Shown here piece after piece: positions 1-37,116 of a stretch of DNA of 37,116 nt; position 1 is the stretch's first letter, and each line of letters opens with the position of its first letter. This stretch comes from Nitrospirota bacterium (GTDB taxonomy: Bacteria; Nitrospirota; Nitrospiria; JACQCE01). Below the pieces are notes generated by a model. It was not told the DNA's origin. It did not search any database and saw only the letters and a list, made by a program, of their open reading frames with translations. The translations under genes were made by a program, and so were the position numbers. The stretch is taken from the NCBI GenBank assembly GCA_016201765.1, contig JACQCE010000001.1, positions 1 through 37,116 of the forward strand, in the 5' to 3' direction.

Positions 1-1
1 G

Positions 2-154
2 CCGGACGGCGTGGAGATGGTCATGCCGGGGGACAACGTGCGGTTTGAAGTGACGCTCATCACGCCGATTGCGATGGAAGAGGGGCTGCGGTTTGCCATC
101 CGCGAAGGCGGCCACACCGTCGGCGCCGGCGTCATCAGCAAGATTCTCGAATGA
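2..154 (+). CDS. tuf: Elongation factor Tu, C-terminal end (partial)
   Basis: Only the last 50 codons are present; the gene runs off the left edge. EF-Tu delivers aminoacyl-tRNA to the ribosomal A site as a GTP complex. The visible part is the end of beta-barrel domain 3, with the family motifs MVMPGDN, a run ending in [13 protein letters not shown], and the terminal HTVGAGVI. The reading frame was read directly because the ORF track omits it. The stop is TGA and rpsJ follows 68 nt later, the usual tuf-S10 order. Identification is secure from the conserved C-terminus, but the copy number of tuf in the genome cannot be judged here. Confidence 0.96.
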
Positions 155-191
155 CGAGACCGGGGTCGGTGACCATCATGATCGTCATGGC

Positions 192-220
192 TGTGAACTG
201 TGAACTGGACACTGTGAACT
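192..220 (+). repeat. Three copies of TGTGAACT just upstream of rpsJ
   Basis: The octamer TGTGAACT occurs at 192-199, 199-206 and 213-220. The first two copies share one base and the last ends 2 nt before the rpsJ ATG. The usual position of a Shine-Dalgarno sequence is occupied by this repeat, and no GGAGG-like motif is visible there. It could be a slipped duplication or a protein or RNA binding site in the S10 leader. No function can be assigned. Confidence 0.6.
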
Positions 221-222
221 AA

Positions 223-528
223 ATGGATCAGCGAATTCGCATACGATTGAAAGCGTACGATTACCGGTTGTTGGATCGGTCCGTTGCCGAAATTGTGGAG
301 ACGGCCAAGCGGACGGGCGCGAACATTGCCGGCCCGATCCCGTTGCCGACCAAGATCCAAAAGTTCACCGTCCTGCGCTCGCCGCACGTGGACAAGAAGT
401 CCCGCGAGCAGTTTGAGATCCGGACGCACAAGCGGCTGATCGATATCGTCCAGCCGACGCCGGAAACGGTGGATGCGCTGATGAAGCTGAGCCTGTCGGC
501 CGGCGTGGATGTGGAGATCAAGCTGTGA
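223..528 (+). CDS. rpsJ: 30S ribosomal protein S10
   Basis: S10 is a 30S head protein and also the NusE component of transcription antitermination complexes. The 101-residue product has the usual length. It shows the family pattern [14 protein letters not shown] at the N-terminus and the signature [14 protein letters not shown] followed by RTHKRLIDI in the middle, which forms the extended loop. It is the first gene of the S10 cluster after tuf. Its TGA stop overlaps the GTG start of rplC in a GTGA junction, so the two are probably translationally coupled. The start lacks a clear Shine-Dalgarno sequence. Confidence 0.98.
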
Positions 529-1214
529 GCAGCGAGGCGCAGTCACCGGCCGTCACGGGATTGATCGGGCGGAAACTCGGCATGACGCAATTGTTTCTTG
601 AAGACGGTCAGGTGGTTCCGGTGACGGTCGTGGAGGCCGGACCCTGCCGGGTCCAGCAGGTGAAGACGCGGGAACGGGACGGGTACCTGGCGGTACAACT
701 GGCGTTTGAAGAGGTGCCGGAGCAGAGACTGAACAAGCCGACGCTCGGCCGGTTTCGCAAGTCGAGCGTGCCGCCGTCCCGTCATCTGCGGGAGTTTCCG
801 TATGAGGGAGCGGCGCCCGAAGTCGGAGGCGTCATCGACGCCTCGATTTTTCAGGCCGGACAGCAGGTGGACGTGACGGGCACCTCGATTGGAAAAGGCT
901 TCGCCGGCGGCATGAAGCGGCACCATTTCAGGGGCGGACCGGCCACCCACGGCTCGATGTTTCACCGGGAGCCCGGTTCGATCGGCGCCAGCTCGTTCCC
1001 GTCGAGAGTATGGAAGAACAAAAAACTGCCGGGCCACATGGGCGCGGAGCAGGTGACGGTCAAACGGCTGGAGGTGGTCCGGGTGGAGCCCGATCAGCAT
1101 CTGCTGTTTTTGCGCGGATCGGTGCCGGGCGCGAAGAATGGACTGCTGTTGGTGAGAAAACATGGATCGAGACGGATCGGCAAGGAAAAGGAAGTCACCA
1201 ATGCCGGCGGTTGA
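525..1214 (+). CDS. rplC: 50S ribosomal protein L3
   Basis: L3 is an early-assembling 50S protein whose long loop reaches toward the peptidyl transferase centre. The product is 229 residues and starts at a GTG that overlaps the rpsJ stop. It begins with the L3 pattern [11 protein letters not shown], and the central loop [20 protein letters not shown] is characteristic. The C-terminal [12 protein letters not shown] is also conserved. It is slightly longer than the roughly 210 residues of many L3 proteins because of N- and C-terminal tails. Its end overlaps the chosen rplD start by 14 nt. Confidence 0.98.
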
Positions 1215-1824
1215 CGTGGTGACGATGTCGCGCGGCAAGGCCGGCTCGGTTGAGCTTGATCCGAAGGTGTTCGGTGTCCGGGTCAAGCCCGAGGTGGTGC
1301 ACGAAGTGCTGGTGATGCAACTGGCCTCCCGCCGGCAGGGCACCGCCGCGACGAAGGAGAAGGGCGACGTCAGCGGGGGCGGCAAAAAACCGTGGAAGCA
1401 AAAGGGGTCGGGCCGCGCCCGCGCCGGGTCGTCACGCTCGCCGTTGTGGCGCGGAGGAGGCACGACTTTTGGTCCCCATCCCCGCCGGTACGGCTATCGT
1501 ATTCCGAGCCGGAAATCCCGTCTGGCCCTGCACGGGGCGTTGTCGGCCAAGGTGGCGGCGGGCGATCTGGTGGTGCTGGAACAATTGCAGGTGGAGCCGG
1601 TCAAGACGAAAACCATCTCGATGATCGTCAAGGGGCTGGGGCTCGATGGAAGGGTGTTGGTGGTGGTGGATCAGCCGTCGGACGCGCTGCAGCGGGCCGC
1701 GCGCAATCATCCCGGCGTTGAGGTGCTGCCGCTGGCGGCGCTGAATCTGTACGATGTGCTGCGGCACCGGTATCTTGTCACGACGAAAGCCGATTTGCCT
1801 CGATGGTCGGAGCGGTGGGCATGA
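1201..1824 (+). CDS. rplD: 50S ribosomal protein L4
   Basis: L4 binds 23S rRNA and lines the exit tunnel. In some bacteria it also represses the S10 operon; whether it does so here is unknown. The ATG at 1201 was chosen over the upstream ORF-track start because it follows a purine-rich AAGGAAAAGGAAG and gives a 207-residue protein of normal length. A second in-frame ATG at 1225 has a poor ribosome-binding site. Recognisable motifs are the loop GGGKKPWKQKGSGRARAGS and the C-terminal NLYDVLRHRYLVTT. The stop overlaps the rplW start (ATGA). Confidence 0.96.
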   Translation: MPAVDVVTMSRGKAGSVELDPKVFGVRVKPEVVHEVLVMQLASRRQGTAATKEKGDVSGGGKKPWKQKGSGRARAGSSRSPLWRGGGTTFGPHPRRYGYRIPSRKSRLALHGALSAKVAAGDLVVLEQLQVEPVKTKTISMIVKGLGLDGRVLVVVDQPSDALQRAARNHPGVEVLPLAALNLYDVLRHRYLVTTKADLPRWSERWA

Positions 1825-2114
1825 GGCCGGACGAACACCAGATCCTGTTGCGCCCGGTGCTGACCGAAAAAAGCACGCTGCTGCGCGAAGGCCACAACAA
1901 GGTGGCGTTTGCCGTCCATCCCTCGGCGAATAAAATCGACGTCAAGTCGGCCGTCGAGCACATGCTCAACGTCAAGGTGGTGGATGTGAACATGGTCAAC
2001 GTGCGGGGCAAGATCAAGCGGCTCGGCCGGTTCGCCGGGAGAAAGCCGAATTGGAAGAAAGCGATCGTGACGTTGAAGGCGGGCGAAAAACTCGACCTGT
2101 TTGAGGGCGCATAA
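1821..2114 (+). CDS. rplW: 50S ribosomal protein L23
   Basis: L23 sits at the tunnel exit and is the docking site for trigger factor and the signal recognition particle. The start at 1821 overlaps the rplD stop in an ATGA junction, follows GGAG at about 9 nt, and gives 97 residues, the family norm. The track's start at 1803 adds six residues with no support. The conserved [10 protein letters not shown] motif is near the N-terminus, and the [14 protein letters not shown] loop with a Lys-rich stretch follows, as expected for the tunnel-reaching extension. Confidence 0.96.
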
Positions 2115-2115
2115 C

Positions 2116-2949
2116 ATGCCGGTGAAACTCTATAATCCCACGACGCCCGGCCGACGGGCGATGTCCGTCAACACGGCCAAGGATCTTGCCAGGCCGAGCG
2201 TCAGGCGTTTACTCCACGGGACCGTTAAAAGCGGAGGGCGCAACAACCAGGGACGGATCACGACGCGCCACCACGGCGGCGGTCACAAGCAACGCTACCG
2301 GATCATCGATTTTGTGCGGAACAAACCCGGCGTTCCCGCCAGGGTGGCCGGGATCGAATATGATCCGAACCGCTCGGCGCGCATCGCCCTGCTCCACTAT
2401 GCGGACGGAGAGAAGCGGTACATTCTGGCCCCTGAAGGATTGACGGTGGGCGAGCAGGTCATGGCCGGTGAGAATGCCGAGGTCAAGATCGGCAACACCC
2501 TGCCGTTGCAGCGCATCCCCGTGGGCACCGTGCTGCATAACGTGGAGCTGAAGCCCGGGAAGGGCGGCCAGCTGGCCCGGAGCGCCGGAGCGTCGGTGCA
2601 GTTGATGGCCAAGGAAGGCGACTACGCGCAGCTGCGGTTGATGTCCGGCGAGATCAGAAAGGTGTATGTCCTGTGCAATGCCACGATCGGGCGGGTCGGC
2701 AATCCCGATCATGAAAACGTGACCATCGGCAAGGCCGGCCGGACGCGCTGGCTGGGGATCCGGCCGACGGTCCGCGGCGTGGCGATGAACCCGGTGGATC
2801 ACCCACACGGCGGAGGCGAAGGCAAATCCGGCCAGGGCAACCCGCATCCGGTGTCGCCGTGGGGGCAGTTGACCAAGGGATTCAAAACGCGCCGTCGTAA
2901 ATTGACCAATCGATTTATCGTGCAGTCGCGCCACCGCCGGAAAGGATAA
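2116..2949 (+). CDS. rplB: 50S ribosomal protein L2
   Basis: L2 is a core 50S protein required for subunit association and peptidyl transferase centre assembly. Starting at ATG 2116, one base after the rplW stop, the product is 277 residues, matching the family. The TTG start in the ORF track would overlap rplW and adds five residues without homology. Motifs seen are [14 protein letters not shown] at the start, [19 protein letters not shown] near residue 40, and [13 protein letters not shown] near residue 225, which holds the conserved histidine. rpsS follows after 2 nt. Confidence 0.97.
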
Positions 2950-2951
2950 CG

Positions 2952-3245
2952 ATGCCGCGTTCCGTGAAAAAAGGACCGTTTATTGACGCCAAGCTGTTGA
3001 AGCGGGTGGAACTGATGAACCAGGGGCAGGAGAAAAAGCTGCTCAAAACCTGGTCGCGGCGGTCGACGATCATGCCGGAAATGATCGGCCATACCTTTGC
3101 GGTGCACAACGGCAAAAAATTCATTCCCGTCTACGTGACGGAAAACATGGTGGGCCACAAACTGGGCGAATTCTCGCCCACCCGGTTCTTCAAGGGGCAC
3201 GGGGCGGCCAAGGTTGAGACCGCCGCTCCCGGCAAGCCCAAGTAG
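2952..3245 (+). CDS. rpsS: 30S ribosomal protein S19
   Basis: S19 lies in the 30S head next to S13 and contacts A-site tRNA and the B1a bridge. The 97-residue product opens with [11 protein letters not shown]. It continues with [17 protein letters not shown] and the signature [12 protein letters not shown], all diagnostic. The C-terminus is short and ends in Ala/Pro/Lys. It starts 2 nt after rplB and is followed by a 35-nt gap before rplV. That gap contains an AGGAG ribosome-binding site. Confidence 0.98.
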
Positions 3246-3280
3246 CGGGGAAGCGGTGACGGGACGTCAGGAGACGGCAG

Positions 3281-3649
3281 ATGGCCGCTGAGGCAAAGGC
3301 GATTTTACGGCATGTCCGGGTGGCGCCGCGCAAAGTGCGCGACGTCGTGAATCTGGTGCGCGGCAAGCGCGTGGGCGAGGCGATGACCATTCTGAAATTC
3401 ACTCCACGCCACGCGGCCAAGGTGGTGGAAAAGGTGCTCAAGTCCGCCGTGGCCAATGCCGAGCAGCGGGAAGTCGGCGATGTGGATGAACTGTGGATCA
3501 GCAAGGCGTGCGTCGATCAGGGGCCGACCTTGAAACGGATTCAACCGGCCCCGCAGGGACGCGCGCATCCGATCAAGAAACGGACCAGCCATATCACGCT
3601 GGTGGTGGCCGCTCGTCCGGCTGGCGCCTCGAAGAGCTCAAAGAGCTAG
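3281..3649 (+). CDS. rplV: 50S ribosomal protein L22
   Basis: L22 binds 23S rRNA domains, and its beta-hairpin forms part of the tunnel constriction affected by macrolides. The protein has 122 residues. It carries the N-terminal pattern [18 protein letters not shown] and the C-terminal [24 protein letters not shown], the hairpin signature. The ATG follows AGGAG at good spacing. Its C-terminal tail ([10 protein letters not shown]) is slightly extended. rpsC starts 10 nt downstream. Confidence 0.98.
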
Positions 3650-3659
3650 GAGAGCAGTC

Positions 3660-4331
3660 ATGGGACAAAAAACCAATCCGATCGGACTGCGGCTCGGCTA
3701 TAACCAGAACTGGTTGTCGCGCTGGTACGCGGGAAAGGATTATGCGACGCTGTTGCATGAAGATCTGGCGATCCGGCGTCTGGTCAAGGCCAAGCTCATG
3801 CACGCCGGCGTGGCCAAGATCGAGATCGAGCGCTCGGGCAATCAGCTGAAGCTGACCATCCATACCAAAAGCCCCGGCATCATCATCGGCCGCAAAGGGG
3901 CCGAGGTGGACAAGCTGAAGGCGGAGCTTGAGGCGAGGACCAAGCGGCAGATTTACATCAACATTCGCGAAATCAAGAAGCCTGAATTGGAAGCGCAATT
4001 GGTGGCCGAGAGCATCGCCATGCAATTGGAAAAGCGCGTGGCGTACCGTCGGGCGATGAAAAAGGCGGTGGCGGCGACCATGCGGCTGGGCGGTCAGGGC
4101 ATCAAGGTCGCCTGCGCGGGACGGTTGGCCGGGGCTGAAATCGCCCGGACGGAATGGTATCGCGAAGGGCGGGTGCCCCTGCACACGTTGCGCGCGTTCA
4201 TCGATTGCGGATTTGCCGAAGCCGTGACGCCGCAGGGGAATATCGGCGTCAAGGTGTGGATTTACCGCGGCGAGGCGCTTCCTGAATCCCTGTATGAGGA
4301 AGAACTGCCCGGGGTGGGAGGCCGACGCTGA
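3660..4331 (+). CDS. rpsC: 30S ribosomal protein S3
   Basis: S3 forms part of the mRNA entry channel and helicase site of the 30S subunit. The 223-residue protein starts with [13 protein letters not shown]. It has a type II KH domain with the [11 protein letters not shown] loop around residues 75-85 and a C-terminal domain with [17 protein letters not shown] and the [10 protein letters not shown] ending. The length is normal. The last base of its stop codon is the first base of the rplP ATG (TGATG junction), which suggests coupled translation. Confidence 0.98.
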
Positions 4332-4744
4332 TGCTCAGCCCGAAGAAAGTCAAATACCGCAAGATGCAAAAGGGGCGGATGTTCGGCAAAGCCTATCGGG
4401 GCGGCAAGCTGGTGATGGGGGAGTACGGGTTGAAGGTGCTCCAGCCGGGCTGGCTGACCGCGCGTCAACTGGAGGCGGGACGTATTGCGATGACCCGTTT
4501 CATCAAGCGCGGCGGCCGCATCTGGATCCGGGTGTTTCCCGATAAGCCGATTTGCAAAAAACCCGCCGAAACGCGGATGGGCAAGGGCAAGGGCAGTCCG
4601 GAATTGTGGGTGGCGTCGGTGCGTCCCGGGCGCGTGATCTATGAAATGGACGGGGTGACCAAGGAAGTGGCCACCACCGCCTGCCGGTTGGCGTCGCACA
4701 AACTGCCCCTGGCCACGGCCTTTATTCAGCGGAGCGCAGTCTGA
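4331..4744 (+). CDS. rplP: 50S ribosomal protein L16
   Basis: L16 helps shape the A-site tRNA binding region of the 50S subunit. The product has 137 residues and begins with the diagnostic [17 protein letters not shown]. The internal [19 protein letters not shown] and [14 protein letters not shown] motifs are clear family marks. It overlaps rpsC by one base at its start, and rpmC by one base at its end (TGATG). No oddities are visible. Confidence 0.98.
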
Positions 4745-5004
4745 TGGAATTGGAACCGCTTCAGCAGCTTCGGGAGTTGTCGGCGGATGATCTCCGTCAA
4801 CGGGCCGGCGGGATCCGGAAGGAGCTGTTTTCCTTGCGCGTCCACCAGGTGTCCGGCCGGATTGAGCGGCCCTCCCAATTCCGGGCGCTGCGTCGGCAAC
4901 TGGCCCGCGTGTTGACACTGTTGAACGCTCAAGCCGGCGCCGCGCCTCAACCGGCGGCCCCGATGGACGCCATGACGGGCAAAAAGAAAAGGGGACGGCA
5001 GTGA
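4744..5004 (+). CDS. rpmC: 50S ribosomal protein L29
   Basis: L29 is a small helical 50S protein near the tunnel exit and the SRP docking area. The first 60 residues match the family, with LRELSADDLRQR, the KELFSLRVHQVSG stretch and a basic second helix. At 86 residues it is about 20 longer than typical. The extra part is a C-terminal Ala/Pro-rich segment ending in KKKRGRQ. Its stop overlaps the rpsQ GTG start (GTGA). Confidence 0.96.
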   Translation: MELEPLQQLRELSADDLRQRAGGIRKELFSLRVHQVSGRIERPSQFRALRRQLARVLTLLNAQAGAAPQPAAPMDAMTGKKKRGRQ

Positions 5005-5306
5005 CGACGCAACAACAGGAGGCGGCGCGCCCTTCGCGCACCCAGACGATTGTGGGCACGGTGACCACGGTGTCGGGGCAGAAGACCGTGACGGTGTCGA
5101 CCAGCCGCCGGATCCGCCACAAGCGATACTTGAAGGTCATCCGTCAGGTGACCCAGGTCAGGGCGCATGATGAGCTGTCCCAATGCAAGCAGGGGGATCT
5201 GGTTGAAATCCAGCTGACCCGGCCCATCAGCCGGACCAAGCGGTGGCGGGTGGTGCGTGTCGTGAAACAAGCGAATGAGCTCGCCGCCGGCGAGGCGTCA
5301 TCATGA
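5001..5306 (+). CDS. rpsQ: 30S ribosomal protein S17
   Basis: S17 is an OB-fold protein that binds 16S rRNA early in 30S assembly. The 101-residue product starts at a GTG overlapping the rpmC stop. Family features are [15 protein letters not shown], then [14 protein letters not shown] in place of the usual HPxYxK region, and [15 protein letters not shown] near the C-terminus. It carries short N- and C-terminal tails compared with the roughly 85-residue norm. The stop overlaps the rplN start (ATGA). Confidence 0.96.
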
Positions 5307-5671
5307 TCCAGGCCACCACGATGCTGGACGTGGCCGACAATTCCGGGGCCACCCGTGTCATGTGTTTCCACGTGATGGGCGGGTCCAAGCGCCGGTACGC
5401 GTCGGTCGGCGACGTGATCGTGGCCACGGTCAAAGAGGCGATTCCGCAGGGATCGGTCAAGAAGGGCGACGTGGTCAAGGCGGTGGTGGTCCGGACGGTC
5501 AAGCCGGTTAGGCGCAGTGATGGATCGTTCATTCGGTTTGATCGCAATTCCGCCGTGCTGCTGAATCCGCAGGGCGAACCCCTGGGCACCCGGATCTTCG
5601 GACCGGTGGCGCGCGAGCTGCGGTGGAAAAAATTCACGAAGATTATTTCGCTGGCGCCGGAAGTGTGGTAG
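5303..5671 (+). CDS. rplN: 50S ribosomal protein L14
   Basis: L14 lies at the 30S-50S interface (bridges B5/B8) and is the anchor for the silencing factor RsfS. The protein has exactly 122 residues, the standard length. It begins with the typical [16 protein letters not shown], followed by [18 protein letters not shown] and [13 protein letters not shown]. It opens the spc part of the cluster, and its ATG overlaps the rpsQ stop. rplX follows after 9 nt. Confidence 0.98.
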
Positions 5672-5680
5672 GAGCGGCTG

Positions 5681-6028
5681 ATGTCGGACATGACGGCAAC
5701 AAAACTCCGGATTAAAAAGGGCGACACGGTGCTGGTCACCAGCGGACGGGCCAAGGGGCGTCAGGGCAAGGTGCTGACCGTGGACCGCGTCCGCCACCGG
5801 GTGGTGGTGGAGAAGGTGAACATGATCAAGCGGCACGTGCGCCCGTCGCGGGACAGCAAGGGCGGCATCATCGAGAAGGAAGGCGCCATTCACGTGTCGA
5901 ACGTGATGCTGGTCTGCCCCGAATGCGGGAAGCCGTCGAGGGTGGCCGTCCGCCGGCTGGAAGACGGCCATGCCCTTCGGATCTGCAAGCGATGCCGCGA
6001 AGCGGTGGAGAAGACCAAGCATGCATGA
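5681..6028 (+). CDS. rplX: 50S ribosomal protein L24
   Basis: L24 is an assembly-initiator protein of the 50S subunit located near the tunnel exit. The product has 115 residues with an N-terminal KOW motif ([21 protein letters not shown]) and the conserved [11 protein letters not shown]. The C-terminal part contains two cysteine pairs (CPECG and CKRC), consistent with the zinc-finger-like tail found in many L24 proteins. The start at 5681 has GGAG at suitable spacing; an ATG nine bases later is possible. A 38-nt gap precedes rplE. Confidence 0.97.
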
Positions 6029-6066
6029 TGCGGTGAGGTTCACACGCGGGATGACGGGATAAACGC

Positions 6067-6666
6067 ATGGCACAGACGATGACCAAAACTGCAGCGAAAA
6101 CGACGGCCAAACAACGCGGGACCTCGGGGCTTAAGAGCTTTTACGAGGAGACGGTGGTGCCGGCCTATTTGAGTGAAGGGGGGTACACCAACCGGCTCCA
6201 GGTGCCCCGGTTGACGAAACTCATCGTGAATGTGGGACTGGGAGAAGCGGTGCAGAACGTCAAGCTCCTTGACATTGCGACGGAAGAGCTGTCGGCGATC
6301 ACCGGACAGCGCCCGGTGGTGACGCGGGCCAAAAAATCGATCGCCGGGTTCAAGATCCGCCAGGGGATGCCGATCGGCTGCAAAGTGACCCTGCGCGGCA
6401 AGCGGATGTACGAGTTTGTGGAACGGCTGATCCACGCGGTGCTGCCGCGCTTGAGGGATTTTCGCGGCGTGTCGGGCAAGGCCTTTGACGGACGTGGCAA
6501 TTATACGCTGGGGTTGAAGGAACAGTTGATTTTCCCCGAGATCAAATATGATTCGGTGCAGATGGTGCACGGCATGGATATCACGATTGTGACGACGGCC
6601 GCCGATGATGCGGCGGCCAAGGAACTGCTGACGCGTCTCGGCATGCCGTTTCGGGAGGGACGATGA
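6067..6666 (+). CDS. rplE: 50S ribosomal protein L5
   Basis: L5 binds 5S rRNA and forms bridge B1b to S13. The 199-residue protein has an N-terminal Thr/Lys-rich tail of about 20 residues that is longer than usual. The normal domain follows with [37 protein letters not shown] and the C-terminal [10 protein letters not shown]. The Ala/Thr/Lys tail may be an authentic extension, because the ATG at 6067 is the best supported start. The stop overlaps the rpsN start (ATGA). Confidence 0.97.
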
Positions 6667-6848
6667 CCAAAAAATCCTTGATGATCAAGGCGAATCGGCC
6701 GCCGAAATTCGCCGTGCGCGCGTACACGCGATGCCGGTTGTGCGGCCGGTCGCGCGGCTATTTGAGAAAATTCGCCCTCTGCCGGATTTGTTTCCGCCAC
6801 TTGAGTCTGCGGGCGGAAATCCCCGGCGTCAGAAAATCGAGCTGGTAG
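6663..6848 (+). CDS. rpsN: 30S ribosomal protein S14, zinc-binding type Z
   Basis: S14 is a late-assembling protein of the 30S head. The 61-residue protein is the short, zinc-binding form. It shows paired CxxC motifs (CRLCGR and CRICFR, 13 residues apart) that hold one zinc ion, and the conserved C-terminal [13 protein letters not shown]. It overlaps the rplE stop by 4 nt. The zinc-free long form (about 100 residues) is not present in the window. Confidence 0.98.
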
Positions 6849-6875
6849 GCAGACGGCCGACGTGGAGTTTCGACA

Positions 6876-7271
6876 ATGATGACCGATCCGATTGCTGACA
6901 TGCTGATTCGAATCAAGAACGCGTTGCAACGACGGTACCAGACCGTGGAGGTGCCGCAGTCGAGGTTGAAAATGCAGATTGCGGCGATTCTCCGCGACGA
7001 AGGTTTTGTGGAAGCCGTGAACGTTGTGGCCAAGAAGCCCCGGTCGGTCATGAAAATCCGGCTCAAGTATCTGCAGGACGAGCAGCCCGTCATTCATGGT
7101 CTTCAGCGGGTGAGCCGTCCGGGCCGACGGGTCTATGCCGGCTACGAGGATCTCAAGCCGGTCGAAGGGGGCATCGGCATTTCGATCCTGTCGACCCCGG
7201 CCGGCGTCATGACGGATCATCAATCCCGCACGCGCCGCGTCGGCGGCGAAGTGCTCTGCCGGGTCTGGTAA
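6876..7271 (+). CDS. rpsH: 30S ribosomal protein S8
   Basis: S8 is a primary 16S rRNA binding protein of the central domain; in E. coli it represses the spc operon. The 131-residue protein begins with MTDPIADMLIRIKNA. It ends with GGIGISILSTPAGVMTDHQSR and the terminal GGEVLCRVW, all typical. The first ATG (6876) starts MMTDP; starting at 6879 would remove only one residue. rplF begins 5 nt downstream. Confidence 0.98.
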   Translation: MMTDPIADMLIRIKNALQRRYQTVEVPQSRLKMQIAAILRDEGFVEAVNVVAKKPRSVMKIRLKYLQDEQPVIHGLQRVSRPGRRVYAGYEDLKPVEGGIGISILSTPAGVMTDHQSRTRRVGGEVLCRVW

Positions 7272-7276
7272 GGGCG

Positions 7277-7825
7277 ATGTCGCGCATCGGAGCCAAACCG
7301 ATTCCCATTCCGAAGGAGGTCAAGGTCTCCATTTCGGGCAGCGAGAACAGGGAGATTCAGGTCCAGGGGCCGAAGGGGAAGCTCACCGGCACGTTTGACG
7401 ATCGGGCGTTGACCTATGAACTCACCCCCGAATCGCTGGTGGTGAAGCGGCTCGGCAATGAAAACGCCGATCGGGCCATGCATGGATTGGTGCGGAGCGA
7501 AATCGTCAACATGATCCAGGGTGTGGTCAAGGGGTATGAACGGAAACTGGAGATTTCAGGCGTCGGTTTCAAGGCGCTGCAGCAGGGGAAGCGGCTCAAT
7601 CTGACCCTGGGGTATTCCCATCCCGTGATCGTGGATATTCCAGCCGGCATCGAGGTGGCGATCGACAAGCAAACCGCGGTGACGATTCGCGGGATCGACA
7701 AACACCTCGTCGGACAGTTTGCCGCGGACGTGCGGAGCCACCGGCCGCCGGAGCCGTATCAGGGGAAGGGCATCAAGTACCAGAACGAGCAGATTCGGCG
7801 CAAGGAAGGGAAGAAGAGCAAGTAA
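7277..7825 (+). CDS. rplF: 50S ribosomal protein L6
   Basis: L6 lies near the GTPase-associated centre and the sarcin-ricin loop of the 50S subunit. The protein has 182 residues with two similar domains. It opens with [14 protein letters not shown] and has the central [19 protein letters not shown]. It ends with the family signature [25 protein letters not shown]. The TAA stop shares its last base with the ATG of a 14-codon micro-ORF that precedes rplR. Confidence 0.98.
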
Positions 7826-7869
7826 TGGCACGAAAATCGGACATTACTTCTCGCATGCGCTCGAAGTAA
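7825..7869 (+). CDS. Possible 14-residue leader peptide between rplF and rplR
   Basis: Directly at the rplF stop a TAATG junction opens a short frame encoding [14 protein letters not shown], which ends at TAA 14 nt before the rplR GTG start. It has a purine-rich stretch (GAAGGGAAGAAGAG) upstream and high Lys/Arg content like a ribosomal protein start. It may carry ribosomes across the 58-nt gap for coupled translation, or it may be a decayed former N-terminus of L18. It could also be chance. No homologue is recognised. Confidence 0.35.
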
Positions 7870-7883
7870 ACGGGGAGTCGACA

Positions 7884-8255
7884 GTGGGCAGCGAGCAGAC
7901 ATCACGACAGGACGCCAGGGCCAAGCGCCATTGGCGCGTCCGGCAAAAGATCGCCGGCCACACAGGACGGCCGCGATTGAGTGTGTTCCGCAGCCATAAG
8001 CACATTTACGCCCAGGTGGTGGATGATGTGACCGGGCGCACCCTGGTCAGCGCCTCCACGGTGGATCCCGACTTTCAAGCCAAGACACAAAAAGGGTCGG
8101 ATCGGGCGGCGGCGACCACGGTCGGTCAGTTGCTGGCCAAGCGGGCGCTGGCCGCCAAGATCAAACAGGTGGTGTTCGACCGGGGCGGCTACCTCTTTCA
8201 CGGCCGGGTCAAGGCCCTGGCCGACGGCGCCCGTTCAGCCGGTCTGGAGTTTTAG
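7884..8255 (+). CDS. rplR: 50S ribosomal protein L18
   Basis: L18 binds 5S rRNA and attaches it to the 50S central protuberance. The ORF track runs back into rplF, but a GTG at 7884 preceded by GGGGAG at 6 nt gives 123 residues, close to the norm. Motifs are [23 protein letters not shown], the middle TLVSASTVD, and the C-terminal [22 protein letters not shown]. The leader gap before it is unusual for this tightly packed operon and contains a micro-ORF. Confidence 0.95.
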
Positions 8256-8311
8256 CCCATGCGGGGTTGTGAAATGACACGACATGATCAACGGAGAATG
8301 GGGAGCGCTGC

Positions 8312-8845
8312 GTGAGCAAGATTGATCCGGAAGGGTTGTCGCTGAAGGATAAAGTCGTCGCCATCAACCGCGTCGCCAAGGTGGTCAAAGGCGGCAAGCG
8401 CTTCAGTTTCAGCGCCGTCGTGGTGGTGGGTGACGGCCGTGGGCACGTCGGCGCGGGAAAAGGCAAGGCGGCCGAAGTGCCTGAGGCGATCAGAAAGGCC
8501 GTTGATCAGGCGAAAAAACGGCTGGTCACGGTCACCCTTGATAAGACCACGATTCCCCATGCGATTGTCGCTCGATACGGCGTGGAGGAAATCATGATGA
8601 AACCGGCCGCCGACGGGACGGGGATCATCGCCGGCGGGGCGGTTCGCGCCGTGGTGGAATTGGCCGGCATCCAGAACATTCTGACCAAGTCCCTCGGCAG
8701 CGGCAATCCGGCCAACGTCGTCAAGGCGGTGCTCAGCGGATTGCAGAGCCTTCGGATGCCAGAGGCGACCGTCCGGGCCCGCCACGCGACGCCTTCAACG
8801 GCGGCCGACGCACCGGTTGGAGCGGCCACGGCGTCCGGAGCCTGA
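8312..8845 (+). CDS. rpsE: 30S ribosomal protein S5
   Basis: S5 acts in decoding accuracy and lines the mRNA entry channel. The 177-residue protein starts at a GTG with GGGGAG upstream. It contains the double-stranded RNA-binding-like domain with [28 protein letters not shown] (quoted in parts) and the C-terminal domain with [20 protein letters not shown]. An Ala/Thr-rich tail of about 20 residues closes it. rpmD starts 1 nt after the stop. Confidence 0.97.
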
Positions 8846-8846
8846 G

Positions 8847-9050
8847 ATGGCGCCAAAGATTGCGATGAAGAAACTTGACATTATTCTGCGTCGAAGCCCG
8901 CACGGCCATCCGATACCGCAACGGCGGGTGCTGAAGGCCCTGGGGCTGCGTCGCGTGCGGCAGTGCGTGGTGCGCAATGACCATCCGTCGATTCGCGGCA
9001 TGATCAACAAGGTGTCGCATTTGTTGGAGGTTCGCCCTCATGCGTCTTGA
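8847..9050 (+). CDS. rpmD: 50S ribosomal protein L30
   Basis: L30 is a small 50S protein absent from some bacteria. The ATG at 8847, just after the rpsE stop and with GGAG upstream, gives 67 residues. The track start at 8817 lies inside rpsE. The fold-defining parts are KLDIILRRSPHGHPIPQRRVLKALGLRRV and the C-terminal IRGMINKVSHLLEV, seen in pieces as in the family. It overlaps rplO by 11 nt. Confidence 0.95.
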   Translation: MAPKIAMKKLDIILRRSPHGHPIPQRRVLKALGLRRVRQCVVRNDHPSIRGMINKVSHLLEVRPHAS

Positions 9051-9481
9051 TAAATTGAGACCTCATCCCGGCGCGACGCACCGCACGACACGTGTGGGGC
9101 GAGGACCGGGATCGGGGATGGGCAAAACCTCGACCAAGGGCCACAAGGGACAATTGGCGCGGTCGGGTGGCGGCAAGGGCCCGGGTTTTGAGGGCGGTCA
9201 GCAACCGTTGATCCGTCGGGCGCCGAAGCGCGGCTTCCGGGCGCCGGTGCGGGTGCGCTGGACCGTGGTGTCACTGGAACGGTTGGGGCGGCTGACCGGC
9301 GGCGGTGAGATCGATCTTGAGCGGTTGCGGCGTGAGGGCGTGCTGAACAGCCGCCGGGCGAAGGTCAAAATTCTTGGCGACGGCGAGGTCACCGCGGCCC
9401 TGACCGTCTCGGCCCATGCCTTCAGCGCGTCGGCCAAAGCGAAAATCGAAGCGGCAGGCGGAACGGTCCGTGTGGTGACGG

Positions 9482-9489
<8 letters not shown>
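9040..9489 (+). CDS. rplO: 50S ribosomal protein L15
   Basis: L15 is an assembly protein deep in the 50S subunit with a long unstructured N-terminus. The 149-residue product shows the typical LRPHPGATHRTTRVGRGPGSG, KGHKGQ and the Gly-rich GGGKGPGFEGGQQPL, then the folded C-terminal domain ending in KIEAAGGTVRVV. It starts within the end of rpmD and its stop overlaps secY by 8 nt, which suggests coupled translation. Confidence 0.97.
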
Positions 9490-10815
<1,326 letters not shown>

Positions 10816-10816
<1 letters not shown>

Positions 10817-11463
10817 TGCGGATCGTGCTGCTGGGGGCTCCGGGCGTCGGCAAGGGGACGCAGGCGCAGCGATTGGCGCAGCGCGCCGGGGTCGTCCGGA
10901 TTTCAACGGGTGATCTGCTGCGCGAAGCGGTGCGGCAGCAGACCCCGCTTGGGATGGAAGCGAAGCGCTACATGGACCAGGGCGCCTTGGTGCCCGACAG
11001 CGTGATGATCGGTCTGGTGCGCGAGCAGCTGGCCGCCCGACGCGGAGTGTCCGGCTATGTGCTGGACGGTTTTCCCAGGACGATTGCCCAGGCCGACGCG
11101 TTGAATCAGTTGCTTGAAGAGGCGCGCGAGCCCCTGGAAGCGGTCATCAATCTGGAAGTGAAGGAAGAGGAACTGATCCGCCGACTCTCGGGCCGGCGGA
11201 CGTGCCCGAAGTGCCAGCGCGTCTATCACGTCGACTCGGCGCCGTCGGCGAAGGGATTGCAGTGCGAGGCTTGCGGGACGGGTCTGGTGCAACGGGATGA
11301 TGACCGGCCGGACACGGTGAAGAACCGGCTGTCCGTCTATCGCGATCAAACCCGGCCCCTTCTCGACTATTATCTCGAGCGGGGACTGTTGCGCGGGGTT
11401 GAGGGCGTCGGGCCGGTGGAGACCGTGACTGAACGGATTGTGCAGCAACTGGGAAGATCATGA
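10816..11463 (+). CDS. adk: Adenylate kinase
   Basis: Adk interconverts AMP + ATP and two ADP in the cytoplasm. The 215-residue protein has the P-loop GAPGVGKGTQ at residues 7-16, the AMP-binding ISTGDLLREAV, and the DGFPRT motif near residue 85. Its lid domain carries two cysteine pairs (CPKC and CEAC), so it is the zinc-binding long-lid form. Placement between secY and map is standard. The stop overlaps the map ATG (ATGA). Confidence 0.98.
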
Positions 11464-12248
11464 TCATGCTCAAGAGCGACAAGGAGATCGAGGTGATGGC
11501 CGAGGCGTCGCGGATTGTCGCGCAGACGCTGCTGGAGTTGCGGACGCTGACCCGGCCCGGCGTCACGACGCTGGAGCTGGACGATGCGGCGGAAACGACG
11601 ATTCGCCAGCTCGGCGGCACGCCGGCGTTCAAGGGCTACCGCAACTTCCCCAGGACGCTGTGCATCTCCGTGAACGAAGAGGTGGTCCATGGGATTCCTT
11701 CGAAGCGTCGATTGCAGGAGGGTGACATCGTCGGCCTTGATCTGGGGGCGATCGTGGAGGGGTATTACGGCGACGCCGCCATGACGATTCCGGTGGGCGC
11801 CGTGTCGGAACCCGCTCAGCGATTGATGCAGGTGGCCCAGCAGGCGCTCTATGACGGCATTGCGCAGGCGAAGGTGGGCAACCGTCTGTCGGACATTTCC
11901 CACGCCGTCCAGCAACGGGCCGAATCGGCGGGTTTTTCCGTCGTAACCGATTTTGTCGGACATGGGATCGGCCGGCAGTTGCACGAGGAGCCGCAGGTGC
12001 CCAACTTTGGTCCGCCGGGGCAGGGGCCCCGTCTGCGTCCCGGCATGGTCCTGGCCATCGAGCCGATGGTCAACATGGGGGGCAGCGCGGTCAAGGTGTT
12101 GTCCGATCGCTGGACGGTGGTCACGCAGGACGGCAGTCTGTCGGCCCATTTCGAGCATACGATCGCCATCAGCGAGGGAGGACCCCGTGTGCTGACGGCC
12201 TGGGAACGCCGGACGGCGGCGTCATCCCCGGGGACGATGGTCGGATAG
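11460..12248 (+). CDS. map: Type I methionine aminopeptidase
   Basis: Map removes the N-terminal methionine from nascent proteins. The 262-residue protein has the pita-bread fold motifs with the expected metal ligands. These are the two aspartates in VGLDLGAI and YYGDAAMT, the histidine in VGHGIGRQLHE, and the glutamates in AIEPMVN and FEHTIAI. The substrate-site histidine is in EEVVHGIP. The start ATG overlaps the adk stop; an ATG two codons later (MLKSDKEIEVM) is equally plausible. infA follows after 3 nt. Confidence 0.97.
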   Translation: MIMLKSDKEIEVMAEASRIVAQTLLELRTLTRPGVTTLELDDAAETTIRQLGGTPAFKGYRNFPRTLCISVNEEVVHGIPSKRRLQEGDIVGLDLGAIVEGYYGDAAMTIPVGAVSEPAQRLMQVAQQALYDGIAQAKVGNRLSDISHAVQQRAESAGFSVVTDFVGHGIGRQLHEEPQVPNFGPPGQGPRLRPGMVLAIEPMVNMGGSAVKVLSDRWTVVTQDGSLSAHFEHTIAISEGGPRVLTAWERRTAASSPGTMVG

Positions 12249-12251
12249 GGC

Positions 12252-12473
12252 ATGGCGAAAGACGATGCCATTGAAGTCCAGGGAACGATCACGGAGACGC
12301 TGCCGAATGCGATGTTTCGGGTGGAATTGGACAACGGACACCGCGTGCTGGCGCATATTTCAGGCAAGATGCGGATGCACTACATCAAGATTCTTCCCGG
12401 CGATCGGGTGACGGTGGAGTTGTCGCCCTACGATCTGACGCGGGGTCGGATCACCTATCGCATCGGGAAGTAG
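12252..12473 (+). CDS. infA: Translation initiation factor IF-1
   Basis: IF-1 is a one-domain OB-fold protein that occupies the 30S A site during initiation. The 73-residue product has the standard length and the family patterns [39 protein letters not shown] and [16 protein letters not shown]. It sits between map and rpmJ as in many bacteria. Confidence 0.98.
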
Positions 12474-12491
12474 ACGGAGAACGAGGGACAC

Positions 12492-12605
12492 ATGAAGGTT
12501 CGGGCATCGGTCAAGCCACTGTGTGTGAAGTGCAAGGTCATCAGACGGCGGGGGGTGGTGAGAATCATCTGCGTCAATCCCCGCCACAAACAACGGCAAG
12601 GGTGA
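12492..12605 (+). CDS. rpmJ: 50S ribosomal protein L36, zinc-binding form
   Basis: This gene is too short for the ORF track. The ATG at 12492 follows a GAGGGACAC ribosome-binding site and encodes 37 residues: a start of [11 protein letters not shown], then CVKCK and a terminal [11 protein letters not shown]. The CxxC pair plus the later Cys and His are the four zinc ligands of the L36 ribbon. L36 binds 23S rRNA late in 50S assembly. The position between infA and rpsM is the normal one. Confidence 0.97.
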
Positions 12606-12614
12606 GTCGACATC

Positions 12615-13016
12615 ATGGCACGCATCGCGGGAGTGGATTTGCCGAAGGACAAGCGGATTGAAACGGCGCTGACCTATATCTACGGGATCGGCCCGGCCGT
12701 CGCCAAGCGGATTCTGGACGCCACGAAAGTGAATCCGAATGCGCGCGTCAAGGCGCTGGCGGAAGGCGACATCGTCAAGCTGCGGGACATGATCGAACGG
12801 GATCAGACGGTCGAGGGGGATCTGCGCCGGGAAGTGACGTCGAATATCAAACGGCTGATGGAGATCGGGTGCTACCGGGGGCTCCGTCACCGGCGCAAGC
12901 TGCCGGTCAGGGGGCAGCGCACCAAGACGAACGCCCGGACCCGCAAAGGTCCGCATCGAATGGTGATCGGGGCGAAGACCAAGAAGACGGCCCCGGCCCC
13001 GGCGGCCAAGGCCTAG
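12615..13016 (+). CDS. rpsM: 30S ribosomal protein S13
   Basis: S13 sits at the top of the 30S head and makes bridges B1a/B1b and P-site tRNA contacts. The 133-residue protein begins with [26 protein letters not shown]. It contains [26 protein letters not shown] and ends in a Lys/Ala/Pro-rich tail, somewhat longer than typical. It opens the alpha-operon portion, 9 nt after rpmJ. Confidence 0.98.
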
Positions 13017-13044
13017 GCCCCGGACAGAGGATAGAGGGAGCACA

Positions 13045-13422
13045 ATGGCTCAGGGAAAGAAAAAGGAAAAAAAGAACATCCAGATCGGCATCGCCCACAT
13101 CCACGCGATGTTCAACAACACACTGGTCACGATCACCGATCTGACCGGGAACGTGATCGTGTGGAGCAGCTCCGGCAGCCAGGGGTTCAAAGGGTCGCGC
13201 AAAAGCACCCCATTTGCCGCCCAGCGTGCGGCCGAGGTGGTGGCCCGCAAAGCGATGGAGCATGGGCTGAAGCAGGTGGACATCCATGTCGACGGCCCGG
13301 GCGCCGGCCGCGAGTCGGCCATCCGGGCGATCCAGTCTGCGGGGCTGAAGGTCAACGTCATCAAGGACGTGACCCCGATTCCTCATAATGGGTGCCGACC
13401 GCCGAAGCGCCGGCGGGTGTAG
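13045..13422 (+). CDS. rpsK: 30S ribosomal protein S11
   Basis: S11 forms part of the 30S platform near the E site. The product has 125 residues with a lysine-rich N-terminus. Family marks are [38 protein letters not shown] and the terminal [18 protein letters not shown] ribosome-binding AGGATAGAGGGAG lies upstream. It is followed by a 47-nt gap before rpsD. Confidence 0.98.
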
Positions 13423-13469
13423 GCAGGGTTCGATTATCATGACCAGGCAAGACGGTTAACGGAGGCGGA

Positions 13470-14096
13470 ATGGCGAGACACACGGATGCGGTCTGTCGAT
13501 TATGTCGTCGGGAGGGCGTCAAGCTCTTCCTGAAGGGGCAGCGGTGCTACACCGAAAAGTGCGCGATCGATCGTCGCGCCTATCCACCGGGTCAGCAGGG
13601 ACAGGCGCGCCCGAGATTTTCGGAATACGGCGTCCAATTGCGGGAGAAGCAGAAACTGAAGCGCTTTTACGGCGTGCTTGAAACGCAATTTCGGAACTAT
13701 TTCGCCATGGCCGGCCGGATGAAGGGGGCGACCGGCGAAAATCTGCTCCTGCTCCTCGAGCGCCGGCTGGACAATGTGCTCTACCGCATGGGGTTGGCGG
13801 CGTCCCGCGCCCAGGCGCGACAGTGGATCAGGCACCGGCACGTGCATGTCGGCGGTCATCTGGTGACGATCCCGGCGTTTCTGGTTCGTCAGGGCGCGGT
13901 CGTCGAGATCAAGGAAAAGAGCCGGGCCTCCTCGGCCGTGCAGCGGGCGATCGCCGTCACGGAGTCGCATCAGGTGCCGGGATGGCTGCGTGTGGATCGA
14001 GCCAATTGCCGTGGCGAGGTGACGGGATTGCCGACGCGTGATGATATTGATCTGTCGATCAATGAGCAATTGGTGGTCGAACTCTATTCTCGATAG
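13470..14096 (+). CDS. rpsD: 30S ribosomal protein S4, zinc-binding form
   Basis: S4 is a primary 16S rRNA-binding protein and, in several bacteria, an autoregulator of the alpha operon. The 208-residue protein carries a four-cysteine N-terminal zinc motif (CRLC, then two single cysteines within about 20 residues). The RQLREKQKLKRFYG-type helix region follows (seen here as QLREKQKLKRFYG). An S4 domain around residues 95-160 has ERRLDNVLYRMG and RHVHVGGHLV. It ends with NEQLVVELYSR, as expected. Confidence 0.98.
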   Translation: MARHTDAVCRLCRREGVKLFLKGQRCYTEKCAIDRRAYPPGQQGQARPRFSEYGVQLREKQKLKRFYGVLETQFRNYFAMAGRMKGATGENLLLLLERRLDNVLYRMGLAASRAQARQWIRHRHVHVGGHLVTIPAFLVRQGAVVEIKEKSRASSAVQRAIAVTESHQVPGWLRVDRANCRGEVTGLPTRDDIDLSINEQLVVELYSR

Positions 14097-14144
14097 CGGA
14101 TCTGTGATAATGGCCAAGAGCGCGTGTGCGGCGCGGGGGGAACG

Positions 14145-15143
14145 ATGATTATTCGGACAAAAGATTTTCAGATGCCCAAGAAGTTGGAAGCGGATCAGGA
14201 AACCCTGACCGAGCTGTACGGCAAATTTGTCGCGGAACCTTTTGAGCGCGGGTTCGGCATCACCATCGGCAACTCCCTCAGGCGCGTGCTGCTCTCCTCG
14301 CTGGTGGGCGCGGCGATCACGTCGGTGAGAATCGAGGGCGTGTTGCACGAGATTTCAAGCTTGAGCGGCGTGAAAGAGGATGTGACCGACATCATTTTGA
14401 ATCTCAAGGCGATCCGATTCAAGCTGCACAGCGACCGTCCGGCGACCGTTCATCTGCGCAAGAAAGGCCCCGGCGTGGTCACCGCCAAGGACCTGCTGCT
14501 GGACGCCGAGGTGGAATTGTTGACGCCGGACCAGCACATCGCCACGCTGGACAAGGACGGCAAGCTGGACATGGAGCTGACGGTGAAACTGGGCCGCGGG
14601 TACGTGACGGCCGACCGCAACAAGGACGAGCAGAGCCCCATCGGGGTGATTCCCATCGATGCCATCTTCACCCCGGTGCGCCGGGTCAACTACACGGTTG
14701 AAAATGCCCGCGTCGGCCGGATGACGGACTATGACAAATTGATCATGGAGGTCTGGACGGACGGCAGCATCAAGCCGGATGACGCCATCGCCCACGCCGC
14801 AAAGATCCTGAAGGACCACCTGTCGATCTTCATCAACTTTGAAGAAAGCGAAGTGGTCGTGCCGCAGGCTTCCGAGGACCGGCTCAAGGAAATCGGACGG
14901 TATTTGCACCGCAGCGTGAATGAACTGGAGCTCTCCGTCCGCGCGGCGAACTGCCTGAAGAATGCGAATATTCACACCATCGGCGACCTGATCCAGAAGA
15001 CCGAGGCCGAGATGCTCAAAACGAAGAATTTCGGACGCAAGTCGCTCCATGAGATCAAGGAAATGCTGGCTGAGATGGGGTTGTCGTTCGGCATGAAGGT
15101 CGACCAGGCGGCGACGGCGCCCTCATCGGAGTCAGAGGCTTAA
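14145..15143 (+). CDS. rpoA: DNA-directed RNA polymerase alpha subunit
   Basis: RpoA dimerises to nucleate RNA polymerase assembly, and its C-terminal domain contacts UP elements and activators. The ATG at 14145 follows GGGGGGAACG and gives 332 residues; the track's GTG start adds seven residues without support. The N-terminal domain has [23 protein letters not shown] and [13 protein letters not shown]. The C-terminal domain has [21 protein letters not shown] and the [17 protein letters not shown] helix. The length is typical. rplQ follows after 22 nt. Confidence 0.97.
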
Positions 15144-15165
15144 CGCACACGGGGAGTGACGGGTC

Positions 15166-15660
15166 ATGCGGCATCGAATGGCGGGACGACAATTTGGACG
15201 AAACAGCGGCCACCGACGGGCGCTCTTGCGCAATCTCACCATCGCGCTGGTTGAACATGAGCGGTTGGAAACGACCGTGCCGAAGGCCAAGGAGCTTCGC
15301 CGGGTCGCCGACCGTCTGGTCAGCTGGGGCAAGTCGGGCACGCTGCACGCCCGGCGCATGGCGCAATCGGTGCTGCAACAACACGGACTCGTGGTGAAGC
15401 TGTTCAGCGACATTGCGCCGCGCATGGGCGACCGCCCCGGAGGGTATACGCGAATCATCAAGACCCGCCGTCGTGTCGGCGATGGCGCGCCGATGGCGAT
15501 GATTGAACTGGTGTGCGCCAATCCCCCGGCGCCGCGCCGGCGCCGGGCGACCGAACAGGGTCAGGAAGAGGCCGCCCAGGCCGCGGCAGCGGAGCGGCCG
15601 TCGGAAGAGCAGAAAGCCAAGGCGGAAGAGAAGAAAGCCAAGGCCGGGAAAAAGGCCTAA
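15166..15660 (+). CDS. rplQ: 50S ribosomal protein L17 with C-terminal extension
   Basis: L17 surrounds the tunnel exit of the 50S subunit. Residues 1-120 match the family, with MRHRMAGRQFGRNSGHRRAL, AKELRRVADRLVSWG and RPGGYTRIIKTRRRVGD. At 164 residues it is longer than the common 115-130. The extra part is an Ala/Glu/Lys-rich tail after AMIELV. It closes the translation operon. Its TAA stop shares two bases with the TAG stop of the convergent minus-strand gene, leaving no space for a separate terminator. Confidence 0.97.
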   Translation: MRHRMAGRQFGRNSGHRRALLRNLTIALVEHERLETTVPKAKELRRVADRLVSWGKSGTLHARRMAQSVLQQHGLVVKLFSDIAPRMGDRPGGYTRIIKTRRRVGDGAPMAMIELVCANPPAPRRRRATEQGQEEAAQAAAAERPSEEQKAKAEEKKAKAGKKA

Positions 15661-16196
15661 CGGGTTGTGGGAAGTGCGGCGGCGGCCAGCTCCAGGGCCA
15701 GCGCCGAAAGAATTTCCGAAATGCTGGTTCCGGTTTTTTCCTTGATGGACTGCTGAAGCATCCATTCGCCGCTGGGCGGCCTCGTTCGATCGTACATCTC
15801 GAATTTCCGAGTGATTAGCACCTGGGTTTTATTCTCCGGGCGTTTGGTCACCTGGACCTCATACGTATCCCGGTAATCCTCCTGGACGGGCGGAAATTTC
15901 GCCGAGCTGATCTTGAAATACCGGTGGGGCGCCGTCGTGACCTTGCCCCCGTCCTTATCCGCGGACGCGACCGACAGGTCGAAGGACTTCAGCGTGGCAA
16001 GCAGTTTGTCCCACGTCAGATCGTAGCCGGCTGCGTACAATTCCGTTTTTTGTGAATCCGGTGACGGAGGCGCGTCTTCACCGCGCGCGCCATTGAACGG
16101 GCAGAGCAGACCGAATAACGCCAGTCCAAGAACAAGAGGCCGGAAGAAAAGAACACCAGAGGATTGCTGTAAACGGACCGAGCCGGGTCGTTTCAT
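15657..16196 (-). CDS. BamC-like exported protein of unknown function
   Basis: The 179-residue product begins with a signal peptide: a basic start (MKRPGSVR), a hydrophobic core rich in Leu/Phe, and a likely cleavage near ARG-ED. The mature part resembles the helix-grip domain of BamC/NlpB proteins, with a repeated alternation of YDLTWDKLLATLKSF, FKISSAKFPP and a YEVQVTKRPENKTQVLI strand. A true lipobox is lacking (the Cys is preceded by Leu-Leu). The start at 16196 follows GGGGAGGGA. It is the only minus-strand gene in the window. A role in outer-membrane assembly is inference. Confidence 0.6.
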   Translation of the reverse strand: MKRPGSVRLQQSSGVLFFRPLVLGLALFGLLCPFNGARGEDAPPSPDSQKTELYAAGYDLTWDKLLATLKSFDLSVASADKDGGKVTTAPHRYFKISSAKFPPVQEDYRDTYEVQVTKRPENKTQVLITRKFEMYDRTRPPSGEWMLQQSIKEKTGTSISEILSALALELAAAALPTTR

Positions 16197-16298
16197 GCGA
16201 GCTTCCCTCCCCATGCAACACAACCGCTCCTCCCCCGGGGGAACCGCCCGTCATCCCGGCGATCGCCCCGTTCGGGGGTGGTGTGGACACCCAGTACC

Positions 16299-16326
16299 TT
16301 TATCGCGTTTGACCGGGCGGTGTCAA
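16299..16326 (-). promoter_or_regulatory. Candidate sigma-70 promoter for the BamC-like gene
   Basis: On the minus strand a perfect TTGACA (16326-16321) is followed after 16 nt by GATAAA (16304-16299), which matches four of six positions of the -10 consensus. Transcription would start near 16290, giving a leader of about 95 nt that contains the 12-bp palindrome TCCCCCGGGGGA (16231-16242). The -10 is weak, so confidence is modest. Confidence 0.4.
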
Positions 16327-16387
16327 GTCTCATGGGCAGGGACTCCGCCGAATAGTTCTGGGCTGAAATGAACGTATTATCATTGGG

Positions 16388-16416
16388 TTGACAAGCACCT
16401 GGCGGCTGATTATGAT
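16388..16416 (+). promoter_or_regulatory. Near-consensus sigma-70 promoter for hflX
   Basis: TTGACA (16388-16393), a 17-nt spacer and TATGAT (16411-16416) give 11 of 12 consensus bases at optimal spacing. Initiation is expected near 16423, about 78 nt before the hflX ATG. This is one of the strongest-looking housekeeping promoters in the window, and it probably serves hflX and the lpt-rpoN genes beyond. Confidence 0.8.
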
Positions 16417-16420
16417 ACCC

Positions 16421-16501
16421 ATGATGCGCGTGTTGATGAGGATGGTGGTCCAACGTCGTCGTTCTTGGCCCCTTGATGGGCGATTCCTCTGGGATTTCTG
16501 A
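16421..16501 (+). CDS. Possible 26-residue leader ORF ahead of hflX
   Basis: An open frame starting with several ATGs (16421, 16424, 16436, 16442) ends at TGA 16499-16501, whose last base is the first base of the hflX ATG (TGATG). It would encode a basic peptide with RMVVQRRRSW. hflX itself has no strong Shine-Dalgarno sequence, so termination-reinitiation is possible. The predicted transcription start falls at its first codons, so only the inner ATGs may be used. It may be chance. Confidence 0.3.
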   Translation: MMRVLMRMVVQRRRSWPLDGRFLWDF

Positions 16502-17886
16502 TGGCTGCCGAGCGGGCCGTTGTGGTAATCAAGGAAACGACTCCGCGCCGTTCCCGGCGGGCGGCCGCGCGGCTCGGATTGCCGGATCGGGCGCCGTTAT
16601 CACCGACTTCCGTCCAGGGGGTGGAGGAGCACGAAGCGGACGAGCTTGAGGAGTTGACGCGTTCCGCCGGTGCCCAGGTGGTTGGACGGCTGGTTCAACG
16701 GTCGCCGTCGATCGACCCGCGGTATTTGATCGGCAGCGGCAAGGCGATGGAGCTTCGGGAGATGTGCCGGAGCCAGACCATCGACATGGTCGTCTTCAAC
16801 GCGGAGTTGTCCCCGGCCCAGACGCAGCATCTCGAGGCGATGCTGGGGGTCAAGGTCATCGACCGGACACAACTGATCCTGGATATTTTCGCCCAGCGCG
16901 CGAGAAGCCGAGAGGGCCAGCTTCAGGTGGAACTCGCCCAGCTCCGGTATCTGCTCCCCCGGTTGACCGGACAGGGAGTGCTCCTCTCCCGATTGGGCGG
17001 CGGGATCGGGACGCGGGGTCCCGGTGAAACCAAGTTGGAAGTGGATCGACGCAGAATCCGCCAGCGCATCCGGATGCTGGAACGGGAGATCGACCAGGTG
17101 GCCCGAACCCGGTCGGTGCACCGGGCCCGGCGGCTGCGGGAGGCCGTGCCGCTTGTCGCGCTGGTCGGCTATACGAATGCGGGCAAATCAACGGTGTTCA
17201 ATGCGTTGACGGGGGCCGGCGTGGATGCCAGAGACCGGCTCTTTGCCACTCTGGACCCCACCATACGGTACGTCACGCTGCCCCACAAGACCACGATTGC
17301 CCTGTCGGATACGGTCGGGTTTGTCCGCCGGTTGCCGCACGCTCTTGTGGCGGCGTTCAAGGCGACGCTGGAGGAGGTGCGCCACGCGCACTGTCTCGTG
17401 CATATCATTGATCGGAGCCATCCCGAATGGCGGGCCCAGACGGCGTCGGTTGAACGGGTGCTGGATGAATTGGATGTGGCCGCGACGCCCCGTGTGAGAG
17501 TGCACAATAAACTGGACCGTGTCACGGAGGGAGTCGTGCACACGGGGGCCGGACGGGCCGGCGTGGCTCAGGGTGACGGACAGACGGTGGTGCGTCTGTC
17601 CGCGTTGACCGGAGAAGGGTTGGACGACCTGATCGATGCGATCGAGAAGGCCGTCGGATCAGGTCTGGCCCGGTACCGCCTGACCATTCCGGCTGAACGG
17701 GGCGATCTCTTCGCCCAGCTTCATGCCCATGGCCGCGTCCTGCGGTGCGCGCCGGGGCGGGGCGGAATGGTCATGGATGTTGAACTGACCGATCAGGCGA
17801 TCCGCCAGTGGGGGGAGCAGTGGGCGCCGTTCTTTGTCGCCGATCGGCACACGGCCGTTCGTCGAGCGGTGACGCGAGCAGGATGA
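16501..17886 (+). CDS. hflX: Ribosome-associated GTPase HflX
   Basis: HflX is a heat-shock-linked GTPase that splits stalled or hibernating 70S ribosomes. The 461-residue protein has the N-terminal nucleotide-binding domain with VVFNAELSPAQTQHLE and VIDRTQLILDIFAQRA. A glycine-rich linker GGGIGTRGPGETKLEVDRRR and a coiled helix follow. The G domain has G1 GYTNAGKST near residue 222, G3 DTVGF near 268 and G4 NKLD near 335. The C-terminal domain ends inside the first copy of a 24-bp tandem repeat. Confidence 0.97.
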   Translation: MAAERAVVVIKETTPRRSRRAAARLGLPDRAPLSPTSVQGVEEHEADELEELTRSAGAQVVGRLVQRSPSIDPRYLIGSGKAMELREMCRSQTIDMVVFNAELSPAQTQHLEAMLGVKVIDRTQLILDIFAQRARSREGQLQVELAQLRYLLPRLTGQGVLLSRLGGGIGTRGPGETKLEVDRRRIRQRIRMLEREIDQVARTRSVHRARRLREAVPLVALVGYTNAGKSTVFNALTGAGVDARDRLFATLDPTIRYVTLPHKTTIALSDTVGFVRRLPHALVAAFKATLEEVRHAHCLVHIIDRSHPEWRAQTASVERVLDELDVAATPRVRVHNKLDRVTEGVVHTGAGRAGVAQGDGQTVVRLSALTGEGLDDLIDAIEKAVGSGLARYRLTIPAERGDLFAQLHAHGRVLRCAPGRGGMVMDVELTDQAIRQWGEQWAPFFVADRHTAVRRAVTRAG

Positions 17887-17938
17887 TGTCCGGTGACGCG
17901 AGCGGGATGATGCCCGGTGACGCGAGCGGGATGATGGA
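17867..17938 (+). repeat. 24-bp tandem repeat, three copies, across the hflX stop
   Basis: Copies at 17867-17890, 17891-17914 and 17915-17938 read CGGTGACGCGAGC(A/G)GGATGATG plus two variable bases. They differ at one internal base and the last two. The hflX TGA lies inside copy 1, and lptC begins about 15 nt after copy 3. The period is a multiple of three. Such an array can expand or contract by slippage and would change only the hflX-lptC spacing. Confidence 0.9.
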
Positions 17939-17952
17939 TCGCGGGAGTGTTG

Positions 17953-18501
17953 ATGGTGGATGCAGGGCTGGAACGGTGGGCCGTGGGAGCAGCGGCGACC
18001 CCGTCCTCCGGCGGCATGGCTGCCGAGCAACATCGCGGCCGTTCCATCGAGCCAATGCCCGATGTGGTGATCACCGGGTTCCAATTTCTCAATGTGCTTC
18101 CGCGACCCGAAGCCAGACCGGTGTGGAGTCTGACCGCCAGCTCGGCGTCGTTGTTTGAACCACGGCAGGAGGCGGCGCTTCAGAACATTGAGGCGGTCTT
18201 TCAACCGGAAGGGAACGCAGCCCGCGTGGTGTTGACCAGCGAGCAGGGCCGGTTTGATCTGAAACGCTTGAATTTTGACGTGACCGGCCGGACGGAACCT
18301 GTCGCCATGGAACTGGCCGGCCGGTACCGCCTGACGACCGGCGAACTGGCGTGGAACAATGCGGCGGCGAGATTGACGAGCGAACAATCGGTCACGATCA
18401 CCGGCGAGGGCTTGACCGTCCGCGGCGTCGGGTTTGAATGGAGCCAGGCGGCCGGGATGGTGTCACTTCGTCATGATGTCAGCACGATCATTGCGCCCTG
18501 A
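17953..18501 (+). CDS. lptC: LptC-like LPS export protein lacking a visible membrane anchor
   Basis: LptC normally bridges the LptBFG transporter to periplasmic LptA through a single N-terminal membrane helix. Here the 182-residue frame from ATG 17953 (GGGAG six nt upstream) matches the LptC beta-jellyroll from about residue 38. Examples are DVVITGFQF, WSLTASSASLFE, YRLTTGELAWNNAAARL and the final VTITGEGLTVRGVGFEW. The first 35 residues contain no hydrophobic stretch long enough to span a membrane. Its order before lptA and lptB supports the call. A missed frameshift or wrong start is possible. Confidence 0.75.
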   Translation: MVDAGLERWAVGAAATPSSGGMAAEQHRGRSIEPMPDVVITGFQFLNVLPRPEARPVWSLTASSASLFEPRQEAALQNIEAVFQPEGNAARVVLTSEQGRFDLKRLNFDVTGRTEPVAMELAGRYRLTTGELAWNNAAARLTSEQSVTITGEGLTVRGVGFEWSQAAGMVSLRHDVSTIIAP

Positions 18502-18502
18502 C

Positions 18503-19090
18503 ATGACTCGCCGGCTCATGCGTGCCGCGGCGGGGGCGGGGTGCGGGATCGCGCTTGCGATGGCGGCGGTGATGCCCGCGACCGCGCAGAACAAAAGCCC
18601 CGAACGGCCGCCCGCTCATTCCGGCGGGGGGCCGTCGCTCCCGTCCCGCACCGCCCCCATGACCATTACATCGGCGCGCCTGAGCATTCATGATGCCGAA
18701 CGCCGGGCGACGTTTGAGGGAGCCGTGGTGGTCAATCAGGGTGATTTGACGCTGAAGGCCGACCGGGTGGATGTCTGGACCAATGACTCGCCTGTGACGT
18801 CGGCCGGACCGGTCTACGGCGGCAGCAACGTGTCGCGCATTGTCGCGACCGGCCATGTCGAGGTGTCGCAGGGTGATCGTGTGGTGCAGGCCGATGAGGC
18901 CGTCTATGATCAGGCCCGCCAGCAGATCGAATTGACCGGCAATCTCTCCGGGCGGGAGGGCGGATACAAGGTGGCCGGTACGCGCATGGTGGTGTTTTTG
19001 CTTGAACACCGCAGCGTCATTGATCAAAGCCGGGTGGTGATTCCGCCCCAGGCGTTGTCCGCGCCGACGCGCGATGGGAAGGGGCCGTGA
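18503..19090 (+). CDS. lptA: Lipopolysaccharide transport periplasmic protein LptA
   Basis: LptA polymerises into the periplasmic bridge that carries LPS to the outer membrane. Starting at ATG 18503, one base after the lptC stop, the 195-residue product has a signal peptide (basic MTRRLMR, hydrophobic core, cleavage near ATA-QN) and an OstA-type beta domain. That domain shows PMTITSARLSIHDAERRATF, GAVVVNQGDLTLKADRVDV and VVQADEAVYDQARQQIELTG. A Pro/Ser-rich linker follows the signal. The stop gives TGATG with a short overlapping frame before lptB. Confidence 0.92.
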   Translation: MTRRLMRAAAGAGCGIALAMAAVMPATAQNKSPERPPAHSGGGPSLPSRTAPMTITSARLSIHDAERRATFEGAVVVNQGDLTLKADRVDVWTNDSPVTSAGPVYGGSNVSRIVATGHVEVSQGDRVVQADEAVYDQARQQIELTGNLSGREGGYKVAGTRMVVFLLEHRSVIDQSRVVIPPQALSAPTRDGKGP

Positions 19091-19117
19091 TGGCGGCCGG
19101 ATACGTGGAGCGCAGGC

Positions 19118-19873
19118 ATGGCGCTTGAAGCGAAGGGCCTCAGCAAATGGTATCGGCGGCGCCACGTGGTCAGATCCGTGGACGTGGAGTTGAAAGGGGG
19201 CGAGATCGTCGGCCTCCTGGGCCCGAACGGGGCGGGGAAAACCACGATTTTTTCCATGATCGTCGGGCTGATTCGTCCCACGGCCGGTCGTGTGCTGCTT
19301 GATGGGGTCGACATCACCCCCTCGCCCATCCATCAGCGGGCCCGGGCCGGCCTGGGCTATCTGCCTCAGGAGCCGTCGGTCTTCCAGAAGTTGACGGTGG
19401 AAGAAAATCTCACCGCAGTTCTTGAAGTGAGGGGCGTGGACCGCGCGACCCGCCGCGACAAGGCCGCCGCCCTGCTGCACGAATTCGGGCTCGATCATGT
19501 CGCCGGGCAGCGCGCCTACACACTGTCCGGGGGGGAACGGAGACGGCTGGAAATTGCCCGGGCGATGTTGACCGAACCGCGTTATCTCCTGCTGGATGAG
19601 CCGTTTTCCGGCATCGATCCCATTGTCGTGGGAGAATTGCAGCGGGTGCTGCTGAACATCAGCCGCGCGGGACTGGGGATTCTCATTACGGATCATAATG
19701 TTCAGGAAACCCTGACGGTGACCGATCGCGCCTATCTGATCTATGAGGGGCAGGTCCTGCACAACGGGACGCCGGAAGAGCTGGCGGCCGACCCCAAGGT
19801 GCGCGCCGTCTATCTGGGCGAACGGTTTCAATTTCACGCCAGGCCGCTTGACGGTCGTTCCGGCGGGGGATAG
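19118..19873 (+). CDS. lptB: LPS export ABC transporter ATPase LptB
   Basis: LptB powers LPS extraction from the inner membrane with LptF/LptG, which are not in this window. The 251-residue protein has Walker A GPNGAGKTT at residues 35-43, a Q-loop in LGYLPQEPSVF, the signature LSGGERRRLEIARAM, Walker B YLLLDEPFSGIDP and the switch histidine in ITDHNVQE. The VFQKLTVEENL segment is characteristic of LptB. The ATG follows GGAG at 8 nt. rpoN begins 21 nt after its stop. Confidence 0.97.
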   Translation: MALEAKGLSKWYRRRHVVRSVDVELKGGEIVGLLGPNGAGKTTIFSMIVGLIRPTAGRVLLDGVDITPSPIHQRARAGLGYLPQEPSVFQKLTVEENLTAVLEVRGVDRATRRDKAAALLHEFGLDHVAGQRAYTLSGGERRRLEIARAMLTEPRYLLLDEPFSGIDPIVVGELQRVLLNISRAGLGILITDHNVQETLTVTDRAYLIYEGQVLHNGTPEELAADPKVRAVYLGERFQFHARPLDGRSGGG

Positions 19874-19894
19874 ACTGGGTGCGGGAGCACGGTC

Positions 19895-21367
19895 ATGCGA
19901 CCTCGACTTGATCTCAGATTAGCCCAAAAACTGGTGATGACGCCGCAATTGCAGCAGGCGATCAAACTGCTGCAATTGACCCGCCTGGAATTGTCTCAAA
20001 CGATCAGCCAGGAGTTGTTGGAAAATCCGGTGCTTGAAGAGACGGCCGCCGAGTCGGCCGAGGAATCGGTTCCGGAGGCCGGGGAGCGGCGCGACGAACC
20101 GTCGGACGATGCCGGGTCCGCTTCGGGCGAGAACGACCGGGGGGAGGTGGCCGCCGAGCCCTTTGACTTGAACTGGGGGGGGGCCGCCGGAGATGACGGG
20201 TCGACGGAATGGCGTGAGAGCGAGTCCGCCGACACCGCGGTCGAGGAACGCCCCTCCTACGAGCAGACGCTGACCAAGGCGACGACGCTGCACGAACATC
20301 TGCTCTGGCAGCTCAGCGTCAGCGGCCTGGATGAGGCCGACAAGACGATCGGGACGCAGATCATCGGGAATATCGATGACGACGGGTATCTGAGAACCTC
20401 CATCGATGAACTGGGGGCCGAATGCGGGGCGCCGCCGGCTCAGGTTGAGCGGGTGTTGAAGATCGTTCACACGTTTGATCCCACCGGAGTGGGGGCCAGG
20501 AGCCTGCAGGAGTGTCTGTCGCTGCAGCTTGAAGCCCTGGGTGTGCTGGACGGCGTGGCGCACATCCTGGTCACGGACCACCTGGAGGAATTGGAACATC
20601 CGGATTACGCCGCCATTGCGGCCCACGTGGGCTGCTCCGTGGAGGAGGTGGCCCAGGCCGCCCGGGTCATCGAACGGTTGGAGCCCAAGCCGGGCCGGCC
20701 GTTTTCCTCCACCGACAATCAGGTGATCATTCCCGATGTCTTTATCATCAAGGTGGAGGGGGAGTCCGAGTATCGGATCATGATGAATGAGGACGGTCTG
20801 CCCCGGCTCAGGGTCAATGAGTATTATCGCCGCCTGCTGCGCCGGCCCGGCGAGCTGTCCAAATCGACCCGTTCCTATCTGGAGGACCGGTTCCGGGCGG
20901 CGTTGTGGCTCATCCGCAGCATTGAACAGCGCAACCGGACCATCTGCCGCGTGACGGCCTGCATCGTCAAATTTCAACGGGAGTTTCTGGACCGGGGACT
21001 GTCGGCGTTGAAGCCCCTGGTGTTGCGGCAGGTGGCGGAGGAACTCGGGTTGCATGAATCGACGATCAGCCGGGTGACCACGAACAAGTATGCGCAGACG
21101 CCGCAGGGATTGCTGGAATTGAAATTTTTCTTCAACGGCGGCATCGCGAGGACCGGCGACGGCGAGGAGGCCATGTCGCGGGTGATCGTCAAGGAGATGA
21201 TCCGCGGCATGATCCAGGCCGAGGACCCGGCCCATCCCCTTCGCGATGAGGAGATCACCGCGCGCCTGCGCGAGCGTCGCATCGACATCGCCCGCCGCAC
21301 CATCGCCAAATACCGCACGATGTTGAACATTCCCTCCGCCAGCAAACGAAGACGCGCGCCGTCGTGA
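19895..21367 (+). CDS. rpoN: RNA polymerase sigma-54 factor
   Basis: RpoN directs polymerase to -24/-12 promoters that need an AAA+ enhancer-binding activator. The 490-residue protein has the Gln-rich activator-interacting region I (MTPQLQQAIKLLQLTRLEL), an acidic region II around residues 55-105, and the core-binding region III. It also has a helix-turn-helix with LGLHESTISRVTTNKY and the RpoN box ARRTIAKYR near the C-terminus. A matching sigma-54 promoter occurs at 34461 in this window. The rapZ start overlaps its stop (GTGA). Confidence 0.98.
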   Translation: MRPRLDLRLAQKLVMTPQLQQAIKLLQLTRLELSQTISQELLENPVLEETAAESAEESVPEAGERRDEPSDDAGSASGENDRGEVAAEPFDLNWGGAAGDDGSTEWRESESADTAVEERPSYEQTLTKATTLHEHLLWQLSVSGLDEADKTIGTQIIGNIDDDGYLRTSIDELGAECGAPPAQVERVLKIVHTFDPTGVGARSLQECLSLQLEALGVLDGVAHILVTDHLEELEHPDYAAIAAHVGCSVEEVAQAARVIERLEPKPGRPFSSTDNQVIIPDVFIIKVEGESEYRIMMNEDGLPRLRVNEYYRRLLRRPGELSKSTRSYLEDRFRAALWLIRSIEQRNRTICRVTACIVKFQREFLDRGLSALKPLVLRQVAEELGLHESTISRVTTNKYAQTPQGLLELKFFFNGGIARTGDGEEAMSRVIVKEMIRGMIQAEDPAHPLRDEEITARLRERRIDIARRTIAKYRTMLNIPSASKRRRAPS

Positions 21368-22251
21368 CGCCCCCGCTGCAGATCATCGTCATCAGCGGGC
21401 TTTCCGGATCGGGGAAAACCGTCGCGCTCCGCAGTTTTGAGGATCTCGGCTTCTTCTGCATCGACAACCTCCCGCCCCCCCTCTTGACGACGTTTATCGA
21501 CCTGTGCGCCGATTCCAGCCACAACATCTCGCGCATTGCGCTCGGCATCGACATCCGCGAAGGAGTCTTCCTCGATCAGTTCTTTGCCTGCCATCGGCAG
21601 CTGATCCAGCAGGGGCGCAACGTGATGGTGCTGTTTTTTGAAGCCGCTGACGACGTGTTGTTGCGCCGCTTCTCGGAATCCCGCCGTCCGCACCCCGCCG
21701 CCAAGGATCGCCCGCTCCGGGAGGCGATCGCACTGGAGCGGGAGCAGCTGGGCAAACTACGGGCCGAGGCCGACCGGGTGATCGATACGTCCCGCCTGAC
21801 CGTGCATCAGTTGAAGGCCGTGATCACCGGTGAATACCGGGCCGGACTGGGGGCGCGCAAACTGCAGGTGACATTGATTTCGTTCGGCTATAAAAACGGC
21901 ATCCCCAGCGAAGCGGATCTCTTGTTCGACACCAGGTGTCTGCCGAACCCGTACTTTAATGAAGAACTCAAGCACCTGTCCGGGGAGTCCGAGGCGGTGC
22001 GCGAGTTTCTGCTGGCGCAGGACCAGACGACGCAGTTTCTGGAGCGTCTCTGCGGGTACCTGGACTTTGTCCTGCCGCAGTATGAGCGCGAGGGCCGCGC
22101 CTATCTGAACATCGGCATCGGCTGCACGGGCGGGCAGCATCGTTCCGTGGTGACAGCCGTTCAGGTCGCCCGCCATCTGGAGAAGAACGGCATCTGGCCT
22201 GTCGTGCGTCACCGCGATTTGCAGCCGTCCGGGGCGGCCCCTCCTTCATGA
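21364..22251 (+). CDS. rapZ: RNase adapter / nucleotide-binding protein RapZ
   Basis: RapZ-family proteins bind nucleotides. In E. coli RapZ guides RNase E to the GlmZ small RNA and so controls glucosamine-6-phosphate synthase; other bacteria use the family differently. The 295-residue product has the P-loop GLSGSGKT at residues 12-19, LGFFCIDNLPPPLL, a middle SFGYKNGIPSEADLLFDTRCLPNP, and the C-terminal IGIGCTGGQHRSV. It starts at a GTG overlapping rpoN. The hpf and ptsN genes often found between these two are missing. Confidence 0.96.
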   Translation: MTPPLQIIVISGLSGSGKTVALRSFEDLGFFCIDNLPPPLLTTFIDLCADSSHNISRIALGIDIREGVFLDQFFACHRQLIQQGRNVMVLFFEAADDVLLRRFSESRRPHPAAKDRPLREAIALEREQLGKLRAEADRVIDTSRLTVHQLKAVITGEYRAGLGARKLQVTLISFGYKNGIPSEADLLFDTRCLPNPYFNEELKHLSGESEAVREFLLAQDQTTQFLERLCGYLDFVLPQYEREGRAYLNIGIGCTGGQHRSVVTAVQVARHLEKNGIWPVVRHRDLQPSGAAPPS

Positions 22252-22784
22252 AGGCCCGGATCATGAAACCGGGATTCATGGAATCCCGGCCATCCGGACG
22301 GAGGCCCTGGCGCGGCCGCGCGGCGCTGCCGGCGCTGATCGTCATCCTGGCGGCCGGTTGGGGATGCGCGGGAACAAACACGGATGTCCGGAAGGATTCC
22401 CCTGACTGGCTCAACAGCGTGGTGGCCGTTCAGGAGCATGTGGAGATCACGCCCTCCATGTCCGTCGCCGACCGGCTGGCCGAACTGCGTCGGGCGAAGG
22501 AAGCGGCCTTCGGTCAATTGATGACGATGATCCTGGCGCTTCAGGTGGATGATCACGAGACGGTCGGGGCGTTGGTCGCGCGGCAGCCTCAATTACGGCA
22601 GCAAATCGAGTCGTATGTCCGCCGCGTGGCGGTGGTTGACACGGATCTGCGCTCCACCGGGCCGATGGAGATTCATACGCGTGTTGAAGTCGGCATGGAG
22701 TTTTTCAACCTGGTTCATGTGAAACGAACGCCGGCGCCCGTGGACCGGAACACCCCCTCAACAGGGATCGTCAGGCCCCTCTAG
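22248..22784 (+). CDS. Exported LPP20/FlgT-like protein, unknown function
   Basis: The 178-residue product has an Arg-rich start, a hydrophobic segment (ALPALIVILAAGWGC) and a cysteine that could be lipidated, although the box GWGC is atypical (Trp at -2). The mature part looks like LPP20 or FlgT N-terminal domains: an ADRLAELRRAKEAAFGQLM helix, a helix ending QIESYVRRVAVVD, then the strand MEIHTRVEVGME. The start overlaps the rapZ stop (ATGA). The similarity is by pattern only. Confidence 0.55.
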   Translation: MKARIMKPGFMESRPSGRRPWRGRAALPALIVILAAGWGCAGTNTDVRKDSPDWLNSVVAVQEHVEITPSMSVADRLAELRRAKEAAFGQLMTMILALQVDDHETVGALVARQPQLRQQIESYVRRVAVVDTDLRSTGPMEIHTRVEVGMEFFNLVHVKRTPAPVDRNTPSTGIVRPL

Positions 22785-22811
22785 CGGGGCGCCGCGCGGC
22801 GGAGCGACTGC

Positions 22812-23324
22812 TTGGAACCGGATCGGACATCCTCCCCTCCCCCCGAAGGCGCGCCCGAGTCCGATCCCTCCGCCGCGGCGGCCCCCGATGCGCCCCACGC
22901 CATCGAGCGGCTGCCGTTGTTCGCCTCGATTCAACGGATGTCGGTGGCCGAACGGATGCAATTTGCCCGGCGCGCGGACAAGGAGGGCCGGGGATTGTTG
23001 ATTCGCGATTCAAACAAGCAGGTGTCCCTGGCGGCCCTGAACAATCCCAAAATGACCATCCAGGAAATCGAGCAATTTGCCAAATCCCGGCAGCTCGATA
23101 CAGATATTCTCCGTGAAATCGGCTCCAACGTGGAATGGTTGAAGAACTATGCCGTGGTGCATGCGCTGGTGGCCAATCCCAGAACGCCGCTCCCCATTGC
23201 GCTCAGATTGCTTTCCCGATTGAAAACGCTGGATATGAAGTTGGTTGGAACCGATCGCAACCTGCCGTCTGCCATCCGGATCGCCGCCACGAAATTTGTC
23301 AAAAGCCGGATGGAGGGGGGCTGA
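22812..23324 (+). CDS. Conserved hypothetical protein with HEAT/LRV-like helices
   Basis: The 170-residue product starts at a TTG with GGAG about 8 nt upstream. It has a Pro/Ala-rich first 30 residues and then a compact helical domain. The domain has short repeated helices such as LLIRDSNKQVSLAALNNPKMT, IEQFAKSRQLDTDILREI and a VVHALVANPRTPLPIALRLL stretch, a pattern known from unannotated proteins of several environmental phyla. No catalytic motif, signal peptide or membrane segment is visible. It is cytoplasmic by appearance. It is the last gene before a promoter region. Confidence 0.7.
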   Translation: MEPDRTSSPPPEGAPESDPSAAAAPDAPHAIERLPLFASIQRMSVAERMQFARRADKEGRGLLIRDSNKQVSLAALNNPKMTIQEIEQFAKSRQLDTDILREIGSNVEWLKNYAVVHALVANPRTPLPIALRLLSRLKTLDMKLVGTDRNLPSAIRIAATKFVKSRMEGG

Positions 23325-23597
23325 TTCTCCCGGCGGTTTCGCCTCTTGATCGTCGTAGAACAGGTGTTTCCCGATACCATCATCCATTAGACCTCCATCC
23401 CCGCCGCCGGGGTCGGCCGATCCCCCCCGCCGAACTTTTGGCCGATTCCACGCTTCTTGCTTGACAGAATGGACTGTTCCGGTATACTTATCCCGCAGAA
23501 CCGAAAGGGGATTATATTGAATATACTTAGCAGGCTGACTACGATGATCGCGGTAAATAATAATAAACAGCCGGTGTGTGACGGACGATGAGGCGCA
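23325..23597. other. Intergenic region ahead of the pil-aro operon
   Basis: This 273-nt gap begins with a small GC hairpin (GGCG-gttt-CGCC), which may weakly terminate the upstream unit. It then holds GC-rich sequence with no frame and the promoter at 23461. The transcribed leader of about 100 nt is markedly AT-rich (AAATAATAATAAAC) and repeats TATACTTA (23483-23490 and 23522-23529). No known riboswitch was recognised. Confidence 0.5.
23461..23488 (+). promoter_or_regulatory. Near-consensus sigma-70 promoter of the pilMNOPQ operon
   Basis: TTGACA (23461-23466), a 16-nt spacer and TATACT (23483-23488) match 11 of 12 consensus bases. Transcription should begin near 23495 and read the MerR-like gene and pilMNOPQ, and probably aroC. 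The repeated TATACTTA downstream could be an operator or a second weak -10. Confidence 0.75.
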
Positions 23598-23828
23598 ATG
23601 TTGCTGAGCAGACACAAATCGGCCGGAAGCAAAGTGAAAGCCAAGCCCCGATACAAGCCCCAGGACATCTGCCGTCTGTTTGATATCTCCAAGGCGACGC
23701 TGTTCCGATGGGAGCGCGAAGGGTTGATCTCCAATGTGGGCAGGGACTGGCGGAACTGGCGCCTCTATAATGATAAGAACGTGCAGGAAATCAAAGCCAT
23801 CATGCGCGGGCGCAATGCAAAGCGCTGA
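23598..23828 (+). CDS. Small MerR-type helix-turn-helix protein
   Basis: The 76-residue protein is little more than one winged helix-turn-helix. It has a basic N-terminal tail, then YKPQDICRLFDISKATLFRW with a WEREGLIS recognition segment and WRLYNDKNVQEIKAIM. This matches the MerR/HTH_17 DNA-binding fold but lacks any sensor or dimerisation helix. GAGG lies just upstream of the ATG. It is 21 nt before pilM and likely co-transcribed, so it may control the pilus operon. The target and ligand are unknown. Confidence 0.8.
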   Translation: MLLSRHKSAGSKVKAKPRYKPQDICRLFDISKATLFRWEREGLISNVGRDWRNWRLYNDKNVQEIKAIMRGRNAKR

Positions 23829-23849
23829 CGAGCAACGCAGGAGCACGCC

Positions 23850-24917
23850 GTGCTGTTCAAACGCAAATTAAAACCGCTGGTCGGACTGGACGTGGGGTCG
23901 AGCGCCATCAAGCTGGTGCAGCTTCGCGAGACCCGGTCGGGGTATACCGTGGAAAAATTCGGCGTCCGCCAGTTGGAGCCTGAATTGATCGTGGACGGCA
24001 GCGTCATGGATGCCGGCCCGATCGTTGACGCGATCAAGGGGCTGGCGTCCGAATGCAAGCTCAGGAACAAGGAGGTGGCGCTGGCCGTTTCGGGGCATTC
24101 CGTGATCGTCAAGCGCGTCAAATTATCCCCCATGAGCGAAGAGGAACTGGAGGAGATGATCAAATGGGAGGCGGCGCAATACATTCCATTCGACATCAAC
24201 GAGGTGAACCTCGATTTCTCGATTCTTGACGGCCAGCACGGCGAGGAGGCGCAGGGGGAAATGAACGTCGCGCTGGTGGCCGTGAAGAAGGACAAGCTGG
24301 CCTCCTATACCTCATTGGTGACCGATGCCGGTCTCCGCCCCGTGGTGGTGGATGTGGACGCCTTCGCCCTGGAAAACATGTATGGCGTCAATTACGACGT
24401 CGGCGCCAACGAGGTGGTGGCCCTTGTCAACATCGGCGCCAGCGTGATCAATATGAATATTCTGGTCGGCGGGACCTTCGGATTCACGCGCGACATCTCC
24501 ATCGGCGGCAATCGCTATACCGAGACCATTCAAAAGGAATTGAACGTGAGCTACGCGGCCGCCGAGGCGGCCAAGCGCGGCCAGCAGAACCGCGAGGCGG
24601 ATGTCACGGCGGTCGACAGCATCGTGGCGACGGTCAATAACGAAGTGGCCATGGAAGTCAGCCGTTCGCTGGATTATTTCCGAACCACCACGATGCATGA
24701 CCAGGTGCACAAGCTGGTGCTCAGCGGAGGCGGGGCGAAGATCAAGGGACTGGTCGAGGCGCTTGCCGAACGGTGCCAGGTGCCGTTGGAACTCGCCAAT
24801 CCGTTCAAACAGATTGACGTGGACCAGAAATCCGTGAATGCGGAGCTGATCAGGGACGCGGGCATCCAGGCCGCCGTGGGGGTGGGGCTGGCCATTCGAC
24901 GGGTGGGCGATCGATGA
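23850..24917 (+). CDS. pilM: Type IV pilus assembly ATPase-like protein PilM
   Basis: PilM is an actin-like cytoplasmic protein that binds the PilN N-terminus and links the pilus motor to the alignment complex. The 355-residue product starts at a GTG after AGGAG. It has the actin/FtsA-type motifs LVGLDVGSSAIKLVQL near residue 9, the MSEEELEEMIKWEAAQYIPFD segment typical of PilM, a second phosphate site VNIGASVINMNIL, and the adenosine loop VLSGGGAKIKGL. Its stop overlaps pilN (ATGA). Confidence 0.97.
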   Translation: MLFKRKLKPLVGLDVGSSAIKLVQLRETRSGYTVEKFGVRQLEPELIVDGSVMDAGPIVDAIKGLASECKLRNKEVALAVSGHSVIVKRVKLSPMSEEELEEMIKWEAAQYIPFDINEVNLDFSILDGQHGEEAQGEMNVALVAVKKDKLASYTSLVTDAGLRPVVVDVDAFALENMYGVNYDVGANEVVALVNIGASVINMNILVGGTFGFTRDISIGGNRYTETIQKELNVSYAAAEAAKRGQQNREADVTAVDSIVATVNNEVAMEVSRSLDYFRTTTMHDQVHKLVLSGGGAKIKGLVEALAERCQVPLELANPFKQIDVDQKSVNAELIRDAGIQAAVGVGLAIRRVGDR

Positions 24918-25462
24918 TCAAAATCAACCTGCTCCCGTACCAGAAGGCCTCCAAGGTCCGGCGCCAGCAGGCGATGGAGGTCCAGCTGCTGGCGGCCGGC
25001 ATCATCTTTGTGGTGTTTGTGTTGGGGTTGGCGTTTTTCTGGTGGGAGTTGAATCAAAAAATTTCCGAGCTGACACAGACGCGCACCGCCATGACGGCGC
25101 AATTGGACATCCTGAAGAAAAAGGTTCAGGAAGTCCAGGATGTCGAGAAGAAGAAGCAGCAGGTGGAGAACAAAATCGCCATTATCGCCCAACTCAAAAA
25201 AAACCAGCAGGGACCGGTTCATGTCCTGGACGAGTTGAGCCGCTATCTGCCGGATCGTGTCTGGCTGGTCTCGCTCGTTGAAAAGGAAGGGGCGTTCGAC
25301 CTGGACGGTCGGGCCACGACGAGCTTTGAGATTGTCGACTACGTCAACAATCTCAAGTCATCCGCCTATATCACCAATATTCAACTGCTCGAATCCAGGC
25401 AGGCCAGCGAGAAGGGTCTGACGATCTACAATTTTAAGTTGACGTTTCAGATGAAGGCCTGA
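24914..25462 (+). CDS. pilN: Type IV pilus alignment protein PilN
   Basis: PilN is an inner-membrane protein that pairs with PilO and docks to PilM. The 182-residue product starts with MIKINLLPYQ, the PilM-binding motif. It continues with a membrane helix around residues 23-46 and a coiled coil around 50-95 rich in Lys/Glu/Gln. The periplasmic ferredoxin-like domain includes LDELSRYLPDRVWLVSL and ends in TIYNFKLTFQM. The overlap with pilM and the 15-nt gap to pilO are usual. Confidence 0.96.
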   Translation: MIKINLLPYQKASKVRRQQAMEVQLLAAGIIFVVFVLGLAFFWWELNQKISELTQTRTAMTAQLDILKKKVQEVQDVEKKKQQVENKIAIIAQLKKNQQGPVHVLDELSRYLPDRVWLVSLVEKEGAFDLDGRATTSFEIVDYVNNLKSSAYITNIQLLESRQASEKGLTIYNFKLTFQMKA

Positions 25463-25477
25463 ACGGGGTGACGTGAC

Positions 25478-26134
25478 ATGGCGTTGAACATCAACTTCTC
25501 CATCAGCTCGATTCCGGTCTACCAGAGGCTGGTGATTTTTGCGCTGTTGTTGGTCTTCTGCGTCGGCGGATTCATTTATATTATCTATCTGCCGAAGCAG
25601 GAACAACTGATGGTGCTCAAGAAGCAAATCGCCGAGCTGGAGGGCAACATCCACACCAATCAGGCGCTGGCGGACAAGCTGCCGCAGCTGAAGGAGGAAA
25701 AGGAGAAGGCGGAGACGCAACTGATCACCCTGCAGCAGGAACTGCCGGCGGAAGCCGAGATGGTGGCGTTGCTCAAGCAAATCGCCGAGCTGGGGGTGAA
25801 AAGCGGTCTGGATTTCAAATTATGGAAACCAGGCGCCTCGCGCGCCGGTCGTGACGGACTGTATGTCGAATTTCCCGTCAACGTTGAAGTGGCCGGGGGG
25901 TATCATGCCCTGGCCGGCTTCTTCGACCAGATCGGCCATTTGCAGCGAATCGTCAATGTGACCAATCTGAAAATGGGGTCGGCAAAAGCGAGCCAGGCGG
26001 ACGTGGACATTCAAACCGTATTTGTCGCGACGGCGTTTGCCGCCGGGCAGGAACCCGCACCGGCCGCTTCGAAGCCGAAGGCCGGGGCCAAACCGGCCGC
26101 CAAGCCGGCCGACAAAAAGCGATCGGATGAGTGA
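25478..26134 (+). CDS. pilO: Type IV pilus alignment protein PilO
   Basis: PilO forms a heterodimer with PilN and binds PilP in the periplasm. The 218-residue protein has a membrane helix at about residues 18-38 (LVIFALLLVFCVGGFIYIIY) and a coiled coil around 40-95. The PilO domain has LPAEAEMVALLKQIAELGVKSGL and GGYHALAGFFDQIGHLQRIVNV. The last 20 residues form an Ala/Lys/Pro-rich tail, possibly a flexible linker. The pilP start lies inside its 3' end. Confidence 0.96.
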   Translation: MALNINFSISSIPVYQRLVIFALLLVFCVGGFIYIIYLPKQEQLMVLKKQIAELEGNIHTNQALADKLPQLKEEKEKAETQLITLQQELPAEAEMVALLKQIAELGVKSGLDFKLWKPGASRAGRDGLYVEFPVNVEVAGGYHALAGFFDQIGHLQRIVNVTNLKMGSAKASQADVDIQTVFVATAFAAGQEPAPAASKPKAGAKPAAKPADKKRSDE

Positions 26135-26780
26135 CGTGGGGCCGAATGCGAACAGCGTGTCTGCCGGGATGCCCGCCACAGTGGCGTGCCGGTTGACTGG
26201 ACTGATGCTGGCGCTTGGAGCCTGTCTCTGGCTGGGCGGGTGCGGCGGGGGTGATGGCGCGGCGCCGGCCAAAGCGCCGACGCCGGCCAAGCCGCCGGCC
26301 CCGGCAAAAACGGCTCCGGCCGACGCCAAACCGGCGGCCACGGCCCCTGCGCCGGCTCCGGCCGCTCAAGGCCCCGCTCCCGCGATGCCCGGTGGGCAGG
26401 CGATCTTGGCGGAGGCGGCCGAGGGTCAGAGCTATTTCTATCGGGCCGGCGGACGCCGGGACCCGTTTCGTTCGATCATCGTATCGGGCGGAGCGTCAAC
26501 CGGGTCGATGACGAATCCACTGCAGCAATATTCGGTGAAGGACTTGAAATTGATTGCCGTGATCTGGGGGCAGTTGAGGACGGGAGCGATGATTGAAACA
26601 CCCGATGGGAAGGGCTACACGGTCTATGTCGGCACCACGGTGGGCAACAGGGAGGGCGTCGTCAAACAGATCAAGCCGGATCAGCTTGTGGTCAGGGAAC
26701 AATACACGGATATTTTTGGAGAGCGGAAAGAGGAGTTGGTCGTGTTGGACCTGCACCTCCCAGAGGAGGGGTTGAAATGA
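26127..26780 (+). CDS. pilP: Type IV pilus lipoprotein PilP
   Basis: PilP is a lipoprotein that joins PilN/PilO to the PilQ secretin. The 217-residue product has a hydrophobic signal ending in the lipobox LGGC at about residue 34, then about 60 residues of Ala/Pro/Lys low-complexity linker. The conserved domain follows with YRAGGRRDPFRSI, QYSVKDLKLIAVIWG, ETPDGKGYTVYVGTTVGNR and a final ELVVLDL. ATG 26127 overlaps pilO; ATG 26169 would give a shorter, more typical signal peptide. The stop overlaps pilQ (ATGA). Confidence 0.93.
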   Translation: MSDVGPNANSVSAGMPATVACRLTGLMLALGACLWLGGCGGGDGAAPAKAPTPAKPPAPAKTAPADAKPAATAPAPAPAAQGPAPAMPGGQAILAEAAEGQSYFYRAGGRRDPFRSIIVSGGASTGSMTNPLQQYSVKDLKLIAVIWGQLRTGAMIETPDGKGYTVYVGTTVGNREGVVKQIKPDQLVVREQYTDIFGERKEELVVLDLHLPEEGLK

Positions 26781-29302
26781 GCCAGTGGTGGTTTCGTGCG
26801 ATCTTGAGCGGCGGCATGTTATTCGCGCTCGGGTGCGCGGCGCAGTCGACAAACATACAGACGGCGGCCTCGACCGACCCGCAAATCCGCCTCCATGTGG
26901 ACACGCAGCCGGAGGGCGTGCAGCTGGTCATTGACGGCGATACCCCGCTGGTCTACACGGCGTTCCGACTGCCCGATCCACCGCGGTTGATTCTGGACCT
27001 GGCCGGCGTGTCACTCGAGCCGGGCCAGCAATCGATTCAGGTCGATCATGGCGCGGTCACGACCATTCAGCCGACAGCCGGAACGGCCGGCAGCCATAAC
27101 ACCAGGATCGAAGTGGGATTGACGCAGTTGGTCGACTACCAGCTTCGGCCGAACGGCAACAAGTTGCAGGTCACGATTGCGGCTCCATCGACAGCCGGAA
27201 CGCCGATCAATACGGCTGATGCGTCTCCATCGGCGCCTTCCATTGCAGGGACATCACCGGCCGCGCAACAGGCGCCGCCGGCCGCCGCGTCATCTTCATC
27301 CGTTGCGGAGGCCTCAGCGGCGCCGGACGCCACTGAGCCGTCCGAACGGCCGACGGCGGATCATCCAATGACGTCCAATTCGGCAATGACGTCCACTGCG
27401 GCGACGACGCCCGAAGCGCCGGCGCCCCCGAGTGCGCCACCGATGACACTGCCCGATGCCACCGCGGTGACGGCCATCCATATCAACCGCGGCGGCCCCG
27501 CATTGGTGGTCGCCATTGAAGGGAACGGACAATTCCATCCCCAGACGATGCTGTTGAGCGGCCCTCGTTTGGTGATTGACCTGCCCGGCGCGAGCGCCCG
27601 GTTGCGCCCGCGCATTGCGGTCAACGAGCCCCTGCTCAAGCAGATTCGGATCGGCACACATCAGGATCCCCGAAAGGTTCGGGTGGTGATGGATCTGGCC
27701 GGCTCTGTGACATACGAGGTCACCCAAGAGGCGGGCACGCTGCATGTGTCCTTGACCTCCTCGACGGCCACCCCGGCGGGTTCCCCGGACGCCGAGGGGC
27801 GCCGTCACTCGACCGCCACCGACTCCTCCCATCAGCCCGCGCCGGCTGCTCCAAACGGCGTGACGGAGGCGACAACTCCGGCACCAAACGCGGCGCCGAT
27901 TGAACGCGCCCCGGCCTCCGCGGTGAAACCGATTGGAGACGCCAGGGTGAAGGACGTGGCGCTGCCGGTGCCGGCCCTGCCGAAAAAGGCGATGAACGTG
28001 CAAATGTCCTCCAACGGAGCCGACAAAACCGGAGCGCCGAAGACGGGGGACATTGGTCAAAAACAGTTCACCGGACGGCTCATTTCCCTGGATTTTCAGG
28101 ATGCCGACCTGGACAACGTGCTGAGATTGATGGCCGATGTCAGCGGGATGAACATCGTCGTCGGCGAAGGTGTCAAGGGCAAGGTCACGGTCAAGCTGCT
28201 GAATGTGCCGTGGGACCAGGCGCTTGATCTGGTCTTGCGCACGCATGGTCTGGGCCAGGCCCGAGAGGGCAATATCCTGCGGATCGACACGCTGAACAAT
28301 CTGGCCAAACAGCAGGACGACGAGGCCAAGGCGAAGGATTCAGCCACAAAGGCGGAGGATCTGATCACCCGCGTGATGTATGCCAATTACGCCGAGGCGA
28401 AGAAACTGGCCGACGCTCTGAAGAAGCATATGAGTCCGCGCGGCGATATCACGATCGACGACCGGACCAATGCTCTGATCGTCAAGGACATCAACTCGAG
28501 CGTGCAGGAGATCCTGGCCCTGCTCAAGGTGCTTGATACCAAGACGCCCCAGATTTTGATCGAGGCCAGAGTCGTTTCGGCCGACACCAACTTTGCTAGG
28601 GACCTGGGCGTGGCGTGGGGCGGCAGCGCCAAGACCACGACCGGCAGCAACCAGTTTGGGGTCATCACCGGTCCCACGGGGGACGTCTTTACGGGCTCTC
28701 AAAAAACACCCGCCCCGGGTTTTTTGGTGAATTTGCCGGCCAGCGGGCAGGCCGGCCCGTTGGGCAACCTGGGCTTCACCCTGGGCCGTCTGACCAGTAA
28801 TCCCTTGACGCTCGATCTTCGTCTTTCGGCGGGAGAGACGCAGGGGGTGAGCAAGACGATTTCGGCGCCCAAAGTGCTGGTGCTGGACAACCAGAAGGCG
28901 AGAATCGAGCAAGGCACGTCGGTGCCCTTTCAAACAACGTCCCAGCAGGGCACCAACACGATCTTCGTTTCGGCCAGCTTGATTCTGGAGGTCACGCCCC
29001 ATGTCACGCCGGACGGCAGCATTCTGATGGCGTTGACGATCTCGAACGACGAACCGGATTATGCCAAGGTGACCGACGCCGGCCCCCCGATCAAAAAGAA
29101 GGAGGCCAAAACGAACATCATGGTCAAGGATGGCGACACGGTTGTGCTGGGAGGCATCTATATTTCCACCAACTCGGATTCGGTCAGCGGACTTCCCTGG
29201 CTTCGCAATATCCCCATTTTTGGCTGGTTGTTCAAGCAGACGTCGAAAGCCAACTCCAACAATGAGCTACTGCTCTTTCTTACGCCCAAAATCGTGACCT
29301 AG
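26777..29302 (+). CDS. pilQ: Type IV pilus secretin PilQ
   Basis: PilQ forms the outer-membrane pore for the pilus. The 841-residue protein has a signal with a possible lipobox ALGC at residue 20 and a first AMIN domain near residues 38-130 ([15 protein letters not shown]). A long Ala/Ser/Pro/Thr linker leads to a second AMIN domain near 230-325 ([11 protein letters not shown]). Next come the secretin/STN domain around 430-500 ([22 protein letters not shown]) and an N1 domain with [11 protein letters not shown]. The secretin core ends in [15 protein letters not shown] and [10 protein letters not shown]. aroC begins 16 nt later. Confidence 0.97.
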
Positions 29303-29318
29303 GGGACCGACGGCGGGC

Positions 29319-30509
29319 ATGTTGCGCTATTTGAATGCGGGCGAGTCGCATGGCCAGATGCTGGTGGCGATCATTGAGGGGATGCCGGCCGGCGTGCCGG
29401 TCACGGCGGAGACCGTCGATCACGACCTGGCCAGACGGCAACGCGGCTATGGGCGCGGCGGGAGAATGAAAATCGAGCAGGATCGGGTTGAGTTCGTGTC
29501 CGGTGTGCGCAAAGGACGGACGATGGGGAGTCCCATCAGCCTGCTGGTGCGGAACAAGGATTGGGAGAATTGGAAGGAGATCATGTCGGTGGCGCCGGGA
29601 GAAACGTCAACGGAACGGGTGGTGACGCGACCCCGCCCCGGCCATGCCGATTTTGCCGGCGCGATCAAATACGGCCATACCGATCTCCGCAATGTGCTGG
29701 AAAAAGCCAGCGCACGGGAAACCACCATCCGGGTGGCCATCGGCGCCGTGGCCAAACAGTTGCTCGCCGAGTTCGGCATGAAGGTCGTCAGTTATACGGT
29801 GGAAATCGGCGGGGTTGCGTCGGACAGGGGCCGCCGGACGCCTGAGGAGTGCTTTGAACAGGCGGAGCGCTCGGAGGTGCGTTGCCCCGATGCCGCGGCC
29901 GAGGCCAAGATGATCGAACGGATCAACGAGGCGAAGGACAAGGGCGATACGCTCGGCGGCGTGTTCGAGGTGGTGGTGACCCATCCGCCCATTGGATTGG
30001 GCAGCTATGCCCAGTGGGACCGGCGGCTGAACGCCCGGCTGGCATTCGCCTTGATGAGCATCCAGGCGATGAAGGGGGTGGAGATCGGGTTGGGTTTCGA
30101 GGCGGCCCGTCGATTCGGCTCGGAGGTGCATGACGAGATTTTCTACGGTGATGAGGCCGCGGCGGCGACGTCGGGGAAAGCCCGGGGGAAGTTCTATCGG
30201 AAGACGAATAATGCCGGCGGATGCGAAGGGGGCATCACCAACGGACAGGACATCGTGCTGCGGGTGGCCATGAAGCCGATTTCCACGTTGTATTCGCCGC
30301 TGCAGAGTGTTGACATGAAGAGCAAGGAGCCGTTTCAAGCCTCGATCGAACGGTCCGATGTCTGCGCCGTGCCGGCGGCCGGTGTGGTGGGCGAAGCCGT
30401 GGTGGCGTTTGAAATGGCCGCGGCCATGACCGAAAAATTCGGCGGCGACAGTCTGATCGAAATGAAGCGAAATTACGATGGGTATATGAAAACGATTGAA
30501 GAGCTGTAA
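29319..30509 (+). CDS. aroC: Chorismate synthase
   Basis: AroC converts 5-enolpyruvylshikimate-3-phosphate to chorismate using reduced FMN, the last shared step of aromatic biosynthesis. The 396-residue protein has GESHG at residues 8-12, [15 protein letters not shown], the [14 protein letters not shown] segment and the KASARETT loop. It also has [13 protein letters not shown] near the C-terminal third. The length fits the longer bacterial type. It follows pilQ by only 16 nt, so it likely shares the pilus operon transcript. Confidence 0.98.
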
Positions 30510-30522
30510 CCGCACGAATAAA

Positions 30523-30551
30523 TTGACACAATGGGAAAAGTCCGTTACATT
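30523..30551 (+). promoter_or_regulatory. Sigma-70 promoter for aroK
   Basis: TTGACA (30523-30528), a 17-nt spacer and TACATT (30546-30551) match ten of twelve consensus bases. The predicted start near 30558 lies beyond the track's TTG start of aroK, which supports the downstream GTG start. It would allow aroK and its followers to be expressed apart from the pilus genes. Confidence 0.65.
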
Positions 30552-30583
30552 GTGAATTGGCTACTCTGAGCGAGGATACACAC

Positions 30584-31105
30584 GTGGTGTTGGTTGGGAT
30601 GATGGGCACTGGAAAAACCGCCGTCGGCCGGGCGCTGGCCCAGCGGCTTGGCCGGCCGTTCTATGATACCGATCATCTCATTGAATCACGAGAGGGACGA
30701 TCGGTCGCGGCCATCTTTGAAACGGAAGGGGAGTTGTATTTTCGTGATGTGGAGAGCGCAGTGATCCGCGAGACGACGGCGCACCCGGCGGCGGTCATTG
30801 CCACCGGCGGCGGCGCGTTGCTGCGGCGCGAAAATCGCGAGCGATTAAATCAGCGGGGATTGCTTGTCTGGCTGAAAGCGGATCTTCATGAAATGACACG
30901 GCGAGTCTCCATGACAAAGAACAAGAGACCTCTCTTGAAAGGCACGCCGCAGGCGGAACGGCTGAAGCAGCTGTTGACCGAACGTGAACCGCTCTATGCG
31001 GAAGCGGCGGTCACTGTTGAGACGACGGGGAAGAGTGTCGGCGAAGTGGTTTCGCTGATCGTGGGCCGTCTGCGCGGCCATCCGACAACGCAACAGGAGG
31101 AATAA
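30584..31105 (+). CDS. aroK: Shikimate kinase
   Basis: AroK phosphorylates shikimate at the 3-hydroxyl with ATP. The GTG at 30584 was chosen because GAGCGAGGA lies 7 nt upstream and the promoter's start site is near 30558; it yields 173 residues, the family norm. The track's TTG at 30557 would be almost leaderless. Motifs are the P-loop GMMGTGKT at residues 5-12, the shikimate-binding DTDHLIE near 28-34, ATGGGALL near 75, and the lid KNKRPLL. The TAA stop shares a base with the next ATG. Confidence 0.95.
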   Translation: MVLVGMMGTGKTAVGRALAQRLGRPFYDTDHLIESREGRSVAAIFETEGELYFRDVESAVIRETTAHPAAVIATGGGALLRRENRERLNQRGLLVWLKADLHEMTRRVSMTKNKRPLLKGTPQAERLKQLLTEREPLYAEAAVTVETTGKSVGEVVSLIVGRLRGHPTTQQEE

Positions 31106-31596
31106 TGAAACGACTCCTTGGAATATTGGCGGCCGGCCTGGTCAGCGCATCAGTATTTTGGGGATGCGGGACTGATGCGGGCTTTGAAGCGGTGGTGATC
31201 ATCGAGCAGAGCCCTCCCAGTGTCAGTTCGTCACCGGACACCGACCTCGGGATGATCGGTCCCGTGCAAATCCTGGTGCAGAAATCTGGAACCGATGACA
31301 CGCCCGTCCCTAATGCGAATATCAAGATTTTTGGAGGAGGGGCATCGGTTGCACCCTATTTCAATGGGACGGATTCCGGGTATATCTGGAAAGATTATGG
31401 TGCGACGCAGTTGGCGGGTGACGGCTTTGAATGGGATACTAGGACCGACGACCAGGGCGCCGTGACAGTGTTTTTGGTTGGACACACGTTTCTATGTCCT
31501 GGGACGGATGACATCAACGGCGGGATGGGCATTTCAGCCGTTATATCGGCGTCGGCCAACTCGTTTGATGTCCCGGTGACCATCAAGTGTTCCTGA
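31105..31596 (+). CDS. Small exported or lipoprotein-like protein, unknown function
   Basis: The 163-residue product has a signal sequence (MKRLLGILAAGLVSASVFWGC) with a cysteine that could be lipidated, although Trp at -2 makes the box atypical. The mature part is beta-rich, with PVQILVQKSGTDDTPVPNAN, TDDQGAVTVFLVG and a final SFDVPVTIKC, like bacterial Ig-type (Big) domains. A perfect AGGAGG precedes the ATG, which overlaps the aroK stop (TAATG). Its location in an aro operon does not suggest a role. No homologue was recognised. Confidence 0.65.
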   Translation: MKRLLGILAAGLVSASVFWGCGTDAGFEAVVIIEQSPPSVSSSPDTDLGMIGPVQILVQKSGTDDTPVPNANIKIFGGGASVAPYFNGTDSGYIWKDYGATQLAGDGFEWDTRTDDQGAVTVFLVGHTFLCPGTDDINGGMGISAVISASANSFDVPVTIKCS

Positions 31597-31645
31597 TGAC
31601 TGCCACGGGGTGTGCCGGCCGGCCGGCCCCACTCCGGTGTGTCAT
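31596..31645 (+). terminator. Strong 50-nt hairpin before aroB (possible terminator or attenuator)
   Basis: Starting at the last base of the preceding stop codon, the sequence folds on paper. ATGAC pairs with GTCAT and CCAC with GGTG. Six further pairs follow, then a small internal loop and GCCGG/CCGGC closing a CCGG loop, about 20 pairs in all. No run of T follows, so it is not a standard intrinsic terminator. A second small stem (ATCAG-TACG-CTGAT, 31658-31671) lies downstream. It may stabilise the upstream mRNA or attenuate aroB. Confidence 0.45.
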
Positions 31646-31704
31646 GGGATGCCGCCGATCAGTACGCTGATTGTCCGGTGATGCACCGCCGACGTCCATA
31701 AGCC

Positions 31705-32802
31705 TTGCCTACTCTTTCCGTCCGATTGTCCGACCGCGCCTACCCGATCGTCATTGGGCGTCACTGCCTGCCCCGGCTGGGGCGGCTGTTGAAGTCATTG
31801 GCTGCGGTTCGACGGATCGTGATCGTATCGGCGCCGCCCGTGTATCGACGGTACGGCCGCGCGATTCTTGCCTCGCTCAATGCGTCGGGATTTGAAGCCC
31901 GTGTGGTGACCGTTCCGGATGGCGAACGAGCCAAATCGCTCCGGTGGCTCTCGTATCTGTATGACCGCCTGGTCGAGGCCAGGTGCGACCGTGATGTCAC
32001 GGTGATTGCGCTGGGGGGGGGCGTCATCGGGGATCTGGCCGGTTTTGCCGCTTCGACCTATCTGCGCGGGGTGCGCGTCGTCCAGGTGCCCACCACGCTT
32101 GTGGCCCAGGTGGATGCCAGCATCGGCGGGAAAACCGCCGTCAATCATCCGAACGGGAAAAATTTGATTGGCACCTTCCACCAGCCGGCGCTTGTGCTGG
32201 CCGATGTGGCTGTGCTTCGAACGCTGCCCACGCGCGATCTGGTCGGGGGTCTGGCCGAGGTGGTGAAATACGGCGTCATTGCCGATCCGGCATTGTTTCA
32301 GTATCTGGAGCGCCATGCCCCGCGGTTGCTGGCCTGCGACCTGGCGGCGTTGGAGCGGATCGTGGTGCGTTCCGCCGCCATCAAAGCCGATGTGGTCGGT
32401 CGTGATGAGCGGGAAGGGGGGCTTCGGCGGATCCTCAATTACGGCCACACCCTGGGTCATGCCGTGGAGACGGTGACGGGATACCGCCGCGTTCACCACG
32501 GGGAGGCGATTGCCATCGGCATGGCTTTCGCGGCCCGGCTGGGCGTGCGGCTTGGGTTGTGCGGATGGAACTTGGTGGAGCGCCAGGATGGGTTGTTGCG
32601 CCGGATCGGGCTTCCCGCGCGGCTTCCCCAGGGGATTTCCACGAGCGGGTTGATGTCATCCATGGCTCATGACAAGAAAGTCAGGGGCGGCCGGTTGCAT
32701 TTTGTGCTGCCCCGGCGTGTAGGCGCCGTGGTGGTCAGGGCGGTCGATACCGCAGAAGTCCGGAGGGCACTGACGGCGTTTGCCGCCGACCGGCCTGGGT
32801 AG
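31705..32802 (+). CDS. aroB: 3-dehydroquinate synthase
   Basis: AroB makes 3-dehydroquinate from DAHP using NAD and a divalent metal, the second step of the shikimate pathway. The 365-residue protein starts at a TTG; an in-frame stop lies just upstream, so no longer start exists. It shows the NAD-binding GGGVIGDLAGFAAS near residue 105, PTTLVAQVDASIGGKTAVNH near 130, and the metal-binding NYGHTLGHAVE with HHGEAIAIGM further on. Its TAG stop lies within the end of the palindromic element that follows. Confidence 0.97.
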   Translation: MPTLSVRLSDRAYPIVIGRHCLPRLGRLLKSLAAVRRIVIVSAPPVYRRYGRAILASLNASGFEARVVTVPDGERAKSLRWLSYLYDRLVEARCDRDVTVIALGGGVIGDLAGFAASTYLRGVRVVQVPTTLVAQVDASIGGKTAVNHPNGKNLIGTFHQPALVLADVAVLRTLPTRDLVGGLAEVVKYGVIADPALFQYLERHAPRLLACDLAALERIVVRSAAIKADVVGRDEREGGLRRILNYGHTLGHAVETVTGYRRVHHGEAIAIGMAFAARLGVRLGLCGWNLVERQDGLLRRIGLPARLPQGISTSGLMSSMAHDKKVRGGRLHFVLPRRVGAVVVRAVDTAEVRRALTAFAADRPG

Positions 32803-32938
32803 TGGGCCAGTTTCACCGCAATATGGCGCAAAAATAGGGACACGTCCTAATTTCTCCGTTCTACGTGCGGTAACCAACGAAATTAGGACGTATCCCCATT
32901 TTTGCCATGGGTTGCCGTCATCAAACTGACCCACTACC
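32798..32938. repeat. 141-bp imperfect palindromic element (MITE/REP-like)
   Basis: The outer arms GGTAGTGGGCCAGTTT (32798-32813) and AAACTGACCCACTACC (32923-32938) pair at 15 of 16 positions. The inner arms 32823-32853 and 32880-32908 pair over about 28 bases with few mismatches and include GGACACGTCCTAATTT against AAATTAGGACGTATCC. The loop is 26 nt. It has no frame of its own. The layout suggests a miniature inverted-repeat or RAYT-associated element, inserted between aroB and the GAF-ANTAR gene. It might also end transcription. Confidence 0.8.
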
Positions 32939-33012
32939 GACCGGGTGCTGCGCTAGCTATCAGCTTTTGTTCTGTGCTATCTTTCCGCATTGAACCAACG
33001 TCGTCGCCACCC

Positions 33013-34254
33013 ATGCCGGCACACCTCAACCTGAAACAGCAGCTTCGCCGCAAGATCGGAGAGGTCGAACTGCTTCACCGGTTGAGCGAAACCGTCAGCA
33101 GCACGCTCGATCTGGATGCGATTCTCCGCCATCTGGCGGACATGGTGGCGGACGTGACCCGCGCGGACGCCTGCCTCCTCTATCTGCTGGACAGCGCGAA
33201 AGGGGAGCTGGTGCTCCGGGCGTCGAAAAACCGCCATCCGAAATTGATCGGCCGCATCACCCTGGAAATGGGAGAGGGCATCACCGGCTGGGTGGCCAAG
33301 GAGCGGACCCCCGTGAAGATCGCCCGTCATGCCAGCGACGACCCCAGGTTCAAGTTTTTTCACAACCTTCCCGAAGACCGGTATCAGGCCTTTTTGTCGA
33401 CGCCCATGATCCATCACGGGCGCGTGGTCGGCGTCATCAATGTCCAGCACAAGCGGCCGCACCAGCACACGCCCGATGAGGTGGCGCTGATCGAGACGAT
33501 CGCCCGCCACGCAGGCGCTGCGATCGAGAACGCCCGGTTGTTCGCCTCGATGAAGGAAAAGGCCAGGCAGGTTGAGATGCTCTCCCAGGTCAGCCAGACG
33601 ATCGCGTCAAACCGCTATCTCGAGGAAATTCTTCAACTGATCGTGACCATGACGGCGCAGGTGATGGGCTCCGCCATCTGCGCGATCATGCTGGTCGATG
33701 ACGACCGCCAGCAGCTGTCGATCAAGGCGACCCAGAGCCTCAGCGACGCCTATCGCAACAAGCCGCCGCTTCGCATCGGCGAGAGCATCAGCGGCCGGGC
33801 CGTCAAGGAGCGCCGGCCGCTTGCCGTCCTGGACGTGACCCGGGAGCCCGGCTACATGTATCCTGACGTCGCCAGGAAAGAGGGGCTGTGCTCGCTGCTC
33901 TCCGTGCCGATGATGATGAAGGATCGCGTCATTGGCGTCATCAACAGTTACACCTCCCAGCCGCATCCCTTTGCGCCCGAAGAGATTCAAGTTTTGTCGG
34001 CCGTGGCCAATCAGGCCGCCGTGGCGATCGAACATACCCGGCTGATGGAGCGTTCGCTCGCCATGCAGGAGGCCCTCGAGAGCCGCAAGCTGGTTGAGCG
34101 GGCCAAGGGGATGTTGATGCGCCAGCGGGGGATTTCTGAAGAGCTGGCGTTTCAATTGCTGCAGCGCCAGAGCATGAACAGCCGCAAGAGCATGCGAGAA
34201 GTCGCCGAGGCGGTTTTGCTGGCGACCTCATTACACGACTCCGACCGCCGCTAG
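33013..34254 (+). CDS. GAF-GAF-ANTAR putative transcription antiterminator
   Basis: ANTAR domains bind paired hairpins in nascent RNA and stop termination. The 413-residue protein from ATG 33013 has a short helix-rich start with HRLSETVSSTLDLDAIL. A first GAF domain spans roughly residues 22-165 and a second roughly 190-340 (SLLSVPMMMKDRVIGVINSY). A C-terminal ANTAR helix bundle lies around 350-405 (SRKLVERAKGMLMRQRGISEELAFQLLQ, in pieces). The track's start at 32902 lies inside the palindromic element. No kinase or receiver domain is present. The signal and RNA targets are unknown. Confidence 0.88.
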   Translation: MPAHLNLKQQLRRKIGEVELLHRLSETVSSTLDLDAILRHLADMVADVTRADACLLYLLDSAKGELVLRASKNRHPKLIGRITLEMGEGITGWVAKERTPVKIARHASDDPRFKFFHNLPEDRYQAFLSTPMIHHGRVVGVINVQHKRPHQHTPDEVALIETIARHAGAAIENARLFASMKEKARQVEMLSQVSQTIASNRYLEEILQLIVTMTAQVMGSAICAIMLVDDDRQQLSIKATQSLSDAYRNKPPLRIGESISGRAVKERRPLAVLDVTREPGYMYPDVARKEGLCSLLSVPMMMKDRVIGVINSYTSQPHPFAPEEIQVLSAVANQAAVAIEHTRLMERSLAMQEALESRKLVERAKGMLMRQRGISEELAFQLLQRQSMNSRKSMREVAEAVLLATSLHDSDRR

Positions 34255-34504
34255 TCCCCGCTCGTTTCCTCTTATTACATGTTCCCCCCCTTGTTGCGCC
34301 CTCCCCCCCGTATTGTGGGCACGGTCTGTGTACCCGCTTCCATAGCTGTGAAAATGGCTACCCCTTTTTAAATCTCCCACATCGCTGGTTGATGAGGGGT
34401 GAAATTACATAACTATTTGAGAATACATATTATTTCAATGATTGTTGCTGCGTCGCCGTCTGGCACTCAAGTTGCACCCCATTCAGGCAGAGGACAGAGA
34501 AACC
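34255..34504. other. Intergenic region before the minor-pilin operon
   Basis: This 250-nt gap has C-runs, a possible weak hairpin (GGGCAC...GTACCC, 34317-34335) and a T-run after GGCTACC (34353-34370) that might end the ANTAR transcript. It is then AT-rich up to the sigma-54 promoter at 34461. An enhancer for an NtrC-type activator would be expected in the AT-rich part, but no clear inverted repeat was recognised. Confidence 0.45.
34461..34476 (+). promoter_or_regulatory. Consensus sigma-54 (-24/-12) promoter for the minor-pilin operon
   Basis: TGGCAC (34461-34466), five bases and TTGCA (34472-34476) reproduce the sigma-54 consensus exactly, with ten bases between the invariant GG and GC. 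Initiation is predicted near 34487, about 18 nt before the fimT ATG, so the leader is very short and holds the GAGGA ribosome-binding site. rpoN itself is encoded at 19895-21367. Confidence 0.82.
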
Positions 34505-35053
34505 ATGAAACAACGACGATCGGATAAAAAGGGATTTACGCTCATGGAAGTTGCCATCACGGTTGGTATCGCGGCGGTGGTGACGGCCCTGGCGATTCCG
34601 ACCTTTCGCACCAGCTTCGCTCATTACAGTCTGACGGGAGCCGGCAGAAATCTTCTGGCCGACCTTCGGCTGGCCCAGGGACTGGCGGTCAAGGAAAATA
34701 CGGCTTATCAACTGTTTTTTGACCCGTTGAATTCCACGTATCAGATCGAGAAATGTCCGTGCAATCTGAACCCGGGCGGGGTGCATGGCACCGTGCAGCA
34801 AACCCAACGAGCGTTGAATGAATCGAACACCATCGGGCACGGCGCTCTCGATCTGGTTTCCGTTCAAGATACGTCGAGTGCAGATCGGCCGATCGTGCAA
34901 TTCGGCACCAATGGATTGGTGACCATTCCGACGACGGTGAATTTCCCTCTCACGGCCACGCTTCGGTCCAACGCCACCGGCGAGCAGATCCAGGTGAATG
35001 TCTGCCGGATGGGCAGGGTCTACGTGGTGTCGGCCGGCGATACGGGTTGTTGA
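34505..35053 (+). CDS. fimT: Minor pseudopilin FimT/GspH
   Basis: FimT/GspH proteins are minor pilins that help start pilus assembly. From ATG 34505 the product has 182 residues with a prepilin leader KKG before FTLMEVAITVGIA (cleavage after Gly10, Glu at +5) and a long N-terminal helix. A GspH-type globular part has NLLADLRLAQGLAVKENTAY, and two cysteines appear in EKCPC. The TTG start in the track lies upstream of the sigma-54 promoter and is unlikely. pilV follows within 3 nt. Confidence 0.92.
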   Translation: MKQRRSDKKGFTLMEVAITVGIAAVVTALAIPTFRTSFAHYSLTGAGRNLLADLRLAQGLAVKENTAYQLFFDPLNSTYQIEKCPCNLNPGGVHGTVQQTQRALNESNTIGHGALDLVSVQDTSSADRPIVQFGTNGLVTIPTTVNFPLTATLRSNATGEQIQVNVCRMGRVYVVSAGDTGC

Positions 35054-35055
35054 CG

Positions 35056-35538
35056 ATGAGGAATGAGATGAAGACGCAGGCGCACAGACAGAGACGAGGC
35101 CGGAACACCGGGATGGCCGGACAGGGAGGCTTCACGCTGCTGGAAGTGACGATCATGCTGCTGATCCTGGGGGCCGCCCTGGTCATGCTCTCCGGCGTGC
35201 AGACGACCTCCATCCGCAGTACCGGCATCGGATTCAGGCAATCGGTCGCCGTGTCGCTGATGGAACAACGGCTGGAGGAGCTGAGAGGCTTGACGTACAC
35301 CGACACGATCACCGACGCCGCGCTGACGGCTGGAGCTCATGCCGATGCCGATATCGTCATGCTCAATGGCGTCGATGTCACAGTGGTTCCCAATGCCCAC
35401 GGAATGACATATAGCCGGACCTACACCGTGGCGGACAATGACCCGACTGCGGACGTGAAACTCATCACCTATAACATGACCTGGAACGACGGCATCGCGC
35501 ACACGCTGACCATGGCCACCAGAGTGGGGAAAAACTGA
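35056..35538 (+). CDS. pilV: Type IV pilus minor pilin PilV
   Basis: PilV is a minor pilin of the priming complex. The 160-residue product from ATG 35056 carries a basic leader of 25 residues ending QGG before FTLLEVTIMLLILG (Glu at +5). It continues into the helical spine and the PilV pattern AVSLMEQRLEELRGL. A second ATG at 35068 has GAGGAA at short spacing and may be the true start. Spacing to fimT and to pilW (1 nt) supports one transcript. Confidence 0.9.
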   Translation: MRNEMKTQAHRQRRGRNTGMAGQGGFTLLEVTIMLLILGAALVMLSGVQTTSIRSTGIGFRQSVAVSLMEQRLEELRGLTYTDTITDAALTAGAHADADIVMLNGVDVTVVPNAHGMTYSRTYTVADNDPTADVKLITYNMTWNDGIAHTLTMATRVGKN

Positions 35539-35539
35539 G

Positions 35540-36379
35540 ATGGACCGCCGGGTCGAAACAGGCATGAGCCGCGCAGAGGGACGACGGGGGCTGACCCTGA
35601 TCGAAATGATGATCGCCCTGCTGTTGATGAGCTTTGTGATGATTTTCATTCAGGGCGTCTTTGTGACCCAGCGGAAAACGTACGTGGTGCAGGAGGACGT
35701 TTCTGACGCGCAGCAGGCGGTTCGGAACAGCCTGAGCCTGATCGAGCAGGACCTTCGATCGGCCGGTTATGGCATTCCTGCCGGATCGGGGACGCTGGCG
35801 ATTTCGGCCACGACGAACGGGAACCCCGATTCGCTCACCATGAACGTGGCGCAGGGTCCCACGACGTACCTGACGCTCACGCCCACCACGACCACGACCA
35901 TCACCGTGGCGGATGTCACCGGCTTTGCGGCGACCCAGTCCGTCACGATTCTGAACACCGTGTCACAGCAGGCGCTGGTGACGGGAACGATCGTCGCGGT
36001 CAATGCAGGCGCCAAGACACTTACGTTTGCCAATGGCACGATTCCCACGACCGTGAAACTGGGCGATCTGGTGGTCAGCAGCATCAATGTCATCAGCTAC
36101 AGTCTGGCTGGCACGAGCCTGACACGAACGGTCGACGCAACGCCGGAGGTGTTGACCAATCAAATCCAGAACCTGCAGTTTCGTTATGTCCTGGCCAACG
36201 GCACCGAGGTGGATGATCCCAGCGCATCGGGCGATCTGGCGAACATTCTCACTGTCCGGGTCACGCTGACGGCGCAGACGACCAGGCAGGCCTCAAGAGA
36301 CAGTTTCGGCAATCCCCTTGCCAGGCAATTGACCACCCTGGTCAGGGTGAAGAATCTGGCCATTCAAACCTCGACGTGA
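35540..36379 (+). CDS. pilW: Type IV pilus minor pilin PilW
   Basis: PilW is a large minor pilin joining the tip complex. The 279-residue protein has a leader RRG before LTLIEMMIALLLMSFVMIF, with Leu rather than Phe at +1 and Glu at +5. It continues with the PilW signature DAQQAVRNSLSLIEQDLRSAGYG. The rest is Thr/Val-rich beta structure with a TTTTTITVADVTGFAATQSVTI segment that may be a repeat-rich insertion. It lies 1 nt after pilV and 10 nt before pilX. Confidence 0.92.
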   Translation: MDRRVETGMSRAEGRRGLTLIEMMIALLLMSFVMIFIQGVFVTQRKTYVVQEDVSDAQQAVRNSLSLIEQDLRSAGYGIPAGSGTLAISATTNGNPDSLTMNVAQGPTTYLTLTPTTTTTITVADVTGFAATQSVTILNTVSQQALVTGTIVAVNAGAKTLTFANGTIPTTVKLGDLVVSSINVISYSLAGTSLTRTVDATPEVLTNQIQNLQFRYVLANGTEVDDPSASGDLANILTVRVTLTAQTTRQASRDSFGNPLARQLTTLVRVKNLAIQTST

Positions 36380-36389
36380 GGGAGCGGTT

Positions 36390-36890
36390 ATGACCACGCA
36401 CAGATCACGGAGACGACGGACGATGCCTGGGGTCTTGGGCCAGGAACGGGGCGCGGCCCTGGTCATGAGCCTCGTGATCATGCTGGTCCTGACCTTCCTG
36501 GGCATCATCGCCATGCTGACCTCCACGACGGAATTATCGCTCTCCGGCAATTATCGCCTGTCAAAGGAAGCCTACTACGCGGCCGACGGCGGGATGACCT
36601 ATGTCCTGAGGGACAAGCAATATTTTGCCCTGACCAATCCCACGACGCTGACCACGCCGAATTTCCCGGTCGGCGGCGTGGATTTGACGGTCAACGGGGC
36701 CTCGGCCAGCGGAACGGTGGAATTGCTGGCCTCCAACCAGGCAGCCCCGGATAATACGGGAAATGATGTGACGATCAACGGCCAGGTTCATGCAAATTAT
36801 TACAAGGTGACTTCACTGGGCAGTGGGAATCTCAACTCCCAGAGTCGTCAGATTGTGATCAAGGCGGAGCTGGTTCCCAGCGGGAACTAG
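36390..36890 (+). CDS. pilX: Type IV pilus assembly protein PilX
   Basis: PilX is a minor pilin needed with PilV, PilW and PilY1. The 166-residue product has an Arg-rich start, then the PilX N-terminal pattern GQERGAALVMSLVIMLVLTF. The ELSLSGNYRLSKEAYYAADGG segment that follows is diagnostic of PilX-type proteins. The C-terminal part is short and beta-rich, ending in QIVIKAEL. pilY1 starts 27 nt later. Confidence 0.92.
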   Translation: MTTHRSRRRRTMPGVLGQERGAALVMSLVIMLVLTFLGIIAMLTSTTELSLSGNYRLSKEAYYAADGGMTYVLRDKQYFALTNPTTLTTPNFPVGGVDLTVNGASASGTVELLASNQAAPDNTGNDVTINGQVHANYYKVTSLGSGNLNSQSRQIVIKAELVPSGN

Positions 36891-36917
36891 ACGCCGGCAG
36901 CGACAGGAGGATACGCC

Positions 36918-37116
36918 ATGGACAACCGGACACGGATGACGCGCATCGCGGCTCTTCTCCTTATGGCGGCCTGGCTGGCCTGGCCCGCCGTCGGCTCCGC
37001 AGACGACACCGAAATTTACGGATCGAGCAATGCCGAGATCAAGCCCAACGTGCTGATCATTTTCGACAACTCGGGCAGTATGAATGACACCATTCATACG
37101 GCGCATTATGACCCCG
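36918..37116 (+). CDS. pilY1: Type IV pilus tip adhesin PilY1, N-terminal part (cut by window end)
   Basis: Only about 66 codons are visible and the frame is open at the edge. AGGAGG precedes the ATG. The product starts with a signal peptide (MDNRTRMTR then a Leu/Ala/Trp core, cleavage near GSA-DD). It then shows NVLIIFDNSGSMND, the metal-binding DxSxS motif (residues 50-54) of a von Willebrand A domain as found at the N-terminus of PilY1. Position after pilX supports the call. PilY1 proteins are usually more than 1000 residues. Confidence 0.85.
   Translation, partial: MDNRTRMTRIAALLLMAAWLAWPAVGSADDTEIYGSSNAEIKPNVLIIFDNSGSMNDTIHTAHYDP

Follow-up and report, generated by a model that had tools for sequence, protein, structure and literature searches.

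A predicted sigma-54 enhancer-promoter unit upstream of the minor-pilin/PilY1 operon in Nitrospirota

The 250 nt preceding fimT in the genome of a Nitrospirota bacterium very likely form a sigma-54 enhancer-promoter unit, which would be read, together with IHF, by a response regulator encoded on another contig (C63). The draft genome comprises 121 contigs with 1.96 Mb in total, and the window, i.e. the whole stretch of 37,116 nt (37 kb) that was analysed, is contig 17. The kind of regulation is known; what is new is the predicted dedicated unit of palindrome, IHF site and promoter at a pilus-tip operon, kept across the phylum.

Results

The operon and its neighbourhood

The operon lies on the forward strand and begins with fimT (34505..35053), which encodes a GspH/FimT-type minor pilin (Pfam GspH, 26.3 bits; N_methyl, 23.6 bits). 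It is followed by a pilV-like minor-pilin gene (35059..35538), whose product possesses the prepilin motif GGFTLLEV, has no Pfam match and is 36-38% identical to that of the second gene in the operons of two relatives (L070 and L080). Next come a pilW-like minor-pilin gene (35540..36379; Pfam N_methyl; 40-45% identity to L070 and L080), a pilX-like one (36390..36890; PilX_N, 50.4 bits) and finally pilY1 (36918..37116), which is cut by the end of the contig after 66 codons. The truncated PilY1 has no Pfam match; over 61 aa it shares 59% identity with its counterpart in L070, a protein of 1045 aa. A series of minor pilins that bear prepilin motifs, with PilY1 after them, is the composition of a tip operon. 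The window also contains rpoN (19895..21367, forward strand; TIGR02395, 428 bits, cut-off 277), as a preliminary description of this DNA had stated.

The upstream neighbour of fimT (32962..34254, forward strand) encodes a protein with two GAF domains and an ANTAR domain (Pfam), a content on which it was rejected as a sigma-54 activator; it also lies outside the unit. Its best relatives are Nitrospira homologues (~63% identity), and further relatives occur in MAGs of Acidobacteria and Elusimicrobia. Most of the genomes holding these relatives, which were checked in order to reach other phyla, lack PilY1, and the evidence for conservation given below covers Nitrospirota. In the 250-nt gap between the two co-directional genes no terminator was found, and read-through from the GAF-ANTAR gene into fimT is possible. 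ANTAR domains bind RNA hairpins, and a protein encoded next to the operon might control it through RNA antitermination. We regard this as extremely improbable, since the predicted leader is just 18 nt long, the genes before fimT differ in the relatives read and the protein is not an AAA+ activator.

The -24/-12 site before fimT

The predicted promoter, TGGCACTCAAGTTGCA, occupies positions 34461..34476 of the forward strand and is recognised by direct reading, by scanning and by its retention before fimT in relatives. It reads T34461 GGCACTCAAGTTGCA A34476, with ten bases between the GG (34462-34463) and the GC (34474-34475) in a TGGCAC-N5-TTGC context, and 28 nt separate its end from the ATG of fimT at 34505. 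With the C of the GC set at -12, transcription would start at ~34487, leaving a predicted leader of ~18 nt (34487..34504, forward strand) with an SD-like AGAGGA at 34490-34495. The GG-N10-GC spacing, the ~28 nt to the start codon and the short leader all agree with the preliminary description, while its word 'perfect' was right for the spacing and slightly overstated otherwise, as TGGCAC is followed by T and not by the G of the usual sigma-54 consensus.

Within the window, TGGCACTCAAGTTGCA is the sole match without mismatch to TGGCACN5TTGCA, and when both strands are scanned for sigma-54 sites it alone scores at least 14. Its score, 17.3 of 19.5, comes from an approximate matrix modelled on the published consensus; when the 130 nt in front of fimT were dinucleotide-shuffled 5000 times, no shuffle reached it. 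Exact matches to TGGCACN5TTGC in the whole genome (7 in 1.96 Mb versus 3 for the reversed pattern) are too weak by themselves and were dropped as main evidence, so that position and conservation carry the argument.

Relatives from the class, taken to be Nitrospiria, and from the wider phylum were searched for PilY1 operons, and the DNA upstream of these was compared. The first gene of the fimT-pilV-pilW-pilX-pilY1 chain is preceded by a -24/-12 site in all 33 scored loci of the class, at a distance of 31-88 nt from its start. Shuffled upstream DNA contains such a site in 2.4% of cases, and none of the 61 second and third pilin genes has one at the same score, an internal control unaffected by the approximate nature of the matrix. 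Two more loci (L101 and L107), in which fimT was missed by the gene finder, have the site by eye and stand outside the 33, and L071, L074, L081, L089 and L109, which are incomplete or without a recognisable fimT chain, were left out of the counts. Over all 36 sites, the window included, G2, G3, A5, T13, G14 and C15 are invariant. Most loci with a readable operon in other classes of the phylum likewise possess the site, L219-L221 being among the exceptions. All relatives compared belong to families other than that of the window, whose FimT is at most 38% identical to its best matches in the class. Loss of the motif in close relatives had been named beforehand as a check on the proposal; throughout the class, the site is kept before fimT. 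Taken with its position, this conservation argues that TGGCACTCAAGTTGCA is not a chance match, and we infer that fimT transcription is sigma-54-dependent.

The clusters of four relatives (L073, L075, L077 and L079) contain, further upstream, another set of minor pilins, and its first gene has a -24/-12-like site with scores of 9.3-17.3; the palindrome TATGTAA-N4-TTACATA is not listed before this second set.

The upstream palindrome and the IHF-like site

When promoters are aligned on the GG, a palindrome becomes visible in 12 loci from outside the Nitrospiraceae: TATGTAA-N4-TTACATA, at a distance of 132-144 nt upstream of -24. A matrix trained on these 12 loci, with the window left out, has its best match in the window at 34327-34344 (TGTGTACCCGCTTCCATA; score 12.3, the next match scoring 6.1), which places it 134 nt before the -24 box. 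This predicted activator-binding site (UAS), recognised as sequence only, is position-matched and degenerate, the training loci scoring 21-30. In 328 kb of DNA from the same genome only two positions reach 12, namely the window copy and the C63 copy described below. TGTGTACCCGCTTCCATA has two mismatches to a loose consensus, and the genome holds just three places, this one included, with no more than two; a search allowing up to three gave 17 places versus 35 for the reversed control, and only matches with at most two mismatches, or scored ones, were used.

Three further copies in this genome (G000) lie near promoter-like sites: one has a sigma-54-like site 120 nt downstream, in front of a gene with an MshEN domain (C63:77826-77843, L269), one lies 119 nt from a -24/-12 site before an M23 peptidase gene (C42:41002-41019, L261) and one 91 nt from a -24/-12 site before the gene of a 115-aa protein (C60:8046-8063, L267). 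These genes are possibly additional targets of the same activator.

The strict combination of palindrome and promoter occurs in 11 of 197 genomes of the class, at one place each and always before fimT, and its reversed control in 1 of the 197. In other classes, the palindrome before minor-pilin operons is closer (~70-115 nt upstream) and often present in two copies, 20-23 bp apart. A loose short-gap composite searched over the phylum turned up a mixture of places and was set aside as evidence.

Between palindrome and promoter lies an IHF-like site, TCTCAAATAGTTA (34410..34422, minus strand), with one mismatch to WATCAANNNNTTR and 51 nt upstream of the -24 box. Its offset and orientation match those in most relatives outside the Nitrospiraceae, where such a site is found on the minus strand 50-53 nt upstream of -24. 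The window site is weak by itself, as 18% of shuffles hold a site with one mismatch; the exact site is position-locked and present in 10 of the 36 promoters versus 1% of shuffles. Palindrome and IHF-like site, in their fixed positions, independently support the reading of TGGCACTCAAGTTGCA as a sigma-54 promoter. Together with positional conservation, they also lend support to the earlier proposal that this promoter drives the fimT-pilVWX-pilY1 operon.

These results bear on the view that fimT is driven by a sigma-70 promoter or by read-through from the GAF-ANTAR gene, the -24/-12 site being incidental or secondary. A weak sigma-70-like match does exist (ATTACA-N18-TATTAT at 34404-34433; 9/12, with 0.3 expected), and the co-directional gap without a detected terminator would permit read-through. 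Yet the gene preceding fimT varies among relatives while the -24/-12 site stays, and the composite of palindrome and promoter is specific genome-wide, which makes this explanation distinctly improbable.

The Nitrospiraceae (L090-L108) carry a different palindrome, GACNAAAATTGTC, ~110 nt upstream of -24 in 17 of 19 fimT promoters (versus 1.4% in shuffles), and have an IHF-like consensus ~38 nt upstream of -24. A protein of ~600 aa encoded before fimT in this family was considered as an activator and rejected, being a PilB/GspE-type ATPase.

Candidate activators

No activator gene is seen in the window, as had been noted before, and the candidates lie on other contigs. The genome encodes, besides RpoN, 12 strong matches to sigma-54 activators. 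Contig C63 harbours genes for a prepilin peptidase, a histidine kinase, a 454-aa regulator, a 742-aa NifA-like activator and minor pilins. The 454-aa response-regulator sigma-54 activator (G000:C63:83814-85175, minus strand) adjoins the genes for the histidine kinase and prepilin peptidase and a second set of minor-pilin genes, and consists of a receiver, an AAA+ domain with a GAFTGA loop and a Fis-type HTH. It is 65-68% identical to regulators encoded beside minor-pilin/PilY1 clusters in five relatives. Orthologues were found in 31 of 35 sampled class genomes outside the Nitrospiraceae (58-69% identity) and in 17 of 19 sampled genomes of other classes (52-63%, the next best matches having 45-48%), and just one of 22 Nitrospiraceae genomes gave a match at the cut-off, at 49%. 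One genome of another class, G335, has the palindrome and no match to the regulator at the cut-off applied. The recognition helix, SYKTLLTKIK, hardly varies among the orthologues and is absent from the paralogues looked at; other regulators may nevertheless have helices like it.

Activator and palindrome thus change together in the Nitrospiraceae. It is chiefly on this correlation that we propose TATGTAA-N4-TTACATA to be read by the 454-aa regulator, the likely activator of the fimT operon. The genome contains a second pair of histidine kinase and sigma-54 activator, which is linked to pilC and resembles canonical PilSR (C100, L113). The sigma-54 promoter could be served by this PilSR pair, with its 480-aa regulator, or by the 742-aa NifA-like activator: both exist in the genome, the latter is part of the same C63 cluster as the 454-aa regulator, and pilA is under canonical PilR in other bacteria (PMC2725144, PMC6058289). 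Among the candidates, however, it is the 454-aa regulator that was traced through the families and found to follow the palindrome, and the clusters of L079 and L085 carry the palindrome with no activator of 742/750 aa seen in either. We therefore hold a different activator to be rather unlikely; the operon is probably controlled by the two-component pair on C63 and not by the pilC-linked, canonical-looking PilR.

Discussion

The sites, their positions and conservation and the genes for RpoN and an activator are directly seen, and the unit built from them would function as follows. RpoN polymerase would sit at 34461-34476, while a phosphorylated AAA+ response regulator, likely the 454-aa protein from C63, would bind the palindrome at 34327-34344. 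IHF would bend the AT-rich DNA at ~34410, and the activator would hydrolyse ATP to open the promoter. A transcript from ~34487 would then read fimT-pilV-pilW-pilX-pilY1, and the pilus-tip and priming complex would be made under signal gating.

For the Nitrospirota, we lean towards an ancestral sigma-54 circuit dedicated to the tip operon, which would consist of a single palindrome and a single activator and have, in many genomes, just one strict target; in Nitrospiraceae, activator and palindrome would have been replaced together while the promoter was kept. Besides priming pilus assembly, the minor pilins and PilY1 make up the adhesive tip; if this operon had signal-gated control of its own, a cell could time the making of pili and select their tip separately from the major pilin. 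Moreover, the palindrome points to a specific activator that is testable in cultivable Nitrospirota, including nitrifying Nitrospira, which matter for water treatment.

Control of major pilins by sigma-54 through PilSR is established (PMC2725144, PMC6058289, PMC6211767). PilS/PilR-RpoN at pilA of Geobacter (PMC2725144), Pseudomonas (PMC6058289) and Myxococcus (PMC6211767) likewise combines a two-component AAA+ activator, sigma-54 and a type IV pilus gene, but it acts there on the major pilin, whereas the target here is a minor-pilin/PilY1 operon and the pair proposed differs from the one linked to pilC. In a Pseudomonas pilR mutant, changes in minor pilins were judged to be indirect (PMC6058289). 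The same three-part logic is described for pilE of commensal Neisseria, with RpoN, IHF and the activator Npa (PMC6528607); pilE, however, is a major pilin and the lineage is unrelated. A survey from 2011 links sigma-54 with pili in general terms only (PMC3162934), a term search of a survey of sigma-54 regulons from 2025 gave no mention of Nitrospir- or PilY1 (PMC12316311), and no paper on sigma-54 control of pili in Nitrospira was found in the literature searched. The nearest precedent for a minor-pilin/PilY1 operon is HsfBA of Myxococcus xanthus, which we liken to the present case by its NtrC-like type and its targets. According to the respective paper, in which a term search gave no mention of sigma54, the NtrC-like HsfA directly binds the promoters of pilY1.1 and pilY1.3, and these target operons encode FimU, PilV, PilW, PilX and PilY1; HsfA also controls many other genes (PMC9109919).
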